64,000 bases of DNA from Fibrobacter sp. UWR2. GTDB lineage: Bacteria > Fibrobacterota > Fibrobacteria > Fibrobacterales > Fibrobacteraceae. The notes beneath the pieces were generated by a model, which worked only from the letters and a program-made list of their open reading frames with translations, was not told the DNA's origin and made no database searches. Shown here one piece after another: positions 1-64,000 of the stretch. Both the position numbers and the translations under genes were made by a program. Where the stretch lies: assembly GCF_002210285.1 (NCBI RefSeq), contig NZ_MWQE01000008.1, forward strand, positions 1-64,000, read 5' to 3'. The stretch's first letter is position 1. Each line of letters starts with the position of its first letter.

Positions 1-135
1 GTGGCCATGCGCACTAGGCAACAAGTTGCCAAGTGCTGTCCGCCAGGATGACAGCACAAGAAACTTCTTCATAAACGCCCCCCACTAAAGTTCATTCAAT
101 GAAAATATAATTTATTCAACAACCTTCAATAGATT
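1..135. repeat. Gene-free end region with two short hairpins
   Basis: I see no convincing gene here. Two perfect inverted repeats lie side by side: GGCAAC/GTTGCC (17-22 and 25-30) and GTGCTGTC/GACAGCAC (33-40 and 50-57). The second loop carries CCAGGATGAC, which resembles the GGGGATGAC 3' flank of hairpins near 25.88 kb and 49.65 kb, so it may be a diverged copy of a dispersed intergenic palindrome. The remainder (about 60-135) is AT-rich and downstream of the minus-strand hydrolase remnant. There is no long T-run, so a terminator role is only possible, not shown. Confidence 0.45.
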
Positions 136-381
136 TTATTTTAGAATCCACTTGTCCAGAAAGGCCATCTGCTCGGCGGTGTGGAACCAGTGTTCGCCGC
201 CGTCCATTACGGTCAGGGGCGCGCCGATTTTCCGGGCGAATTCGCGCATCGTTTCTAGCGAAGTCAAGTTGTCATTCGAGCCGTACAGAATTCTTGTCGG
301 GACGCGCCATTCGATCGGATTTTCACACACGTAGTCAGCGTTCCCGCCCTTCCCGTGCACGTAAATGACAAGGGGTTTCAT
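136..381 (-). pseudogene. Internally deleted alpha/beta hydrolase remnant
   Basis: This 81-codon reading frame begins like small alpha/beta hydrolases, with a beta strand and oxyanion-type HGKGGN loop (residues 10-15). It then jumps straight to the C-terminal part of the fold: RILYGSNDNLTS (the late Asp region) and GGEHWFHT (the catalytic His region). Family members as I recall them are about 190-200 residues, so roughly 110-120 residues are missing in frame, including the nucleophile elbow (G-N-S-I-G type). Without the Ser nucleophile it should not be an active hydrolase. It starts 3 bases after the stop of the FISUMP gene on the same strand. It could still be translated as a short protein, so pseudogene is an inference. 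Confidence 0.6.
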
Positions 382-384
382 TCG

Positions 385-1449
385 CTATTTGTTCTTTATG
401 CAGCGAACTGAACTCCCGCCGTGCTTGTAGGCGAAGTCCAGGAACGTATTCTCTTTATCGTAGTCTATGCCCAGGTGTTCGGCATAGTCGGCATCGAATC
501 CTGTGGCACTCCAGAAGTAGGCCCCATTGCCCGCGAGATAGAAATCATAGAGTGGAGCCCATCCGCCGACGGGCAATGCGGAAAAGCCGAATGCATCTGT
601 ACCATTTTTGCTTTCGGCCCAGCCGCTCTGGGATTTGAGGACATTGCTTGCGGTAGATTGCCCGCCCATCACCGTGAGCAGGGTTCCAAACTCCGCCTTG
701 CTCGGCAAGTGCCAGCCCGGCGGACAAATCCCGTACACAGTGTCGGGCAAGGCGCATTTTTTGCCATCGCCGCAATCCTGCGGATTCTTGGTATCGGTAG
801 CCAGTTTTACGGAATCGATTGCTGCAGCCCAGGTGTAAAGGCGGCCAGCCACGTCGCATTTTTTCGGCTCATTGTCGTAGCACCAAGACCAATCATATTT
901 ATCCTCACCCGAACCTCCTTGACCTGGGTCAAAGTTCAGGTTTTCTGCCATCCACACTTGGTCGCCAATCTTCACCGTCCTGTAAACCTTGCCATCACGG
1001 CTATCGGTCATGGCGCCATAGTCAATATCAGGGTTAAAGCGGCATTCCTTCGGCACATCCCAGCTCCAGCCCGTTTCGCCTTCCAGAAGCGCCGAACAAT
1101 TTACCTTGTCCACGCTGCTGCTAGATTCCGAGGCAGAGTTCGGAATGGCGGAAGAAGAACTATTCACGCTGCTGCTGGATTCCGAGGCGGAGCCCGGAAT
1201 GGCGGAGGAAGAGCTGTTCACGCTGCTGCTGGATTCCGAGGCGGAGCCCGGAATGGCGGACGAGGAAGACTCCCCGCGTTCAAAAGAAGACGGCTCGTCG
1301 CTCGGCACGGCAGATGCCGACGAGCTGCAGTCGTCTCCACACGCTACGAGTGCTAGCGTCAAGGGCAACAAGAGTGTGGTCAGGGACGGCCACCACGCTT
1401 TGTTCGTGGCAGGCTTTGCCTTACGGCTCCTCGCAATGACGTTTCGCAT
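385..1449 (-). CDS. FISUMP-domain lipoprotein with serine-rich linker repeats
   Basis: A 354-residue predicted outer-surface or periplasmic lipoprotein. A signal peptide ends in the lipobox LVAC with Cys37 as lipid attachment site. Residues about 41-115 are a Ser-rich linker containing three near-identical 18-residue repeats (SSSSAIPGSASESSSSVN). Residues about 145-354 match the Fibrobacter succinogenes major paralogous (FISUMP) domain: a DGKVYRTVKIGDQVWMAENL start, a GRLYTWAAA segment, a CPPGWHLPS motif and an SVRCIKNK end. FISUMP proteins are abundant in Fibrobacter; their function is unknown, and surface exposure is inferred. AGGAG lies 6 bases before the ATG and a TATATTTC -10-like box lies further upstream. 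The first 20 codons fall in a sequence resembling a dispersed repeat (see findings). Confidence 0.88.
   Translation of the reverse strand: MRNVIARSRKAKPATNKAWWPSLTTLLLPLTLALVACGDDCSSSASAVPSDEPSSFERGESSSSAIPGSASESSSSVNSSSSAIPGSASESSSSVNSSSSAIPNSASESSSSVDKVNCSALLEGETGWSWDVPKECRFNPDIDYGAMTDSRDGKVYRTVKIGDQVWMAENLNFDPGQGGSGEDKYDWSWCYDNEPKKCDVAGRLYTWAAAIDSVKLATDTKNPQDCGDGKKCALPDTVYGICPPGWHLPSKAEFGTLLTVMGGQSTASNVLKSQSGWAESKNGTDAFGFSALPVGGWAPLYDFYLAGNGAYFWSATGFDADYAEHLGIDYDKENTFLDFAYKHGGSSVRCIKNK
1111..1272. repeat. Three tandem 54-bp coding repeats
   Basis: Three head-to-tail copies begin at 1111, 1165 and 1219. Each is 54 bp and encodes 18 residues of the Ser-rich linker of the FISUMP lipoprotein on the minus strand. 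Copies two and three are nearly identical at the DNA level and copy one carries a few changes, so the expansion looks recent. Because the unit is a multiple of three, copy-number change would lengthen or shorten the linker without a frameshift. Confidence 0.9.
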
Positions 1450-1528
1450 AAGAACTCCTTCGCCTCAACGGCCTGGTACTCTACTGAAATATAACCTTTC
1501 CTACCCCACTTGTCCAGAAAGTGCGGCT

Positions 1529-2239
1529 TTACCCTTCCAATTTCCAGCCGCAGTCGTTGTGGTAAATCATCTGGCGGGTCATGCCGCCGTCGATGCAGAT
1601 GTTTTCGCCGGTAATAAAGCCGGCCTTGTCGCTCGCGAGGTAAAGTACCATGTTCGCGATGTCAAGCGGGTTACCGACGCGGCCTGCGGGCTGTTGCGTG
1701 GCATCGGGGCCTTCGTAGACCTTGAAATCCGTATCGATCCAGCCCGGCGAAATCGAGTTCACACGCACACGGCCCGCAAAGCTCACGGCAAGCGCATGCG
1801 TGAGGGCTGCGATCCCGCCCTTCGCCGCCGTATAGCTTTCAGTTTGCGGTTGGCTCATGCGGTCGCGACTTGAAGAAATGTTCACGATGCTTGCGCCTTT
1901 CGCAAAATGCGGAGCGAAAAGTTTCGCGAGGTAGAACGGGGCCGTCACGCCGACAGCCAGCGCGTAGCTGAATTCCTCGTAGCTGCACTCGTCAATGCCC
2001 TTCATCAGCGGGAGCGCGTTATTCACCAGCACATCCACGTGCCCGTACTTTTCGATAACGAACTGCGCGAACTTTTCGAGGACTTCCTTCTTGGAGAGGT
2101 CCCCCACAAAGCAGGGATTCTCGCAGATGTCAATATACGCGACTTTCGCCCCCTCTTTCTCAAATTCACTCACGACGGTCGCACCGATTCCGTGCGCCCC
2201 GCCTGTCACCACGACCACCTTGTTTTCAAACGATTTCAT
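1529..2239 (-). CDS. SDR family oxidoreductase
   Basis: A 236-residue classical short-chain dehydrogenase/reductase, probably cytosolic and NAD(P)-dependent. The Rossmann glycine motif TGGAHGIG is at residues 12-19, the NNA motif at 73-75, the catalytic Ser in the run at 122-124, and the YxxxK pair at Tyr136 and Lys140. SPGW follows, and the usual IDGG motif sits near the C-terminus. The length is normal for the family. D36-like IDICEN after beta-2 suggests preference for NAD over NADP, but that is inference. The substrate cannot be told. A TATATTT box lies 6 bases upstream of the ATG, so the message may be leaderless. The gene stands alone on the minus strand, divergent from the GNAT gene. 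Confidence 0.88.
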   Translation of the reverse strand: MKSFENKVVVVTGGAHGIGATVVSEFEKEGAKVAYIDICENPCFVGDLSKKEVLEKFAQFVIEKYGHVDVLVNNALPLMKGIDECSYEEFSYALAVGVTAPFYLAKLFAPHFAKGASIVNISSSRDRMSQPQTESYTAAKGGIAALTHALAVSFAGRVRVNSISPGWIDTDFKVYEGPDATQQPAGRVGNPLDIANMVLYLASDKAGFITGENICIDGGMTRQMIYHNDCGWKLEG

Positions 2240-2320
2240 GTGGATAAATATACACTAAAACGCACAGAAGCCTGCGCCCCTGCTTGACGCACGCGCCTTT
2301 TTATCCTATCCTTTCTGCCG

Positions 2321-2851
2321 ATGCTCCAGTATTTCGAAGTCACAAAGAAATCTCCGTGGTTGCCGCAGGTCAAGGTGCTGTACGAATCGGCGTTCCCGGC
2401 AAACGAACGAATCCCGATCAAGCATTTACTCGACGACAAAATCAAGCGGGAATTTTGGACATTTTTCGACAAAGATACGTTCTGCGGGTTTTCAAATTCC
2501 ATTTCGCACGGAGACATCACAAACATCGTCTACTTTGCGGTTGTGCCAGAACTGCGTTGCCGCGGGTACGGCTCGCAAATTTTGCAAGCCATCCGCGAAA
2601 AGCATCCGGACTCCCGCATCGTCGTCGATATTGAAGTCGAAGAAGATTCCAAGGACGCCGAAGAACTCGAACGCCGAAACCGCCGCCGCGAATTTTACCA
2701 GCGCAACGGCTTTGACGCCGCCCCCGTCGAATACCACTGGCAGGGCGAGCACTACCGCCTACTTTCCGCCGGCGGCACCGTCACCGACAAAGAATTCCGC
2801 GATTTCTGGAAAGAAATCCTCAAGGACATTCCCGGCGCGAAATATCCGTAG
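2321..2851 (+). CDS. GNAT family N-acetyltransferase
   Basis: A 176-residue protein with the GNAT fold. The acetyl-CoA pyrophosphate-binding loop (motif A) is RCRGYGS at residues 79-85, preceded by the strand NIVYFAVVPEL and followed by a helix. A REFYQRNGFD segment (motif B region) is typical of the second half of the domain. The transferred group is predicted to be acetyl from acetyl-CoA; the acceptor is unknown. It converges with the RelA/SpoT-like gene, with only 2 bases between stop codons. No clear Shine-Dalgarno sequence is visible; a weak TATCCTT box lies about 7 bases before the ATG. Confidence 0.85.
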   Translation: MLQYFEVTKKSPWLPQVKVLYESAFPANERIPIKHLLDDKIKREFWTFFDKDTFCGFSNSISHGDITNIVYFAVVPELRCRGYGSQILQAIREKHPDSRIVVDIEVEEDSKDAEELERRNRRREFYQRNGFDAAPVEYHWQGEHYRLLSAGGTVTDKEFRDFWKEILKDIPGAKYP

Positions 2852-2853
2852 TT

Positions 2854-3843
2854 TTAATCAATCAAGTCGTTCTGGAATCTTGACAGGTGTTCAAACGGCA
2901 AGATTTGCCGGCCTCTGAACAGCCCGCAGCCATCGTTGATTAGCTGGTTGTTGATGGCCTTGAACATGTTCACGTCGATTTTCGCAAGGTCAATCCCCTG
3001 CAATTTCACCAGGCGTTCATACGCCTCGTCAAAGTAGACGCACTCGCCGCTCGGAATCTGGTCGTGCTTGGAGCGCCGTTCCTCTTGCGACTTTTCGTAG
3101 CCAAAGTGGTTCGCCTCGCCTATCTCGGCATAATCGTCCATGTCCTTCGTACGCAATTGCACTTCCGTATAGCAGCGCGCAAGGTTGTCGTAGAACGTGA
3201 TGTGCAAAGACTGGTAACCCGAACTCCTGGGAGTCGCCACCGAATCATGGTAATACGGCCTCACGGAATCCTTTAGCAAGTCGGAATGCCCGCTGTCATC
3301 CAGGTGCTTGAAAATCTCTGCCGAAAAGCCACGCTCTTCGAGGAACTCGGGCAACGCATTCGCAATCTCGTACAGGTATTTCCGTTCCACCTCGCTCCGG
3401 TCATCGCCCTTCTTGATATGGCAAACAGGCATCGAGATAACGATACGGTACGCAATCAGGTCTCGGAAATTCAGCTTGCTCTTGATTTCAGCTTCGGACG
3501 GGAATGCGCCATTCTTCTTGTAATAGTTGTAGATGAATTCAAGGATATAGCCGTTGAACTTTTCTTCGGCACGGATCAGGGACTTGATGCGTCCCTTGAA
3601 CGTGAACGCAAGGAAGGGATACTCCCTTGTCATAAACTTGTAGAATTCCTTTATGCGCTGGGACTGCGAGGTCAAGAAGTCGTTGTGTTCCAGCAGTTCG
3701 ATAATCTGAATCAGAAAATTCGAGTGAGCGAGGTCAATATTGTTGCGCGTTTCTTTCGCGCTGTTCCTGAGGTCGTTCGAATACTGGTGAAGAATCTTCA
3801 GCACCGTGTTTCCAGAGAACAGATAGTCGTTCAAGCAAATCAT
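2854..3843 (-). CDS. Stand-alone RelA/SpoT-type (p)ppGpp synthetase-domain protein
   Basis: A 329-residue protein whose middle and C-terminal parts match the alarmone synthetase domain. Visible landmarks are GRIKSL with Arg85 and Lys87 (ATP-binding basic motif), RDLIAYRI with Asp128, the GYQSLH loop at 209-214, the EVQLRT strand with Glu227, and the EIGEANHFGYE segment that follows it in RelA. There is no HD hydrolase domain and no TGS or ACT region, so it is a single-domain synthetase of small-alarmone-synthetase type with a helical N-terminus of about 80 residues. Whether it makes (p)ppGpp or, as known for some relatives, pyrophosphorylates another substrate cannot be decided. GGAGG lies 8 bases before the ATG, so the start is secure. 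It converges with the GNAT gene. Confidence 0.82.
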   Translation of the reverse strand: MICLNDYLFSGNTVLKILHQYSNDLRNSAKETRNNIDLAHSNFLIQIIELLEHNDFLTSQSQRIKEFYKFMTREYPFLAFTFKGRIKSLIRAEEKFNGYILEFIYNYYKKNGAFPSEAEIKSKLNFRDLIAYRIVISMPVCHIKKGDDRSEVERKYLYEIANALPEFLEERGFSAEIFKHLDDSGHSDLLKDSVRPYYHDSVATPRSSGYQSLHITFYDNLARCYTEVQLRTKDMDDYAEIGEANHFGYEKSQEERRSKHDQIPSGECVYFDEAYERLVKLQGIDLAKIDVNMFKAINNQLINDGCGLFRGRQILPFEHLSRFQNDLID

Positions 3844-3998
3844 CTTAAGCCTCCGTATCGGGGTTTACAAGGCGAAATATAAAAACGTTTTTCGCCCGTC
3901 ACAGCGGATAAAGCACCTTAAAAATTTTTCTTACAAAACACTTTACACGGGATGAAAAGCACAACAAACGCTTTTACATTTTATTCATAGAATTACAT

Positions 3999-4023
3999 GC
4001 AAGTCCGCAAAATAATGTATATT
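3999..4023 (+). promoter_or_regulatory. Putative promoter shared with the FliB-like gene
   Basis: The 25 bases here (GCAAG...AAAATAATGTATATT) closely match 8200-8226 upstream of the FliB-like gene. The AT-rich part with TATATT looks like a -10 region, placing a start of transcription about 20 bases before the ATG at 4050. No other similarity joins the two downstream genes, so the match is probably promoter rather than paralogy. Confidence 0.45.
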
Positions 4024-4049
4024 CAAGACAAGACTTATCGTAGTTCTTT

Positions 4050-4370
4050 ATGCGCGGGGAAAAAAATATTTCGTATATACTTATGAAGAAATTGAAATAC
4101 ACATTGATTGTTCTCTTGCTAGTCGTATCATATATTGGCTCGTTCCTATTCTTTTATATTCCAAATCAAAGACTTGGAATTCTCACCCCTCTTTTCTTCG
4201 CAACCACTGCATGGGCGTTTTCTGTTGCTTTTTTGAGTATAATGATTTACGCTGCGGTTACAGGACGATTAAGAAAAAAGAAATCATTTTGCCAATCGCT
4301 TCAGGATTATATCGCGACACCACCAGAAACAGATGAATTTGACAATTCGTTGAAAACCATGAAGAAATAA
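4050..4370 (+). CDS. Small two-helix membrane protein of unknown function
   Basis: A 106-residue protein with two strongly hydrophobic segments (about residues 17-38 and 46-69) separated by a short loop, followed by a basic stop (RLRKKK) and an acidic, polar C-terminal tail. This predicts an inner-membrane hairpin with the tail in the cytosol. I do not recognise a family. An internal ATG at 4083 (MKKLKYTLIV) would give a more conventional start just before the first helix, and neither ATG has a clear Shine-Dalgarno sequence, so the start is uncertain. The gene ends 10 bases before the alcohol dehydrogenase and may be co-transcribed with it. Confidence 0.6.
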   Translation: MRGEKNISYILMKKLKYTLIVLLLVVSYIGSFLFFYIPNQRLGILTPLFFATTAWAFSVAFLSIMIYAAVTGRLRKKKSFCQSLQDYIATPPETDEFDNSLKTMKK

Positions 4371-4380
4371 GGATCTTTCT

Positions 4381-5487
4381 ATGCGTTTCTACGTACCCAC
4401 GGATATCTACGTTGAAAAGGACTGCGTGAAGAACCACGCGCAAAACTTGCTTGCGATTGGAAAGCGCGCATTCATCATGACGGGCAGAACTTCTGCCAAG
4501 AAGAACGGCTCCTTGAACGATGTCACCGCCGTTCTGGAAGCTGGCCACGTGCCGTACCAGGTTTTTGACCAGGTCGAAGAAAATCCGTCTACCGATACCG
4601 TAGGGAACGCAGCAAAACAAGCCCGCGATTTCGGCGCCGACTACATCATCGGCATCGGGGGCGGCTCCGCCATCGACGCGGCAAAGGCAGCCGCACTACT
4701 GCTTGCGAACCCGAATCTTATCGCGGACAACTTGCACAAGGCTCCCGAAAAGCCGCTCGGCCACGTGCCTGTCGTCGCCGTACCGACTACATGCGGAACA
4801 GGTTCCGAGGCAACGCCGGTCGCCATCATCACGAACCACAAGATTCAACTGAAGAAGAGCATCCCGCACAAGATTTTCCCGGCGCTCGCGCTTGTCGATG
4901 GCAAGTATCTCGCCTCGGCCAAGAAGACGCTGATTATCAACACCGCGGTTGACGCGCTCGCCCACATGGTCGAAAGCATCCTGAATGTCTATTCCAACAC
5001 ATTCAACCGCATGTGCCCAGAATACGGCCTCAAGCTCTGGGGCGAATTCAAGGACGCGCTCCTCTCCGACTCCCCCGTCGACGAAAGCCTTTACGAAAAG
5101 CTCATGCTCACCTCGACTATTGCGGGCATGTCCATCGCACACACGAGCACCTCCGTACCGCACGGCATGAGTTACGACCTCACACTCCATCAGGGCGTGC
5201 CGCACGGCCCCGCCGTCGGATACTTCCTTGCCGCCTACGTGGAAATCTGCGAAAAGAAGGTTTCCGAAGATGTCCGAAAGATTCTCGCACTTTTAGGCCT
5301 CAAAAGCACCGCCGATTTCACACAAATGCTCGAGAATCTCATCGGCAAATGCAAGGTTTCCAACGAAATGCGCGACCAGTTCGCTGCCGCCATGAAGTCG
5401 AACCGTTCCAAGCTCGACCTCGTCCCCGGCGGAATCACACCCGAGGAAGTTGACTATATTTATGACAAGTCCCTAATCGTGGAATAA
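4381..5487 (+). CDS. Iron-containing alcohol dehydrogenase
   Basis: A 368-residue group III (iron-type) alcohol dehydrogenase, cytosolic and NAD(P)H-dependent by family. GIGGGSAIDAAKA (about residues 92-104) is the nucleotide-binding motif. PTTCGTGSEAT, the metal-region motif NTAVDALAHMVES (Asp and His ligands) and the two His-containing motifs SVPHGMS and LHQGVPHGPAVG follow in normal order. All expected metal ligands appear present. Family members reduce aldehydes to alcohols or do the reverse; a fermentative role is plausible in an anaerobic fibre degrader but the substrate is unknown. A strong terminator follows. The upstream small membrane-protein gene is 10 bases away. Confidence 0.9.
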   Translation: MRFYVPTDIYVEKDCVKNHAQNLLAIGKRAFIMTGRTSAKKNGSLNDVTAVLEAGHVPYQVFDQVEENPSTDTVGNAAKQARDFGADYIIGIGGGSAIDAAKAAALLLANPNLIADNLHKAPEKPLGHVPVVAVPTTCGTGSEATPVAIITNHKIQLKKSIPHKIFPALALVDGKYLASAKKTLIINTAVDALAHMVESILNVYSNTFNRMCPEYGLKLWGEFKDALLSDSPVDESLYEKLMLTSTIAGMSIAHTSTSVPHGMSYDLTLHQGVPHGPAVGYFLAAYVEICEKKVSEDVRKILALLGLKSTADFTQMLENLIGKCKVSNEMRDQFAAAMKSNRSKLDLVPGGITPEEVDYIYDKSLIVE

Positions 5488-5493
5488 AAAAAA

Positions 5494-5527
5494 GAATCCC
5501 CAAGAGCAATATGCTCTCGGGGATTTT
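5494..5527 (+). terminator. Rho-independent terminator after alcohol dehydrogenase
   Basis: A stem GAATCCCCAAGAGC pairs with GCTCTCGGGGATT around a 5-base AATAT loop, with one internal mismatch. It is flanked upstream by an A-run and ends in TTTTG. It may also work in reverse for the minus-strand gene ending at 5560. Confidence 0.75.
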
Positions 5528-5559
5528 GAGTTGGAGAGGCTCTTCTTTGTCAGTTCCAG

Positions 5560-6384
5560 TTACTTCACAGGGAAAATCCTGCTGAAGTCGCCGATCTTTA
5601 CAACATACAGGCCCTTGTCAAGATTCATCGCATTCAGTTGCGCCTGAACCTCGCCCATGTAAGTTGCCTTCAGTTTGCACACGAACACGCCCTTCATGTT
5701 GTAAACGCTGAACGTCTTTTCGCCAGCCTGCAGTAGCACCTTGCCAGCAATAGAACTCGGGGGTTCGACCTTATCTATCTTAGTCAATACCACATTGTCA
5801 ATAAACACGCTGCCCGTAGCAAGACCCGCATTGATGGAAATACGGCCATTCTCGTCGGTAGGCTCATTCATGGTGAACTGGATTTCAAAAGTCTGCTTTG
5901 TGGTGGTAAGGTCGAAGGTCTTCGCTTCGCCCAAATAGCTGGTCCACGGGTCGGTATCCTTCTCGAGATTCACTTCGAGAGTCCTTGCTACGGATGCGTA
6001 CGCATCAAAGGTCAACTTATAGCTTTGGCCATTCTCGTAATGCATACCGTTCTGAATCATTTGGACATCGTAGGCGTTCGAGCCCACCTTGGTCACACTG
6101 ATTTCCGCCTTGCCATCGGTGAACTTCAGGGAGCCTTCGCCACTATGGTCGCTCAGAGTCCACCCAGCAAGCTTCAGCGAATCCGAGAACGAGCCATTGA
6201 AAACGGTATCCCTGTTGGTCGGGACCTCAATAGGAGCAGATACTCCATCCAGCGAGAACATCTTCACAAAGTTCCAGATATCCGAAACAGAGACCTTCTT
6301 GTAGTCGTTGATGGATTTTCCACCACCACCCCACTGAGCGAACGACAGCGTCGCTACAACAAAAAGCAGTAATAGAGTTCTCAT
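5560..6384 (-). CDS. Secreted CBM-like beta-sandwich protein with C-terminal sorting-like tail
   Basis: About 274 residues. The signal peptide MRTLLLLFVVATLSFA fixes the start at 6384; an upstream ATG at 6417 would add an unlikely polar leader. After a short region (to about residue 55) comes a galactose-binding-type beta-sandwich resembling CBM4/9/22-like modules: NGSFSDSLKLAGWTLSDH, MIQNGMHYENGQSYKLTFDA, and a closing SVFIDNVVLTKI. The last 60 or so residues (VYNMKGVFVCKL...GLYVVKI) look like the C-terminal tails of Fibrobacter extracellular enzymes and resemble type IX sorting domains. No catalytic domain is seen, so binding to plant polysaccharide is inferred only. TAATTTT lies 7 bases upstream of the ATG. 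Confidence 0.7.
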   Translation of the reverse strand: MRTLLLLFVVATLSFAQWGGGGKSINDYKKVSVSDIWNFVKMFSLDGVSAPIEVPTNRDTVFNGSFSDSLKLAGWTLSDHSGEGSLKFTDGKAEISVTKVGSNAYDVQMIQNGMHYENGQSYKLTFDAYASVARTLEVNLEKDTDPWTSYLGEAKTFDLTTTKQTFEIQFTMNEPTDENGRISINAGLATGSVFIDNVVLTKIDKVEPPSSIAGKVLLQAGEKTFSVYNMKGVFVCKLKATYMGEVQAQLNAMNLDKGLYVVKIGDFSRIFPVK

Positions 6385-6545
6385 ATCCAAGAAAATTACG
6401 TTCACCATACACTCCATACATACCGGTGTAAAGGCCTACAACGGAGAAATCAGGCAAAAAAGCATAAAAAACGCAATCTTCTGAAATTTTCGCTTGTAAA
6501 AAAATGGTTGCGATTTATATTTAGGGCAGAATAGCGAAACACGAA

Positions 6546-7427
6546 ATGAGTATCTACTACCACCTTCCCGGACTATTCGAATTCTACGACCTGTACAAGG
6601 CCTTTTTGCCGCTTTGGCGCAATCACCGCGAATTCTTTTATGACTGGTGCGAAATCGGTTCCATTTACGGTGCCCCCGGCGACTGCATCTGGGGCGGCGG
6701 CCGAGTAGGTTTCGGAGACGCAGAACCAAAGGCTGTAGCGGCACTCATGGAGGAATTCGGAATTTCGGCACGCCTCACTTTCAGCAATTCCCTGCTCCGC
6801 AAAGAGCACCTGGCCGACACCCGGTGCAACGAGTTGTGTTCGATTTTTGAAAAGGGGGGCGGAGTCATCGTCCATTCCGACCTACTACTCGATTACCTCA
6901 TAGCAAAATATCCCGGCTTTTATTTCGTTTCCTCGACAACGAAGGTGCTGACGGACTTCGAGCAATTTCGGGCGGAACTGAACCGGGACGAATTCAGCTA
7001 TGTCGTTCCTGACTTCAGGCTCAACAAGCAGCTCGACAAGTTAGAAACGCTCACGCTCGCCCAAAAACAAAAAGTCGAATTCCTGTGCAATGAATGTTGC
7101 TGGTTCGGCTGTTACGACCGCAAGAACTGCTACAGGAACGTGAGCCAGAAATGCCTCGGCGAAGATTGCGCCGACCATGTCTGCGTCTCGAGTACAGCAC
7201 AAAAAGGCTACCGTTTTTCCGAAGCCATGAAGAACCCCGGATTTATCGGAATAGAGGATATCCAGAACACCTATGCGCCGGCTGGATTCCATCACTTTAA
7301 GATCGAGGGGCGCAGCCTCGGCAGCGCCATCGTCCTGGAATTTCTGCTTTACTACATGACAAAGCCGGAATTCCAGCTCAAGGTTCGCGAAGAAATATAC
7401 CTAGACAGTTCGCTGGACCTGTTCTAG
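6546..7427 (+). CDS. Uncharacterised Cys-rich protein resembling U32-type barrels
   Basis: A 293-residue protein of a conserved uncharacterised group. The N-terminal half reads like a TIM-barrel start (IGSIYGAPGDCIWGGGR, then RLTFSNSLL and VIVHSDLLLDYL). A cluster of cysteines sits at residues about 182-218: CNECCWFGCYDRKNC and then CLGEDCADHVC. The C-terminal GIEDIQNTY and FHHFKIEGRSLGSA segments recall the U32 peptidase/hydroxylase family, where FKIEGR-like motifs and Cys-bound clusters occur. A metal or Fe-S site is therefore inferred. I do not recognise a function. A TATATTTAGGG stretch about 30 bases upstream may hold the promoter. It converges with the outer-membrane-type gene. Confidence 0.55.
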   Translation: MSIYYHLPGLFEFYDLYKAFLPLWRNHREFFYDWCEIGSIYGAPGDCIWGGGRVGFGDAEPKAVAALMEEFGISARLTFSNSLLRKEHLADTRCNELCSIFEKGGGVIVHSDLLLDYLIAKYPGFYFVSSTTKVLTDFEQFRAELNRDEFSYVVPDFRLNKQLDKLETLTLAQKQKVEFLCNECCWFGCYDRKNCYRNVSQKCLGEDCADHVCVSSTAQKGYRFSEAMKNPGFIGIEDIQNTYAPAGFHHFKIEGRSLGSAIVLEFLLYYMTKPEFQLKVREEIYLDSSLDLF

Positions 7428-7452
7428 AGGCTATCATGACCGGAAGGAGGCG

Positions 7453-8067
7453 CTAGAACAAGCGGAAAACGGCGTTCAGCGAGAATGTCATGCGCGCGTC
7501 GCAACCGCGGACCACGGCAAAATCCACCGGATAGAACTCCACTCCGAAACGCTTGCCCGAAGTGCGCCACGAAATACCGAGATTCGAGCGGAACATGAAG
7601 GATTCAAAGTAGTAGTCGTTATTGTCCTCGTCACTTACTCGCTCGTAGGCATAAATCCTGTCGCCCTTCTCATCGAATACAACTATCGGCACGAACCGAT
7701 CCCAGTAAAGGTCTTCCACCGTCCCCTCTTCCCAGTGCACCAAGAACATAAAGTTGCTAACCAGGCTAAAGTGCGTGCTGAGCGGAATATTCAGGTTGAG
7801 AAACACGCCCTCGGACAGTTCCTCGAAATTATAGTTCACGCAGTCTTCGCACATCGATAAATCCTTACCGACCTCAAGCATCGCACCGACCCCCAGATAG
7901 GGCGTTATCGGCTTCACGAGCGAGAGCGACCAGCCATACATTGTCGCCCCCTGCCAGCCACCGAGTGCGGGGCCCGTCTTGATATCGAACGTTTTCCAAG
8001 AAAAATCAGATGCGGCCGCAAACGACGCGAAAAAGACCAGAATAAAAGAAATCAGTTTCATTTTCAT
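7453..8067 (-). CDS. Small exported outer-membrane-type beta protein
   Basis: About 204 residues. The start at 8067 is chosen because AAGGAG lies 8 bases upstream and the signal peptide MKMKLISFILVFFASFAAA begins there; a longer in-frame start at 8151 adds an implausible second hydrophobic leader. The mature protein alternates hydrophobic and polar residues, has Gly/aromatic turns (GPALGGWQGATMYGWSLSL, GISWRTSGKRFGVEFYPVDF) and ends in an aromatic residue after LNAVFRLF, all common in outer-membrane beta-barrels. A Cys pair (MCEDC) could form a disulfide. Family unknown; barrel topology is inference. Confidence 0.65.
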   Translation of the reverse strand: MKMKLISFILVFFASFAAASDFSWKTFDIKTGPALGGWQGATMYGWSLSLVKPITPYLGVGAMLEVGKDLSMCEDCVNYNFEELSEGVFLNLNIPLSTHFSLVSNFMFLVHWEEGTVEDLYWDRFVPIVVFDEKGDRIYAYERVSDEDNNDYYFESFMFRSNLGISWRTSGKRFGVEFYPVDFAVVRGCDARMTFSLNAVFRLF

Positions 8068-8199
8068 GGTTATTCTCCTTTCGAGAATAAAATAGATATA
8101 CAGCGAGCCCAAAAGAAGGGGCAAATTAATGGAAAAGGTATTTTTTTTCACGATTATCAGAAAAAAGCCCGACCAATGAAACTCCCTGTTTCATATAGT

Positions 8200-8226
8200 G
8201 CAAGCCTGCATAAAATAATGTATATT
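8200..8226 (+). promoter_or_regulatory. Putative promoter matching the element at 3999-4023
   Basis: GCAAGCCTGCATAAAATAATGTATATT differs from the 3999 element by a few bases and one small insertion. TATATT as -10 would start transcription near 8234, about 10 bases before the preferred ATG at 8245. Confidence 0.45.
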
Positions 8227-8244
8227 AGCCGGCAGGTCTACAAG

Positions 8245-9216
8245 ATGATTCTCCGCAAGCCCGATTTCTACGACAAGTTCAAGTGCATCGCTTCACGGTG
8301 CACGGACACCTGCTGTGTCGGGTGGGAAATCGACGTAGACGAGGCATCGCAAGAAGCCTACCGCAAGGTCGCGGGGACATTCGGCGACAAGCTCCGCGCC
8401 AACATCGAGGATGGCCATTTCAAGCTGCTCCCCCATGACCGCTGCCCATTCCTGGACGCAAACAACCTCTGCGAAATATATGCAAACCTTGGCGAGGGCG
8501 CACTCTGCGACATCTGCCGCGAGCACCCTCGATTCGTAGAAGTGTACGGCGATATCATGGAACGTGGCCTCGGGCTCTGCTGCGAAGAGGCAGCAAGGCT
8601 TTTGCTCGAAGGCGAAGGCCCGCTCGCATTCACGACCAAGGAATGCGACGAACCCGAAGACGAAATCGACGAGGAAGACCGCGAAATCCGGGACCAGGTC
8701 CTCTGCGAGCGGGAAAAGTTTTTCACGGCGCTTGCTGACAGCACAATTCCTCTCAGCGAAAGAGTCCTGCAGGTATTCGGCTACAAGGGAGACAACGTCT
8801 TCGCACCGTTCAACGATGCAAGAGAGATATACGCACTCCTCGAGAAGACCGAAAGTTTCGGCCCCGCATGGGACGACACCCTTTCACGAATCAAGGTCCG
8901 CATCGAAACCTCTGGCAGCATAATGCAGAACGACGCATCAGCGAAAAACGCCACCGCTTTTCAGGGCGAAAGCGATTTCACGGATAACGAAAGCGCAAGG
9001 CTTCTCGCCTACCTCATCTACCGGCACTACGCCAAATGCCTTTTCGACGGACGTGAACAAGGCAAACTCCAATTTGCGCTATTCTTCTGGAACGCGGCAA
9101 GGCTATTTACCAAGGAATTTGGGGGCAAGGTAAACGCCATCAAGATGCTTTCCAGGCAACTGGAATATTCCGACGAGAATATGGAAATTCTTGAAAGTGC
9201 TCTAGACAGTCTCTAG
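8245..9216 (+). CDS. FliB-like lysine N-methylase family protein
   Basis: About 323 residues. The start at 8245 gives MILRKPDFYDKFKC, the usual beginning of FliB (flagellin lysine-N-methylase) proteins; an earlier ATG at 8176 would add 23 unrelated residues. The conserved Cys cluster C-x3-C-x3-CC (ASRCTDTCCVGWEIDV) is followed by CPFLDANNLCEIY, LCDICREHPR and LGLCCEEAARLLL, together giving the metal-binding pattern of the family. In Salmonella FliB methylates flagellin lysines. No flagellar gene is in this window and Fibrobacter is non-flagellate, so the substrate is probably another surface protein. It overlaps the convergent sensor-like gene by 4 bases. Confidence 0.8.
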   Translation: MILRKPDFYDKFKCIASRCTDTCCVGWEIDVDEASQEAYRKVAGTFGDKLRANIEDGHFKLLPHDRCPFLDANNLCEIYANLGEGALCDICREHPRFVEVYGDIMERGLGLCCEEAARLLLEGEGPLAFTTKECDEPEDEIDEEDREIRDQVLCEREKFFTALADSTIPLSERVLQVFGYKGDNVFAPFNDAREIYALLEKTESFGPAWDDTLSRIKVRIETSGSIMQNDASAKNATAFQGESDFTDNESARLLAYLIYRHYAKCLFDGREQGKLQFALFFWNAARLFTKEFGGKVNAIKMLSRQLEYSDENMEILESALDSL

Positions 9217-10202
9217 GAAATTTTCCGAAGGGTAAACACGACAGAAGAGGGCTTCCCCTGTTCATCCTTCTCCACAAGGATAAACGAGAGTTGGCACCTG
9301 CCATGCAGTTTTCCCATACATTCCCTATAGATCATGCTTTCCTTTTCAAGGCGAGCCGGAAGTGTACTCAAATCCAGGAACTCCAGCATCTGCTGTTTAT
9401 CCTCATTTTCCACAAGAGCAAATACGCCACGCTCGATATTGGCCGCCAGCCCATCCTCATCGTGAACGACATCGGACACAAAACGGTCACGCTGGACAAC
9501 CTCATAGTTCATTGTTTTGAGGTCTATCACATAGACACACTGGTACAGGGACGTAACGGCGCGAGTAACGCGATCCTTATGTTCCTCGTCCCGATACTTC
9601 TTGTCGAGAACAATGTTGCTGGTATAAATGCTCCTGAAATGGTTCGATATACGATTACACAGGTAGTAGCCAGCGACACCTATTGCAATCGATTCAATCG
9701 TATATCCGCCCATCACACCCAAGAACCATTCCAGCGGTTCGTGCAGATCGTTACGCAGACTAAACCTGAAATCGCTAACGGCAGCATTCGATACGAGAAT
9801 CATCACATAATTCATCACGACACTTATGATGTAGATTCGCCGTTCGCAATAGAACAAACTTACCATCGGCACAAGTGCATATGTGATATACACGCCCACA
9901 TGTGCAACACACATGAACATCAGCACCAGCATGAACCCGATAAGCCCCCAGAACACCGTAATCATATTCATGGGATAGTACTTGTTCAGGAACTGTTGGC
10001 CATATGACAGCAAAACAAGTATAATAGTCACACAGAGGCATGCAATGTACGATACATCGCAGTACCCCAAAAAGCGATCGAGAGCAATGGCTGGTCCAGC
10101 AAACGCGCAAAACAGAAGAATCCGCGACATGGATTCGTTCATGGAACGGCGGTTCCTGAGTAGAAAAGTTTCGTATTGGCTTTTGCGGCCTTGTTCTTCC
10201 AT
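9213..10202 (-). CDS. Membrane sensor-like protein without an output domain
   Basis: About 329 residues. Six or so hydrophobic segments occupy residues about 25-190, resembling the integral-membrane sensor part of Fibrobacter histidine kinases or diguanylate cyclases. A short linker with DKKYRDEEHKDRVTRAV leads to a PAS-like region (VYVIDLKTMNYEVVQRD...STLPARLEKESM...FILVEKDEQGKPSSVVFTL). In related signalling proteins a kinase or GGDEF domain follows, but here the frame stops directly after VVFTLRKIS. Either it is a truncated receptor or a stand-alone ligand/partner protein. The ATG at 10202 is preferred over a TTG four codons upstream. The 3' end overlaps the FliB-like gene by 4 bases. Confidence 0.6.
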   Translation of the reverse strand: MEEQGRKSQYETFLLRNRRSMNESMSRILLFCAFAGPAIALDRFLGYCDVSYIACLCVTIILVLLSYGQQFLNKYYPMNMITVFWGLIGFMLVLMFMCVAHVGVYITYALVPMVSLFYCERRIYIISVVMNYVMILVSNAAVSDFRFSLRNDLHEPLEWFLGVMGGYTIESIAIGVAGYYLCNRISNHFRSIYTSNIVLDKKYRDEEHKDRVTRAVTSLYQCVYVIDLKTMNYEVVQRDRFVSDVVHDEDGLAANIERGVFALVENEDKQQMLEFLDLSTLPARLEKESMIYRECMGKLHGRCQLSFILVEKDEQGKPSSVVFTLRKIS

Positions 10203-10324
10203 AGATATACCCAAACTTTCCCCCTAACTCCGATATAAGATAAAATAACAAAAATTGCAGCCAAATGAAATAGCCGCAACTTTATTGTAAGAATTAAGTT
10301 AGATAGAATTTGGGAAGGCTACCT

Positions 10325-10352
10325 GCCTTTGCGCTGCGTAGCAGCGCAAGGC
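10325..10352. repeat. GC-rich hairpin, copy 1
   Basis: GCCTTTGCGCTGC (10325-10337), loop GTA, then GCAGCGCAAGGC (10341-10352). It is preceded by GGCTACCT and is the sister of the hairpin at 10390-10417. It lies beyond the tex 3' end. Confidence 0.8.
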
Positions 10353-10389
10353 TTGGCTCAACTATCGTCCTTGGCGCCGTGGGCTACCT

Positions 10390-10417
10390 GCCTTGGCGCT
10401 GCTTCGCAGCGCAAGGC
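10390..10417. repeat. GC-rich hairpin, copy 2
   Basis: GCCTTGGCGCTGC (10390-10402), loop TTC, then GCAGCGCAAGGC (10406-10417). The right arm is identical to that of the 10325 hairpin and the 5' flank GGCTACCT is shared, so the two are direct copies 65 bases apart. Confidence 0.8.
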
Positions 10418-10420
10418 ACT

Positions 10421-10470
10421 GTAGATTTGCCAATGTCGGAACGCAAGCGTTCCGCCGCTGTCAAATCTAC
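10421..10470 (-). terminator. Compound stem-loop overlapping the tex stop codon
   Basis: Outer arms GTAGATTTG (10421-10429) and CAAATCTAC (10462-10470) enclose an inner perfect stem CGGAACGC/GCGTTCCG (10437-10444 and 10447-10454). The right outer arm includes the tex stop codon. A cruciform or terminator for tex is likely; it lacks a long T-run on the minus strand, so it may instead protect the mRNA 3' end. Confidence 0.5.
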
Positions 10471-12863
10471 CTGCCTTTTTTCATCTGCTTCAGGAGGGCG
10501 CTCATTTTCGGGGGCTGGGCAACCACGTTCTTCTTGGGAGCAAAACCCGGGCGGTCCTTGCCCGCAATCTTGTTCTTCAAGTCAGCGATGGTTGCGTGGC
10601 CCTGGATGCCACCCTGCGGGCGACCACCACGGTCATCACGACGGCCACCGAAGTTGCCACGCGGGCCACCAACACGCTGGCCGCGCGGGCCACTTGCGCC
10701 AGCACCTGCCACTCCGTCGGTAGATTCCTGCTTCATCGAAAGGCTGATACGCTTCTGGTTCGCATCTACGGCAACCACGCGCACCTTCACGACGTCGCCC
10801 ACAGTGAGGACTTCCTTCGCGTCGGTCACGTACTTGTCGCTGATTTCAGAAATGTGAACGAGGCCATCCTGGTGAACGCCGATATCCACAAAGGCACCGA
10901 AGTTCGCCACGTTCGTGACCACGCCTTCCATCCAGCTGCCCGTAACCAGGTCGTTGATGGTCTTGATGCGGTCGTCAAACTTCGCGTAGCGGAATTCCTT
11001 ACGCGGGTCGCGGCTCGGCTTCTGGAGTTCCTTCATGATATCGTCGAGAGTAGCCTTACCGACTTCGTCGGAGAGGAACTCATCAATCTTGATAGCCTTC
11101 ACCGCTTCGGCATTGCCCACGATTTCCTTCACGGGGACGCCGACCTTCTCGGCCATCTTTTCGACAAGCGCATAGTTTTCGGGGTGAACCGCAGAATCGT
11201 CCAGCGGGTTTTCGGCACCCGGAATGCGCATGAAGCCAGCAGCCTGTTCGAAGGCCTTCGGACCGAAGCCCTTCACCTTCTTCAGGTCTTCGCGGCTGGC
11301 AAACGCGCCGTTATCTTCGCGGTACTTCACGATAGCTTCCGAAAGCGTATTGCTGAGGCCTGCCACATGAGAGAGCAGCGGAGCGGAAGCGCTGTTCACG
11401 TCGACACCGACCATGTTCACGCAGCTTTCCACCACTTCGTCGAGGCGCTTCTTGAGTTCACGCTGGTTCACGTCGTGCTGGTACTGGCCAACACCGATGG
11501 ATTGCGGATCCACCTTCACGAGTTCGGCAAGCGGGTCCTGCAGGCGGCGGCCAATGGAAATAGCGCCGCGGGTCGTCACGTCTTCTTTCGGGAATTCCTG
11601 GATGGCAATCATGCTTGCACTGTAAACAGAAGCGCCGGCCTCGCTCACGATAACGCGCGGCGGAACCTTGCCCTTGAACTTGAGGGCCATCTCGCCACAG
11701 AAGGCGTCGGTCTCGCGGCTTGCTGTACCGTTACCGATGGCGATGAGGTCTATCTTGTACTTGTCGATAAGCTGCATCAGGTACACCGCAGCACCGGCCT
11801 TGTCGTTGTGCGGTTCGTGCGGCTTGATGATGCCGTGGTCGAGGAACTTGCCGTTCTCGTCGAGCACAGCCACCTTGCAGCCGGTACGGAAACCCGGGTC
11901 GAGCGCGAGCACGGACTTGTGGCCCGCAGGGGCAGCAAGAAGAACGTCCTGCAGGTTCTTGCTGAACACCTTGAAGGCTTCCTCTTCGGCGGCATCCTTC
12001 AACAGCAGGCGCACTTCGCTTTCCATGCTCGGCTGCAGCAGGCGTTCCCAGGCATCCTGGCACATGGCCTCCAGGTACGGAGTCCAGGTCGTCTCGCCCT
12101 TGATAATCTGGGTCTTGAGGTAGCCGACCATCTCTTCGTTCGGGACCTCGATAGTGAGGCGCAAGACCTTTTCCTTTTCGCCTCGGCGGAGCGCAAGCAT
12201 GCGGTGGCTCGGGATCTTGCTAACCGGCTCGCTGAAGTCGTAGTAGTCCTTGAACTTCGTCTCCTGCTTCTCGAAATCCTTCTTGACCTTCGAGACCATC
12301 ACGCCGGTCTTTTCCATCTTAGCACGGAGGTACTGGCGGAATTCGGTATTGTCAGCAACCTCTTCGGCAAGGATGTCGGCGGCACCCTTGAGGGCGGCCT
12401 TCGGGTCGGCAAGGCCCTTCTCCTCGGAGAGGTAGATACGGGCAATTTCTTCGGCGGTATTGCCGGTGTTTTCCTGTGCCCACATCAGGCGAGCCAGCGG
12501 TTCAAGACCGAGTTCCTTCGCGATGGTCGCGCGGGTGCGCTTCTTGGGCTTGTACGGAGCATAAATATCTTCGAGGAGGGTCTTGTCCTTGCAGGCCTCG
12601 ATCTGCGCCTTCAGTTCCGGCGTCATCTTGCCTTGTTCCTCGATGCTCTTGATAATCGTTTCCTTGCGGTCGGTCAGTTCCTGGAGGTAGTCGCGACGGT
12701 GACTGATATCGCGCAGTTCAATTTCGTTAAGGGTTCCCGTCTGGTCCTTACGGTAACGGGCGATGAAGGGGACCGTGCCCCCCTGGTCCATGAGTTCAAG
12801 CGCCTTTGCCACGCGCCATACTTCGAGTTTCAGTTCTTCGGCGATAACTGCAGAAAAATCCAT
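10467..12863 (-). CDS. tex: Tex family S1 RNA-binding transcription accessory protein
   Basis: A 798-residue Tex protein, full length for the family (about 770-800). The order is the N-terminal helical region with GGTVPFIARYRKDQTG, a helix-turn region with EDIYAPYKPKKRTRATIA, the YqgF/RuvC-like domain (SVLALDPGFRTGCKVAVLD), the HhH motifs (NTLSEAIVKYREDNGAFA, VKGFGPKAFEQAAGF), and an S1 domain (GVVTNVANFGAFVDIGVHQDG to RISLSMK). A Gly/Arg-rich tail (GPRGQRVGGPRGNFGGRR) follows, then a basic end. Tex binds nucleic acid and affects transcription; the exact role is not settled. AGGAA lies 8 bases before the ATG. Several palindromes crowd its 3' end. Confidence 0.95.
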   Translation of the reverse strand: MDFSAVIAEELKLEVWRVAKALELMDQGGTVPFIARYRKDQTGTLNEIELRDISHRRDYLQELTDRKETIIKSIEEQGKMTPELKAQIEACKDKTLLEDIYAPYKPKKRTRATIAKELGLEPLARLMWAQENTGNTAEEIARIYLSEEKGLADPKAALKGAADILAEEVADNTEFRQYLRAKMEKTGVMVSKVKKDFEKQETKFKDYYDFSEPVSKIPSHRMLALRRGEKEKVLRLTIEVPNEEMVGYLKTQIIKGETTWTPYLEAMCQDAWERLLQPSMESEVRLLLKDAAEEEAFKVFSKNLQDVLLAAPAGHKSVLALDPGFRTGCKVAVLDENGKFLDHGIIKPHEPHNDKAGAAVYLMQLIDKYKIDLIAIGNGTASRETDAFCGEMALKFKGKVPPRVIVSEAGASVYSASMIAIQEFPKEDVTTRGAISIGRRLQDPLAELVKVDPQSIGVGQYQHDVNQRELKKRLDEVVESCVNMVGVDVNSASAPLLSHVAGLSNTLSEAIVKYREDNGAFASREDLKKVKGFGPKAFEQAAGFMRIPGAENPLDDSAVHPENYALVEKMAEKVGVPVKEIVGNAEAVKAIKIDEFLSDEVGKATLDDIMKELQKPSRDPRKEFRYAKFDDRIKTINDLVTGSWMEGVVTNVANFGAFVDIGVHQDGLVHISEISDKYVTDAKEVLTVGDVVKVRVVAVDANQKRISLSMKQESTDGVAGAGASGPRGQRVGGPRGNFGGRRDDRGGRPQGGIQGHATIADLKNKIAGKDRPGFAPKKNVVAQPPKMSALLKQMKKGR

Positions 12864-13171
12864 CTGATATTCCTACTTGTATAATCCGTTTCCGGATTTT
12901 AGGGTCATAAATGCCCTGGGTTGACACAAGCGGGCCCCGTGGTTGCCCGCACCCCCGTTCGGGGGTAAGCGGAATATAGCAAAAGAAAATGTCAGTTTTG
13001 TGACATAAATCAATGATTCTAAAACGGGCCCGGAACCTAGACTGCGGCAAGACCGCCCTATTTCGTTGAAAATCAACAAGTTACGCAACGAGCCGTATTT
13101 TTAGTAGAGAGGCTTTTCCGCCCGCTCCAAAAAAAACATATTTTAAAAGAAAGGTGTTTACGGAGGATGTG
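12864..13171. other. 308-base intergenic region with hairpins, no gene seen
   Basis: This divergent region between tex and a lipoprotein gene holds no convincing ORF. It contains a GC-rich hairpin CACCCCCGTTCGGGGGT (about 12950-12966), a palindrome GTTGAAAATCAAC (about 13064-13076), a small GCGG/CCGC hairpin near 13043-13054, and a TGTGA-N6-TCAAT sequence (12999-13014) that weakly resembles a CRP-type operator. A structured RNA could be encoded, but I recognise none (not tmRNA, SRP RNA or a tRNA). Confidence 0.4.
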
Positions 13172-13519
13172 ATGAGAAAAATACTTACCATTGCCGCATG
13201 CGCGTTCCTTGCAGGCTGCCTTGAACCCGAAACAAAAAAATCGCAGTCCATCTTTGATACCGACCTCGACTGGACCCGTGTAAAGTCCGTCAAGATCTTC
13301 CCCCTGGATCAAAAGAACACCGAAATTGACCGGTTTGGCGAGAGCACTGCAAGCGAAATCGACAGGGCACTCGGCGAAGGAATGCTGCACTGGATTACGG
13401 ACTCGGTCTTTGTCCACGAATCCGCCAACCAGCTATTCGTCAAGGAATTCAAGCGCGACGAGCCCCGTCTCCACGAATTCCCGCGAGACAAGTTCATCTT
13501 TGAATTCATTCAGAAATAG
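13172..13519 (+). CDS. Small lipoprotein of unknown function
   Basis: A 115-residue lipoprotein. The start at 13172 is fixed by GGAGG 5 bases upstream and by the signal peptide MRKILTIAACAFLAGC with lipobox LAGC (Cys16). The mature part is charged and has no domain I recognise. The residue after Cys is Leu rather than Asp, which in Enterobacteria would mean outer-membrane sorting; whether the rule holds here is unknown. Its 3' end overlaps the convergent acyltransferase gene by 10 bases. Confidence 0.7.
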   Translation: MRKILTIAACAFLAGCLEPETKKSQSIFDTDLDWTRVKSVKIFPLDQKNTEIDRFGESTASEIDRALGEGMLHWITDSVFVHESANQLFVKEFKRDEPRLHEFPRDKFIFEFIQK

Positions 13520-14376
13520 ATTTCGGGATTTTCAGAATAGAAACGCCGATGCGTGAAGCCGTACCACAGGGACGGGTTTTCCTTTATGCGCGTTTCGAGC
13601 CAGCAGTTGTAGGAATCGATTACCGGCGAGGGCGAGTTCTCGTTTGTCCGGAATTCCAGTTCCTCGGCATGGAGAATGCGACAGTTGCAAGATTCCTCGA
13701 GCCAGCACACATAAACAGGCGTCCCGGGGCGGTGCCGGAGCAAGAAATCCGGTAGCGGGTTCATGTTCGCGCTTTGCCCGAGAAACGCTCCCGGAAGAGC
13801 GCTCGTGATGCGGCTATCCTGGTCGGCAAGCAGGCAAAAAAGTTTACCCTCATCAAGCAGACGAACAAACTCCCGCGGAGTACGTGCGTCTATGCCGTAG
13901 GGACGACCGTCGACAGAGCGAATCCTGCAATCCAGGATACGGTTGAGCCATGCAGGCCTCACTGGGATGTAGCTTGCAACCAGCGGAATGCCGAGGCGAC
14001 AGAGCCACGGACCAATCGCCTCGTAGTTCCCGAAATGCGCCGTAAGGAATAAGCCTCCCCTGCGCATCTTTTCGAGAACAGGTGCAGAACCATCTGCAAG
14101 GCAGAAATCCTGACCGCCCAGCCTGCAGGGGTATACTGCGGTATCAGCGGGCAATTTCTTGTATATTCCGAAACAGAAGAACAATTCACCCACATGCCTA
14201 GACAGATTGCAGAGCAGCCGGCGATACAGGCGCGGCAAATCGACTGGTTGCACCGAAGCGAGCGATACGTGGAGCAAGTTCGCAAAAACAGCCTTGCGCT
14301 TCCAGCCCGAAATGCGGAGCACGGCATAGATTACCAAACTAAATAGCGACGCCAAAAATTTATTTATTACGAACAT
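13510..14376 (-). CDS. LpxL/HtrB-type lipid A acyltransferase
   Basis: A 288-residue member of the lysophospholipid/lipid A acyltransferase family acting at the inner membrane. An N-terminal hydrophobic helix (about residues 5-22) is followed by the catalytic HX4E motif HFGNYE, the LLADQD segment and a final TRIKENPSLWYGFTHRRF, which resembles the usual P-x-x-W-x-W-x-H-R-R ending with Y-G-F-T replacing part of it. It is predicted to add a secondary acyl chain to a lipid A precursor. The region before the ATG has TATATTG 8 bases upstream. Convergent with the preceding lipoprotein and divergent from nhaA. Confidence 0.85.
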   Translation of the reverse strand: MFVINKFLASLFSLVIYAVLRISGWKRKAVFANLLHVSLASVQPVDLPRLYRRLLCNLSRHVGELFFCFGIYKKLPADTAVYPCRLGGQDFCLADGSAPVLEKMRRGGLFLTAHFGNYEAIGPWLCRLGIPLVASYIPVRPAWLNRILDCRIRSVDGRPYGIDARTPREFVRLLDEGKLFCLLADQDSRITSALPGAFLGQSANMNPLPDFLLRHRPGTPVYVCWLEESCNCRILHAEELEFRTNENSPSPVIDSYNCWLETRIKENPSLWYGFTHRRFYSENPEIYF

Positions 14377-14492
14377 TGCGCATACAATATACCATTTTAA
14401 GCGTTTCTATAGCAGGCGGAGCAGTCATCAAACAAAAAAATGATTATTTTAGTAGGGAAAGGCTGAATCATCAACCCTAATGTCAGGTAGCC

Positions 14493-15833
14493 ATGTCTGC
14501 AAAAGTAACGAGTAGCGATAAAATTGAAGATCTGTTCCCGGAGACCCCCATCCGTAAAATCATCACGCCGATGGAACGGTTGATGAAGGTGGAGACCACT
14601 GGAGGCATCGTCCTTATCATCATGACGTTGGCAGCCCTCCTGTGGGCGAACCTGAGTCCGGAAACGTACCATCATTTCTGGCACATGCCGTTTGCGCTTA
14701 CGATTGGCAGTTGGGTTGGCAGTGCAGACCTGCACTGGCTCATCAACGACGCGATGATGACGGTATTCTTCTTCAATATCGGTCTCGAAGTCAAGGGCGA
14801 AATGACCTACGGCGAACTCAGGAACCCGAAGGCAGCGAGCCTCCCGGTGATTGCGGCGGCGGGCGGCATGCTCTTCCCCGCCCTCATCTACCTGTTGCTC
14901 TGCCCGCATGGTGAAAACAGCGCCGCCCATGGATGGGGCGTACCGACGGCCACCGATATCGCTTTCGTGGTGGGCTGCATGGCCATCCTTGGCAAGAAGG
15001 TGCCGCATGCACTCCGCGTGATGATTTTGACTCTCGCCATCGCAGACGATATCGGCGCGATTCTCGTTATTGCCATCGGTTACCCGAGCGGTGACGGCAT
15101 CAACTTTGCCGCTCTCGGGACCGGTTTTGCCCTGCTCATCCTCATCAACGTTCTCTTCCGTATCGGCGTACGCAACCTGCTCCTGCACGGCCTGATCGGC
15201 GTCTCGGTATGGGCGTTCTTCGTAAAGAGCGGCGTCCACCCGACAATCGCCGGCGTGCTGCTCGGGCTCTCCGTTCCGGCAAAGCCGGTCCTCGCAAAGG
15301 GCAGGCTCGCCCACTTTGCAGGCAGCGTAGGCGGAGCCCTTTCGGGCGAAGCGAAGGACCGCAACGAGCAATACGAGGTGTTCACGCTCCTCAAGCGCGG
15401 TGCACGCGAAAGTATCTCGATGCAGGAACGCTTCTTCAAGCCCCTCGTCCCGTGGGTGAACTTCTTCATCATGCCGCTGTTCGCACTCAGCAACGCGGGC
15501 GTCGAAATCAAGCTCGGCGGCGTGGAAGTCCCGGTAATGGGAGCAGTCGCACTCGCCCTCATCCTGGGCAAGCCCATCGGCATATTCCTGTTCAGCCTGC
15601 TCGCCGTCAAGATTGGCGTGTCGGTCAAGCCCAGCTACAGCTGGAAGGTCCTGTGGGGCGGCGGTATGCTCGCCGGTATCGGATTCACGATGGCCCTGTT
15701 TGTCGCAAACCTCGCATTCGACGTAGGCGACCGCCAGGACTCCGCAAAGCTCGGCATCTTGCTCGGCAGCTTCTGTGCGGCGATTCTCGGCACCATCTAC
15801 ATGAGCATCGTGTCGAAAGTAAAGCACGAGTAG
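14493..15833 (+). CDS. nhaA: Na+/H+ antiporter NhaA
   Basis: A 446-residue inner-membrane antiporter with about 12 predicted helices. The family motifs are intact: FFFNIGLEVKGE, TATDIAF with Asp155, and ADDIGA with Asp185 and Asp186. These three aspartates correspond to the Na+/Li+/H+ site region of NhaA. It exchanges external protons for internal Na+, supporting Na+ and pH homeostasis. A hydrophilic loop of about 40 residues (GSVGGALSGEAKDRNEQ...) between helices is longer than in E. coli. The GIY-YIG gene begins 4 bases after the stop and is probably co-transcribed. Confidence 0.95.
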   Translation: MSAKVTSSDKIEDLFPETPIRKIITPMERLMKVETTGGIVLIIMTLAALLWANLSPETYHHFWHMPFALTIGSWVGSADLHWLINDAMMTVFFFNIGLEVKGEMTYGELRNPKAASLPVIAAAGGMLFPALIYLLLCPHGENSAAHGWGVPTATDIAFVVGCMAILGKKVPHALRVMILTLAIADDIGAILVIAIGYPSGDGINFAALGTGFALLILINVLFRIGVRNLLLHGLIGVSVWAFFVKSGVHPTIAGVLLGLSVPAKPVLAKGRLAHFAGSVGGALSGEAKDRNEQYEVFTLLKRGARESISMQERFFKPLVPWVNFFIMPLFALSNAGVEIKLGGVEVPVMGAVALALILGKPIGIFLFSLLAVKIGVSVKPSYSWKVLWGGGMLAGIGFTMALFVANLAFDVGDRQDSAKLGILLGSFCAAILGTIYMSIVSKVKHE

Positions 15834-15837
15834 GACA

Positions 15838-16245
15838 TTGCCTCATTTCGTCTACATGCTCCGTTGTGCGGGAAACCGTATCTATACGGGTTATGCTGTC
15901 GACGTAGAGGCGCGTTTCGAGCAACACAAGTCCGGAAAGGGAGCGAAGTTCACGCACGCGTTCCCGCCGGAATGCATTTTACAGAAATTCGAACTGGATT
16001 CTTATGAGGAAGCGCTCCGGCTGGAAGCGCGGATCAAGAAACTAGACCGTCCAGACAAGGAACGCCTTGCCGCAGGCGACCCTGAGCTGACCGCGGAACT
16101 CCTCGGCGGGCTCGGCGAGACACTCGACCGGAAGAAAAAGCGCCTAAGGAAGGAAGCCCGCAAGAAAAAAGAAACCCGCGAGGGGAAATCCACCCGCGGG
16201 ATCAAGGCAGGACACTCCAACCCGCCAATATCTAGTGAAAGCTAG
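15838..16245 (+). CDS. GIY-YIG nuclease-superfamily protein (UPF0213-like)
   Basis: A 135-residue protein with a compact GIY-YIG fold: FVYMLRC, then GNRIYTGYAVD, RFEQHKSGKGAKFT and the helix EEALRLEARIKKLDR. These match the small YhbQ/UPF0213 group, whose biological role is not known. To include the first strand the start must be the TTG at 15838; the first ATG, at 15856, would cut into it. The C-terminal 45 residues are a Lys/Arg-rich extension (RKKKRLRKEARKKK) beyond the normal domain end, which may bind nucleic acid. It overlaps the convergent GH74 gene by 4 bases. Confidence 0.8.
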   Translation: MPHFVYMLRCAGNRIYTGYAVDVEARFEQHKSGKGAKFTHAFPPECILQKFELDSYEEALRLEARIKKLDRPDKERLAAGDPELTAELLGGLGETLDRKKKRLRKEARKKKETREGKSTRGIKAGHSNPPISSES

Positions 16246-18815
16246 CGAACAGCCACCTTCTTGCTGAGCAAGACCTTTCCGCGACCATCCAAGAACTTGA
16301 CTACATAGGCCCCCGCCGGAACCTTCGTGAGGCTCACGCGGGCATTGCCGGAGACTGTTTCCGCAAGCACCTGCTTGCCGTTCACGCCAAGCAGTAACAC
16401 CCTGCCCTCGACGGAGGTATGGACCAGCAGGTCGCGGTTGTGAACCTGCACGGAAAGATTCATTACGCCAGCCACATTGCGGACATCGCGCATCCTGGTA
16501 ATGAATTCCGTGCCTTCGGGTGCACCCACGATAAGCCCGCGGCCCACCGTGCTCATGTACACCACGCCGAACGTATTCATGTCACCCTGCACGAAGTTTC
16601 CGTTACCCGGGCCACCGAACTGGTGCATGTCATCGTTCACGCGTTCAAAAGTTTTGCACTTGTCGGTGCTGCGATAGATGCCAATCGGGTCACCTTCCTT
16701 CGCGGCACCCCAGATAAAGATGGTCTCGTAGTCGGCACCTTCCTTGGCCTTGCCAATACCCACGGCGATTGCCGTCGATGCGCCCTCGCAGCGGTTCCAG
16801 GTCTTGCCGCCATCTTCCGTATAGGCAAGGCCGTTCTCGCTGAAGCCCTTCGTAAGCCAGACCTGCGCCTGGTCCATCGGGACCCACACGTGGCCTTCCC
16901 TACCCGGCACCGTGCGGATGTAGTTGCTTCCGTTGTAGTATTCGCCTGCACTCTCGTTCTGCAAGCGTGCATCCTGCTTCACGAAATTCTTGCCCGCATC
17001 CGTCGACTTGTACAGCGTGCCCATGGAGTTCATCACGTAGAACACGTCGGGGTTCACCGGGTCGGCTACGATATGCGAATAGTTTGTCTGTTCTCCCGTC
17101 TCGACGGCAGTCCAGGTCGCGCCGTTATCGTCGGAGCGGTATGTCGCATTCTCGGGCCTGTGGAGCATCACCTTGCCATCGGCAGAAAGCACGATCCAGC
17201 CCTTACCGCCCTTAAGCGTCGTCTTCACGCTATCCCACGTTTGGCCCATGTCCTCGGAGCGGTACATCACATTGAAGTTCTGCGAGTCGTACTGACCATA
17301 CACGGTAATCACGCCGGTACGCACCAGCGAACCGGAGAGCGGTGCATACCCCATGCTCTCGGTAGTGCCGACCGTAGGCTTATGGCGCTTTGCGCTCTCG
17401 TTGATGTTCGTGTAAGTTGCGCCATCGTAGTCGCCAATCGCCGTTACCAGCGGGCCACCCGGAATGCTCACGATATCGAGCGGAACAGTCTCCTCGATGC
17501 CACGGGACTGGAACTTCCACACGGGGACCTTCGCAGTGATGTCGTCCGTCATGAATATGCCATTACCGCTCGTAACCCAGGCCTGCTTGTTGTTGAACGG
17601 ATTGATTTCGAGCGAGCCCGCCCAATGGATTGCGTTGCCCGGAATCCAGTCCGTGCCGTTCGCGTCGATGTTGATGCCATCGCCGTAATGCTGGCCGTGA
17701 ACCCACGTCTTGCCACCATCCGTCGTCGTGTAGATGCGGTCGCCGTAGTTGTCGCGTTCGTTGCCTTCGGCATCCTTCGCGAGGTGACGGCCGGTGTACT
17801 TGCCCAGCGTCGAAATCACGATGTGGTTCTTGTCCTTCGGGTCAATCGCGACACCGCCATAGGAACTCTTGTCCTTCTCGTAGGTGGTGGGGCTCTGCTC
17901 GTGCGTCACCGAATCGCTCGGGGTGAGATCGGTCCAGGTGCCACCCGCGATGTTGTACTTGTAGAAGGCTCCGCTGTTAATGCTATGCGGGCCCGGGCCG
18001 TCGGCAAAAGTGATGAACATGTCGCCATCGACAATCTTCGCGCGGTGGGGCATCAGGCCGGTAGGTACTCCCGAAACGGTCTTCCACGTGGCACCGCCAT
18101 CGTTACTCACCTGCAGGTTGTCCTTCGTGTCAGAAATACCGATGTAGATAGTCTTGGTCGAGCCGTCGGCGTTCTTGCCCTGCGCCTCGTCGAACATCAC
18201 GAAGCTGATTCCGTTCACGTTGGTGAGGCTGTTCCCTTCGGCATTGGAAAGCGCGACCTTGTAGGCGCTCGTCCACGTCTTGCCGTAGTCGGTACTCTTG
18301 TAGAGGCCCTTCGTGCGGCTCCCGCAGAAGATGATGTTCGGCTTGTTCGGGTCCACCGCGAGCTTTTCGCCGGTCTGGCGTCCCATACCGTTGCCGTGGG
18401 CGAGCATTTCCACGTAACTCGTATCCCAGGTGGCACCGAAGTCTTCGCTCCGGAGCACGGCGGTACGGCCCTGGCTAAAGTATCCCGTACCCGCGAGCAC
18501 GTAGATGCGCTTCGGGTCCGTCGGGTCGAGCGCGAACGCCTCGGTACCGTAGAGTCCCTTGTCGTTCTCCGAGATCCAGTCCATCAGCGGGATCCACCTC
18601 TTGTTCTCGAAATCGAAGCGGTAGATGCCGCCCACGTCGGTACGCGCATAGAGCACATTTTCGGCCTTCGGGTGGAAAATCACCGCCGACACGAAGCCGC
18701 CGCCATCAAAGCGGACGTTGCCCCAGTTGTAGTTTTCGGCCTGCGAGAGGCCCGCACCCGCCGCGACCAGCGCGGCACCCAGCATCAATTTTTTGAACAT
18801 ATTCTTACCAAACAT
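16242..18815 (-). CDS. GH74 xyloglucanase, secreted
   Basis: An 857-residue secreted endo-xyloglucanase-type enzyme. A signal peptide (to about residue 26, cutting near SQA) precedes two seven-bladed-propeller halves with at least eight BNR-type repeats (SxDxGxTW, for example residues 123-130, 174-181, 237-244, 364-371). ARTDVGG with Asp60 and GDYDGA near 461-466 match the places of the catalytic acid/base and nucleophile pair in GH74. The C-terminal 75 residues form a sorting-like tail (VEGRVLLLGVNGKQV...AGAYVVKF). The enzyme is expected to cut the beta-1,4-glucan backbone of plant xyloglucan outside the cell. The start is either 18815 or the in-frame ATG at 18800. Confidence 0.92.
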   Translation of the reverse strand: MFGKNMFKKLMLGAALVAAGAGLSQAENYNWGNVRFDGGGFVSAVIFHPKAENVLYARTDVGGIYRFDFENKRWIPLMDWISENDKGLYGTEAFALDPTDPKRIYVLAGTGYFSQGRTAVLRSEDFGATWDTSYVEMLAHGNGMGRQTGEKLAVDPNKPNIIFCGSRTKGLYKSTDYGKTWTSAYKVALSNAEGNSLTNVNGISFVMFDEAQGKNADGSTKTIYIGISDTKDNLQVSNDGGATWKTVSGVPTGLMPHRAKIVDGDMFITFADGPGPHSINSGAFYKYNIAGGTWTDLTPSDSVTHEQSPTTYEKDKSSYGGVAIDPKDKNHIVISTLGKYTGRHLAKDAEGNERDNYGDRIYTTTDGGKTWVHGQHYGDGINIDANGTDWIPGNAIHWAGSLEINPFNNKQAWVTSGNGIFMTDDITAKVPVWKFQSRGIEETVPLDIVSIPGGPLVTAIGDYDGATYTNINESAKRHKPTVGTTESMGYAPLSGSLVRTGVITVYGQYDSQNFNVMYRSEDMGQTWDSVKTTLKGGKGWIVLSADGKVMLHRPENATYRSDDNGATWTAVETGEQTNYSHIVADPVNPDVFYVMNSMGTLYKSTDAGKNFVKQDARLQNESAGEYYNGSNYIRTVPGREGHVWVPMDQAQVWLTKGFSENGLAYTEDGGKTWNRCEGASTAIAVGIGKAKEGADYETIFIWGAAKEGDPIGIYRSTDKCKTFERVNDDMHQFGGPGNGNFVQGDMNTFGVVYMSTVGRGLIVGAPEGTEFITRMRDVRNVAGVMNLSVQVHNRDLLVHTSVEGRVLLLGVNGKQVLAETVSGNARVSLTKVPAGAYVVKFLDGRGKVLLSKKVAVR

Positions 18816-18953
18816 AAAGGTACAATACCCCCATACACCGGATATGAAAATATATTATCGGATTGCGATTCGCCCCGAAATGCTGCCAGGCCGCCCCAAA
18901 AGCGTTTATGCAAACACAACAAGGCAAAAATCGCCCCAAATTTCCAGAATCCC

Positions 18954-18981
18954 TTTACAAAACGTCCTTTTTTTTTAAATT
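18954..18981 (+). promoter_or_regulatory. Putative promoter of tRNA-Gly
   Basis: TTTACA (18954-18959) and TAAATT (18976-18981) are separated by 16 bases and lie 10 bases before the tRNA. The -35 flank GAATCCCTTTACAAAACG matches the flank at 24586-24603 except for one base. Confidence 0.55.
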
Positions 18982-18991
18982 TGGAACACTC

Positions 18992-19064
18992 GCGGGAGTA
19001 GCTCAGTTGGTAGAGCGCGACCTTCCCAAGGTCGATGTCGAGGGTTCGATCCCCTTTTCCCGCT
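18992..19064 (+). tRNA. tRNA-Gly (anticodon CCC)
   Basis: A 73-base cloverleaf: acceptor GCGGGAG/TTCCCGC (one G-T pair), D arm GCTC/GAGC, anticodon stem CGACC/GGTCG with loop TTCCCAA giving anticodon CCC, a 5-base variable region, T arm GAGGG/CCCTT with loop TTCGATC, and discriminator T. It reads GGG glycine codons. CCA is not encoded. A terminator follows within 5 bases. Confidence 0.96.
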
Positions 19065-19068
19065 CTAG

Positions 19069-19097
19069 AAGAACCCTCAAAAAGGGTTCTTTTTTTC
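19069..19097 (+). terminator. Rho-independent terminator after tRNA-Gly
   Basis: AAGAACCCT pairs with AGGGTTCTT around a short A-rich loop and ends in a run of seven or more T. It lies just before the next gene start at 19110, so that gene needs its own promoter. Confidence 0.9.
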
Positions 19098-19109
19098 TAT
19101 CATTGTCGC

Positions 19110-19724
19110 ATGCATTTCCGCAAATTCATTCCCGGGACCCTGTTCATCGCGCTCACGCTCTGCGCGACAACAGCCTTGCACGCCGAGGAGGAAAAATCCC
19201 TGTGGCAGAGGTTCGTTGACTGGTTCAAGCCCGCCCCCGCACTCGAGGGCGAAGGCCCGCTCTATGACGAACTCCGCGAACTCGATGTCAAAATCGACCG
19301 CATCGAAGGGCGCTATTCTAGGGAGCGCCGCCCAGGCAACAAGACCCGTCTGAAAAAGGAAATGGAAGACCTCAAGACAAAGCGCGAAATGCTGGTCAAA
19401 AAAATCCTCGAAGAAGAAAAGGCCAAGAAGAACCAGCCGGCAGTCGCCGCGCCCGCAAGTTCTTCTGCGAAGCAGGTCCCTGCAAGTAGCGCAACAACGC
19501 CAGCAAGTTCCGCAACCGTCGCCGACACCAGCAAGCCCGCAGCCAAAACAACAGCAGCTGTCTGCACGCCCGACACTGTATTTGTGCGTGATACCGTCGT
19601 CGTTCATGACACGTTGTACGTGATTGTTGCAGGCAAACCCGGCGAAAATGCTGCTCCCGCACAAACAAACGCGCAGCCAGCCGACTCCGCCACAGCGCCA
19701 CAAGCCGATCAGACTTCCAAGTAG
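19110..19724 (+). CDS. Exported coiled-coil/Ala-rich protein
   Basis: A 204-residue exported protein. The signal peptide MHFRKFIPGTLFIALTLCATTALHA sets the start at 19110, 13 bases after the tRNA terminator. A TATCATT box lies 5 bases upstream of the ATG, suggesting a leaderless message. Residues about 50-110 form a charged coiled coil (LYDELRELDVKIDRIEG...LKKEMEDLKTKREMLVKK), then an Ala/Ser/Pro-rich low-complexity segment, a repeat-like VFVRDTVVVHDTLYVIV strand, and another low-complexity end. No family recognised; a periplasmic structural or cell-envelope role is a guess. It overlaps the convergent HAD gene by 16 bases. Confidence 0.65.
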   Translation: MHFRKFIPGTLFIALTLCATTALHAEEEKSLWQRFVDWFKPAPALEGEGPLYDELRELDVKIDRIEGRYSRERRPGNKTRLKKEMEDLKTKREMLVKKILEEEKAKKNQPAVAAPASSSAKQVPASSATTPASSATVADTSKPAAKTTAAVCTPDTVFVRDTVVVHDTLYVIVAGKPGENAAPAQTNAQPADSATAPQADQTSK

Positions 19725-20614
19725 TAATCGGGAACTATCCCAAGAGCGCGTTCATCCGCCTTCAGTTCCGCTGCAGGTTCGTTCCTGCCGACAATCAGCG
19801 CGCTGTCAATACCCGCATAGCGCGCACCCATCACGTCGGTCCCGAGCGTATCGCCCACCATAAGAATGCGTGAACTCGCCGGCAGGCTAGCCTTTACTTT
19901 GTTAAAAATCGCAGAAAACGGCTTCCCGAAATAATGAACGTTGTCGCAACCCGATTCACGACGCAGGCGTTCGGCCAACGCACCCGAAACAGGTGAACGC
20001 GAGCCATCAATTTTAGGCGCCCACGCATCCGAGTTCAGCACTAACAGAATGCTCCCTGGTCGACGCAAAATTTCCACTGCATGTTCGAACATCGATTCGT
20101 CTGCGGTCGCCGAAGAAACCGCTACCACTGGGCTTCCGGGATTTTCGACGGCGGAAACTCCGAACGATTCCAACACAGCCACACCCGAAGGACGGCCAAT
20201 ATAGTACAATTCGCGGATGGCGTTCCCCGTGCGCGAACATTCATCGAAGAATGTCGCCGCAAGGCTTCCCGAAGAAATGGTTTCTCCTGCAGTAAAGTCA
20301 AATCCGCGAGCATCGGCCTCGGCTGCCAGTACGCTTTCGATATTCGACGCCGCATTCGTCACAAGCCTAAGGTGCTTGCCTGCCTTGCGCAGCATGGAGA
20401 ACCATTCCAGAGCGCCCTCATAGACAAACGACCCGCGGTTATAGAGCGTACCATAGCCGTCAAAGCAGAAGGCATCGTACTTATCTAACAAGTCACTAAG
20501 CCGCACACTGCGCGGCTCTTTTCCGCAACAATCAAAAGAAGACAACCCAAGGTTCCACCCCGGATCGATTACATTCCTGTACCGCTTGTAAATATCCAGT
20601 TCCAGCGCGTCCAT
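19709..20614 (-). CDS. HAD-superfamily (NagD-like, subfamily IIA) protein with DxYGT motif
   Basis: A 301-residue HAD protein. Motif I is FDGYGTLY, with the nucleophile Asp52 but Tyr54 where phosphatases have the second Asp. Motif II VTNAAS (Thr86), the Lys motif GKPFSAIF and motif IV MVGDTLGTDVMGA are all present, with a C2-type cap between II and III as in NagD/HAD-IIA. DxYGT is the form seen in haloacid dehalogenases, so the reaction need not be phosphate removal. The gene is last in a minus-strand run with the exported protein 4 bases upstream. Substrate unknown. Confidence 0.75.
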   Translation of the reverse strand: MDALELDIYKRYRNVIDPGWNLGLSSFDCCGKEPRSVRLSDLLDKYDAFCFDGYGTLYNRGSFVYEGALEWFSMLRKAGKHLRLVTNAASNIESVLAAEADARGFDFTAGETISSGSLAATFFDECSRTGNAIRELYYIGRPSGVAVLESFGVSAVENPGSPVVAVSSATADESMFEHAVEILRRPGSILLVLNSDAWAPKIDGSRSPVSGALAERLRRESGCDNVHYFGKPFSAIFNKVKASLPASSRILMVGDTLGTDVMGARYAGIDSALIVGRNEPAAELKADERALGIVPDYYLEV

Positions 20615-20618
20615 GCAA

Positions 20619-21890
20619 TCAACGGCGGGTCACGCCAAACACGCGAGAAACGGAACTAGCATCGACATCGCTCCTGTAAACGATCCTGCCGTTGTATTCA
20701 ATCGTAGCAAAGACGTTTGCGATATAGGCACCGGTCGAAACACGGCGACGGTGCGCATCCAACAGGTTCCAGCGGAGCGTAAGCTTTGTCGGGGTCGTCT
20801 CGAAGCGGGAATCATCCCCCATCACCACAGAACTAGACCCGGCAACATAGGCGCCGAGGTTCGTATAAATTCTCACGTTGTAGGTAATCTTGAGTTTCGA
20901 AGGATCAATCGGTTCCTGCGATTCAAGTCCTTCCGCATTACGCAAAGCGTTCTCGAAATCGGAACCGAGAATTTCCATCGTCATGTCCCAAGTTTTCTCA
21001 ATCTCTTCCTCAGGTTCGTCCATCGGGCGAAACAGTAACTGGAACACCGGAGCGTCGTTCGAAGATGCGGTACCATCGTCCTCGATTAGGTTCGAGGTCT
21101 TCAAGTCAAACGGGAAGAATCCCTTCACCTCGACAAAGCCTCCACCACTGGGAACAGCGTTGCCCGACGTATCCTTTAGGCAGCCCTCGGTTATTCGCAG
21201 GGAATCACCCGGCGAAAGCCTCTTCTCGAGAGCCAAGTCTTCATCGAACAGGAACAGCGCGCGCGAAGCGAGCATCGACCATTCTACAGAAGACGCCGGA
21301 AGGAATCTCACCGTAGAATCCTTCGCTTTCTTGAATTCCAAAATGGCGTCACACCAATCGACGGTCTCCGTCCATTCCGTAAAGTTGACTCGCAGGGAGT
21401 CCACTCGGCGGCCACGATAACTCTTGATATGGGCATCCAGTATCGCAGGAGCCATACCGTCTCGCATGTTGACATGGAAAACCGTGCTATCGGTCAAGTA
21501 GAGATTCAGCGTCCCGTAACTGCCCACCGGCATGTAGATAGAAGATGGAGTCGTCAAGTTCTCGAATGCATTCTGGTCCAAATCAACCAGCACCTGCCGT
21601 ACGCTCGCGGAATCCACTCGCATCTTCGAGGCGGGCACCATATAGCGCGTAACAAGACCCGTAGAATCGATCCAGGTATAGTCCAGGCTATCGATCATCT
21701 CCTTGATGTATTCATCGGAAATCGCACCGAGGAAACGCAGAACAATCCGGTCCATCCGGCCATCGCCGTCCATGTCACGGAAAAAATTCTGCTTGGAACT
21801 CGGCGGAATCGGGCTCTGGATAAATGCAGCGAAAGCCCCGCTACAAAGCAGGGTAACCGCAAGACATATTTCCAAGACCTTACGCATCAC
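20619..21890 (-). CDS. Exported protein with Ca-type loop and FlgD-like C-terminal Ig fold
   Basis: A 423-residue exported protein. The signal peptide (MMRKVLEICLAVTLLCSGAFA) is followed by DMDGDGRMDRIVLRF, a Ca-binding-like DxDxDG loop common in Fibrobacter surface proteins. The middle has repeated beta-rich segments (DAHIKSYRGRRVDSLRVNFTEWT; a VEWSMLASRALFLF region). The end, LRWNLLDAHRRRVSTGAYIANVFA, resembles the FlgD-like Ig domain with its W-x-L-x-D-x(n)-G-x-Y pattern. Function unknown. It overlaps the upstream gene by 11 bases and the HAD gene follows after 4 bases, so an operon is likely. Confidence 0.65.
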   Translation of the reverse strand: MMRKVLEICLAVTLLCSGAFAAFIQSPIPPSSKQNFFRDMDGDGRMDRIVLRFLGAISDEYIKEMIDSLDYTWIDSTGLVTRYMVPASKMRVDSASVRQVLVDLDQNAFENLTTPSSIYMPVGSYGTLNLYLTDSTVFHVNMRDGMAPAILDAHIKSYRGRRVDSLRVNFTEWTETVDWCDAILEFKKAKDSTVRFLPASSVEWSMLASRALFLFDEDLALEKRLSPGDSLRITEGCLKDTSGNAVPSGGGFVEVKGFFPFDLKTSNLIEDDGTASSNDAPVFQLLFRPMDEPEEEIEKTWDMTMEILGSDFENALRNAEGLESQEPIDPSKLKITYNVRIYTNLGAYVAGSSSVVMGDDSRFETTPTKLTLRWNLLDAHRRRVSTGAYIANVFATIEYNGRIVYRSDVDASSVSRVFGVTRR

Positions 21891-22542
21891 TCCTTAATAT
21901 ACCATAATCTCGCCCTTCGACGGGTATCACGAGTTGCATTTTTGACAATGTTTTGATGTATTTCTTGAAAACTGCCTTAAAATCCTCCCCTAAAACCTCT
22001 TCGTCGTCGTTATCAAGGTTATAGGCGGTGTAACTTCCGTCGGCAAAAATGCTTATACAGCAGTCCCAGGTGATGTCGCCTTCCTCTTCTTCCTGGTCGT
22101 CATCGCGGTCCTGGCTTTCGAGCATGAGCATCGGGCGCGGTGCGGGGATAGCCTCCGCGTGACCATTTTCATAGACAAAGTAATTGCGGCTGACGAGTTC
22201 GTGTTCCAGCGCCATCGTGCTCGGCACACGCTCGAACTCGCCACGCAGGCGACGGATGTTTCCGAGGTCATCCTCGTACGGGTCCTCGAAATCCTTCGGG
22301 AGCACAATCTGGTAGTAGTCGAACTGTTTGCCGCTCGCGGCATAGGTATCCTTCCATGCCTGTGGCGGTTCGGGGCGCATCGTCAAGAAGTCCTCGAAGG
22401 AATCGAGAATGTCCTGCAGGCGGGACTCCCAGCCCTCGCCCCTCTGGGCCTCAATGAGTTGCATCAAGTTGCCCAGGCGTTCTTCGCCCGGAATGGAGGA
22501 AAGTTCCTCGCCCGGCACGCCGCTCATATCAAAATCGCTCAT
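21880..22542 (-). CDS. Acidic cytosolic protein of unknown function
   Basis: A 220-residue, strongly acidic protein with no signal peptide or membrane segment. Visible features are an acidic run (DDDQEEEEGD, about 145-155), a possible beta-rich stretch with DITWDCCISIFADGSYTAYNLDND, and a helical C-terminus (FKAVFKKYIKTLSKM). I do not recognise it. It starts 2 bases after the aspartoacylase stop and overlaps the exported-protein gene by 11 bases, so translation in this run is probably coupled. Confidence 0.6.
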   Translation of the reverse strand: MSDFDMSGVPGEELSSIPGEERLGNLMQLIEAQRGEGWESRLQDILDSFEDFLTMRPEPPQAWKDTYAASGKQFDYYQIVLPKDFEDPYEDDLGNIRRLRGEFERVPSTMALEHELVSRNYFVYENGHAEAIPAPRPMLMLESQDRDDDQEEEEGDITWDCCISIFADGSYTAYNLDNDDEEVLGEDFKAVFKKYIKTLSKMQLVIPVEGRDYGILRSDA

Positions 22543-22543
22543 A

Positions 22544-23455
22544 CTACCATTCCTCCACGCTCTTTACGGTCAGGCTCATCGCGATGTCCTTCTCGTAGTA
22601 CGCGGGTTCGTTTATAAAGATGGGCCAAACGCTCTCGCGACCGTCCGCCTCGCCTTCGTACAAAATATCCTTACCGTCGAAGGTGCGGAACACCTTGTCG
22701 CCTTTCTTAAGTTCGCTAAAGTCACGCCCCAGCAAGTCCGGATGGATCATCGCCTCGATGGGGGCTCCGGCCCACGATTTCGGATAACCGAGATCGCGCA
22801 ACTGCGTGTAGACTTCCACCTGGATGGGGGCACGCTTCTGCAATTCCCCGCGGTTCCATTCGTCAGCAAGTTCCAGGTAGCGCTTCACCAGCTTTTCAGC
22901 CTGTTCAAACAGTCGGGCATCCAGCGTGCCATGCTGCTGCGGGCCAATTTCAATACACACATCTGCCTTCGCGACGGTGCCAAAGTAGGGCGACGCACTG
23001 CGTTCTTCCGGCTGGTAGTAAATCCAGGCGTCATCGAATTCCTGCGTCAAGACGGCGGAAGCCTTCATCGTAAACGGGTCTCGAGCCGAAAGGATCAGGC
23101 AAAGCCCCATGTTCGAGCCTGTATTGTGCACATCGAGCAGCAGGTCGGTCTTCGTGCCGCCCCCCTTCGGGCCGTAAATGCGGTTCAGTTCGCGCGCACG
23201 CCTAAACTCGTACTGTTGCGGTTCAGAGGACGCGTCAAGACAAACCTGCGAAAAGGAACGATTCAAATCAAAGTCGCGGTAACGCCGGTTGAGCCGCATG
23301 GCCTCCAGGTTCGCAAGCACCAGCGCAACTTCGGCGCTGGGGCAGCACGTGCCGTAGCATTCGGGGCACGCCATCCACTTCTCGACCAAGCGAACACCCG
23401 TCCGCTCGTTCCCGTGCGTCCCGCCAGCAACGACAATTTTGTGTATTAAACTCAT
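22544..23455 (-). CDS. Aspartoacylase-family zinc hydrolase, animal-type layout
   Basis: About 303 residues. From the ATG at 23455 the protein starts VVAGGTHGNERTGV, with zinc ligands His14 and Glu17; DFDLNRSF at 61-68, HNTGSNMG with the third zinc ligand His110, and EIGPQQHG with the catalytic Glu169 follow. The C-terminal domain (IEAMIHPDLLGRDFSELKKG, FINEPAYYEKDIA) closely parallels human aspartoacylase. It should split an N-acyl amino acid such as N-acetyl-aspartate to acetate and amino acid, although the substrate is inferred. TATAATA lies 6 bases before the ATG. It is divergent from dusA and heads a four-gene minus-strand run. Confidence 0.85.
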   Translation of the reverse strand: MSLIHKIVVAGGTHGNERTGVRLVEKWMACPECYGTCCPSAEVALVLANLEAMRLNRRYRDFDLNRSFSQVCLDASSEPQQYEFRRARELNRIYGPKGGGTKTDLLLDVHNTGSNMGLCLILSARDPFTMKASAVLTQEFDDAWIYYQPEERSASPYFGTVAKADVCIEIGPQQHGTLDARLFEQAEKLVKRYLELADEWNRGELQKRAPIQVEVYTQLRDLGYPKSWAGAPIEAMIHPDLLGRDFSELKKGDKVFRTFDGKDILYEGEADGRESVWPIFINEPAYYEKDIAMSLTVKSVEEW

Positions 23456-23489
23456 GTAATATATTATAGCAATTTCTACATTTGCGCGC

Positions 23490-24518
23490 ATGAACCTGGA
23501 CCACTGCCGCCGCCTATCCATCGCGCCGATGCTTGACTGCACCGACCGCCACGAGCGTTACTTTCTGCGCCTGATTTCGCGGAACATTCTGCTCTACAGC
23601 GAGATGGTCGTCGCCAACGCGGTGCTCCACACAAAACCGGAACAGTTCCTCGGGCACGAGCCCTTCGAGTACCCTGCAGTATTGCAGCTCGGGGGTAGCA
23701 ACCCCGCAGACCTAGCGCATGCATCCAAGCTCGTAGAAGCAGCAGGTTTCCAGGAAGTGAACCTGAACTGCGGATGCCCTTCGGACCGCGTGCAGAACGG
23801 GAACTTCGGTGCATGCCTCATGAAGGATAAAAACCTCGTGGCCGACTGCTTCAAGGCCATGCAGGATGCCGTAAGCATTCCCGTCTCCATCAAGTGCCGC
23901 ATCGGGGTCGACGAGTTCGACAGTTGGGAATTCTTTACCGATTTTGTACAAACTATCAGCAATGCCGGCTGCAAGATTTTCATTGTCCACGCGCGCAAGG
24001 CCTGGCTCCAGGGACTCAGCCCCAAGGAGAACCGCGAAGTCCCGCCGCTGCACTACAACTTCGTGCACCGCCTGAAGGCGGAGATGCCGGACCTGAACAT
24101 CAGCATCAACGGCGGCATCAAGACGCTCGACCAGGTGGAAGAGCAACTGCAGGACCTGGACGGCGTGATGGTCGGGCGCGAAGCGTACGAGAACCCGTGG
24201 TTCCTGCGCGATGCCGACGAAAGAATTTTCAATGACCCGCGTCCCGAGAGCGATAGCCCCGCAGATATCATTGCTGGCAAGGCGCGGCCCGCCACCCGCA
24301 AGGCATTGCTCGAGGCCTACCTCCCCTACGTGGAGAAACAGACTGCCGAAGGCTGCCCCGCGACAATCCTCGTCCGCCACCTGTACGGGCTATTCACCGG
24401 ACTCCCCGGTGCCCGCAAGTATCGCCAGATGCTCAGCAACAACGCCCCGCGCGCTACACAGTTCGGCGGGGCCGCGGCTCTCATCCGGAGCGCGATGGAA
24501 CTGGTTCGAGAGGCGTAA
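23490..24518 (+). CDS. dusA: tRNA-dihydrouridine synthase A
   Basis: A 342-residue flavoenzyme of the DusA branch. APMLDCTDRHERYF at the start, NLNCGCPSDRVQ with the catalytic Cys96, FIVHARKAWLQGLSPKENRE (a DusA-typical segment), ISINGGI and MVGREAYENPWF (FMN phosphate region) are all present. It reduces uridines in the D loop of tRNA (positions 20/20a in E. coli) using NADPH. TACATTT lies 6 bases upstream of the ATG with no Shine-Dalgarno sequence, so the mRNA may be leaderless. Divergent from the aspartoacylase with a 34-base shared promoter region. Confidence 0.95.
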   Translation: MNLDHCRRLSIAPMLDCTDRHERYFLRLISRNILLYSEMVVANAVLHTKPEQFLGHEPFEYPAVLQLGGSNPADLAHASKLVEAAGFQEVNLNCGCPSDRVQNGNFGACLMKDKNLVADCFKAMQDAVSIPVSIKCRIGVDEFDSWEFFTDFVQTISNAGCKIFIVHARKAWLQGLSPKENREVPPLHYNFVHRLKAEMPDLNISINGGIKTLDQVEEQLQDLDGVMVGREAYENPWFLRDADERIFNDPRPESDSPADIIAGKARPATRKALLEAYLPYVEKQTAEGCPATILVRHLYGLFTGLPGARKYRQMLSNNAPRATQFGGAAALIRSAMELVREA

Positions 24519-24592
24519 TTTCGCAAAAAAAAGCGCAGGTTCGACCTGCATCGCCCGTCCGGGATAAAAAACGCACTTTTCGCCCGAATCCC

Positions 24593-24622
24593 TTGACAAA
24601 ACGCGCGAAATTTGCTCTATTT
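24593..24622 (+). promoter_or_regulatory. Putative promoter of the small basic ribosomal-type gene
   Basis: TTGACA (24593-24598) is followed after 17 bases by TCTATT (24616-24621), with an upstream TG. The -35 flank GAATCCCTTGACAAAACG is nearly identical to that of the tRNA-Gly promoter. Confidence 0.6.
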
Positions 24623-24664
24623 GGGGGCACATTTTTAAGTTTAACCTTTAACGGAGATACAACC

Positions 24665-24760
24665 ATGCCTTGCGGAAAGAAAAGAAAGCGCAGGAAGATT
24701 GCGACCCACAAGCGTAAAAAGCGCCGTCGTCGTGACCGTCACAAAAAGAAACTTCGCTAA
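24665..24760 (+). CDS. 31-residue basic protein, AURKAIP1/COX24 (bS22/mS38-like) family
   Basis: Translating from the ATG at 24665 gives 31 residues, over half of them Lys or Arg, beginning MPCGKKRKRRK and containing ATHKRKKRRRRDRHKKK. This closely resembles the short AURKAIP1/COX24-domain proteins annotated in Bacteroidetes, which are related to mitochondrial mS38 and mycobacterial bS22, both small-subunit ribosomal proteins. A role in the 30S subunit is inferred. GGAG lies 8 bases before the ATG, a good promoter lies 45-70 bases upstream, and a terminator follows, so it is a well-formed single-gene unit that ORF length cut-offs would miss. Confidence 0.85.
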   Translation: MPCGKKRKRRKIATHKRKKRRRRDRHKKKLR

Positions 24761-24793
24761 TATCCGTTAGCATCTTCTTGTGATTTCCAAAAG

Positions 24794-24818
24794 ACGGAGT
24801 GAAAAACTCCGTTTTTTA
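24794..24818 (+). terminator. Rho-independent terminator
   Basis: ACGGAGT (24794-24800) and ACTCCGT (24806-24812) form a perfect 7-bp stem with an A-rich loop, followed by a T-run. It ends the small ribosomal-type gene and precedes argF. Confidence 0.88.
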
Positions 24819-24857
24819 GTTTTTTTTGTTTTTAGGGCTTGCCCAAAGGATTCAAAA

Positions 24858-25817
24858 ATGATCGATCGCAACAAGCATTTCCTCCGCCTCATGGACTGGA
24901 GCGAAGAAAAGATCCTCGAAACCGTCGAAATTGCCTCGCGCCTCAAGAAAGAGGTCCATGCCGGCAAGGTTTCTGACCGTCTGCACGGCCAGAACATCGC
25001 CATGTTCTTCGAGAAACCCTCGCTGCGAACCATCACCACATTCCAGGTGGGCATGAACCAGCTTGGCGGCCACGCCGTGCTGCTCGCCCCGGATTCCATC
25101 GGTCTCGGCAAGCGCGAAAGCGTGAAGGATGTCGCCCGCTGCCTCAGCCGCTGGGTGAACGCCATCGTGGTCCGCTGCTTCAAGCAGCAGCTCGTGGAAG
25201 AACTCGCCGAATTTGGTAGCGTCCCCGTAGTGAACGCCCTAACCGACGACTGCCACCCCTGCCAGGCCATCGCCTTTGCCCAGATGATTTCCGAAAACCT
25301 CGGCGGTTTCAAGAACGCCGACGGCAAGCCGAAGACTGTCGCCTTCATCGGTGACGGCAACAACGTGGCAAACTCCTTCCTCGCCCTCGCCTCCAAGGTG
25401 GGCATGAACTTCACGCTCGCCTGCCCCAAGGGTTTCGAGCAGCCGAAGAACGTGGTGGAAGAAGCCGCCGCCGGCCTCAAGAAGCACGGCTGCCAGTACC
25501 GCGTGTTCAACGACCCGAAGGAAGCCGTCAAGGACGCCGACATCCTCTATAGCGACGTCTGGGTGAGCATGGGCCAGGAAGGCGAAAAGGCCGAAAAGCA
25601 GAGCCACTTCCTCCCGTTCCAGATCAACGACGAACTCCTGAAGCTTGCTCCGGCGCACTGCAAGGTGAGCCACTGCCTGCCCGCACACCGCGGCGAAGAA
25701 ATCACGGACTCCGTGATGGACAACCTCGACGTGAACATGAGCTTCGAAGAAGCCGAGAATAGGCTTCACGCGCATAAGGCAGTTCTCTGGCAGGTAATGA
25801 CTCCGTTTAACGCCTAA
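24858..25817 (+). CDS. argF: Ornithine carbamoyltransferase
   Basis: A 319-residue enzyme that makes citrulline from ornithine and carbamoyl phosphate in arginine synthesis. Carbamoyl-phosphate motif FEKPSLRT is at about 51-58, HPCQ at 133-136, the SMG loop that closes on ornithine at 237-239, and HCLP at 272-275. The residue after SLRT is Ile where many homologues have Arg. The start at 24858 (MIDRNKHFL) has AAAGGA 8 bases upstream; an upstream in-frame GTG at 24780 would read through the preceding terminator. A strong terminator follows. No other arg gene is adjacent. Confidence 0.93.
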   Translation: MIDRNKHFLRLMDWSEEKILETVEIASRLKKEVHAGKVSDRLHGQNIAMFFEKPSLRTITTFQVGMNQLGGHAVLLAPDSIGLGKRESVKDVARCLSRWVNAIVVRCFKQQLVEELAEFGSVPVVNALTDDCHPCQAIAFAQMISENLGGFKNADGKPKTVAFIGDGNNVANSFLALASKVGMNFTLACPKGFEQPKNVVEEAAAGLKKHGCQYRVFNDPKEAVKDADILYSDVWVSMGQEGEKAEKQSHFLPFQINDELLKLAPAHCKVSHCLPAHRGEEITDSVMDNLDVNMSFEEAENRLHAHKAVLWQVMTPFNA

Positions 25818-25840
25818 ATCGCGACACACAAAAAATTAAA

Positions 25841-25872
25841 AATCCCGCCGTTTTTTCCGGCGGGATTTTTTT
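25841..25872 (+). terminator. Rho-independent terminator after argF
   Basis: AATCCCGCCG (25841-25850) pairs with CGGCGGGATT (25858-25867), with a T-rich loop and a T-tail. The stem is perfect. Confidence 0.93.
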
Positions 25873-25879
25873 ATTGGAG

Positions 25880-25902
25880 ATCCCCGCCTTCGCGGGGATG
25901 AC
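25880..25902. repeat. Dispersed-type palindrome ATCCCCGC/GCGGGGAT + GAC
   Basis: ATCCCCGC-CTTC-GCGGGGAT followed by GAC. The same plan (ATCCCCGG-TCAAG-CCGGGGAT-GAC) is found near 49652-49674. It lies between argF and trpS, outside coding sequence, and looks like a small dispersed intergenic repeat. Confidence 0.6.
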
Positions 25903-25910
25903 ACTCTATA

Positions 25911-26906
25911 CTAATACGTACCCAACAGAGAACGGACCTTTTCCATCATCGCCTTCGACTTCACGCGGGCCTTCTCCTTGCCGTACGCGAGAATCTTGTC
26001 GATTTCCTCGGTGTGGTCGAGCAGGTAGAAGTACTTCTCACGGGCTGGGCCCAAGTGTTCCTCGAGAACATTCTGGAGTTCCTGCTTCGCGTGGCCCCAG
26101 CCCATACCGCCGGCGCGGTAGCGAGCGGCGAGTGCCTCGGTCTGTTCCGGCGTGGCAAAAAGTTTGTACAGTTTGAACACGTTGCAAGTGTCGGGGTCCT
26201 TCGGTTCCTCGATGCCCTGGGAGTTCGTAACAATCTTGCCGATCTTCTTCTTGAGGGCCTTGCTCTCGAGGAAGATGTCGATAACGTTGTCGTAGGACTT
26301 GCTCATCTTGCGGCCGTCAAGACCAGGGATGATACCCGTCGTTTCCTGGAACACCGGTTCCGGAATCGTGAAGACGTCTTCGCCGAAGTGCTTATTGAAC
26401 TTGATGGCGATGTCACGTGCGAATTCCACATGCTGCTTCTGGTCCTTGCCCACGGGCACGATGTCGGCGCTGAACATCAAGATGTCGGCGTCCATCAGGC
26501 ACGGGTAGCAGTAGAGGCCCATGTTCACGTTCGCATCCGGGTCTTCGCCGGCAGCTTCGTTCTTAGCCACTTTGTCCTTGTAGGCGTGGGCGCGATTCAT
26601 GAATCCCTTCGGCGTAAAGCAGCTGAGGGCCCAGCTGAGTTCGAAAATCTCGGGGATGTCGCTCTGCTTGTAGAACAGGCCTTCTTCGGGGTTCAAACCG
26701 AGAGCAAGCCAGGTCGCCGCAATCTTGTAGATGTTCGCACGCATCTCGGCACCATTCTGAACAGTGGTGAGAGCATGGTAGTCGGCGATGAAGTAGACCG
26801 TATCGTAGGTCTTGGAAAGTTCGAGAGCGGGGCGAATTGCACCGAGGTAGTTACCCAGGTGAGGAGTACCGGTGGGCTTGATGCCCGTAAGGGAAATTTT
26901 TTTCAT
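25911..26906 (-). CDS. trpS: Tryptophanyl-tRNA synthetase
   Basis: A 331-residue class I synthetase charging tRNA-Trp. The HIGH-type motif is PHLGNYLG (15-22) and the KMSKS motif is at 200-204. GIKPTGTPHLGN, YFIADYHALTT and MFSADIVPVGKDQKQHVE are typical TrpRS segments. Length is normal. TATATTT lies 6 bases before the ATG with no Shine-Dalgarno sequence, suggesting a leaderless transcript. Divergent from rnd. Confidence 0.96.
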   Translation of the reverse strand: MKKISLTGIKPTGTPHLGNYLGAIRPALELSKTYDTVYFIADYHALTTVQNGAEMRANIYKIAATWLALGLNPEEGLFYKQSDIPEIFELSWALSCFTPKGFMNRAHAYKDKVAKNEAAGEDPDANVNMGLYCYPCLMDADILMFSADIVPVGKDQKQHVEFARDIAIKFNKHFGEDVFTIPEPVFQETTGIIPGLDGRKMSKSYDNVIDIFLESKALKKKIGKIVTNSQGIEEPKDPDTCNVFKLYKLFATPEQTEALAARYRAGGMGWGHAKQELQNVLEEHLGPAREKYFYLLDHTEEIDKILAYGKEKARVKSKAMMEKVRSLLGTY

Positions 26907-26986
26907 GGGCGCAAATATAGAAAACAGAATGATTTGTCCACAGTTCGATGCCCACCTCGTCTGTTATTTATTTAAATTTAGCGAAA

Positions 26987-28144
26987 ATGATGCAAAACGA
27001 GAATTACATCCTGGTCGACAGCGAAGAATCCCTGGCAGGGCTTCTGGCAGACCTTGAACTCTATGAGATGGCCGCCGTGGACACGGAAGCCGATTCCATG
27101 CACCATTACCAAGCCCGGCTCTGCCTCATCCAGATTACCATCGGAGAGCACCACTATATTGTAGACCCGCTCTGTTCCGTCGACATTTCCCCGATTTTCG
27201 CAACAAAGGCCATGCAGACCGTGTTTTTCCACGGAGCCGACTACGACCTGCGGCTCCTGTGGCAGGCCTATGGCTACTCTCCCAAGAAAATTTTCGACAC
27301 CATGCTTGCTGCAAAGTTTCTCGGGGCTCAGCATCTCGGCCTTGCCGACCTGGTTCGCGAGAATTTCGGTGACGAACTCAAGAAAGAGAACCAACGCGCC
27401 GACTGGACAATCCGTCCGCTTCCGCTAGAGATGTGTGAGTACGCCATTCACGATACGTTCTACCTGCACGAACTATGCGCCATCCTTTCGGAAAAACTCC
27501 TCGCGGCCGGCCGCATGGACTGGCTCATGGAACAATGCCAGGCCCTGATCGAGCATGCCAGGATGCCCAGCGAAAAAACGCGCGAGCACTGGCGCCTTAC
27601 AGGCTCAAGCCTTTTCAGCCCCTGCGGGCTCAACATCTTAAAGCACCTGTGGGAATGGCGTGAAAAGCAGGCCGAACTCATGGACAGGCCTCCCTACAAG
27701 GTCATGCCTGCAGAACTCATGCTCGCCATCGTGCGCTCGGCACAGGCACATTTCCCCGACGTGAAGGTGGAACACCTTCCCAAGCTCCCGAGGAATTTCA
27801 GGGAAGAACGGCTAGACTCATTCAAGGAAATGCTACAGACCGCCATTTCTACGCCGGAAAGCGAATGGCCAGAACGCTTGCCGAAGGCCCCGCCTCCGCC
27901 TGTGGTCCCCCATTCCGAACTGCTCGCCGCCCTCAAGTTCTGGCGTGACGAAGAAGCCGAAAAGGAACATCTCGACCCATCGCTCCTTGCAAACAGGGCC
28001 CAGCTCATCTGGCTTGCCGCACCTGGATGCATGGCTTGGGAAGAGCGTTACGCCGAAGCCCACCTAATGAACTGGCAAAAGAATATCTGGAACCGAATCC
28101 TCCGCGAAAAACTCCCCACGGCAAAGCGAATCGGCGAGGACTAG
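26987..28144 (+). CDS. rnd: Ribonuclease D
   Basis: About 385 residues. The DEDDy exonuclease motifs are VDTEADS (Asp32, Glu34; Exo I), HGADYDLRLL (Asp87; Exo II) and YAIHD (Tyr152, Asp156; Exo III). Two helical regions at about 200-290 and 310-385 fit HRDC-like domains, although their sequence is diverged. The enzyme trims RNA 3' ends, including tRNA precursors. The ATG at 26987 (or the adjacent one at 26990) is preferred because TAAATTT sits 7 bases upstream; an ATG at 26948 would add 13 unrelated residues. The cyclo-ligase gene starts 3 bases after the stop. Confidence 0.9.
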   Translation: MMQNENYILVDSEESLAGLLADLELYEMAAVDTEADSMHHYQARLCLIQITIGEHHYIVDPLCSVDISPIFATKAMQTVFFHGADYDLRLLWQAYGYSPKKIFDTMLAAKFLGAQHLGLADLVRENFGDELKKENQRADWTIRPLPLEMCEYAIHDTFYLHELCAILSEKLLAAGRMDWLMEQCQALIEHARMPSEKTREHWRLTGSSLFSPCGLNILKHLWEWREKQAELMDRPPYKVMPAELMLAIVRSAQAHFPDVKVEHLPKLPRNFREERLDSFKEMLQTAISTPESEWPERLPKAPPPPVVPHSELLAALKFWRDEEAEKEHLDPSLLANRAQLIWLAAPGCMAWEERYAEAHLMNWQKNIWNRILREKLPTAKRIGED

Positions 28145-28147
28145 CCC

Positions 28148-28738
28148 ATGAGCTTGATACCGGCAATTGCCATCTGCATCCTGGTCATGCTTGTTTTCGG
28201 GAGTAGTCCCATTGTGGAACTTGTCCTCAAGAAGCGTCGCGAAAAGAGGGGCGAAGACGTCATCAGGGACCCCTGGACCGAGATCCACGAAATTCCCGGT
28301 TACAGGGACGCGCGCAACATCGCGGCATTCTACCCCGTGAAGGGCGAACCCAATATCAAGCCTATCATCCAGGAACTTGCCATAGAGGGCCGACTTCTGC
28401 TTCCGCGTTGCGAAGGCGATGGCATCATGAACTTCTACAAGGTGAGCAGCCTGCGCAAGGACTTGGTCAAGGGACATTTCGGCATCATGGAGCCACGCGA
28501 AGGCTTCGAGAAATTCGAAGGCGAGATTCCCGTGTTCCTCGTTCCCGGAGTCAAATTCAACTGGGACGGTTGCCGCGTCGGCCACGGAAAGGGATACTAC
28601 GACAGGTTCCTTTCCAAGTACCCCAAGGCATACAAGGCAGGCATCGCCACGCCGGCACAGATTTCAAAGGAACCGCTAGCACAGAAGGAAACCGACATCA
28701 GAATGGATGTCATCATCGCCTGCAAGGAACTGTACTAG
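28148..28738 (+). CDS. 5-formyltetrahydrofolate cyclo-ligase family protein with N-terminal membrane helix
   Basis: A 196-residue protein. From residue about 58 it follows the family: NIAAFYPVKGEPNIKPII, GRLLLPRCEG, IMEPREG, VFLVPGVKFNWDGCRVGHGKGYYDRFL (the ATP/Mg loop) and ETDIRMDVIIA. The family's usual N-terminal amphipathic helix, with basic and Ser residues that help form the substrate site, is replaced by a hydrophobic segment (about residues 4-18, LIPAIAICILVMLVF) followed by KKRREKR. This predicts a membrane-anchored form. The enzyme would turn 5-formyl-THF into methenyl-THF using ATP. It begins 3 bases after rnd. Confidence 0.8.
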   Translation: MSLIPAIAICILVMLVFGSSPIVELVLKKRREKRGEDVIRDPWTEIHEIPGYRDARNIAAFYPVKGEPNIKPIIQELAIEGRLLLPRCEGDGIMNFYKVSSLRKDLVKGHFGIMEPREGFEKFEGEIPVFLVPGVKFNWDGCRVGHGKGYYDRFLSKYPKAYKAGIATPAQISKEPLAQKETDIRMDVIIACKELY

Positions 28739-28783
28739 AGGCTGACAAAAGCACTTAACACAAGGAAAAAACGGAGTTATTCA

Positions 28784-29716
28784 ATGGCTTTCAATAATGA
28801 CGGCAACCGTCGCGGTTTCAGTAGTGACCGCAGGCAAGGGTTCGGGCACGAACGTCGGTTCGAGAACCGTTTTGAAAAGAGGTTCGACAACAGGGGCGAA
28901 AGGAAATTCGAGAACAGGCGCCCCTCCCCGGACAACGTGATTACTGCAATGGGTGACGCGGATTCGCAACCGCAGGTCGCCGTCGGAGGCATTAAGGAAG
29001 TCACTGAACTTTTGACCAAGGAACCGCTGAAGGTCCACCGCGTGCTGTTCATGCACCAGTCGGGCAACCCGAAGCTCTACGAACTGCAGAAACTCGCCAA
29101 GCGCTCGCACGTGCACGTGCAGCAGGTCGACTCGAAAATTCTCGACAGCTACGCCCGCCCGAACCAGGGTGTCGTCGCGCTGATGAACGAGAAGGAACTC
29201 CTGAACTGGATGGACGTGCGCGAAGAACTCTTTGCAGCGAAAGAGAAGGGCGAAAAGAAACTTATCGCCGTCGCAACAAATATCGAAGACCCGCGCAATC
29301 TGGGCGCCTGCATCCGCAGCTGCCTCGCCCTGGGCGTCGACCTGTTCCTGATTCCCGCGAAGGGAATGTGCGGGATTACCCCGAGCGTAGCCCGCACCTC
29401 TGCCGGCGCCCTCGAAAAGATGCGCGTATGCAGGCCCGATAACCTCGAGGCCGCCGTCGGTGAACTCAAGATGGCCGGCTACCAGATTCTCGGGCTTGAC
29501 GCCGACACCGAAACGAACCTCGCCGACTTCAAGTTCGCCGACCAGGCCGTAATCGCTGTCGGCGGCGAAGACGTAGGCCTTCCGCCGTTCATCAAGAAGC
29601 AGTGCGACGCGGTGCTGCGCATCCCGATGATGCCCGAAGCGCACTCCTACAACGCATCTGTAGCCCTTTCCCTCGGACTTTACGAATTTGCAAGGCTTCG
29701 CATCAAGACGCCCTAG
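28784..29716 (+). CDS. TrmH/SpoU-family RNA 2'-O-methyltransferase
   Basis: A 310-residue SPOUT methyltransferase with RlmB-like layout. The first 50 residues are Arg/Gly/Phe-rich and probably disordered (FNNDGNRRGFSSDRRQGF). The RNA-binding L30e-like part follows (about 65-130), then the SAM-binding trefoil-knot domain with NIEDPRNLGACIRSC (motif 1), VGGEDVGLPP (motif 2) and RIPMMPEAHSYNASVALS (motif 3). It is expected to methylate a 2'-OH in rRNA or tRNA; the target cannot be told. GGAG lies before the ATG. It sits downstream of rnd and the cyclo-ligase and upstream of the RepA-like ATPase. Confidence 0.88.
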   Translation: MAFNNDGNRRGFSSDRRQGFGHERRFENRFEKRFDNRGERKFENRRPSPDNVITAMGDADSQPQVAVGGIKEVTELLTKEPLKVHRVLFMHQSGNPKLYELQKLAKRSHVHVQQVDSKILDSYARPNQGVVALMNEKELLNWMDVREELFAAKEKGEKKLIAVATNIEDPRNLGACIRSCLALGVDLFLIPAKGMCGITPSVARTSAGALEKMRVCRPDNLEAAVGELKMAGYQILGLDADTETNLADFKFADQAVIAVGGEDVGLPPFIKKQCDAVLRIPMMPEAHSYNASVALSLGLYEFARLRIKTP

Positions 29717-29771
29717 ACAGGAAGCGCCCGATAAAATTATCTTGAAACCATAAACAGAACAGAGGTCTCTT

Positions 29772-31508
29772 ATGGAAAGCGCAAGAAAAGTCATCAACAC
29801 ATTCCTCAAGACGAAGTACAATCCGAACGACCTGAAGAGCGAACTCTACAAGGCAGGCGAAGCCGCCAAGGAAGAGGGATGGACCTTCATGGACGCGAGC
29901 TTCCAGCTGGGCGGAAAGGCCCGCGACGAAGGTCTCTCTCCGGACGAAGTCGAACAGGTCTTGCGCAGGGCTTTCTCCTCGGAAAAGCGTTCCAGCGAAC
30001 GTGAAGAAGTCCACCAAGAGGCTCCCGCCGCCGCTCCCGCAGGACAGGCACCGGTCGTAGAATCCATGCCGAAGTCAACAATCATCTCGCCCCTCCCTAC
30101 GGGCATGATTTCGATGGAACAGATGCTTGCTCTTGGCCTCGACACGCAGTCGATGGAACTCCTGCAAAACTTCAAGATTGACCCCGAAGCCCTTTCCATT
30201 CCTTGGCCCGCTGCCGACTGGAGAAAAGACCTCGCGAAACTCCTTGAAGTGGCCTTCGAAAAAGACGAAACCATCGAGTTCAAGATTTCGGACACGCCCA
30301 CGGCGACCGCCGAACTCGTTTCGAATATCGTCGACCGCGACGATGCCATCAAGAAAATCATGAAGAGCCTAGACTGCCAGGACGGCGCCCTCATCTGCGT
30401 AAACGCGACAAAGGGCGGAACGGATGCGACCGACGAAAGTTGGCGTTACCGCTATGCCGTCATTGACAACCCGAAGATGTCCCTGGCCAAGCAGCTTGCT
30501 TACTACAAGGCTTTGAACCTCCCGTGCGCAGCCCTCGTGAATACGGGCGCGAACTCGGTGCAGGCCTGGGTAAAGATCGGTGCAGTTGACCGCGAGGAAT
30601 ACGACGAGCGCATTGAATTCCTATTCAAGACTCTCGATTCCCAAGGGTTCAAGATCGATTCCGCAAACAAGAGCCCCAGTTTCATGGCTCGCATGCCGGG
30701 CGTGCTGCGTGGCGGCAAGCAGCAGTACCTCATCGGCACCGAGCAGGGCGCGAAGAACTTCAAGGAATGGAAGGAATGGGTCGAGTACTCCCTCGACGGC
30801 AAGCCGCTAATCGAACTTGCCAGTGACAGCGAGGAACCGCCAAAAAAAGATGCGAGCATCATCGAGAACATGCTGCGCGCAGGCGAATTCTTCCTGTTCC
30901 AGGCCCCCCCCAAGAGCGGAAAGTCGCTCGCCCTCATGGACATGGCTCTTTCCATTTGCTACGGCGAAGACTGGTTCGGCAACGCGACCTCCTCGAACGA
31001 CGTGCTGTTCATCAACTTCGAACTCACGAAGTCCGTATTCCTGAACCGTCTCCACCTGCTCGGCAACAAGCGCGGGCTCAACGCGAGTACGCCAAAGTTC
31101 GGTTTCTTGAACCTGCGCGGTACGGCGCTCTCCCCGCTCGAGACAGCGCAGCTTATCGCGAAACGTATCGAGGGTGCCAAGAAACTCGAGAATCACGACT
31201 ACCGCGTAGTGGTCATCGACCCGATATCCGCCGTACTCCACAACCCGAAGTCCATGCGACTCACCGGATCCCCGCACCAGATTCTGATGCAGATGATCGA
31301 CACGATTATCGCGCTTACGGGCTGTGCCGTCGTTACCGCATGCAACAACGACGAATACCCCTACCTCCAGTCCCGCGCCGACAGCGTCATTTCGCTCTCG
31401 CCGGTGGAAGGCGCCCTGAACCTGTTCCAGATAAACGGGTCTTTCCGCGAATTTCCGAAAATGCTTGCCAGGGAATGCTCCTGGATCTACCCGCGCTTCC
31501 TCGTGTAG
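29772..31508 (+). CDS. AEP primase-like/RepA-type ATPase fusion with degenerate primase motifs
   Basis: A 578-residue protein. Residues 1-70 are helical, 75-115 a Pro/Ala-rich linker. Residues about 200-340 match the archaeo-eukaryotic primase-like (RepB/PrimPol) region found in AAA-ATPase proteins: RYAVIDNPKMSLAKQ, LVNTGANSVQAWV and DSANKSPSFMARMPGVLR. The acid-x-acid motif reads DNP (232-234) and SxH reads SVQ (262-264), so polymerase chemistry is probably lost. Residues about 360-578 are a RepA/AAA_25-type RecA-fold ATPase with Walker A APPKSGKS (378-385) and Walker B VVVIDPIS. It may bind DNA or RNA in an ATP-dependent way. The RlmD-like gene starts 24 bases later. Confidence 0.72.
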   Translation: MESARKVINTFLKTKYNPNDLKSELYKAGEAAKEEGWTFMDASFQLGGKARDEGLSPDEVEQVLRRAFSSEKRSSEREEVHQEAPAAAPAGQAPVVESMPKSTIISPLPTGMISMEQMLALGLDTQSMELLQNFKIDPEALSIPWPAADWRKDLAKLLEVAFEKDETIEFKISDTPTATAELVSNIVDRDDAIKKIMKSLDCQDGALICVNATKGGTDATDESWRYRYAVIDNPKMSLAKQLAYYKALNLPCAALVNTGANSVQAWVKIGAVDREEYDERIEFLFKTLDSQGFKIDSANKSPSFMARMPGVLRGGKQQYLIGTEQGAKNFKEWKEWVEYSLDGKPLIELASDSEEPPKKDASIIENMLRAGEFFLFQAPPKSGKSLALMDMALSICYGEDWFGNATSSNDVLFINFELTKSVFLNRLHLLGNKRGLNASTPKFGFLNLRGTALSPLETAQLIAKRIEGAKKLENHDYRVVVIDPISAVLHNPKSMRLTGSPHQILMQMIDTIIALTGCAVVTACNNDEYPYLQSRADSVISLSPVEGALNLFQINGSFREFPKMLARECSWIYPRFLV

Positions 31509-31532
31509 CAAGCACCACAAGAGTAAAATCAG

Positions 31533-32855
31533 ATGTTCAAGAACACAAGAAAGAAAGCAACAGCCGGCCACGCCCCGAAGAAGCTGGTCGCCGGCAGATT
31601 CCATGCGTCTTCGCGCAAGGCCTTACCCGAACAGAAACCTGCACAGGCAAAATCCGCCCCCGTAAAAACAAGGGTCGCCAGTTTCGAAGACCTGAAGCAG
31701 CAGCTTACCGCATGGGCAACGAACGAACGCATTCCCGGCAAGATCCAGGCATGGTTCACACGCGACGCCATCGCTGACCACAGCGACTGGCGCATCATAA
31801 ACAAACTTGTAGGCGGGCACGAGACACTCGTACTCGACGCCCCCGCAAAGGGAATGGAAGTTCCCGAGACCGTGCAGGGAATTTTCGACCAGTTGCACAA
31901 GGAACACCTCCGTACCATCAAGAAGGCGCTCCGCCAAATCTGGTTCCGCGCAACCGGCGACGGAAGGTACGCACTCCTCATACAGGCGAACGTACACGGC
32001 AAGAACTCCGGCCACGAAGTCAAGACCCTCGTGGAATTCGTACAGCACACTTACCCGCAGGTTATCAGCTGCCACCAGATCCAGTGCACGCCCAACCACA
32101 TTTTCGACCCTGCCGCACAGCTCAAGATGCGCATCGACCTGCGCAATGTTTTTGGCAGCGCTTTCATGCCCATCGCAAATACGGGTTTCTCGACACATGT
32201 GCTCGACTGGTCGCCGAGAATCAAGGACGCCTGGCTAGAACTGCCCGAGCGCATCCGCGACGCCATCCATCCAGCCGCAGGCGACAAGTTCTTCGAATTT
32301 TACTGCGGGCCAAGCTTTGTGGCATCGAGCCTCGCGCAGGATTTCGATCAGGTCGATACCCTCGACTGCCGCGAGACCGCCATGGAATCCACAAAGATGA
32401 ATTCCCGCAATCTCGCCGGCGGTTCGCTCAAGTTCCACCGCGGGCACCTCGAAGCGCCTTTCCTCGAGAAATTCTTCTCCCGCAAGGAGAACGAAGGCCG
32501 CTGGACATTCTACCTGAATGTCCCGGCAGAAGAACCCCTGAACGCAGAGCAAATCCAGGCAATAGCGGCCTCGCGCCCCGAACGCATCCTGCTGCAGGCC
32601 GGCGACCTCGAATCCGCAGCGAAATACGTCAAGCGGTTCCGCGCCGAAGGCTACATGCTCCGCAAGAACATACCCCTGTACCTCGAGCCCGGCACCGGGA
32701 AATTTGACCTCCTGATGCTCTTCGTGCCCGACAGGGCCGGACTCCTGGGCGGATTTGCGGCAAGAAACAGCAAAAACCGCAAGGTTGAACGTCCAAGAGA
32801 ACAGGTTTTCGGCAAAAAACAGGGCGATATCCCGCATTTCGTGCAAAAAAAGTAG
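31533..32855 (+). CDS. RlmD/TrmA-like protein lacking the catalytic cysteine
   Basis: A 440-residue protein. After a basic N-terminus (residues 1-48) the central region matches the m5U methyltransferase pre-domain (GRYALLIQANVHG, NVFGSAFMPIANTGFSTHVLDW) and a class I SAM fold (FFEFYCGPSFVASSLA near 252-267, then VDTLD at the ribose-binding acid). The normal DPPR loop is YLNVPAEEP, and the YVSCNP motif carrying the catalytic Cys is replaced by ILLQAGDLESAAKYV (near 352-366). The second Gly of the SAM loop is also absent. It is therefore probably not a uridine-5-methylase and may act as an RNA-binding pseudoenzyme. Follows the RepA-like gene by 24 bases. Confidence 0.68.
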   Translation: MFKNTRKKATAGHAPKKLVAGRFHASSRKALPEQKPAQAKSAPVKTRVASFEDLKQQLTAWATNERIPGKIQAWFTRDAIADHSDWRIINKLVGGHETLVLDAPAKGMEVPETVQGIFDQLHKEHLRTIKKALRQIWFRATGDGRYALLIQANVHGKNSGHEVKTLVEFVQHTYPQVISCHQIQCTPNHIFDPAAQLKMRIDLRNVFGSAFMPIANTGFSTHVLDWSPRIKDAWLELPERIRDAIHPAAGDKFFEFYCGPSFVASSLAQDFDQVDTLDCRETAMESTKMNSRNLAGGSLKFHRGHLEAPFLEKFFSRKENEGRWTFYLNVPAEEPLNAEQIQAIAASRPERILLQAGDLESAAKYVKRFRAEGYMLRKNIPLYLEPGTGKFDLLMLFVPDRAGLLGGFAARNSKNRKVERPREQVFGKKQGDIPHFVQKK

Positions 32856-32927
32856 CCACCCCGCAAAAGAAAAGATTAAATTATAAGCAGTTAACTCGTT
32901 TTCATTCAAAGGGTTACAAGGTTCTGT

Positions 32928-34112
32928 ATGAAGTTTTTCAAGTGTGCGACCATCACCCTCGGTCTGTCGGCCCTAATTGCTTCCGCCTACGTGGTCAAGG
33001 AAGGCGATACCCTCTGGGACCTGAGCGACGAATACCTGCACGACCCGTTTGCCTGGCCCGACCTCTGGGAAAACAACAGGCACATCCAGGACCCGCACTG
33101 GATTTACCCAGGCGACTCCATCTACCTCGGCGACTCCGTCCGTGACGAGCCCGTGATGGTGATTCCCGCCGACAAGAAGAAATACCCCTGCAAGGCTGCG
33201 GTAGCCGATTCGAACCTGCCCAAGGGCAATGGATACACGGTGAGCAACGCCGGCTGCGACGAGAACGACGAACGCAACGGCGAATTCGAGAACATGCTCG
33301 GCAACCTCCGCGACAAGGACAAAAAGCAGAAGAAGAAACGCCAGGAAGAAGATTCCTACTACTACAAGAAGCGTCCCGCACCGAAGATTTTCAACGGTTA
33401 CTACCAGATTCTCGCTCCCGAAATCTACACTTTGGATTCCCTGAAGAACGATTCCAGTTTCGTCTCCGTCCGTTCGGGCGAAAAGAAGGAACCCATCCTC
33501 CACATTCCCGAAATGGAAATCGTCGTAGGTATCGGCAAGAAGACCCACCCCAACCTCAAGAAGGGTGATCTCGTCGAGATTCTTGACGCAAAGAAAATCG
33601 AGGTTCCCGCAAACCACGGGCGCACCTTCGACAAGTTCGCGCTCCTCAAGCTTTCGGGTGTAGCCAAAATTACCGCCATCGGCGATACGCTTTCCCGCGC
33701 GATGATCATGCAGAGTTTCCGCGAAATCAAAATCAATCAGTCCAAGTGCCGCCTAAAGCACCCGCTTGAACCGATTAACGTAAGCGGCTACGAGAACGTT
33801 CCCGAATCGAACATCGACTCGATGGCGCAGATCCGTTACGCAATGGACCCGATGCTCATTATCGGAAGCTATTCCTACGTGCTCATCGGTAAGGGCTCCG
33901 ACCAAGGCTACAACACCGGCGACGCCGTCGCCATCTGGGAAGAAGACAAATCCGACGCCTCGATTCCCCCGCGCCTGCTCGGCCGCGGAATCATCGCCCG
34001 CGCCGCCCAGAACGAAGCAGCGGTCCTAGTCCGCGAAGCTTATTCCAACAACCGCCGTATCGAAACCGGTCATAGAGTTTCCGTTACCCACAAGGCTAGT
34101 ATCGTCAAGTGA
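32928..34112 (+). CDS. Exported LysM-domain protein
   Basis: A 394-residue exported protein. The signal peptide is MKFFKCATITLGLSALIASA. A LysM domain follows directly (YVVKEGDTLWDLSDEYL, PHWIYPGDSIYL; about 21-70), predicted to bind peptidoglycan glycan. A highly charged Lys/Glu-rich stretch (RDKDKKQKKKRQEED) is near 125-145, and the remaining 250 residues are beta-rich with several VGIGKKTHPNLKKGDLVEI-like barrel segments that recall FlgA/SAF-type folds. A periplasmic, wall-bound role is inferred. A 38-codon frame begins at the GTG overlapping its stop, and the histidine kinase follows, so it probably heads a signalling operon. Confidence 0.82.
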   Translation: MKFFKCATITLGLSALIASAYVVKEGDTLWDLSDEYLHDPFAWPDLWENNRHIQDPHWIYPGDSIYLGDSVRDEPVMVIPADKKKYPCKAAVADSNLPKGNGYTVSNAGCDENDERNGEFENMLGNLRDKDKKQKKKRQEEDSYYYKKRPAPKIFNGYYQILAPEIYTLDSLKNDSSFVSVRSGEKKEPILHIPEMEIVVGIGKKTHPNLKKGDLVEILDAKKIEVPANHGRTFDKFALLKLSGVAKITAIGDTLSRAMIMQSFREIKINQSKCRLKHPLEPINVSGYENVPESNIDSMAQIRYAMDPMLIIGSYSYVLIGKGSDQGYNTGDAVAIWEEDKSDASIPPRLLGRGIIARAAQNEAAVLVREAYSNNRRIETGHRVSVTHKASIVK

Positions 34113-34225
34113 CCAAAGCGCTACTCATCACAACCGGACTCGCCCTTTCGCTGGTGATGCTGCTCATGGCAAGCAGCGTCCTCGTGTTGTTGTTTCCAAG
34201 TATTTCGGCTAGTCTCCCCCTATAA
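34109..34225 (+). CDS. 38-residue single-helix membrane peptide
   Basis: A GTG at 34109 overlaps the LysM stop codon as GTGA and opens a 38-codon frame ending at TAA 34223-34225. The product (MTKALLITTGLALSLVMLLM start, then ASSVLVLLFPSISASLPL) is almost entirely one hydrophobic segment. It exactly fills the gap before the histidine kinase, whose Shine-Dalgarno AAGGGG follows the stop. Stop-start overlap, lack of charged residues and position suggest a real co-translated membrane peptide rather than chance, but there is no homology evidence. It could tune the kinase or assist insertion of its membrane helices. Confidence 0.45.
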   Translation: MTKALLITTGLALSLVMLLMASSVLVLLFPSISASLPL

Positions 34226-34237
34226 GAAGGGGTGACG

Positions 34238-36277
34238 ATGCGTTTTTCGAAAGGAAACCTGATTCTCATCCTCGTATTCGTAGGCGGCATCATCATGCCT
34301 ACGGCAATCCTTTCGTTTCTCGGCTTCCGCAACATCCAGAACGAGATGTTCCTAGCCCAGAAGAACTTCGACGAGAACCAGGCAGCATTCCAAAAGGACA
34401 TCGAAGACGCCATCAACAAGGAACAGGAAAAGATCTACCAAGAGACAAAGGCAGCCTCACTATTCCTGTACGAACAGCCGCGCAGCCTGCTCGAATTCGG
34501 CAATGCGGCATCGTTCAAGGATGTCGCCGGCATCGAGGCAATATTCCTGTACAACAACGAAAGCCTCGTCTACCCCGACATTTCTTCGAAGCATTTCTAC
34601 AACACACACGACTTCTCTGCAATCGTAGCATCGCCGCTTGAACAGCGCCTGTTTGACGCAGAGCAGGACACGAGCCATAGCGAGAGCCTGCTGCCGAGAC
34701 TCATGAAGAGTTCCTCGCTGTTTGAAACGCGAAACGAGCAGGTGCTGAACATTCTCGGAATCGTACGCCTCTGCTACAGGAACAAGGACTACAATGAGGC
34801 CCTCAAGTGGCTGAAGGTTCTCGAGAGCCACCCACACCTGCAGGGCTACCTGCACGCGGACCTCACCCGTTCCGTAAACCTGCTGCATTTCGAAATCCTC
34901 GTCAAGCAAAAGAAACACGCCGAAGCCGAAGACTACAGCCTTTCTGTACTGAACCAGTTCCTACAGAGCGAAAGCATCGAGGACATCCCCTCGGCCAAGT
35001 TCTTCTTCGAGACTGCGTTCTCGCAAATCCTTTCGTTCGAAGACCTCTCACAAGAAAAGCGCGAATCGTTCTGGAACCTGCGAGCGAACTTCAACCGCCA
35101 GCTCGGGTACATGGAAATCCTTTCAAAATACCGCAAGAACTTCGAAGAGCTGCTGGACAACGATTTCACGACAAAGGAAGGCATCCTCTACCGCAACGAC
35201 AATGGTATTACCTTGTTCAAAATGGGATACCCGCTCCTTTCGGGCAACCAGATTGTCATAGCGAAAATAGACGAGGAGGCCTACCGCACAAGGCTCCTCG
35301 AAAAAGTAAAGAACATATCGCAACGCTGGAAAAACGTTCCCTTCTCCATTGTAGACGAGCGCGATTCCATTCTCGCGGGGAGCATTCCCGACAGTTCGAG
35401 CGTACTCTCGCAATCTAGGCTTTCAGAAGCATTCGCCTGGGAATTTTCGCTCTACGAAAAAGACATCAGCGAAATCCGCCAGGAATCCCGCCAGCGCATG
35501 TACCTGATGTACGGTTTGCTTCTGTTCTCGCTCATCACCGTCATCTTCGGTTCTTTCTTCATGTTCCGTTTCATTGTACAGGAACGCAGGCTACTCGCCA
35601 TGAAAGCGAACTTCCTCTCGAGTGTTTCGCACGAGCTCAAGACTCCGCTTACCTCCATCAAGATGTTTGCCGAAATGATGGCCCGCGGGCGCGTCGCCAA
35701 AGTCGAGAAGGTGCAGGAATATTCGGGACTTATCGGCAAGGAAGCGACAAGGCTCGAAAACCTCATCGGAGCCATCCTCAACTACACGCGCATGGAACAC
35801 GGCACGGGAGCCTTCAAGTGGGAAAAACTCGACTTCTCGGTATGTGCGCGCAAGGTATTCGACGCCGTTGAAGACATCGGCGTGGAGAAGGGGCTGGAAT
35901 TCCATACGCGTTTCGAGCCAGGCGCCTACGTGATGGGCGACTACACGGCCCTATACAGCCTTGCACAGAACCTTATCGAGAACGCCATCAAGTACACGAA
36001 TGCTCCTGGCGAAATTACCATCAGCGTGTATACCGAAGAAGACCGAGCCGTATTTTCGGTGACGGATACGGGCGTTGGCATCGATTCTTCGGAACAAAAG
36101 AATATATTTAATGACTTCTACAGGGTCGGTGACGAAATGACCCGCAGCACAAAGGGTTCCGGACTTGGACTTGCCATAGTGAAGAGAGTTGCCGAGACAC
36201 ACAAGGCAACTATCTCACTTTCAAGCAAGCTCGGAAAGGGTTCAACATTTACGGTTAGATTCAAGAAGGTGGACTGA
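34238..36277 (+). CDS. Membrane sensor histidine kinase
   Basis: About 679 residues. The first hydrophobic helix is at residues about 6-26. A large periplasmic sensor region follows, partly alpha-helical and repeat-like (ILGIVRLCYRNKDYNEALKWLKVLE resembles TPR). The second membrane helix is at about 428-452. The kinase core has SHELKTPL with phospho-acceptor His465, N box LIENAIKYT, G1 DTGVGI and G2 GSGLGLAIVK. AAGGGG upstream supports the ATG at 34238 over a GTG two codons earlier. It is followed 1 base later by an OmpR-type response regulator, its likely partner. Confidence 0.93.
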   Translation: MRFSKGNLILILVFVGGIIMPTAILSFLGFRNIQNEMFLAQKNFDENQAAFQKDIEDAINKEQEKIYQETKAASLFLYEQPRSLLEFGNAASFKDVAGIEAIFLYNNESLVYPDISSKHFYNTHDFSAIVASPLEQRLFDAEQDTSHSESLLPRLMKSSSLFETRNEQVLNILGIVRLCYRNKDYNEALKWLKVLESHPHLQGYLHADLTRSVNLLHFEILVKQKKHAEAEDYSLSVLNQFLQSESIEDIPSAKFFFETAFSQILSFEDLSQEKRESFWNLRANFNRQLGYMEILSKYRKNFEELLDNDFTTKEGILYRNDNGITLFKMGYPLLSGNQIVIAKIDEEAYRTRLLEKVKNISQRWKNVPFSIVDERDSILAGSIPDSSSVLSQSRLSEAFAWEFSLYEKDISEIRQESRQRMYLMYGLLLFSLITVIFGSFFMFRFIVQERRLLAMKANFLSSVSHELKTPLTSIKMFAEMMARGRVAKVEKVQEYSGLIGKEATRLENLIGAILNYTRMEHGTGAFKWEKLDFSVCARKVFDAVEDIGVEKGLEFHTRFEPGAYVMGDYTALYSLAQNLIENAIKYTNAPGEITISVYTEEDRAVFSVTDTGVGIDSSEQKNIFNDFYRVGDEMTRSTKGSGLGLAIVKRVAETHKATISLSSKLGKGSTFTVRFKKVD

Positions 36278-36278
36278 T

Positions 36279-36986
36279 ATGCAGCACAAAATACTCATCG
36301 TCGAAGACGAAGAAATCATCAGGCTTGGGCTCCAGGATAACTTCGAGCTTGAGAACTACATCGTCGAAACCGCCGCCGATGGCGACGAGGCCGTTGCAAA
36401 AGCGGACTCGTTCCTCCCTCACCTGGTCATCCTCGATCTGATGATTCCGAAGAAGAGCGGGTTCGAAGTCTGCCGCATCATCCGCAAGAAGCACCCGGAA
36501 TGCTTCATCATCATGCTCACGGCAAAGACCGAAGAAACAAGCAAGGTGGCAGGCCTCGAGATGGGCGCCGACGACTACGTGACCAAACCGTTCTCTATCT
36601 TGGAACTGCTTGCCCGCGTGAAGGCGTTCCTCCGCCGCACAGAAGTCGCCGCACCACAAGAAAGTATTCCACAGACAAACGACGCCATCGACTTTGCCGA
36701 CATCCATCTGGATTTCAAGAAGTACGAAGCGACGAAGGCAGGCGAACCCCTCGAGATGTCCGCCCGTGAATTCCAGATCCTCAAGTACTTCTGGCAGCAC
36801 CGTGGCGAGGTCGTACTCCGCGAAGACCTACTCACCGACATCTGGGGATACACACCCGACAATATGCCTTCGACCCGAACCATCGATAACCACATCGTGA
36901 ACCTCCGTAAAAAACTCGAAGACGACCAGACAAACCCAAAGATAATCGTATCTATCCGCGGCGCAGGCTACAAGTTCGACGCATAG
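36279..36986 (+). CDS. OmpR/PhoB-type response regulator
   Basis: A 235-residue two-component regulator. The receiver has the acid pair VEDEE (9-12), phospho-acceptor Asp53 in LVILDLMIPKKSG, MLTAKT and the Lys of TKPFS. The C-terminal winged helix (about 140-235) has MSAREFQILKYFWQHRGEVV, LLTDIWGYTP, TRTIDNHIVNLRKKLE and SIRGAGYKFDA, as in PhoB. Phosphorylation by the adjacent kinase should change DNA binding. The target is unknown. AAGGTGG sits upstream of the ATG, which follows the kinase stop after one base. Confidence 0.95.
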   Translation: MQHKILIVEDEEIIRLGLQDNFELENYIVETAADGDEAVAKADSFLPHLVILDLMIPKKSGFEVCRIIRKKHPECFIIMLTAKTEETSKVAGLEMGADDYVTKPFSILELLARVKAFLRRTEVAAPQESIPQTNDAIDFADIHLDFKKYEATKAGEPLEMSAREFQILKYFWQHRGEVVLREDLLTDIWGYTPDNMPSTRTIDNHIVNLRKKLEDDQTNPKIIVSIRGAGYKFDA

Positions 36987-36996
36987 GGAATCAAGA

Positions 36997-39528
36997 ATGT
37001 TCATCAGGCATCAAAAGAAAACCGCGGCAGCCGCAACCTGGAAGGCGAAATCAGTCCTCGCCATCCTGTGCCTCTGTGGCGTTTTCGCGCATGCCGAAAA
37101 GATGAATTCCACAATTCAGGAAGCCATATACGAATTCGAGATGAAGGGAGAAGTCGCAAAGGCAACCCGCCTCCTCGAGAAAGTCTCTACACAGGGCGAC
37201 CGCGAAGACAAGGAAAGGGCGTTCTTCTACCTGGGCAAGATTAAGGAACTAGCAGGCAACAAGGCTTCAGCAAACTTCTACTACCAGCAGAGCCTCACTT
37301 CGACAAAGGAAATCAACAAGGCCTACTGGCTATCGGAACGAGAAGCTGCAACGGGGAACACGAGCGAAGCCCTCATCAAGAAGAAGGTGGCCCTGCGCGC
37401 CCCCATCAAGAAGGTTTTCAAGGGCGAGCCCTCGTACATCCTGCTCAGCAACGGCAATGTCAAGAAGGTCCTAGCCGATACCATTGTCGACGTACACACG
37501 GGCATTCCCGGCAAGTCCGACTTTCTGAGCATTGACGGTTCGGGAATCTGGTTCCAGACCAGTGCCAAGGACAGCCTTTTCTACAAGCCGCATTACAGCA
37601 AGTCTCCCCTGAAAGCCTATGCCATTCCGGCAACGACCGAATTCTACGCGAGGGGCGACAACGCTATCGCGCAGAACGGGCATACGCTAACCCTCCTTGA
37701 CAAAAAGGGAATCGTCGCACAGATTAACGAGACCTACAGTGGTTGCCACATCGAGGGCTACTACTCCACGACAGGCCACTACATTCTCAACTGCACCGAC
37801 AACGCACTACATTTCGTATCGCACGTAGACGGGACAGAGACCTATACCATTTCTCAGTTCGACGCCATCCAGAAGGTCCTCATCGACGGGAACGACATCC
37901 TGCTCCTTTCGGGCAACTACCTTTTCTGCTACCAGCCGAAACTCCGTTCCAGCCCCCTCTGGAAAATGCAGTTCAGCAATGCTGAAGAAATCCTGCCGTT
38001 CAACAAGCGCATCGCCGTCCTGGAAGCCTCCGGCAGAATCACATTACTCGACAAGAGCATGGGTAGTGTCGTGAATATTATCCGGAGCGACGCCGTCGCC
38101 ATGCACCCGCTTGCCCTGGGCACGCTCGGCCTGTTCTCCAACGAGGGCGACCTCATTGCAGTAGACACGCTGCTCATGCCCATCTGGCATTTCAATTTCG
38201 CGCGCCCCATCATGGCGCCACCCATCTACACCGAGAACGGTATCCACCTCATTTTCGATGACGCACACCTAGTGAGCATCGCCCCGCACTACTACGGCAA
38301 GCGAGCACTGCAGTCCGACCTGTTCGCTCTCAAGGCATCGGCCATGGCCGAAGCGGGTGCGTGGAACGAGATTTCCCCGCTACTCGACACGCTTCTCAGA
38401 CTCGAGCCCGGCAACGCCGAGGCTTGGCTCTACAAGGCTCTCATGCTCGAATCTACCGGCGGTAGCGAAAAGGAACGCCAGAAGGCCTGGTCCGAAGCGG
38501 TAAGGCTTTCCATCAGCACGATGCGCTCGAGTAACAGCATTCTGAACCGGTACAGCAAGGCCATCGGCGCCAAGTTCGTAAGCCTGCTGTCCATCTCGCC
38601 CAAGACAATGTACCCGCAGTTCTTCGGCCACAAGAAGAACCTCTTCACTCTCGACCCCGCAGCAGAAAAGCTCATTTGCATCAATGCTGACAACGGCGAA
38701 ATACGGTGGTCCAGAAACCTCCCCAAGATGACGGACAGCCCTGTCCTAAGCAACGACGAGAACACGCTCGCGCTCGCCTCCGGATTTGCGCTCAACATCT
38801 ACGACCTAGACAAGGAAACCGACCCGCAAACCGTCCAGCTGCCGGGCAAGGCGTTCAATATCCAGCAGACGCCGTCATCCATCTACATCGCCACATGGAA
38901 CGGGTTCCTTCTCAAGATTACCAAGTCCGAAAACAGGCTCGCCTGGTCACGCAAGATCTATTCATCGCCCTTCCTGTTCACCCCGCACGAATCCACCCTC
39001 TACGCGGCAAGCCTCGATGGCGAAATAAAGTATATCGTCGACAACTCCGGCCAGCCGATGGAATCCAGCCCCAAACTCCCGATGACCATATCGCATATCG
39101 TGCACGCGGATTCCACCGTAGCAATCGCTACCGAAAACAACCGTCTATATTTATATAGTGCTAGCGACATCTCGCGCGAGCCCACCCAGATTTTGATGGA
39201 ATCCCCCATTGCATCGCTCCAGACAACAAAGGGCCACGACGGCAACAACATCCTGGTAGGGCTTGCGGACCAGAGCATCCTGCTCTACTCGGCCTCCGGA
39301 ACCCCGCTTTGGAAGTTCCAGGGCAAGAACTCCATCTTCATGAAGCCCTTCATTTCGGGTTCGCTTGCATGGATCGACCAGGGTAGCGAAGTCATATCGC
39401 TTTCGTTAAAGGACGGCTCGGTCGTCAACCGGTTCAAGACCCCCGGAGGGGCCGGAACACCGTTCGTAATGAACCGAACCCTCTATAGCGCATCATCAAA
39501 ACGCATCCTTTACGGCTTTTCTTTGTGA
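36997..39528 (+). CDS. Exported TPR and PQQ-type beta-propeller protein
   Basis: An 843-residue exported protein with a signal peptide ending near VFAHA (residues about 18-33). TPR-like helices lie at about 38-115 (EAIYEFEMKGEVAKATRLLE, FFYLGKIKELAGNKASANFY) and again near 450-500 (LLRLEPGNAEAWLYKALML). The rest is WD/PQQ-like propeller sequence with repeated strands such as KLICINADNGEIRWSRNLP and PLWKFQGKNSIFMKPFISGS. A scaffold in the envelope is plausible. It starts 10 bases after the response regulator, so it may be co-transcribed and may be the sensed or controlled partner. Confidence 0.7.
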   Translation: MFIRHQKKTAAAATWKAKSVLAILCLCGVFAHAEKMNSTIQEAIYEFEMKGEVAKATRLLEKVSTQGDREDKERAFFYLGKIKELAGNKASANFYYQQSLTSTKEINKAYWLSEREAATGNTSEALIKKKVALRAPIKKVFKGEPSYILLSNGNVKKVLADTIVDVHTGIPGKSDFLSIDGSGIWFQTSAKDSLFYKPHYSKSPLKAYAIPATTEFYARGDNAIAQNGHTLTLLDKKGIVAQINETYSGCHIEGYYSTTGHYILNCTDNALHFVSHVDGTETYTISQFDAIQKVLIDGNDILLLSGNYLFCYQPKLRSSPLWKMQFSNAEEILPFNKRIAVLEASGRITLLDKSMGSVVNIIRSDAVAMHPLALGTLGLFSNEGDLIAVDTLLMPIWHFNFARPIMAPPIYTENGIHLIFDDAHLVSIAPHYYGKRALQSDLFALKASAMAEAGAWNEISPLLDTLLRLEPGNAEAWLYKALMLESTGGSEKERQKAWSEAVRLSISTMRSSNSILNRYSKAIGAKFVSLLSISPKTMYPQFFGHKKNLFTLDPAAEKLICINADNGEIRWSRNLPKMTDSPVLSNDENTLALASGFALNIYDLDKETDPQTVQLPGKAFNIQQTPSSIYIATWNGFLLKITKSENRLAWSRKIYSSPFLFTPHESTLYAASLDGEIKYIVDNSGQPMESSPKLPMTISHIVHADSTVAIATENNRLYLYSASDISREPTQILMESPIASLQTTKGHDGNNILVGLADQSILLYSASGTPLWKFQGKNSIFMKPFISGSLAWIDQGSEVISLSLKDGSVVNRFKTPGGAGTPFVMNRTLYSASSKRILYGFSL

Positions 39529-39653
39529 TATTCATCACATTTTGTAAAAAAATGCTTGCAATGTCCATAATTGCAATCGTTTATTCCATTTTAGAGTTAC
39601 TGTAAAGAAATTTTAGTAGCAAAAATCATTTATTCTCACTAAATTTTAATAGT

Positions 39654-41426
39654 ATGAGCATATTTGGTAAATTATTACGTATAACCTCAACATTCCCGAT
39701 GGTCTTTACCGCGGGCATGTTCGTGGCGTGCGAAGATGAAACTGCAGAGAAAAGTGTTGCGGACAACTCGGAATACCCTCGTGCAGAAACACTATATATA
39801 GGTGGTTTTGACTGGGCCCCTCCGGCGACGTTCAACCCGCTGGACTATGACCCGAATTTCCCCATCGACGGAAATGTCCGCCTGATGTACGAGACTCTCG
39901 TCACCTATAACCAGATTACCGATAAGCTCGAGCCGATGCTCGCGGATTCGTTCACCAAGACCGATTCCAGCATCACAGTCCACCTTGACGAAAAGGCAAA
40001 ATGGAACAACGGCACTCCGGTGACCGTCGAAGACGTCATCTTCACGTTCCACATCGACTCCATCCTCCCGACACCGCGTCACGGGAACTGGCAGTACCTT
40101 TCTTCCGTCAAGGACGACGGAAACAACAACATTGTCTTCAATTTTGCCCGCAATAACAGGAACCCGCTCATAATCCTGAACGCCATTGCGGAAACATCCA
40201 TTCTCCCGAAGGCTGTATTCGAGCCGATTATCAAGGGCGCCAAGGAAGGCAAGAACTACAACTTCAGCAAAGTCGTAGAATTCAAGAACGATTCCATGCC
40301 GGTCGTCTCCGGACCTTACAACCTGAAGGCGTTCTCGCCCGACAAGATTGTACTCGAAAGGAACGACAGTTACTGGGGCAACGCGAACCACGGAGGCAAG
40401 CTGCCCGCACCGAAATACATTATCCATTCACTGTATAACGGCAACAACCATTTCAACAGCGCGATGACAAAGGGACACCTCGACGTGTCGTCGATTTTCC
40501 TCCCGCAAATCTGGAACAAGGCAAAGGACGGCATCCGTGCATGGAGCCGCGAAGAGCCCTACCACCTTCCGGGATCGATTACGACACTCATCATCAACCA
40601 CAAGGTCGCCCCCTTCAACGACCCCGCATTCCGCAGGGCGCTCGCGCATTCCGTGAACTTCGAAAAGATCAAGTCCAGGGCGAACTCCAACTACACACCC
40701 GCCATCCAGGCCGGGTTCATCTTGCCGTTCGGACCTGAAGCCCGCTTCTTCAACAAGGAAGATGCCGACAAGTACGGATACTCCTACAACACCGAAAAGG
40801 CAAAAGAAATTCTCACCGAAGCAGGCTACAGTTGGGATGCCGAAGGCAAACTGCTCGACAAGCAGGGCAAGCCGGTGCGCGCCATCAGTATCGAATGCCC
40901 GCAGGGCTGGACCGACTGGGAAGACGCCATCAAGGTCATTGTGGAATCCTTCGGCGAAGTCGGCATCACGGCCGAGCAGAACTTTGTGGACTACAGCGTG
41001 TGGGACAAGAACCTGCGCCATTGCACGTTCGACCTCGCCATGAAGACGCAGACCGCAGAACTTTCAGCGGCAACCCCGTGGACCCGCTTTGACCAGGTAA
41101 TGGGAAGTGTCGCCCTCAAGCCCGTCGGCGAAGATGCCTTCTCGAACCAAGGCCGCTTCAAGAACGACGATGCGAACCAGTTGCTCGCGAAGATTCCGAC
41201 CATCACGTCGGAACAGGAACTCACGAACGCCTACCGCGAACTGAACAAGATATTCATGGAGACCATACCGGTGCTCCCGGTCATGTACCGCCCCACGCAG
41301 TACTACCAGTTCTCCACCAAGCACTGGACGAACTTCCCCACCGAGGAAAACCCGTATGCTCCGCCGCAGCACCTGATCGTAGCAGCCGGCGTGAAGGCCC
41401 TCTGGGAAATCCAGCCGGTCAAGTAA
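39654..41426 (+). CDS. Oligopeptide/dipeptide ABC transporter substrate-binding lipoprotein
   Basis: A 590-residue family 5 extracellular solute-binding protein. The signal peptide ends MFVAC with Cys26 as lipid site. The DppA/OppA fold shows as FDWAPPATFNPLDYDPNFP, RLMYETLVTYN, LEPMLADSFTKTD, KWNNGTPVTVEDVIFTF, AFRRALAHSVN and a late PVLPVMYRPTQYYQFS. It should deliver peptides or similar solutes to an ABC importer. No permease genes are adjacent, and an OppF-like ATPase lies 18 kb away. TAAATTT sits 7 bases before the ATG, and a terminator follows. Confidence 0.88.
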   Translation: MSIFGKLLRITSTFPMVFTAGMFVACEDETAEKSVADNSEYPRAETLYIGGFDWAPPATFNPLDYDPNFPIDGNVRLMYETLVTYNQITDKLEPMLADSFTKTDSSITVHLDEKAKWNNGTPVTVEDVIFTFHIDSILPTPRHGNWQYLSSVKDDGNNNIVFNFARNNRNPLIILNAIAETSILPKAVFEPIIKGAKEGKNYNFSKVVEFKNDSMPVVSGPYNLKAFSPDKIVLERNDSYWGNANHGGKLPAPKYIIHSLYNGNNHFNSAMTKGHLDVSSIFLPQIWNKAKDGIRAWSREEPYHLPGSITTLIINHKVAPFNDPAFRRALAHSVNFEKIKSRANSNYTPAIQAGFILPFGPEARFFNKEDADKYGYSYNTEKAKEILTEAGYSWDAEGKLLDKQGKPVRAISIECPQGWTDWEDAIKVIVESFGEVGITAEQNFVDYSVWDKNLRHCTFDLAMKTQTAELSAATPWTRFDQVMGSVALKPVGEDAFSNQGRFKNDDANQLLAKIPTITSEQELTNAYRELNKIFMETIPVLPVMYRPTQYYQFSTKHWTNFPTEENPYAPPQHLIVAAGVKALWEIQPVK

Positions 41427-41446
41427 TTTAATGGATTTTCAAAAAA

Positions 41447-41478
41447 AACGAGAGAAGGCTACCGCCTTCTCGTTTTTT
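41447..41478 (+). terminator. Rho-independent terminator
   Basis: AACGAGA-GAAGGC and GCCTTCTCGTT pair around TACC with a small bulge, followed by TTTTTT. It ends the solute-binding-protein gene. Confidence 0.85.
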
Positions 41479-41547
41479 GTCTTTCCACAGTTCTTTTCCT
41501 GGCAAAAAAAACTATCTTTCGTATGACACGTATAAGTGGAGCTTTTT

Positions 41548-42336
41548 ATGGGTAAGACTCGTTTTATTTTGCCGAACGCATTCACCAGCATGAACTTTCT
41601 CTTGGGAGCCTTTTCCATCTGCTGGACGACAGGCGCTTTCTCCGCAAAAGACCCTATTCTCATGGGCGCATACTTCATTATCCTGAGTGTTCTTTTCGAC
41701 AAGCTTGACGGCTTCGCCGCCCGACTGGTAAATGCGAGTTCCGAATTCGGAGCCCAGTTCGACAGCCTTGCCGACCTTATCGCATTCGGCCTAGCTCCCG
41801 CATTCAGCATTCTGTTCGCCTACAAGAATCTCGCCCCGCAGTTCTTTGACGCAAACGTGCCCCTGATGGCAGTAGCCTTCTCTGTCTACGTGCTCTGTGC
41901 CGCCATGCGCCTCGCCAAGTACAATGCCTGCGACGCAGACAGCTACCACCATCATTTCTCAGGCGTGCCCACGACCTTCGTCGGCGCAACCAACGCCATC
42001 CTCATCGTGTTCCTCAAGAACAAGGGCATCTTTGCCGATACCGAAAGCCTTGTTATCTACATTCCCGTCATTGTCCTGCTCATCACGGGCATCCTGATGG
42101 TGGCCCCGCTATTCCTCCCGAAGCTCCAGCCGCGCAAGAACAAGGCGTTCAACCTATTCCAGGCCGTGCTCATCGTTTTGACCTACATCGCAGGCTTCCT
42201 GTTTATCTCCGAAAAGATGTTCCTGCTGGAATACCTGCTCGTGCTCGTCGTGAGCTACCTGACAATTGGCCTTGCCGTCGGGCTTATCCAGCGCAACAAG
42301 ATTATCGAAGAAGCGAAAGCCGAAAGCGACAAATAG
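41548..42336 (+). CDS. pssA: CDP-diacylglycerol-serine O-phosphatidyltransferase
   Basis: A 262-residue inner-membrane enzyme of the CDP-alcohol phosphatidyltransferase family. The full catalytic motif is present: Asp51, Asp54-Gly55, Ala58-Arg59, Gly68, Asp72 and Asp76. Eight or so hydrophobic segments follow, with length and order as in the bacterial type II PssA. It is expected to form phosphatidylserine from CDP-diacylglycerol and serine. GGAG lies 7 bases before the ATG at 41548, which is preferred over the ATG at 41536. The exact alcohol substrate is inferred from overall similarity; phosphatidylglycerol-phosphate synthase is less likely. Confidence 0.85.
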   Translation: MGKTRFILPNAFTSMNFLLGAFSICWTTGAFSAKDPILMGAYFIILSVLFDKLDGFAARLVNASSEFGAQFDSLADLIAFGLAPAFSILFAYKNLAPQFFDANVPLMAVAFSVYVLCAAMRLAKYNACDADSYHHHFSGVPTTFVGATNAILIVFLKNKGIFADTESLVIYIPVIVLLITGILMVAPLFLPKLQPRKNKAFNLFQAVLIVLTYIAGFLFISEKMFLLEYLLVLVVSYLTIGLAVGLIQRNKIIEEAKAESDK

Positions 42337-42375
42337 TCACGCCCAGCAGGGCATAGAATAACGGGTCAATTCCAG

Positions 42376-43080
42376 ATGATTTCCGGCGTTCTCCACCTGC
42401 CTCTAAAAAAATACGGCTGTACCACGCAGGGCAGTCCGCTCCATTACGCCCCCTGCAAAGGCCGATGCGACCTTCTTGTTGTTGCCGGAATTCACGGCGA
42501 AGAGCCCGAGACTACCTTTTTGCTGAGCAGAGCGCTCCGCCTTTGCGGAAGCCCGATAGAACATACCGCATTCGTGCTGTGCGCGAACCCCGACGGTATG
42601 GCGCTCGGGACCCGCGGAAACGCGAACGGCGTCGACCTGAACCGCAATTTTCCGACATCGAACTGGAGCAGCGAACCTGTACGCGTGAGGTCCGTACTTG
42701 AAGCGGAGCGCGACACGGAACTCTCCCCAGGGAAATCCGCCGGCAGCGAACCCGAAACGCAGGCGCTTGTCAGCCTGATAGAAGAACTTGGCCCGAAGAC
42801 AATACTCTCGATGCATGCCCCCATCGGGTGTGTCGATGCACCGGAGAAGAGCCCGCTGGTGCAAAGCCTGTGCGATACATTCCGCCTGCCGTGGAAGCCC
42901 GATATTGGCTACCCGACCCCGGGAAGCCTCGGAACATGGTGCAAGGAAGCCGGCACGGGCCATTTGCAAAAAAGGCCCGAATGCATTACGCTGGAACTGC
43001 CGCGCCTGTCGCCGGAAGTGCTGTTCGACAGATACGGGAAAGAATTTGCCAAGTGGCTAAAAAAAATGTGTAATGTGTAG
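42376..43080 (+). CDS. M14 zinc carboxypeptidase, MpaA-like murein peptide amidase
   Basis: A 234-residue protein. Zinc ligands are His40 and Glu43 in IHGEEP and His147 in SMHAPIG. NANGVDLNRNFPTSNW is the substrate-binding motif of the MpaA group, and the catalytic Glu lies in ITLELPRL. No signal peptide is seen, as for cytosolic MpaA, which cuts the gamma-D-Glu-mDAP bond of recycled murein tripeptide. The gene starts 39 bases after pssA. Confidence 0.85.
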   Translation: MISGVLHLPLKKYGCTTQGSPLHYAPCKGRCDLLVVAGIHGEEPETTFLLSRALRLCGSPIEHTAFVLCANPDGMALGTRGNANGVDLNRNFPTSNWSSEPVRVRSVLEAERDTELSPGKSAGSEPETQALVSLIEELGPKTILSMHAPIGCVDAPEKSPLVQSLCDTFRLPWKPDIGYPTPGSLGTWCKEAGTGHLQKRPECITLELPRLSPEVLFDRYGKEFAKWLKKMCNV

Positions 43081-43142
43081 TGTAAAATGTGAAATGAAAA
43101 AAGAGTAACACCTTTCATTCCACATTCCACATTTCACATTAT
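43066..43142. repeat. Low-complexity AATGTG inverted repeat
   Basis: The end of the mpaA-like gene and the following bases repeat AATGTG-type words (for example AATGTGTAATGTGTAGTG), and the complementary CACATTCCACATTTCACATT follows at about 43120-43140. The two could fold into an imperfect long hairpin between convergent genes, possibly a two-way terminator. Confidence 0.5.
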
Positions 43143-43161
43143 CTTTTAATCACCTGATCTT

Positions 43162-43836
43162 TTAAATAAAATACGGGTAGATATAGTCTTCAGCTAGCTG
43201 CGGGAGGTTCGCGAGGATGGCGTCCTTACAGGCGATATCGCTCTTCTCGTATATGCCGCGGAGTGTTTCCAGGGAAAATCCTTCCAGCAGTCTGCGAGAC
43301 GTAGGCAGGTGAGCGATGTGCCAGCCTTCGGGCTTGATCTTTCCCCTGCCAGGGACGAACACACGGTTGAAGCCGAAGGCTTCGTTTGCGGCAAAGCGCG
43401 CATCCAGGAACTCATGGAATTTGGCAAACATTCCCGTACACTCGTCGGGAGTCAGTTGCACCTCGTAACCTTCGGGGCAAGCGTTAGCGTCGACTACGTC
43501 GATGTCGGTCCCCAGATGGTGACGGCTTGCACCGGGAAGCGCAGACCATGTGAGAATCGCATACATCAGTTCTTCTTCGTCAGCAGGGCGCTGCATGGGC
43601 TTACCGAATTCATCGAGCAGCGGGAGCTCGCCTGCGGCCTTGCGGTTCCAGATGGAAAGTTGTTTTTCGAACGGGCGGTAAGCCGATTCCAGACGAAGGC
43701 GGAAACCGTTCCCTTCTAGAAGTGCGGCAAGACGCGCGAGGTCATCGCAGATTTCTTTACAGACAAAATAACTGCTTTGAAATTCAACTAGTTCCGGCGA
43801 GCCAAGACCATAGGGCAACAGGTTTTGCGTACTCAT
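43162..43836 (-). CDS. M15-family D-Ala-D-Ala carboxypeptidase (VanY-like)
   Basis: About 224 residues from the ATG at 43836. The M15 zinc motif is SRHHLGTDID (Ser104, His106, Gly109, Asp113) and the second is EGWHIAH. SAYRPFEKQ at 51-59 is the usual substrate Arg region. Fold members trim D-Ala from peptidoglycan peptides. No signal peptide is apparent, so location is uncertain. The ATG overlaps the ruvC stop codon (ATGA), supporting coupled translation and the shorter start rather than one 13 codons upstream. Confidence 0.82.
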   Translation of the reverse strand: MSTQNLLPYGLGSPELVEFQSSYFVCKEICDDLARLAALLEGNGFRLRLESAYRPFEKQLSIWNRKAAGELPLLDEFGKPMQRPADEEELMYAILTWSALPGASRHHLGTDIDVVDANACPEGYEVQLTPDECTGMFAKFHEFLDARFAANEAFGFNRVFVPGRGKIKPEGWHIAHLPTSRRLLEGFSLETLRGIYEKSDIACKDAILANLPQLAEDYIYPYFI

Positions 43837-44402
43837 TGGAGAGTTCCTCCCATCTTTTCGATAAGCGCCTTCCATTCAGAAACACTTGCCTTTTTCTTAC
43901 GGCGAACCGGCCGGCCCTTCAGGGCTGTCGCAAGCGGCGCCGGGTTCGCATGCGTCCAGGCAATCGCAAGGGCATCGGAAGCATCGAGCGGAAGTTCCGA
44001 GGACTCTATACCCAGTTGTGCAAACACCATATTCGCGACCTGTTCCTTGGAGGCGCTGCCATCGCCCGTAACCGCCTGTTTCACGATTTTCGGCGGATAC
44101 TCGCTGAACGACATCCCGCGACGGCGGCAGGCTACAAGAATCGCACCGCGGATATGCCCGAGTACGAGGGCACTCTTCGCATTCTTCGCAAAGAACACGC
44201 CTTCCATCGCAAGAGCTTCAGGGCGATACTGATCCAGCCTCGCTTCTAGTTCTGTCACGATATGCAATAGGCGGTCTTCGACCGGGAGAGTCGCCTTCGC
44301 ATGGAACACGCCGTATTCGAGCACGTCCACCTTCCCTTTTTCCGCCTTCACGAAGGCATAACCCGTCGTGATAGAGCCGGGGTCGATTCCGAGTATAATC
44401 AT
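43833..44402 (-). CDS. ruvC: Holliday junction resolvase RuvC
   Basis: A 189-residue nuclease. The four catalytic acids are present: Asp7 in GIDPGS, Glu67 in AMEGVFF, and Asp140 and Asp143 in LDASDALAIAW. The C-terminus is basic (GRPVRRKKK) and longer than in E. coli by about 15 residues. The ATG at 44402 has AGAAGG close upstream; an earlier in-frame start at 44492 would overlap the divergent gene and is rejected. ruvA and ruvB are not adjacent. Divergent from the primase/helicase-like gene, with about 80 bases between them. Confidence 0.95.
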   Translation of the reverse strand: MIILGIDPGSITTGYAFVKAEKGKVDVLEYGVFHAKATLPVEDRLLHIVTELEARLDQYRPEALAMEGVFFAKNAKSALVLGHIRGAILVACRRRGMSFSEYPPKIVKQAVTGDGSASKEQVANMVFAQLGIESSELPLDASDALAIAWTHANPAPLATALKGRPVRRKKKASVSEWKALIEKMGGTLQ

Positions 44403-44484
44403 GCCTTCTAAATTAGATAAATAGTTCTTCGGCATTATCCCTTTTGTCAAATTTCTTATTAGATTTTCAAGGAGAGAGGTTTTT

Positions 44485-46365
44485 ATGGTCATCGATCAAG
44501 AGCACACCGGAATCATGCGCAAGAAGACACACCCGAGACAGTTGGGTGTCCCCCTAAACCGCTGGGGTAGAAACTTAATTTCATGTTGCCCATTCCACTC
44601 GCCCGAAGAGACGTCGCTGTTCTTCTACGACGCGCTGGGCTACTGGCGCTACCGCTGCCTGCAATGCGGCAGCGAGGGCGACCTCGTCGAATTCGTGATG
44701 AGAAGCCGTTTCAACGGCATGGATGAACAGTCCGCCCGCGCCGAAGCAACGGAATTCCTGGGAGCCCGCGAGCACGAGCAAGATGCAGACCCCGACGAAC
44801 ATCCTTGGATTAAGGAAATAGGCGGCGAAAAGTCGCGTGTTCTCGAGAACTTCGTACGCTACTGCCACTGGGCCGCCTGCAAGAGCCCGTCTTCGGCAGA
44901 ATTCCTGGAAAGCCGCGGATGGAGCATCGGCCAGGCCCAGCTCTACGGCCTCGGCTACTACAGCGGTGACCCGGAACCGTTCTACAGCTACTGCATGCTT
45001 TCGGGCATCGAGCGTCACCAGGTTTCGTTCTACCTCGACAACCTTGAAGATTACCGCGAACCGCGCATCACTATTCCGGCACGCAATTCCAAGGGGCTCA
45101 TCCATTCCGTGTACGGGCGTTCCATGGAGAACGACGGAGCGCACAACCCCTATATTTCCTACGCCTCGGGCCCGAGCGACATTCCGTTCAACATCCAACC
45201 CGACAACGACAAGCCTATCATCGTAGAAGGCATGTTTGACGCCCTTACCGCCGACCTCGCCGGAATCCCTGGCGTTGTATCGACCATGTACCAGGACCTC
45301 ACGCTGAGCCACCTGTACAAGCTAAAGGCCTGTGGCGCTGAATCCATAACCCTCATTCTCCGCAGGGAGCCGAACCGCAGGGAACAGGAATTCCGCATTC
45401 AGAACTACCTGATGATGGCGGAAGCTCAAGGACTGCGATTCAAGTCCATCGTGCTGCCCGAAGGCGAGACGGTCGACCTGATGTTGCGCAACTACGGTGC
45501 AGACCACCTGCTGAACCTGATTGCAGAAACAGAAGAAGACACCATACATACTCACCGCCGTTCCGTGCTCCTCCAGGACATCAAGGAGAACTACGATACG
45601 GCGATGGGATGCCCGCCCAACGAATGCGTGGGATACACCCTCAACACGTTCCCACAGTTCACTCGTAAGATTGACGGTATCCAGTCCGGACTCTTCTATG
45701 TCTCCTCGAATCCGTTCAGCCTTAAGACCTCGCTACTTTCAAGCCTTGCTCTCGACCTTATCGAGAGCAACCCGACCGTAAAGCTCATCTATATCGCGCT
45801 CGAAACACCGCGACGCCAGATATTCGACAGGCTTATCGCCATGCGCATCGGCAAATCCGTCCTCGACGTTCGTAAGAAGAACGAAGACGAACAGGTGAAC
45901 CAGATGATACTCGAGGCAACGCGCAAACTGATGGAGTTCGTCCGCGAAAACCGTCTGGAAATCTGGGAAGACCACCCCACGTTCGACAATACGGAACTGT
46001 TGGCAACACTCAAGGAAGAACAACGCCAGCACCCCGACCTCGTCGTGATGATCGATGGCATCGACCACTTCAAGGTTACCGACAGGTCCGACCTCGATGA
46101 TATCCACGAGCGTCGTTCTTCCGCAATGCTTGACATCTACAAGTCGCTCGACATCCCGATGTTCCTAGGCGGCGAACTTGTCGATGAGGAAGGCACCCTC
46201 ATCGCACCGCGCGCCTACCTTCGCGATTCCGACGCCATCTACTGGCTCGAAACCAAGGACGGCGAACATTCCCTGACGGTGAATTCCAAGCGGCTCGGAA
46301 ACAACAACCTTTACAGGAGTACGCTTTCCATCGACCCGGAATCAAACCGCATCTGCGAAGCATGA
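44485..46365 (+). CDS. DnaG/DnaB-like primase-helicase fusion with degenerate Toprim
   Basis: A 626-residue protein. A CHC2-type zinc ribbon has Cys35, His38, Cys58 and Cys61. A Toprim-like region follows with VEGMFDAL (Glu248) and LPEGETVDLMLRNYGAD, but the DxD motif is replaced by Arg-Arg-Glu (293-295) in ITLILRREPN. Residues about 360-626 are a DnaB-type RecA domain: IDGIQSGLFYVSS, Walker A NPFSLKTS with Lys414 but no preceding Gly, IYIALETPRRQIFDRLIA, Walker B LVVMIDGIDH, and DSDAIYWLE. The design is like Twinkle/T7 gp4. Primase activity is unlikely; DNA-dependent ATPase activity is possible. AAGGAGAGAGG precedes the ATG. Overlaps the glycosyltransferase gene by 4 bases. Confidence 0.75.
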   Translation: MVIDQEHTGIMRKKTHPRQLGVPLNRWGRNLISCCPFHSPEETSLFFYDALGYWRYRCLQCGSEGDLVEFVMRSRFNGMDEQSARAEATEFLGAREHEQDADPDEHPWIKEIGGEKSRVLENFVRYCHWAACKSPSSAEFLESRGWSIGQAQLYGLGYYSGDPEPFYSYCMLSGIERHQVSFYLDNLEDYREPRITIPARNSKGLIHSVYGRSMENDGAHNPYISYASGPSDIPFNIQPDNDKPIIVEGMFDALTADLAGIPGVVSTMYQDLTLSHLYKLKACGAESITLILRREPNRREQEFRIQNYLMMAEAQGLRFKSIVLPEGETVDLMLRNYGADHLLNLIAETEEDTIHTHRRSVLLQDIKENYDTAMGCPPNECVGYTLNTFPQFTRKIDGIQSGLFYVSSNPFSLKTSLLSSLALDLIESNPTVKLIYIALETPRRQIFDRLIAMRIGKSVLDVRKKNEDEQVNQMILEATRKLMEFVRENRLEIWEDHPTFDNTELLATLKEEQRQHPDLVVMIDGIDHFKVTDRSDLDDIHERRSSAMLDIYKSLDIPMFLGGELVDEEGTLIAPRAYLRDSDAIYWLETKDGEHSLTVNSKRLGNNNLYRSTLSIDPESNRICEA

Positions 46366-47582
46366 TGGGAAAAAAGATGGAAGCCGAAACAGGACGCAAG
46401 TTCACCATAATGGACTTCAACAACTTCTGGAGTCCCTCTGGCGGTGGCGTGCGACGCTACCACCTGCAAAAAATGGCATTCTACGAACAGCAGGGCGATG
46501 TGCTCGAAGTGTTCGTGATGCCCGATGCGAAGACCTTTACCGAAGTGCGCAGTGACGGACTGATTATCGAGCACGTAGAAGCCTTCCGTTTCCCCGGCAA
46601 CTGGGAATACCGCTTCATGTGGAAGCGCAACCAGATTGCGCCCGTGCTCGAAAAGTACAGGCCCGATATTATCGAGGTAGGATCACCCTACATTTTGCCC
46701 ACCGCAGTGCGCCATACCGCAAAGCGGGTCAGCCCAACATCCCGGCTTGTCGCCTTCTGGCACGCAGACTTCCCCGTGACCTACGTGGGCCGCCCTGTGG
46801 CCCAAAAACTCGGAGCCGGCATCGGAAGGTTTGCCCGCAAGGAGGCATTCTGGTATGCCCGAAAGGAATTCAAGGATTTCGACTGCATACAGGCATCCTC
46901 GAAAGAGGCAATGGCAAGACTGCGCAAGAACGGATTGCCAAACCCGCAATGGATCCCGCTCGGGTGCGATATCGGCATGTTCACCCCCGAAAAGCGGGAC
47001 GAATCACTCGTAAGCGAACTCAAGGCCGGCAACCCGGATAGGCTCACGCTGTTTTTCCCACACAGGCACTGTAACGAGAAGGGTATCGACCTTGTCCTCG
47101 GGGCATACGATATCCTTGCCGAAAAATTGGGGCACGAGCCAGCAATCGTCTTTGCAGGTACGGGCCCGAGCCTCCCGCTGGTGCAAGAAGCCGCAAACAA
47201 GTACGAGCACGTGCGCTACGTCGGGTTCATCAACTCCATCGACGAGATGGCACGCTACTACGCAAGCGTCGACATCGGGCTTGCGCTATCGGGCTGGGAG
47301 ACCTTCGGGCTCTCGATTCTCGAGAGCATGGCCAGCGGAAACGCGCTTGTCGGGGCATCCGCAGGCGCCGCATTCGAACACGTGACCGAATCGGGTGCAG
47401 GCACAATCCTCAAGGAACGTACGCCACAGGCCCTCGCCGAAGCGATTGTAGAACTTTACCATTCCGACCTCAATGCAATGAAAAAGCGCGCTCGCGCATA
47501 TGCCGAGAAGTTCAGCTGGAACGACTGCTTTAAGCGACAGCTGAACCTCTACCGTAAAGTTGCAGAGAGTCCAAAACAATAA
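46362..47582 (+). CDS. GT4-type glycosyltransferase
   Basis: A 406-residue GT-B enzyme. The N-terminal domain has NNFWSPSGGGVRRYHLQKM (GGG nucleotide-loop region) and the C-terminal domain has LTLFFPHRHCNEKGIDLV, IVFAGTGPSL, the EX7E motif ETFGLSILE and SGAGTIL. It should transfer a sugar from an activated donor in cell-envelope glycan synthesis; donor and acceptor are unknown. It starts in an ATGATG that overlaps the previous stop by 4 bases, and an internal ATG at 46377 is a possible alternative. The LtaS-type gene follows after about 18 bases. Confidence 0.88.
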   Translation: MMGKKMEAETGRKFTIMDFNNFWSPSGGGVRRYHLQKMAFYEQQGDVLEVFVMPDAKTFTEVRSDGLIIEHVEAFRFPGNWEYRFMWKRNQIAPVLEKYRPDIIEVGSPYILPTAVRHTAKRVSPTSRLVAFWHADFPVTYVGRPVAQKLGAGIGRFARKEAFWYARKEFKDFDCIQASSKEAMARLRKNGLPNPQWIPLGCDIGMFTPEKRDESLVSELKAGNPDRLTLFFPHRHCNEKGIDLVLGAYDILAEKLGHEPAIVFAGTGPSLPLVQEAANKYEHVRYVGFINSIDEMARYYASVDIGLALSGWETFGLSILESMASGNALVGASAGAAFEHVTESGAGTILKERTPQALAEAIVELYHSDLNAMKKRARAYAEKFSWNDCFKRQLNLYRKVAESPKQ

Positions 47583-47600
47583 TTGACCTCATTCCCGTTT

Positions 47601-49625
47601 ATGAAAAAGTTTGAAATTCTTTTTGGCAAGTTAAGGCCGATATATGGCGCGATACACAAGCTGATCCTGATATCGCTCGCCGCATGGGGCGCGCACATCC
47701 TGCTGCGCATTCTTTTGCTGTTCCGCGACAATCCCTATGGCTTCCCGTTCGTATCGAAACCGGACTGGTTCATATTCCACGCCGTAAGCATCGACTTCAT
47801 GTGGATATGCAAGTCTCTCCTGGTATTCCTCATTGCGGCTGTAATAGCCAGTCTTATCGCCAAGAAGCCCGAGCGCCCCGCAACTATTATCGTCAAGATC
47901 TACGCAATATTCCAGGGTATTCTCCTCCCGCTTACGTTCTTCGACAACGAAGTACAGCGTTTCCTCGGCAGCCACCTTTCGTTCAGCCTTGTCGATACCT
48001 ACAAGGATACATCGTCTATCGTGATGTTCTGGGACTACATGGCAAACGACCTGAGCGTACCGTTCCTGCAAATTCCCGTACTGCTCCTGATTGTACCGCT
48101 TGCATATGCCCTATACAGGCTGCTGCAGAAGGTTCTGCGCGTTCCGGCGACCAACACGGGAGTTTTCTGCCTCAAGAAAAGTGTCATCGTGATGATTGTC
48201 TTCTACATCGCCTCCTACCTCTTCGTCTACTTTATATGGACAGGCGGATCCCGCATGACAAAACTGCGCCCGGTCGTCTCGCTCATATACAAGGACCTGT
48301 TTGTCAAGCAAAAGGCCGGAGCCGAATTGAGCGAAGAGGAACTTGCCGCATACAAGGCGAGTTACCAGGACCTGTGGCAGGCAATTGAAGGCGACACCCT
48401 CTGGAAATTCGAGGACAGCGACGCGGGCAACCACCTGCCGCTCTACCGCGTGCCCAGTGCAGAACTCCTGAATAGTGAAAAACTGCAGGCACAGCGCATC
48501 ATGAAGCCGAACTTCATCTTGGTCCTCATGGAATCGCAACGCGGGCTAAACGTAGGCTATATGAACCCACAAAAGAGCCCCTCCCCTACACCTTTCATGG
48601 ATTCGCTCGCAGCACATTCACACGCATGGATGCGCATGCACACCAGCGGAGTCCCCACCACGGGTGGAGTACTTTCGACACATATCGGCATTCCACACCA
48701 TTCGCGCCTGCTGCAGGCGACCGACCTAGCCCCCATAAACCTCCCGAGCTTTGTATCGGTGCTTACGGACAGCGGCTACAGCACGCATTACCTGTCGGCG
48801 GCCGACCCGGCATGGGACAATCTTAGCGTATGGATGCACAAGTGGTACACCGCACAACACTACAACCGCGACTTCGAGGACGATTCCACATTCGTCGACC
48901 ACGCGATTGAATACGTACGCGACACGCTCTCCAAGGAAGGCAAGCCTTTCCTTGCCACCCTCATGACGCGCTCAAACCATTACCCGTTCAACTTTGCGGC
49001 AGGCATGACCGACGAGGAGAAGAACAGGCCCCTCCAGGAACGCATCAATGTGACCATGGGCTATGCCGACAGGCAAATCGCGCGCTTTTTCCATGCTATC
49101 GAAAACGAGGATTGGTACCAGAACACCTATGTCATCGTAATGGCCGATCACGGATTCCCGCTAGGCGAAAATGGAGTCTCGACGATGAACGGCGGCGGAT
49201 TCTCGAACGTGAGCTGGATTCCGTTCATGATTCACGGGAAGGGGCTTGACGCCGTACGCGATACGACGACCGCTGCACAGATCGATATCGCGCCCACCGT
49301 ACTTGAGTTAGCTGGTTTTGCAGTGCCAAACATATTCATGGGACACAACTTGCTGCGCGTACACACTGCTGATTCTACATCTGTGCCGGAACCGCTCGCA
49401 GGCCTATCGCTCGGCGCTTACTCCGGCTATGCCGCCATCGGGCTGAACGGCTACCGCTTTATCGCGAAGTACCCCTCACAAGAAGAAACGCACATCTTTG
49501 CCGAAAGCGACACCCGCCAGGAAAATGAACTGACTGGCAAACTACAAAAAGAAGAAGGCCGCCTCTCAGCGACCCTCGACACTTTGCTCAAGATTTCGGA
49601 CTACTCGCTCGAACGCGGGCTCTAA
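47601..49625 (+). CDS. LTA synthase/phosphoglycerol transferase-like sulfatase-fold membrane protein
   Basis: About 674 residues. Five hydrophobic segments fill residues about 20-220, then a periplasmic sulfatase-fold domain starts at NFILVLMESQRGLNVG (metal-binding Glu). The nucleophile Thr is in SGVPTTGGVLSTH; SNHYPF and VMADHGFPLG provide the later His/Asp ligands, and TVLELAGF ends the domain. The family moves phosphoglycerol or phosphoethanolamine from lipids to polymers. In a Gram-negative cell, modification of LPS or periplasmic glucan is more likely than lipoteichoic acid. The ATG at 47601 is preferred over a TTG at 47583; neither has a good Shine-Dalgarno. Follows the glycosyltransferase gene. 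Confidence 0.85.
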   Translation: MKKFEILFGKLRPIYGAIHKLILISLAAWGAHILLRILLLFRDNPYGFPFVSKPDWFIFHAVSIDFMWICKSLLVFLIAAVIASLIAKKPERPATIIVKIYAIFQGILLPLTFFDNEVQRFLGSHLSFSLVDTYKDTSSIVMFWDYMANDLSVPFLQIPVLLLIVPLAYALYRLLQKVLRVPATNTGVFCLKKSVIVMIVFYIASYLFVYFIWTGGSRMTKLRPVVSLIYKDLFVKQKAGAELSEEELAAYKASYQDLWQAIEGDTLWKFEDSDAGNHLPLYRVPSAELLNSEKLQAQRIMKPNFILVLMESQRGLNVGYMNPQKSPSPTPFMDSLAAHSHAWMRMHTSGVPTTGGVLSTHIGIPHHSRLLQATDLAPINLPSFVSVLTDSGYSTHYLSAADPAWDNLSVWMHKWYTAQHYNRDFEDDSTFVDHAIEYVRDTLSKEGKPFLATLMTRSNHYPFNFAAGMTDEEKNRPLQERINVTMGYADRQIARFFHAIENEDWYQNTYVIVMADHGFPLGENGVSTMNGGGFSNVSWIPFMIHGKGLDAVRDTTTAAQIDIAPTVLELAGFAVPNIFMGHNLLRVHTADSTSVPEPLAGLSLGAYSGYAAIGLNGYRFIAKYPSQEETHIFAESDTRQENELTGKLQKEEGRLSATLDTLLKISDYSLERGL

Positions 49626-49649
49626 ATCCTCAGCCAACGTTAAAAAAGG

Positions 49650-49674
49650 AAATCCCCGGTCAAGCCGGGGATGA
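49650..49674. repeat. Palindrome ATCCCCGG/CCGGGGAT + GAC
   Basis: AATCCCCGG-TCAAG-CCGGGGAT-GAC, of the same plan as the element at 25880-25902, lies between convergent genes. It could serve as a terminator but has no T-run. Confidence 0.6.
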
Positions 49675-49704
49675 CTTCAATCTATTCGGGGATAACCGCA
49701 GGCT

Positions 49705-52326
49705 TTATTTCTTTTTTAACCATGTGCCACACAGGTACATGCAGAATACGATGCTCGTGATGAGGAACATCGCGATGCCGATGCAGGCCAAATCGCCAAT
49801 GCCCTTCAACCCACGGTGCGTGGTAAACAGGAACCCGACAAAGCCCGCGATGGTCGTGGTGGAACTTGCCATCACGTTGCGACCCGTGGTATCCATCAGC
49901 TGACGCAGAGTCATGTTCTTGTCCGCCATCCACGAAGTAATCATGTGAATCGTGGAATCGATACCGATACCGAGCGCCATCGGGATGACAATCACGTTGT
50001 AGATGCTAATCTTCCCAAACTCGAACAGGTCGGTAAGGAGCCCGAGAAGCCCGAGCGTGAGTAGCGTTCCCATGCCAAACGAGATACAGCCCGCAAGGAA
50101 GAGTTTGGGCTTGCGGAACGATATCACGAGCGTTCCAAAAATCACGAGGATAATCACGAGCGCAAGCCTGAAGCTATCCTGCTTCACCGATTCAATCACG
50201 TCGGAGAGGATAAACTGCGACGAGAACGTACGGAGGTCTTCACCGTCAAAGTTCCAGCGGCCATAGCGTTCCTGGAACCTGTGCAGGGCCTTCGCATCCC
50301 AGCTGGGGAAAGCGCCGTAGATAAACCCGATCTTTCCGTAACTGCCATCCTTTTCACGAAGCAGGTCCAGCGCCCATTCCGGAATATCTTCGGCGGTAAA
50401 CGTCTCTTCTACGCCGGCGAGTTTGCGGAGCGTTGCTATGTTCGCGGAATCCTGCCCTTCGGCGCGGTCGAACACACGGGCCTCGGCAAGATCACGGATT
50501 TCTTCGATAATTTCAAGGCGGGCCTTCTGCGAATCGAGCGAAGGTACAAACGTCTTGAGTGTAAGGAAGCTACGCAGCGTGGAATCCTTTTCCACATGCA
50601 GACGCACCATCAGGGTGTCGTAAAGCATATCGAGCTGTTCCGACTTGCTCCCCATCACTGCAGCAGGCGTAGAGGTTGCACGGCTGTTCGTGCGGGTCAC
50701 ACCCGTGGCGATACCGTTGCTCTTGTGATTATTTTCTGTCGACACGCGGCGCAAGTTACGCAGGTTGTGTTCGAAATCCACGTCCTGAGCAAACCAGATG
50801 GAAACGGCGCCAAGGGCAAAGCCCGCAAATGCCGCATACTTAAAGAACCTGAGGATCTTCGATTCGTTCCAGGACTTGGGCAGCAGGCTGTTTTCGGGAG
50901 CCTTCGGGATACCGCCCATGCACTTGATGAACACAGGAAGCACGAGCACCGAGGTGAGCATACTGAACAGCACGCCGCTCGACGCCACCACGCCGAATTC
51001 ATAGAAGCCGCGGAAATGAGCAGCAAGCAAGGTAAGGAACGCAGCAATCGTCGTGAAACTTGCGAGGATAAACGGCTTCAGCATCTTGCGCTGTGCGGCC
51101 TCGAGAACCTCTTCGAGCGTCGCATACTTGTGCATGAGTTTCTGCGACGTGCCGAGAATATGGATAGAGTAGTCGATGCCAATACCCAATATGATAGAGG
51201 CGACAAATACGGTGAACGGGTTGAACTTGCCGTAGATGAGCGCAGTAAACGCGAGCGTGGGGATACAGGCGTAGAGCACGGATGCCGTCACGAGAATCGG
51301 GCCCTTCACGCTCCTGAAGAAAATCATCGTGAGGAGGATGATAAGCACGAGGCTTATGCCGAACGAGAAGATGGAATCGTTCGCGACATCGTCCACTTCC
51401 TTGAGGCCCTCGTACGTGCCTTCCACGGAGAAGCGCGTGGGCACGGGGTATGTCTTGCTGCTGAAATACGCAAGCAGGGAATCGGTACGCGCCAAGATAT
51501 GCGTCACGAACTCGTAATCGGTAGAAGGCTTGATGAGTTTCGCGTTCACCACGCCGTTGAACAGGATTTTGCCGGTGCTGTCGGGCTGCGGGCAACCGAT
51601 GAAGCGGGTACGCAGTTCCGGCGGGACAGGCTTCTTCTTGTCCCATTCCTCGGCATCTTCCTTCTTAGAAACTTCTTCCTTCTCGTTCTTCTTGAAGAAG
51701 GCATCGAACGCGCCGACGGCTTCGTCAGGGAGGCCTAGTTCCTGCGGGATATCGGCACTGAACCACACGCGTTCCTTTTTGGCAGGGGCCGGCGCGGATC
51801 CACCTGCATTGCCGGCGGAATCCGGAGCGGAATCATCGCCCAGCAGGTCAACGACAAGCGGGCCGTTCTTGCGCCCGATTTCCAGCTGCAGGTCTTCGAG
51901 GTTGTCGCGGATGTTCTCGAGGTACTTTACCGGCAGGTAGAGGAGCGCATTGTCCTTGAAGAACTTGTTGTCGTTATCGACCTGCGTCGAGACGAAATCA
52001 CCCTGCCAATTCTTGTGGATGTATTCGCTGATGGAATCCTGCAGTGCGGCCACCAGGTGCACGTCTTCACTCTGGATGGCAATCATGAAACGGTCGGTGC
52101 TCCCGAATCGCTGATACGACTCCTCAAGGGCCTTCACGCTAGGAGTATTTTCGGGAAGCAGGTGCGAGAGGTCGGCGTCAAGCTTGAGACCCGGCTTAAA
52201 CAGGATGGGGACGGCCAGGAGTACTGCAAGGAGGAGGTAGAAGGCCAGAGCCTTGTACTGATGCCTGCAGATCAGGGGGATATACCAGTTGGAAAATCGT
52301 TCTATTAGTGATTTCTTGCTCGCCAT
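49705..52326 (-). CDS. MMPL/RND-type membrane exporter
   Basis: About 873 residues from the ATG at 52326. A first membrane helix (about 27-45) leads to a large periplasmic region (to about 330), then a block of five helices (SILGFSISLVLIILLTMIFF-type; includes GIGIDYSIHILG), a second periplasmic region, and a second block of five helices with GIGIDSTIHMITSW. The two GxGIDxxIH motifs are the paired central-helix motifs of MMPL/SSD proteins. It is expected to move lipids or other hydrophobic molecules using the proton gradient. A Lys/Glu-rich insert (FFKKNEKEEVSKKEDAEEW) is in the first loop. TATATTA sits 6 bases before the ATG. Confidence 0.88.
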   Translation of the reverse strand: MASKKSLIERFSNWYIPLICRHQYKALAFYLLLAVLLAVPILFKPGLKLDADLSHLLPENTPSVKALEESYQRFGSTDRFMIAIQSEDVHLVAALQDSISEYIHKNWQGDFVSTQVDNDNKFFKDNALLYLPVKYLENIRDNLEDLQLEIGRKNGPLVVDLLGDDSAPDSAGNAGGSAPAPAKKERVWFSADIPQELGLPDEAVGAFDAFFKKNEKEEVSKKEDAEEWDKKKPVPPELRTRFIGCPQPDSTGKILFNGVVNAKLIKPSTDYEFVTHILARTDSLLAYFSSKTYPVPTRFSVEGTYEGLKEVDDVANDSIFSFGISLVLIILLTMIFFRSVKGPILVTASVLYACIPTLAFTALIYGKFNPFTVFVASIILGIGIDYSIHILGTSQKLMHKYATLEEVLEAAQRKMLKPFILASFTTIAAFLTLLAAHFRGFYEFGVVASSGVLFSMLTSVLVLPVFIKCMGGIPKAPENSLLPKSWNESKILRFFKYAAFAGFALGAVSIWFAQDVDFEHNLRNLRRVSTENNHKSNGIATGVTRTNSRATSTPAAVMGSKSEQLDMLYDTLMVRLHVEKDSTLRSFLTLKTFVPSLDSQKARLEIIEEIRDLAEARVFDRAEGQDSANIATLRKLAGVEETFTAEDIPEWALDLLREKDGSYGKIGFIYGAFPSWDAKALHRFQERYGRWNFDGEDLRTFSSQFILSDVIESVKQDSFRLALVIILVIFGTLVISFRKPKLFLAGCISFGMGTLLTLGLLGLLTDLFEFGKISIYNVIVIPMALGIGIDSTIHMITSWMADKNMTLRQLMDTTGRNVMASSTTTIAGFVGFLFTTHRGLKGIGDLACIGIAMFLITSIVFCMYLCGTWLKKK

Positions 52327-52483
52327 AATGGCTAATATAACAAAAAAACGGCGTTTTTTTACCCCTAAAACGGGTTTTGCGGCCACTTCCTGATATTGCG
52401 CAAATTTAGCGGACGAACGTAAAGTCTGTAAAAAAAACGGACCGACTTCCACAGCGGCCATTTTAGATAGTAAATTTCCCAGT

Positions 52484-54844
52484 ATGGTTAGTATGGCTCA
52501 ATCAAAGTTTTATTGTATAGGCATTTCCGCGATTTTGGCTACAGGTCTCGGAACATGCTTCCTTGGATGCTCCGACACCTCCTCTGCCGCCGAATCTGAC
52601 GTAATAATTCCCATCCCGACAGAACCCATCCACGTCGTCGAAGAAGAAAAAGTGCAGGTACAGCTGAACGAAATCGCTCCGCTCAACCTCGCCTGGCTAG
52701 ACCAGGACGGCGACGACCCCGCATGGGTAGAAATCTACAACGCGCTGGACAAGGAAGTGAACCTGAAAGGGTTCTCGCTCGTAGAGAACCTGACCAATCC
52801 GCAGAAATGGGTTTTCCTCGACGAGACAATTCCAGCCAAGTCCTACCGCACTGTGTTCCTCGACAAGAAGGACGTCCGTACAGTCAAGGGTACCGCAGAC
52901 GGCATCGATGACGAAGGAAACACGCTGCACGCGCGCACGCACACGAACTGGAAACTCAACAAGGATGGCGGCACGCTCTACATCATCGACAACCACAACG
53001 CCATCCACGACTCAATTACCTACCCTGCTCTCCCCGCAGGCATTAGCTTCGGGCGGACTTCCGACGGTTCCTACAAGTACTTTGCGAACGCCACTCCCGA
53101 AGCGGCGAACGACGATGCAGGCGCATTCGCGACCCTTGCCCCACATTTCGACTTCGGCACCAAAAGCGCCGGCTTCTACACTGGCGAAATCACGATCGAT
53201 CCACCGACAGTTCCCGAAGGCACTACCGTCCGCTGCATGCAGAACGGCTCCAAGCCGACCGAGGATTCGCCGGCATTCTCCGAACCGCTAACCCTATCCA
53301 AGAACACCGTACTCCGCTGCGCCGCGTTCCAGCCCGGCGCCCTCACCACCGAAGTCATCACCAGGACTTTCTTCATCGACGAGACTGTCCGCATGCCAGT
53401 TGTCGCCGTAAGCGTTGATTCCGCATTTTTCAGAGAAGCCTACATCAAGACCGACGCCAGTTCCCCGAAGAGCGCCCCCGCGGGGCTCTTCGAAGACACC
53501 GAATTCCCAGTGCACGTAGAATACTTCCCCGATGGCAGCAAGTCCACCAGCCCTGCCTGGGAAGTCGATGCAGGAATTTCCATCATGGGCGGTTACAGCA
53601 GGCTCAAGGACAAGAAATCCGTCGCTATCGTGATGCGCGAGCAGTACCAGGACGGGAAAATCGATTACCCGCTGTTCGAGACACGCAAGGAGACCAACAG
53701 CAAGTTCCGCGGATTCAACCTGCGCAACAATGGAAACCGCATCGCTAGCGACTACATCGGAGACGCGATGGGCGGAGCCATCCTCGAAGGGAGCGGAGTC
53801 GACTACCAGCGTAGCCGCCAGGTGGTGGTGTTCTACAACGGGCGTTACTACGGCATCCACGACATGCGCGAGCGCTTCAACAAACACTATGTAGAAACGA
53901 ACTACGGCATCGATGCGAATACCGTCACCATGGTAAAGCATCTCGGTCACGAAGTCACCGCCAGCAACGGATCTACCGACGAATACATGGCTATGCTCCA
54001 CTTTATCGCCAACAACGACTTCAGCGGCGAAAACAATGCGAACTACGAGATGGTCAAGACCATGATGGATGTAGGCAACTACGCCGACTACATGGCTGCA
54101 GAAATTTTCGACCACAACGGCGACTGGCCCAACAACAACGTACGCGCATGGAAGAGCCCCGAGCAGCCGTGGAAATTCATGATCTACGATCTTGACCACG
54201 GATTCGACTGGACATGGGGCGTAAACAACGGCGAGTTCGACCAGGATACAAAGATTTTCCCGTGGATTAGGAAGGGCGGCGGAAACAAACCCTGCATAAA
54301 CGAGGGCTGCTTCGCAAATATATACGTACAACTTATCAACAACCCGGACTTTGTCCGGCTCTTCCTGAACCGTTCCGCCATCATGTTGCAGAACAACCTG
54401 AACGGAGCCAATGTGACCCGAGTGGTCGATGCAATGACGGCGACCATCGATACCGCCGAAATATCCCGCGACATGAAGAAGTTCAAGCAAGACGAAATGT
54501 ACTACAAGAACTCCTGCGGAAAGGGATTCAGCAAGACCGGTAGCTGTCTCAAGGATTGGTGCATGACTCGCGACACGACAGTCATAGACGACTACAAGAA
54601 CGAATTCGGCGTGAAGGGCATGATTACCGTGAACATCAACGCCTCAGGCTCCGGCCACGTACTAGTCGAAGGAAAGGCTGTTCCGGCGACATATGCCGGC
54701 AAGTTCTTCAGCGGCGTGGCAATGGAACTGACAGCCGAGCCGACAAACGGAGGCGTTTTCACCGGATGGGATGACGGTGTTACACAAAACCCGAGACTTG
54801 TTGCTCCGACAGACGGCGTCACATATACGGCCTTATTTAAGTAG
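52484..54844 (+). CDS. CotH-kinase-family lipoprotein with lamin-tail domain
   Basis: A 786-residue lipoprotein. The signal peptide ends FLGC with Cys29. Residues about 55-200 resemble a lamin-tail (LTD) domain: VQLNEIAPLNLAW, WVEIYNALDKEVNLKGFSL. A chitobiase-like beta domain follows (about 220-300). The CotH domain runs from about 305 to 650: VVAVSVDS, FRGFNLRNNGNR, VVVFYNGRYYGIHDMRERFNK, EIFDHNGDWPNNN and FMIYDLDHGF. CotH proteins are atypical kinases; surface function here is unknown. The end has a Cys-rich loop and a bacterial-repeat-like VELTAEPTNGG/FTGWDDG motif. TAAATTT lies 6 bases before the ATG. A terminator follows. Confidence 0.85.
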   Translation: MVSMAQSKFYCIGISAILATGLGTCFLGCSDTSSAAESDVIIPIPTEPIHVVEEEKVQVQLNEIAPLNLAWLDQDGDDPAWVEIYNALDKEVNLKGFSLVENLTNPQKWVFLDETIPAKSYRTVFLDKKDVRTVKGTADGIDDEGNTLHARTHTNWKLNKDGGTLYIIDNHNAIHDSITYPALPAGISFGRTSDGSYKYFANATPEAANDDAGAFATLAPHFDFGTKSAGFYTGEITIDPPTVPEGTTVRCMQNGSKPTEDSPAFSEPLTLSKNTVLRCAAFQPGALTTEVITRTFFIDETVRMPVVAVSVDSAFFREAYIKTDASSPKSAPAGLFEDTEFPVHVEYFPDGSKSTSPAWEVDAGISIMGGYSRLKDKKSVAIVMREQYQDGKIDYPLFETRKETNSKFRGFNLRNNGNRIASDYIGDAMGGAILEGSGVDYQRSRQVVVFYNGRYYGIHDMRERFNKHYVETNYGIDANTVTMVKHLGHEVTASNGSTDEYMAMLHFIANNDFSGENNANYEMVKTMMDVGNYADYMAAEIFDHNGDWPNNNVRAWKSPEQPWKFMIYDLDHGFDWTWGVNNGEFDQDTKIFPWIRKGGGNKPCINEGCFANIYVQLINNPDFVRLFLNRSAIMLQNNLNGANVTRVVDAMTATIDTAEISRDMKKFKQDEMYYKNSCGKGFSKTGSCLKDWCMTRDTTVIDDYKNEFGVKGMITVNINASGSGHVLVEGKAVPATYAGKFFSGVAMELTAEPTNGGVFTGWDDGVTQNPRLVAPTDGVTYTALFK

Positions 54845-54851
54845 TCGACTC

Positions 54852-54880
54852 GAAAAAGCGGCTTTAGAGCCGCTTTTTTT
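54852..54880 (+). terminator. Rho-independent terminator after the CotH gene
   Basis: AAAAAGCGGCT and AGCCGCTTTTT pair around a TTAG loop and run into a T-tail. Confidence 0.93.
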
Positions 54881-54889
54881 ATAAAAAGA

Positions 54890-54920
54890 TTGACCACACA
54901 GGCTGGTTTTTTCTAAATTT
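54890..54920 (+). promoter_or_regulatory. Putative metH promoter
   Basis: TTGACC (54890-54895), an 18-base gap and TAAATT (54914-54919) lie about 50 bases before the metH ATG. The -10 sequence is the same as in the tRNA-Gly promoter. No cobalamin-riboswitch-like structure is visible in the short leader. Confidence 0.55.
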
Positions 54921-54971
54921 ATGCATAAAATTGAATAAACGCATAAAAGTAAAGATTCAACGGTTCGTGCC

Positions 54972-57900
54972 ATGGACAAGAAAATGACTTTACGCGAAGC
55001 TTTTGAAAGCAAGATGATGCTGCTCGATGGCGGCATGGGTTCTGTCATTCAGACTTACGGCATCAAGGGCGCGAACAACGACATGCTCTCCATCGAAAAG
55101 CCGGATATCATTCTCGATATCCAGCGCCGTTACGTGGATGCGGGCGTGGACTGTTTGACGACGAATACTTTCTCAAGCCAGCGCGTCAGCCAGCACGAAT
55201 ACCACCAGGAACACCGCATTGCCGAAATGAACCGCGCTGCCGTGAAGATTGCGAAGCAGGCCGCGGCAGAGGCCATGGAAAAGTTTGGCCGCCAGGTGTA
55301 CATTCTGGGCGACGTGGGCCCCACGAGCAAGATGCTCTCCATGAGCGAAGACGTGAATGACCCCGCGAGCCGTAGCATTACTTTTGACGAGCTGGAAGAT
55401 GCCTACCTGGAACAGATTCAGGTGCTGGTGGAAGAAGGCGTCGATGCGATTCTGATTGAAACGATTTTTGATACGCTGAACGCGAAGGCCGCCGCCAGTG
55501 CATTCACCAAGGTGATGGAAAAGCGTGCCGCAGACGCAACCGCCGCCGGAAAAGCTGACGACATCAAGCCCGTCGAGGTCATGTTCTCCATGACGGTGAG
55601 CGACGCCTCGGGCCGTACGCTTTCGGGCCAGACGGTGGAAGCATTCGCCGTGAGCGTGATGCACATGCATCCGCTTTCTATCGGCCTCAACTGCGGTCTC
55701 GGTGCCGACGGTATGGTGCCCTACCTGCGCCGTATGGGCAAGGTCGCGCCCTGCTATATTAGCTGCCACCCGAATGCGGGTCTCCCGAACCAGTTCGGCG
55801 GTTACGATGACACGCCCGAAGACATGGTGCGACTCATGGGCGTGTACCTGGACGACAAGCTGGTGAACATGATTGGCGGTTGCTGCGGTACCACACCGGA
55901 ACACATCGCCGCCATGCGCAAGATGCTTGACGCATTGCCCGCCGATTACGAACGTCGCAAGCCCGCGCCCAAGTACGCCACAAGCCCGCTGCTCCGCCTC
56001 GCCGGTTTGGAACCGCTGTTCAAGGAACAGGTGCGCCCGAGCAATGGTGCCGACAGCTGCAACGCCGAAGATTTTGTGAAGGTGGGCGAACGCTGCAACG
56101 TGGCAGGCTCCAAAAAGTTCCTCCGCCTCATCAACGAAAAGAATTACGAAGAAGCACTCGACATCGCCCGCAAGCAAGTCGAAGACGGCGCCGACGTGAT
56201 CGACGTGAACATGGACGATGGCCTGCTGGACGCTACCGCCGAAATGCAGACCTTCTTGAACTTACTTGCTTCGGACCCGGCCATCAGCCGCGTGCCGATT
56301 ATGGTGGACTCTTCCCGATTCGAAGTGATCGAAGCGGGCCTCAAGTGCGCCCAGGGCAAGTGCATCGTGAACTCCATCTCTCTGAAGATGGGCGAAAAGG
56401 CTTTCATTGAGCATGCGCTCACCATCAAGCGCCTCGGCGGAGCCGTCATCGTGATGCTCTTTGACGAAGAAGGCCAGGCCACCAATTACGAGCGCCGCGT
56501 ACAGATTGCCGCCCGCGCCTACGACATCATGGTCAAAAAGCTCGGCTTCGATCCTTCGGACATCATTTACGACCCGAACGTTTTGACAGTCGCTACGGGC
56601 ATGGCAGAACACAATGCCTACGCCATCGACTTTATCCGCGCCGTCCGCTGGATTATGGACAACCTGCCCGGCGTGCGCATCTCGGGCGGTCTTTCGAACC
56701 TTTCCTTCGCCTTCCGCGGCAACAACTACCTGCGCGAAGCGATGCATACCACCTTCTTGCATTACGCGATTCCGAACGGCATGGGCATGGCCATCATGAA
56801 CCCGAGCGCGATTATCGAATACAAGACGATTCCGCTGGAACTTCGCATGGCCATTACCGAAGTCATCTACAATACGGAACCGGATGCGAGCGAAGCGCTC
56901 ATCGAAATTGCAAGCCGCATGACCGCAGCAGCCGCTGCCGCCAAGGAAGCGGGCACCAAATACGACCCGAAGGCAATTTTCGCCATGAGCACAGGCGCAA
57001 GCTCTGCTGACGACAACGCCAGCGCTGCCGCCGAAGCAAAGCCTACCACGCCCGAAGAACGTTTGCAAGAAGCCTTGCTCAAGGGAACTTCCACCACTCT
57101 TCAGCCGGACTTGATGGAACTCATCAACCGCGGCGATAGCCCGGTGGGAATCATCTCTGGCCCGCTAATGGACGGCATGAACGAAGTCGGTCGTCGCTTC
57201 GGTGAAGGCAAAATGTTCTTGCCGCAGGTGGTCAAAACCGCACGTACCATGAAGAAGGCCGTGGAAATTTTGCAGCCCTACATCGAGGCGGGCAAGGATG
57301 CCAACGCATCGAGCCGCGGCAAGATTGTGATTGCCACCGTCAAAGGCGACGTGCACGATATCGGCAAGAACATCGTCTCCGTGATCATGGCCTGTAACGG
57401 CTACGAAATGGTAGACCTCGGCGTGATGGTTCCCGAAGATGTGATTGTGAAGGCGGTCATCGAAAACAAGGCCGACATCTTGAGCCTTTCCGGACTGATT
57501 ACGCCCTCGCTCGAAGAAATGTGCACCGTGGCGAAGGCCATGCAGGCCGCAGGCCAGCACATCCCGATTATCGTCGGCGGCGCAACGACCTCGCCCACGC
57601 ACACCGCCGTAAAGATTGCCCCGTGCTACGACGGCCCCGTATTCCACGTGCGCGATGCCGCAAGCAACCCAGGCCTCGTGCAAAAACTCCTCGATCCGAC
57701 GACCGGCGAACAGACCATACAGGAAAATCGCGAAGAACAGCAGAGAATCCGCGAAAAGCAGGAAGGCATAAAGGCCGGCGCCGCAAGCGCCATGGCCGCT
57801 GCCGAAAAGACGCCCGAAGAACGCCGCTACCAATGCGACTGGAGCAAGTACCAGCCTGTGGAACCGCCGTTCATGGGCGAAAGCAAACTCCCGCCCATCG

Positions 57901-58631
57901 CGCTCGAAAAAGTCATCCCGCTTATCAGCTGGGAATACTTCTTCTTTACCTGGAAAGTCAAGGCCGACTGCGAAGAAGCGCAAAAACTCAAGGCCGATGC
58001 CGAAGCGCTCATCAAGTCGCTCGCAAAGCCCGAATATGCGCTGCGTGCCGTGCAGGCGTTCTACCCTGCAGCCGGTACGGCAAGTTCAGTCATCTTTAAC
58101 ACGGGCCGTACCGGCACCGACTCCGACCTTGTCGAAGTCGCCACGGCACGCCAGCAGAACCCCGAAGGCACTTGCCTCGCCCTCTGCGACTATGTGGCGC
58201 CTGCCAACGCGAACACCGCAAGCGTCTTCGCCGCTCCCGCCGGTAAAAACGTATTCCGCGACATCGTGGGCGCCTTCGCCGTCACCGTGAGCGACGCCTT
58301 CGTCAAGCGCTTGGAAAAGCTCAAGGCCGAACAGGGCGGCAGCGACTACGACGTTCTCTTGATGCAGACTGTCGCCGACCGCCTAGCCGAAGCTGGCGCC
58401 GAATACCTGAGCCAGGAACTTGCACGCATCAAGGGCTGGAAGGGAATCCGCCCGGCCGTCGGCTACCCCGTGCTCCCGAACATCAAGGAAATCTTCAACG
58501 TGGCAAAACTCATCGACTTCGGTAGCGTAGGTATCAGCCTCACCGAGAATGGCGCCATGTACCCCCAGGCATCCGTCAGTGGGCTCTACATCAGCCATCC
58601 CGAAGTCGACTACTTCCAAGTTAAAGTATAA
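54972..58631 (+). CDS. metH: Cobalamin-dependent methionine synthase
   Basis: A 1219-residue four-module enzyme, near the E. coli length. The homocysteine domain (about 1-325) has GLNCGLG and GGCCGTTP with Cys304 and Cys305 as zinc ligands. The pterin-binding domain (about 355-620) begins VGERCNVAGSKKF and has MVDSSRFEVIEAG. The cobalamin cap and Rossmann domains follow (about 690-930), with DVHDIGKNIV; His795 is the cobalt ligand. The reactivation domain (about 960-1219) has the SAM motif RPAVGYP. It makes methionine from homocysteine and methyl-THF. The gene stands alone with its own promoter. Confidence 0.97.
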   Translation: MDKKMTLREAFESKMMLLDGGMGSVIQTYGIKGANNDMLSIEKPDIILDIQRRYVDAGVDCLTTNTFSSQRVSQHEYHQEHRIAEMNRAAVKIAKQAAAEAMEKFGRQVYILGDVGPTSKMLSMSEDVNDPASRSITFDELEDAYLEQIQVLVEEGVDAILIETIFDTLNAKAAASAFTKVMEKRAADATAAGKADDIKPVEVMFSMTVSDASGRTLSGQTVEAFAVSVMHMHPLSIGLNCGLGADGMVPYLRRMGKVAPCYISCHPNAGLPNQFGGYDDTPEDMVRLMGVYLDDKLVNMIGGCCGTTPEHIAAMRKMLDALPADYERRKPAPKYATSPLLRLAGLEPLFKEQVRPSNGADSCNAEDFVKVGERCNVAGSKKFLRLINEKNYEEALDIARKQVEDGADVIDVNMDDGLLDATAEMQTFLNLLASDPAISRVPIMVDSSRFEVIEAGLKCAQGKCIVNSISLKMGEKAFIEHALTIKRLGGAVIVMLFDEEGQATNYERRVQIAARAYDIMVKKLGFDPSDIIYDPNVLTVATGMAEHNAYAIDFIRAVRWIMDNLPGVRISGGLSNLSFAFRGNNYLREAMHTTFLHYAIPNGMGMAIMNPSAIIEYKTIPLELRMAITEVIYNTEPDASEALIEIASRMTAAAAAAKEAGTKYDPKAIFAMSTGASSADDNASAAAEAKPTTPEERLQEALLKGTSTTLQPDLMELINRGDSPVGIISGPLMDGMNEVGRRFGEGKMFLPQVVKTARTMKKAVEILQPYIEAGKDANASSRGKIVIATVKGDVHDIGKNIVSVIMACNGYEMVDLGVMVPEDVIVKAVIENKADILSLSGLITPSLEEMCTVAKAMQAAGQHIPIIVGGATTSPTHTAVKIAPCYDGPVFHVRDAASNPGLVQKLLDPTTGEQTIQENREEQQRIREKQEGIKAGAASAMAAAEKTPEERRYQCDWSKYQPVEPPFMGESKLPPIALEKVIPLISWEYFFFTWKVKADCEEAQKLKADAEALIKSLAKPEYALRAVQAFYPAAGTASSVIFNTGRTGTDSDLVEVATARQQNPEGTCLALCDYVAPANANTASVFAAPAGKNVFRDIVGAFAVTVSDAFVKRLEKLKAEQGGSDYDVLLMQTVADRLAEAGAEYLSQELARIKGWKGIRPAVGYPVLPNIKEIFNVAKLIDFGSVGISLTENGAMYPQASVSGLYISHPEVDYFQVKV

Positions 58632-58638
58632 CGCCCTA

Positions 58639-58683
58639 TTGACTTCAGGCTCCTTTTTGTATAGATTGTGACGAGGGTATAAT
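58639..58683 (+). promoter_or_regulatory. Possible promoter for the small gene after metH
   Basis: TTGACT (58639-58644) with TATAGA 15 bases later is one option; a TATAAT at 58678-58683 with a poor -35 is another. Either would start transcription upstream of the ATG at 58728. Confidence 0.35.
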
Positions 58684-58727
58684 CCCGCATAAGTTGCGCA
58701 TTTTCGATATGGTGAGGTACTATTGTA

Positions 58728-59147
58728 ATGAAAGACAGACAAGATCTTCCTGAACTGGCAAAAGGGTACCTTTTCACCATCAAAATCAGTTTCGACAACA
58801 TTCTCCCCGACAAGGCTGAAGAATTCGCAGAGCTTGCGAACAACCTTTCGGCTCGTTGCCGCAAGATAAAGTTCCTCAAGGAAAACACCAGCGATGTCTT
58901 CACTATCGTCGAGATATCCTTCGACGAGTTCGAAGACTTCCTTGTCACGACCTGCATCAAGAACGAGTACCTCAAGAGTTTCCGCATGACCATCGATCAC
59001 TACTCGTCGAACATGAAACTCGTATATAGCGAAAAGTTCTTTGACTGCAAGGCCGTGTACGTAGAGGAATTCGCCTACGACAAGTTCGATACAAGTCAGG
59101 AACGCCTAGTCAAGACCATCGGCGTCAAGTGCAAGCGCGGGCATTAA
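58728..59147 (+). CDS. Small cytosolic protein of unknown function
   Basis: A 139-residue protein with no signal peptide or membrane helix. It begins with MKDRQDLPELAKGYLFTIKI and has alternating strands and helices: KISFDNILPDKAEEFAELAN, VFTIVEISFDEFEDFLVTT. The strand-helix pattern could be a ferredoxin-like fold, but I recognise no family. GAGG lies about 11 bases before the ATG. It converges with the OppF-like gene. Confidence 0.65.
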   Translation: MKDRQDLPELAKGYLFTIKISFDNILPDKAEEFAELANNLSARCRKIKFLKENTSDVFTIVEISFDEFEDFLVTTCIKNEYLKSFRMTIDHYSSNMKLVYSEKFFDCKAVYVEEFAYDKFDTSQERLVKTIGVKCKRGH

Positions 59148-59159
59148 GCGCCCGGCAAG

Positions 59160-59978
59160 TCAGCGGCGTACCGTAGGCACGCTTTCCAGAAGTCTCTTTG
59201 TATAATCGTGCTGCGGTTTTACGAGTACATCGTTTGCCGCGCCACGCTCCACGACACGCCCAAAGTACATCACGAGCACGTCATCTGACAAGGCGCGGAC
59301 AACCTGCATATCATGACTGATAAACAGGATGCTCAGTCCGAGATCGCAACGCAGGGTGTTGAGCAGATGCAGTATCTGCGCCTGCACCGAGACGTCGAGG
59401 GCGCTCGTCACCTCGTCGCACAGAAGAATCTTCGGCCTTACCATCAGGCTGCGCGCTATGCACAGGCGCTGCCTTTGCCCGCCAGAAAACTCGTGGGGGA
59501 ATTTTGCAAGTGCTTCGCGGGGAATCGAGACACGATCCAGCAATTCGCACGCCCGGGCATGGGCTTCACTAAACGAGGCTTTTCGAGCCATAAGCGGCGC
59601 GGTCAGGATTTCTTCAACGGTCTGGCGCGGGTTCAGGCTGCTGTACGGGTCCTGGAACACCATCTGCACCATATCACAAACTCGCGCACCCTTTTCGTGA
59701 GCATCGTGAACAAACCTTCCACCCTGAACCTCGCGGCCAAAGAGCTTTATACTCCCCGACGCAAGCGGAGCAAGGCCGACCAGAGATTTCGCCAGGGTCG
59801 ACTTCCCGCAACCCGACTCGCCCACTACGCTCAGGATTTTCCCCTGTTCCAGGGTAAAGGATACGCCGTCAACAGCGGTGAAGTAGTCCTTCACCTTGCC
59901 CAGTACGCCACCACGCACCGGAAACCTGACCGTCAACCGCTGCGCCTCTATGGCAGGGATGCCGCCCAAATCAGGCAT
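59160..59978 (-). CDS. Oligopeptide/dipeptide-type ABC transporter ATP-binding protein (OppF/DppF-like)
   Basis: About 272 residues. Walker A is GESGCGKST, the Q loop is in MVFQDPYSSLNPRQTV, the signature is FSGGQRQRLCIARSL, Walker B is ILLCDEVTSALD and the H loop is FISHD. DPYSSLNPR is typical of OppF/DppF. It should drive a peptide or nickel importer with a partner ATPase and permeases that are not next to it. The ATG at 59978 overlaps the xseB stop by 8 bases and has GGGGAGG a few bases upstream; longer starts at 59990 or 60017 are possible. The family's C-terminal zinc/Cys extension is missing, making it short. Confidence 0.88.
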   Translation of the reverse strand: MPDLGGIPAIEAQRLTVRFPVRGGVLGKVKDYFTAVDGVSFTLEQGKILSVVGESGCGKSTLAKSLVGLAPLASGSIKLFGREVQGGRFVHDAHEKGARVCDMVQMVFQDPYSSLNPRQTVEEILTAPLMARKASFSEAHARACELLDRVSIPREALAKFPHEFSGGQRQRLCIARSLMVRPKILLCDEVTSALDVSVQAQILHLLNTLRCDLGLSILFISHDMQVVRALSDDVLVMYFGRVVERGAANDVLVKPQHDYTKRLLESVPTVRR

Positions 59979-60183
59979 CGGCCTCCCCATCCAGGCTTTC
60001 CAGTGCCCCTTGTACACTTTTTTCCGTATCCAGCAGGATTTGCCGGCACTTTTTCAACAGTTCGGTTGCCTCCTGGACCTTACCAGCAAGTTCGTCGATT
60101 TCCATTTCGGAATTGTCGATACGTTCAAGAATCGCCTCCAGGCGCTCCATCGCGTTCTTGTACTCGAAGTTTTCTTTGCTCAT
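59971..60183 (-). CDS. xseB: Exodeoxyribonuclease VII small subunit
   Basis: A 70-residue helical protein: MSKENFEYKNAMERLEAILE, then DNSEMEIDELAGKVQEATEL and KKCRQILLDTEKSV, which is the XseB pattern. It joins XseA in a nuclease that cuts single-stranded DNA from both ends. xseA is not beside it. The ATG at 60183 follows TATATTC by 6 bases. The 3' end overlaps the OppF-like start by 8 bases, so the two are translated together. Confidence 0.9.
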   Translation of the reverse strand: MSKENFEYKNAMERLEAILERIDNSEMEIDELAGKVQEATELLKKCRQILLDTEKSVQGALESLDGEADA

Positions 60184-60238
60184 ACAATGGAATATAGTTA
60201 ATCGAAGAAAGAATAAATTACATTTACTCCCGGTGAAC

Positions 60239-60976
60239 ATGCACAAGCATCACACCCCGCATAAACTATTCGCGGGTATACTTGGGAGATTCCGTTACAT
60301 TCTCGGGACGGTTTTTGCCTGTATGCTTTTTGCCGGGTGTCTGGACATCCCGGACAAGCCCAACACCGAAAGTCAGCTGGAAAGCATTGATGTCGTCGTG
60401 CTTCAAGCCGGCAAAGAGGATTCCACGTTGCTCAAGATCCGCCCGAACGACTCGTCCGAGGTCCGCGTGGTGGTCTATCCCAGACAATACAGGAAACAGC
60501 TCTCGTTCCAGTGGTCCCGGGTCATCGGAGACTCGTCCTACGTGCTTGGCGAAGGGTCCGAATACACTATAGCCCCGAACACGGATAGGGATAAGATACC
60601 GAATGAACTTCAGGTCATGGACGAAGCGGGCAATTCCCTAAAGAAGGATTTCGAAATTTTCGTGAACATGGAACCCATACTGAGCAGTACAACTATTCCC
60701 GCCAACGAGGACACTCTCTACGGGAATACGCACACGGCGTTCCTTTTCAAGTGGAAATCATACGACAACGATTCATTTGACGACGGCAAGCTAGAGCACA
60801 CGCTCATCATCGACGGAGTCTACCACCCTGTCGGAAGACTTACCGAAATCCGGCAGTCCGGATTCAACGAAGGCCAGCACTCGTTCCAGGTTATCGTATT
60901 CGATACCTTCGGGGATTCCGACACGCTCGCCCCCATGACATTCTATGTGGTCGATACGCTCGGAGGCATGCAATGA
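60239..60976 (+). CDS. Lipoprotein with Ig-like repeats, first of an operon
   Basis: A 245-residue lipoprotein. The signal peptide is long (MHKHHTPHKLFAGILGRFRY start) and ends LFAGC with Cys34. The mature part is beta-rich: VVVLQAGKEDSTLLKIRPND, then a KWKSYDNDSFDDGKLEHTLIIDG segment like Ig or Fn3 strands. A family is not recognised. It is divergent from xseB and overlaps the next lipoprotein by 4 bases (ATGA). Confidence 0.65.
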   Translation: MHKHHTPHKLFAGILGRFRYILGTVFACMLFAGCLDIPDKPNTESQLESIDVVVLQAGKEDSTLLKIRPNDSSEVRVVVYPRQYRKQLSFQWSRVIGDSSYVLGEGSEYTIAPNTDRDKIPNELQVMDEAGNSLKKDFEIFVNMEPILSSTTIPANEDTLYGNTHTAFLFKWKSYDNDSFDDGKLEHTLIIDGVYHPVGRLTEIRQSGFNEGQHSFQVIVFDTFGDSDTLAPMTFYVVDTLGGMQ

Positions 60977-62532
60977 GATTCAAGATTTTCTTTGCCATGG
61001 CCCTTGCGACCGCCTTCATCTACACGGCCTGCACCAACAGCAGCGACTATCTGTACGACGAGAGCGAATCCACATTCATCGAAGTTTCTGCCGAGATGGC
61101 CTATTCCTTTGATTCCGTAAGCGAACGGAGCAAGGCAGACACCCTCCATCCAGGCGACTCCCTCATTTTCATTGCAAACATCATCCCGTCGAAATCCATC
61201 AAGATCAAGCGCTATATCTGGACCCTTGACGGAATTCCGTTCTCAAACGACTTCAGTTTCAGGAGCGCCGTCTGGGAACCCGGCCTGCACAAGATTGCCT
61301 TTATCCTCGAGACGTTCTTCGGGGACACCCTGAGCGACACACTCACGCTCCAGATTTCAAACCCGCCCATACTGCAGGACAGTTCCTTCATCCCGGCAAA
61401 AGGCTCGCAGAGGATTCCCACGACTGGCGGACTGTCCTTTGCCTGGAACGGCTACGACCCGGACTCCATCGCCAAGCTGTACTACCGATTCACCATCGAC
61501 GGGCTTATCGACACCATCCTGGATGTTCCCTACTTTACCTACTGGAAAGACCTCGAACCGCTAAACCACTACCGATGGCATGTACAGGCAATAAACGAGT
61601 TCGGCTTTGCTTCAGATAATACCATCGAAGGGAACTTCTTCACAAGCGGCGGCCCGAACGAAAGCGGCATTACCGGATTTATCGACCTGTCGGCAAGGGA
61701 TGCCGGTAACGCTTTCGCCTACTCTGCAAAAATTTCCATCCTTGACACAACCAACGGTGAACTGTTTAGCGACATCGTCAAGGGAGGAAGCCAAAGTGCC
61801 CTACCATTTGTAATCTCGCCCCTGAACGAGGGTAAATACAGGGCCGTATTCAGCCTCCCCAACTACCCCGATTTCGTATGCGACACCATTGACTTCAAAC
61901 TTTTCGCAAACGACGTCCTGGAACTCGATACGGTCCGGCTCCGCGACACCATCGCCCCCACGATAGCCTTTATCGGAAACGAGGGCGCAAACGTGGTTAT
62001 TGACTCACTGGAATATGCCGACACGTTGCGATTCCTGATTACCGACCACGGTACTCCACAATCCAAGAAGACCGTGCAGGCCTACCTCGAGTCCGTCCTG
62101 CTTTCTGAAAAGAACAACGTGAGCGACACCTTTACCGTAGTACTCCCCTCCAACACGAAATCCTGGAACAGGCGTCTACTGGACATCGTCGCCACCGATG
62201 CAAGCAAGAACAGGACCATCCGCAACTACATCATCGAGCCGGCAGAAAACTGGATCCAGACAAACAAGCCCTTTTCCACAAGCGGGTCTAAGACTATCGA
62301 CCTTTTCATCATCGACAGCAACCCCTACGGATTCGAGATCAACTCCTGCAAGTTCATCATTAACGATGATTATGTCTTCCAGAAGAGTTCTCCGGGTGGC
62401 AACGTTTGCACAGTACGTACATCCACGGCCTACCTCATAGAAGGCAACAACACCATACGCAGCATCATTGAGTACACCAACGGCATAAGTCACTGGAAAA
62501 CGTGGAATATCACATACACCAAAGAAGAGTAA
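60973..62532 (+). CDS. Lipoprotein with Ig/Fn3-like modules, second of the operon
   Basis: A 519-residue lipoprotein. The signal peptide MRFKIFFAMALATAFIYTAC gives Cys20 as lipid site. Strand-rich modules include IKRYIWTLDGIPFSNDFSF, LSFAWNGYDPDSIAKLYYRF and HYRWHVQAINEFGFASDN; the last two are typical of Fn3-like folds. A third module near residues 210-310 looks carboxypeptidase-regulatory-like (FIDLSARDAGNAFAYSAKIS). No enzyme motif is seen. The start overlaps the previous stop as ATGA. Confidence 0.65.
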   Translation: MRFKIFFAMALATAFIYTACTNSSDYLYDESESTFIEVSAEMAYSFDSVSERSKADTLHPGDSLIFIANIIPSKSIKIKRYIWTLDGIPFSNDFSFRSAVWEPGLHKIAFILETFFGDTLSDTLTLQISNPPILQDSSFIPAKGSQRIPTTGGLSFAWNGYDPDSIAKLYYRFTIDGLIDTILDVPYFTYWKDLEPLNHYRWHVQAINEFGFASDNTIEGNFFTSGGPNESGITGFIDLSARDAGNAFAYSAKISILDTTNGELFSDIVKGGSQSALPFVISPLNEGKYRAVFSLPNYPDFVCDTIDFKLFANDVLELDTVRLRDTIAPTIAFIGNEGANVVIDSLEYADTLRFLITDHGTPQSKKTVQAYLESVLLSEKNNVSDTFTVVLPSNTKSWNRRLLDIVATDASKNRTIRNYIIEPAENWIQTNKPFSTSGSKTIDLFIIDSNPYGFEINSCKFIINDDYVFQKSSPGGNVCTVRTSTAYLIEGNNTIRSIIEYTNGISHWKTWNITYTKEE

Positions 62533-62535
62533 AAC

Positions 62536-63963
62536 ATGGATAGGCGTCACAAGACATACTGTTACGTTCTCGCCGCGGCGCTTGCGCTAGCCGCCATGTT
62601 TGCCGTATCGGGTTGCGGAGACGACTACCTTGTTTCCGAGAATAACGTTTCCAACCTGAAGCAGCATATCTTCGTATTGCCCGACCGCTATTCCGGACAG
62701 CCCTACCTGTTCTCCGTCCCCGTAAAAACGGTATACCTCGACACGAACGAGACAGTCAAGTTCTGGGCAGCCTACTCGATCAGCGAGACCTACATGACAT
62801 CGGACTCTGCCGACAAGCACTACATAAACCACAGTTGGACTATTGAAGGCGAAGAATACAACATTTCCCCGCTGCGATTCAGTTTCAAGACACCTGGGTA
62901 CCGGCAGGCGATACTGCAAACGGTGGACCTGCTCATGGACACCCTACGCGACACGCTCAACATTTATGTGAACACGCCTATCAGCATTTCGCTCATCGCT
63001 CCCGTAAACGGCTACAACCAGGTAAAGCCGAATTCTAGCAGCGAGGTTGAAATACGCTGGTCGCTAAGCGGGCTAGACCCGTGGGAAACCTCCTTATGCA
63101 ACGTATATGCCTCCTTTGATCCGAAGGAGGTCTGGAACCACAACCTGGGCTTTGTCGACTGTAATGAAGATGCCCGCTTTGTCGGAAGTTTCATCGAAGA
63201 TTCCCTGCAGGAATATCTGGATGAACACCCGGAAAAGGATACGTCCGTGACCATCTTCTGGGGTATGCGTGCGGCGTTCCACGCAAGCGAAGGCTTCGTA
63301 GAAGCCGACTCCACGGAAATATTCCACTTTTCCACCTTGTTCCTGCACGAGGACTCCTCGGTCGTCACCATCCCCATTGTATACGAAGACTACCGCAAGG
63401 CCAAGGTATCTACGCGCGTCATCATCACTGACAACATGGGCGATACACTATTCGTTCACGACGAAAAGACGGCGCCATCGACTGTATCGGCTAAGGTCGC
63501 TCCGCAAACAGGGCTTCATATCTATGTACAAGAACGTTCCCTGCGGGAATTCCAAACCGAGCCCACCATCGTCAATACATCTCCCGGAGCACAGACTCTA
63601 CTCGATACCATAAAGATGCAGGACAGGGTTCAGCCGCAGATAGCCCCCCGTTCCATCATAGAAATCGGGCCCGACATCAATGCCGGCGCCATAACGGGCG
63701 ACACCGTATATTTCTATGCGCTGGATAACGGCAGCGGAATCAACCAGAACAGGATTACTGTCACCGCGGATTCGGACACGCTTGACCACGTATTCGATGA
63801 GCCCTTTATCAAGTTCAAGACTCCCTGCAAGAAGATTTGCAAGGTTCGCATTTACGCCGAAGACTACGCCCATAATTCAAGTCCGAAGCTTTACTGGAAC
63901 TTTATCCCGGATGCAAGCAAGCCCTCGTTCACCGGGCCGTATTCCGAACTGGGAGGCGAATAA
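62536..63963 (+). CDS. Lipoprotein, third of the operon
   Basis: A 475-residue lipoprotein with signal peptide ending AVSGC (Cys27) followed by GDD. Its mature region has beta-rich stretches comparable with the two genes before it: TVKFWAAYSISETYM, SHSWTIEGEEYNISPLRF-like, ISLIAPVNGYNQVKPNSSSE and IRWSLSGLDPWE. The last has the Fn3-like W-S-x-S-G-x-D-P pattern. Function unknown; an envelope assembly is inferred from the operon. It begins 3 bases after the previous stop, and its own stop overlaps the next ATG (TAATG). Confidence 0.62.
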   Translation: MDRRHKTYCYVLAAALALAAMFAVSGCGDDYLVSENNVSNLKQHIFVLPDRYSGQPYLFSVPVKTVYLDTNETVKFWAAYSISETYMTSDSADKHYINHSWTIEGEEYNISPLRFSFKTPGYRQAILQTVDLLMDTLRDTLNIYVNTPISISLIAPVNGYNQVKPNSSSEVEIRWSLSGLDPWETSLCNVYASFDPKEVWNHNLGFVDCNEDARFVGSFIEDSLQEYLDEHPEKDTSVTIFWGMRAAFHASEGFVEADSTEIFHFSTLFLHEDSSVVTIPIVYEDYRKAKVSTRVIITDNMGDTLFVHDEKTAPSTVSAKVAPQTGLHIYVQERSLREFQTEPTIVNTSPGAQTLLDTIKMQDRVQPQIAPRSIIEIGPDINAGAITGDTVYFYALDNGSGINQNRITVTADSDTLDHVFDEPFIKFKTPCKKICKVRIYAEDYAHNSSPKLYWNFIPDASKPSFTGPYSELGGE

Positions 63964-64000
63964 TGAAACTGGCCTTCCGATTCGCTACGATTCTGCTTGT
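63963..64000 (+). CDS. Start of a fourth gene of the lipoprotein operon (cut by window end)
   Basis: The ATG at 63963 overlaps the preceding stop as TAATG and opens a frame beginning MKLAFRFATILL, which looks like the start of a signal peptide. Only 12 codons lie inside the window. Confidence 0.6.
   Translation, partial: MKLAFRFATILL

Follow-up and report, generated by a model that had tools for sequence, protein, structure and literature searches.

What remains of a primase-helicase once its catalytic residues have been altered? The question is raised by a chromosomal gene of Fibrobacter sp. UWR2, a member of a major group of fibre-degrading gut bacteria. Known primase-helicases are functional enzymes of replication; those of metazoan mitochondria are helicases that have lost priming alone. 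In the window (the whole 64,000-nucleotide stretch of DNA analysed), an initial annotation described the gene at 44485–46365 (+) as a Twinkle/T7 gp4-like fusion and suggested a non-priming helicase or a regulatory relic. We call it PH, for pseudo-primase-helicase gene.

Domain architecture and fold of PH

PH is an intact open reading frame of 626 residues with an ATG start, preceded by the Shine-Dalgarno-like AGGAGAGAGG (44470–44479, +). In nearly all orthologues the start codon aligns with this ATG and has a purine-rich site ahead of it. The chain, encoded throughout on the (+) strand, begins with a DnaG-type CHC2 zinc ribbon (residues 14–95; 44524–44769), whose ligands are C35-P-F-H38 and C58-x2-C61, followed by a DNAG_N-like N-terminal part of the primase core (residues 114–240; 44824–45204) and a Toprim-like domain that has lost its metal site (residues 241–350; 45205–45534). 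A predicted linker helix (residues 357–375; 45553–45609) sits where T7 gp4 and Twinkle have their ring-forming linker helix and leads into a DnaB-like RecA domain (residues 389–626; 45649–46362). The zinc ribbon matches Pfam Zn_ribbon_DnaG (PF01807, E=1.4e-8) above the cut-off, and the RecA part matches DnaB_C (E=3.3e-5) just under the model cut-off. Matches to Toprim_4 and DNAG_N are weak, and TIGR01391 dnaG aligns with residues 22–217 (E=6e-21) far below its model cut-off. The Pfam scan detected no DnaB N-terminal domain; the primase module stands in its place.

The AlphaFold2 model, built from 42 orthologues, has a mean pLDDT of 78.6 and a pTM of 0.55, with the RecA part at about 90 and the zinc part at a low 45–75 or so. 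In a full-length Foldseek search, human Twinkle (PDB 7t8b) was the best match, followed by T7 gp4, DnaG and DnaB. By sequence profile, the closest solved structures are those of DnaG (2au3, 4e2k) and DnaB (9dls, 6t66), not Twinkle or gp4; hhalign gave probabilities of 99.7 for DnaG and 84.7 for DnaB, and the RecA domain aligns with DnaB in the register of H1, H1a, H2, H3 and H4. Pfam, AlphaFold and Foldseek together place a zinc ribbon, a Toprim primase, a linker helix and an SF4 RecA domain in one chain, in agreement with the fusion first proposed from the open reading frame. The overall build is that of Twinkle and gp4, yet the zinc ribbon and core are of DnaG type. The comparison to Twinkle and T7 gp4 accordingly holds for the architecture and fails for the front half, which is DnaG-like by sequence. 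The architecture is shared by 83 distinct full-length orthologues, far beyond chance.

Active-site residues across the family

All residue counts refer to these 83 orthologues. Profile-profile alignment sets Glu248 (45226–45228), Arg-Arg-Glu 293–295 (45361–45369) and Leu413-Lys414, exactly as initially annotated, opposite the DnaG VEG, the DnaG DxD and the DnaB GKT, respectively. The zinc ligands C35, H38, C58 and C61 are invariant (83/83), as is the basic motif R200-N201-x-K203-G204 of the core. Glu248, the counterpart of the catalytic Glu of DnaG, is retained in UWR2 and not fixed in the family (E 69, Q 12, S 1, P 1). At the former DxD, the first position is Arg in 80/83, with Asp only in the deepest homologue (L096, DKH), the middle position holds Arg or Lys in 83/83 and the third an acidic residue, Glu or Asp, in 78/83, giving the consensus R[RK][ED] in nearly all members. 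Four arginines (293, 294, 298 and 299) lie within this former Toprim metal loop, and R298 is nearly invariant. Asp252 is present in 83/83 and Asp331 in 80/83, the other three having Glu. A DxD elsewhere in the homologues would have spoken against the annotation; no other conserved DxD position was found in the Toprim-like region of the 83 sequences. The template-binding KYxN of DnaG is absent and mostly replaced by P/T-Y-I/V-S/T. DnaG controls from the phylum are canonical at VEG, DxD and KYxN in 17/17. Since the Toprim metal site is lost in all homologues, PH almost certainly does not make primers, as far as sequence can tell.

The canonical SF4 Walker A motif reads Gly-Lys-[Thr/Ser]. In PH it is altered to SNPFSLKT (residues 408–415; 45706–45729), with Leu413 in place of Gly, and the Gly before Lys is found in 0/83 orthologues (position 413: L73/F4/H2/Y2/D2); DnaB controls from the phylum have GKT in 31/31. 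Gly412, one position earlier, occurs in 72/83 and could soften the Leu413 substitution, leaving a residual ATPase. Lys414 is kept in 82/83 and Thr or Ser415 in 82/83. The H1a catalytic position, Glu440 (45802–45804), has 76 E, 6 D and 1 K, and Asp524, in the Walker B strand LVVMID (46039–46056), is invariant (83/83). At the Arg-finger position Lys602-Arg603 (46288–46293), Arg603 is present in 75/83 and is N or I in 8. Glu440 and Arg603 are lost together in some lineages: PH of genus g6 carries E440D, E564S and R603N, and the full-length L102 orthologue (8436–10310, −) has a P-loop of SLSS with E440K and R603N. Since Lys414, Thr/Ser415 and Asp524 are kept, nucleotide binding by most members is probably still under selection. 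ATP-driven translocation would be weak or absent. Of the suggested non-priming helicase, "non-priming" survives the family comparison, and "helicase" becomes doubtful because no member has the P-loop Gly and some lineages have also lost the P-loop Lys, the catalytic Glu or the Arg finger.

A second DnaB paralogue, of 464 residues, was observed in one Fibrobacter genome (G117; L175:4741–6135, −). Its Walker A reads ARPGIGMKTF, its H1a Glu is changed to Asp and the canonical Arg finger is absent. It is another degenerate DnaB, seen in 1/46 sampled genomes.

Distribution, neighbourhood and selection

Of 168 Fibrobacterota genomes searched in six frames, 97 had full-length PH orthologues, comprising 80/80 of its own genus and 17/18 across eight other genera. 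Overall, 97/98 genomes in nine Fibrobacteraceae genera carry PH, the sole miss being a genome that is 71% complete; named records with the gene include Fibrobacter succinogenes, Fibrobacter sp. and relatives. The same search gave only DnaG-like matches in genus g4 (12 genomes), genus g2 (1 genome) and other families. Followed across the searched genomes of the phylum, PH is restricted to Fibrobacteraceae and its motif losses are shared.

As annotated, PH stands opposite ruvC (43833–44402, −; likely start 44402), across a gap of 82 bp. Outside the two deepest lineages (L095 and L096), ruvC is the divergent neighbour of PH, save in L104, where some 2.7 kb separate the two genes. A VanY-type D-Ala-D-Ala carboxypeptidase open reading frame (window 43162–43875, −) begins inside the final part of ruvC, and these two stay paired across most of Fibrobacteraceae. 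SOS control of PH was considered and rejected: for a LexA-like motif of Fibrobacter, the ruvC-PH gap held no match and matches in the window were not above chance. On the other side, the overlapping downstream gene proved to be a GT4-family glycosyltransferase (GT; 46362–47582, +), whose start shares 4 bp with the PH stop (ATGA, 46362–46365). Wherever a locus extends far enough (L038–L114, L095 and L096 included), GT comes next after PH, with an overlap of TAATG, TGATG or ATGA in most loci and a gap of at most about 23 bp elsewhere, the choice of GT start being uncertain in four loci. Its best NCBIfam model, N-acetylglucosaminyl phosphatidylglycerol synthase, is matched far below the cut-off. 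GT does not depend on PH everywhere, since other families and genus g4 have it without PH. In g4, the place of PH directly upstream of GT is taken by an RNase HI gene, with an RNase H1 N-terminal domain and an RNase H domain (L116:4460–5416, −, with equivalents in L117 and L119–L121; L118:6749–7657, −). In the GT tree, a rough guide to the species with long branches, the two deepest PH lineages fall near the outgroup and g4 lies between those and the rest, which is consistent with one early gain of PH and its loss in g4.

Whole-gene pairwise dN/dS of PH, from a simple counting method, is 0.04–0.11. By part, the zinc ribbon and the N-terminal core are lowest in most pairs (0.015–0.10), and the Toprim and RecA parts range over 0.05–0.18. 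The identity of PH to its congeners is close to or higher than that of the adjacent ruvC, and its GC content equals that of the flanks. An intact gene under such selection and present in 97/98 genomes does not fit the proposed "relic". Nor was a prophage signature found when the possibility of a recent degraded prophage copy was pursued: degradation, patchy presence and phage neighbours are missing, and selection, near-universality, neighbours and GC all argue against it. The dnaG, dnaB and radA genes of the genome itself are separate, intact and canonical, so a role of PH as a replacement of any of the three is rejected. A defence function was likewise set aside, as PADLOC matched only the DnaG-like zinc region shared with DRT models.

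Searches beyond Fibrobacterota were pattern-limited or covered phage and plasmid records. With tblastn, the latter yielded matches only to the primase half, at ~25% identity, and no full-length match; pattern scans of viral contigs gave no PH match, a weak negative. A remote homologue with intact motifs may exist outside the phylum. A literature search, with subscription journals mostly outside its reach, found no paper on PH. Other DnaB_C proteins of the same phylum (L173–L177) were rejected as PH relatives by profile. In another Fibrobacterota family, the L173 open reading frame (from about 3547, +; 572 residues) encodes a canonical T7/Twinkle-type fusion with an intact DxD-type Toprim site (DND) and a P-loop of CGKS; by profile, it is not a relative of PH. 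PH itself is best read as a pseudo-enzyme specific to Fibrobacteraceae, inherited vertically and descended from a primase-helicase.

Possible roles and comparison with known systems

With modest confidence, we lean towards PH being a non-priming, probably non-translocating scaffold that forms rings or filaments, binds nucleic acid and is possibly tied to GT. Its ancestor would have been a primase-helicase in which a DnaB-like ring domain was joined to the zinc ribbon and primase core of DnaG. In PH, as the architecture suggests, single-stranded DNA or RNA would bind to the zinc ribbon and the basic core, and the linker helix together with the RecA domain would drive oligomerisation, by analogy with T7 gp4 and Twinkle, whose linker is required for the ring (PMC7231222). 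PH may sense a nucleotide or some other anionic ligand without consuming it. Translation together with GT suggests, as the weakest step, that PH is probably required when GT is, and a functional PH-GT partnership is speculative. A precedent is BcsE of a polysaccharide-secretion system, whose degenerate RecA fold still oligomerises, probably with no need of ATP (PMC7439463). The scaffold reading is supported by the family-wide motif loss beside canonical controls, the strong purifying selection and the invariant zinc ligands, by L102, in which a full-length frame persists although Arg finger, P-loop Lys and catalytic Glu are all replaced, by g6 without the Arg finger, and by the separate dnaG, dnaB and radA and the GT that follows PH in all loci. 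Against it stand the retained Lys414, Thr/Ser415 and Asp524, the Glu440 and Arg603 of most members, the Gly412 that could soften the loss of the P-loop Gly, the GT genes found where PH is absent, and the low confidence of the modelled zinc ribbon.

That same retention of K414, T/S415, E440, D524 and R603 in most orthologues is what an active helicase would predict: like metazoan Twinkle without priming, it would hydrolyse nucleotide, with a non-canonical P-loop, and its task near ruvC would be DNA unwinding for repair or the restart of forks. Twinkle as the top fold match in the PDB and the divergent ruvC of most genera point the same way, and metazoan Twinkle provides a precedent for the loss of priming alone (PMC7231222, PMC3610141). 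We consider this unlikely though credible, as the P-loop Gly occurs in 0/83, g6 lacks the Arg finger and an H3 residue, the gene persists in L102 without the P-loop Lys or catalytic Glu, and ruvC is not adjacent in the two deepest lineages. An active primase with a relocated metal site is very improbable: the zinc ribbon, Asp252, Asp331 and mostly Glu248 are available, but no other DxD is conserved, Glu248 is Q, S or P in 14 members, KYxN is lost and dnaG is encoded separately. The chance that PH is a decaying prophage or plasmid remnant is close to nil; its architecture is phage-typical, and the low dN/dS, the near-universal presence, the conserved housekeeping neighbours, the GC content and the missing full-length match in phage and plasmid records all oppose it.

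Two further possibilities turn on GT. The replacement of the acidic metal loop by a conserved basic one with a nearly invariant R298 would suit a pseudo-Toprim pocket (R293, R294, R298, R299) that binds a phosphorylated or alarmone-like ligand, the ring then controlling membrane glycan or glycolipid synthesis. GT with overlapping codons in every PH locus, its best model, though well under cut-off, and BcsE as an analogue would agree with such a regulator, which we regard as distinctly unlikely because GT occurs without PH in g4, with an RNase HI gene upstream, and the strongest selection, on the zinc ribbon, argues for nucleic-acid binding. It is rather unlikely that both enzymatic sites of a replicative primase-helicase were lost in the Fibrobacteraceae ancestor and that PH is now a nucleic-acid- or ligand-sensing ring coupling the state of the chromosome to the synthesis of membrane glycolipids or surface glycans through GT.

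Strong selection and translation together with GT, despite a destroyed primer site and an altered ATP loop, suggest that an old replication machine now has a different job. A near-universal chromosomal family with the primase site lost, the ATPase site altered and the zinc ribbon and core strongly selected would be a replisome pseudo-enzyme, and its fixed link to a co-translated GT poses a testable question, namely the role of a catalytically altered replication ring in envelope biology.

Among known systems, BcsE resembles PH in its degenerate RecA fold, which is believed not to bind ATP yet oligomerises, within a glycan-related operon (PMC7439463), but its domains are unrelated (REC-GGDEF, with neither zinc ribbon nor Toprim), and the likeness is an analogy only. 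PH shares with DnaB the motif register of the RecA domain but has a primase module for the DnaB N-terminal domain and has lost the P-loop Gly. With DnaG it shares the zinc ribbon, the DNAG_N-like core and the Toprim register, but it lacks the DxD, the KYxN and the DnaB-binding C-terminal domain and has a RecA domain fused instead. T7 gp4 likewise joins a zinc ribbon, a Toprim-type primase, a linker helix and a RecA ring domain in one chain; both of its halves are catalytically active, whereas PH is chromosomal, has a DnaG-type zinc ribbon and lacks both the DxD and the P-loop Gly. Twinkle is closest in full-length fold and order of parts, and its metazoan forms also do without priming, although sequence detection relates PH to DnaG and DnaB rather than to Twinkle. 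Metazoan Twinkle has lost the zinc ribbon and remains an active helicase (PMC7231222), whereas in PH the zinc ribbon is still there and both the helicase and the Toprim sites have changed.
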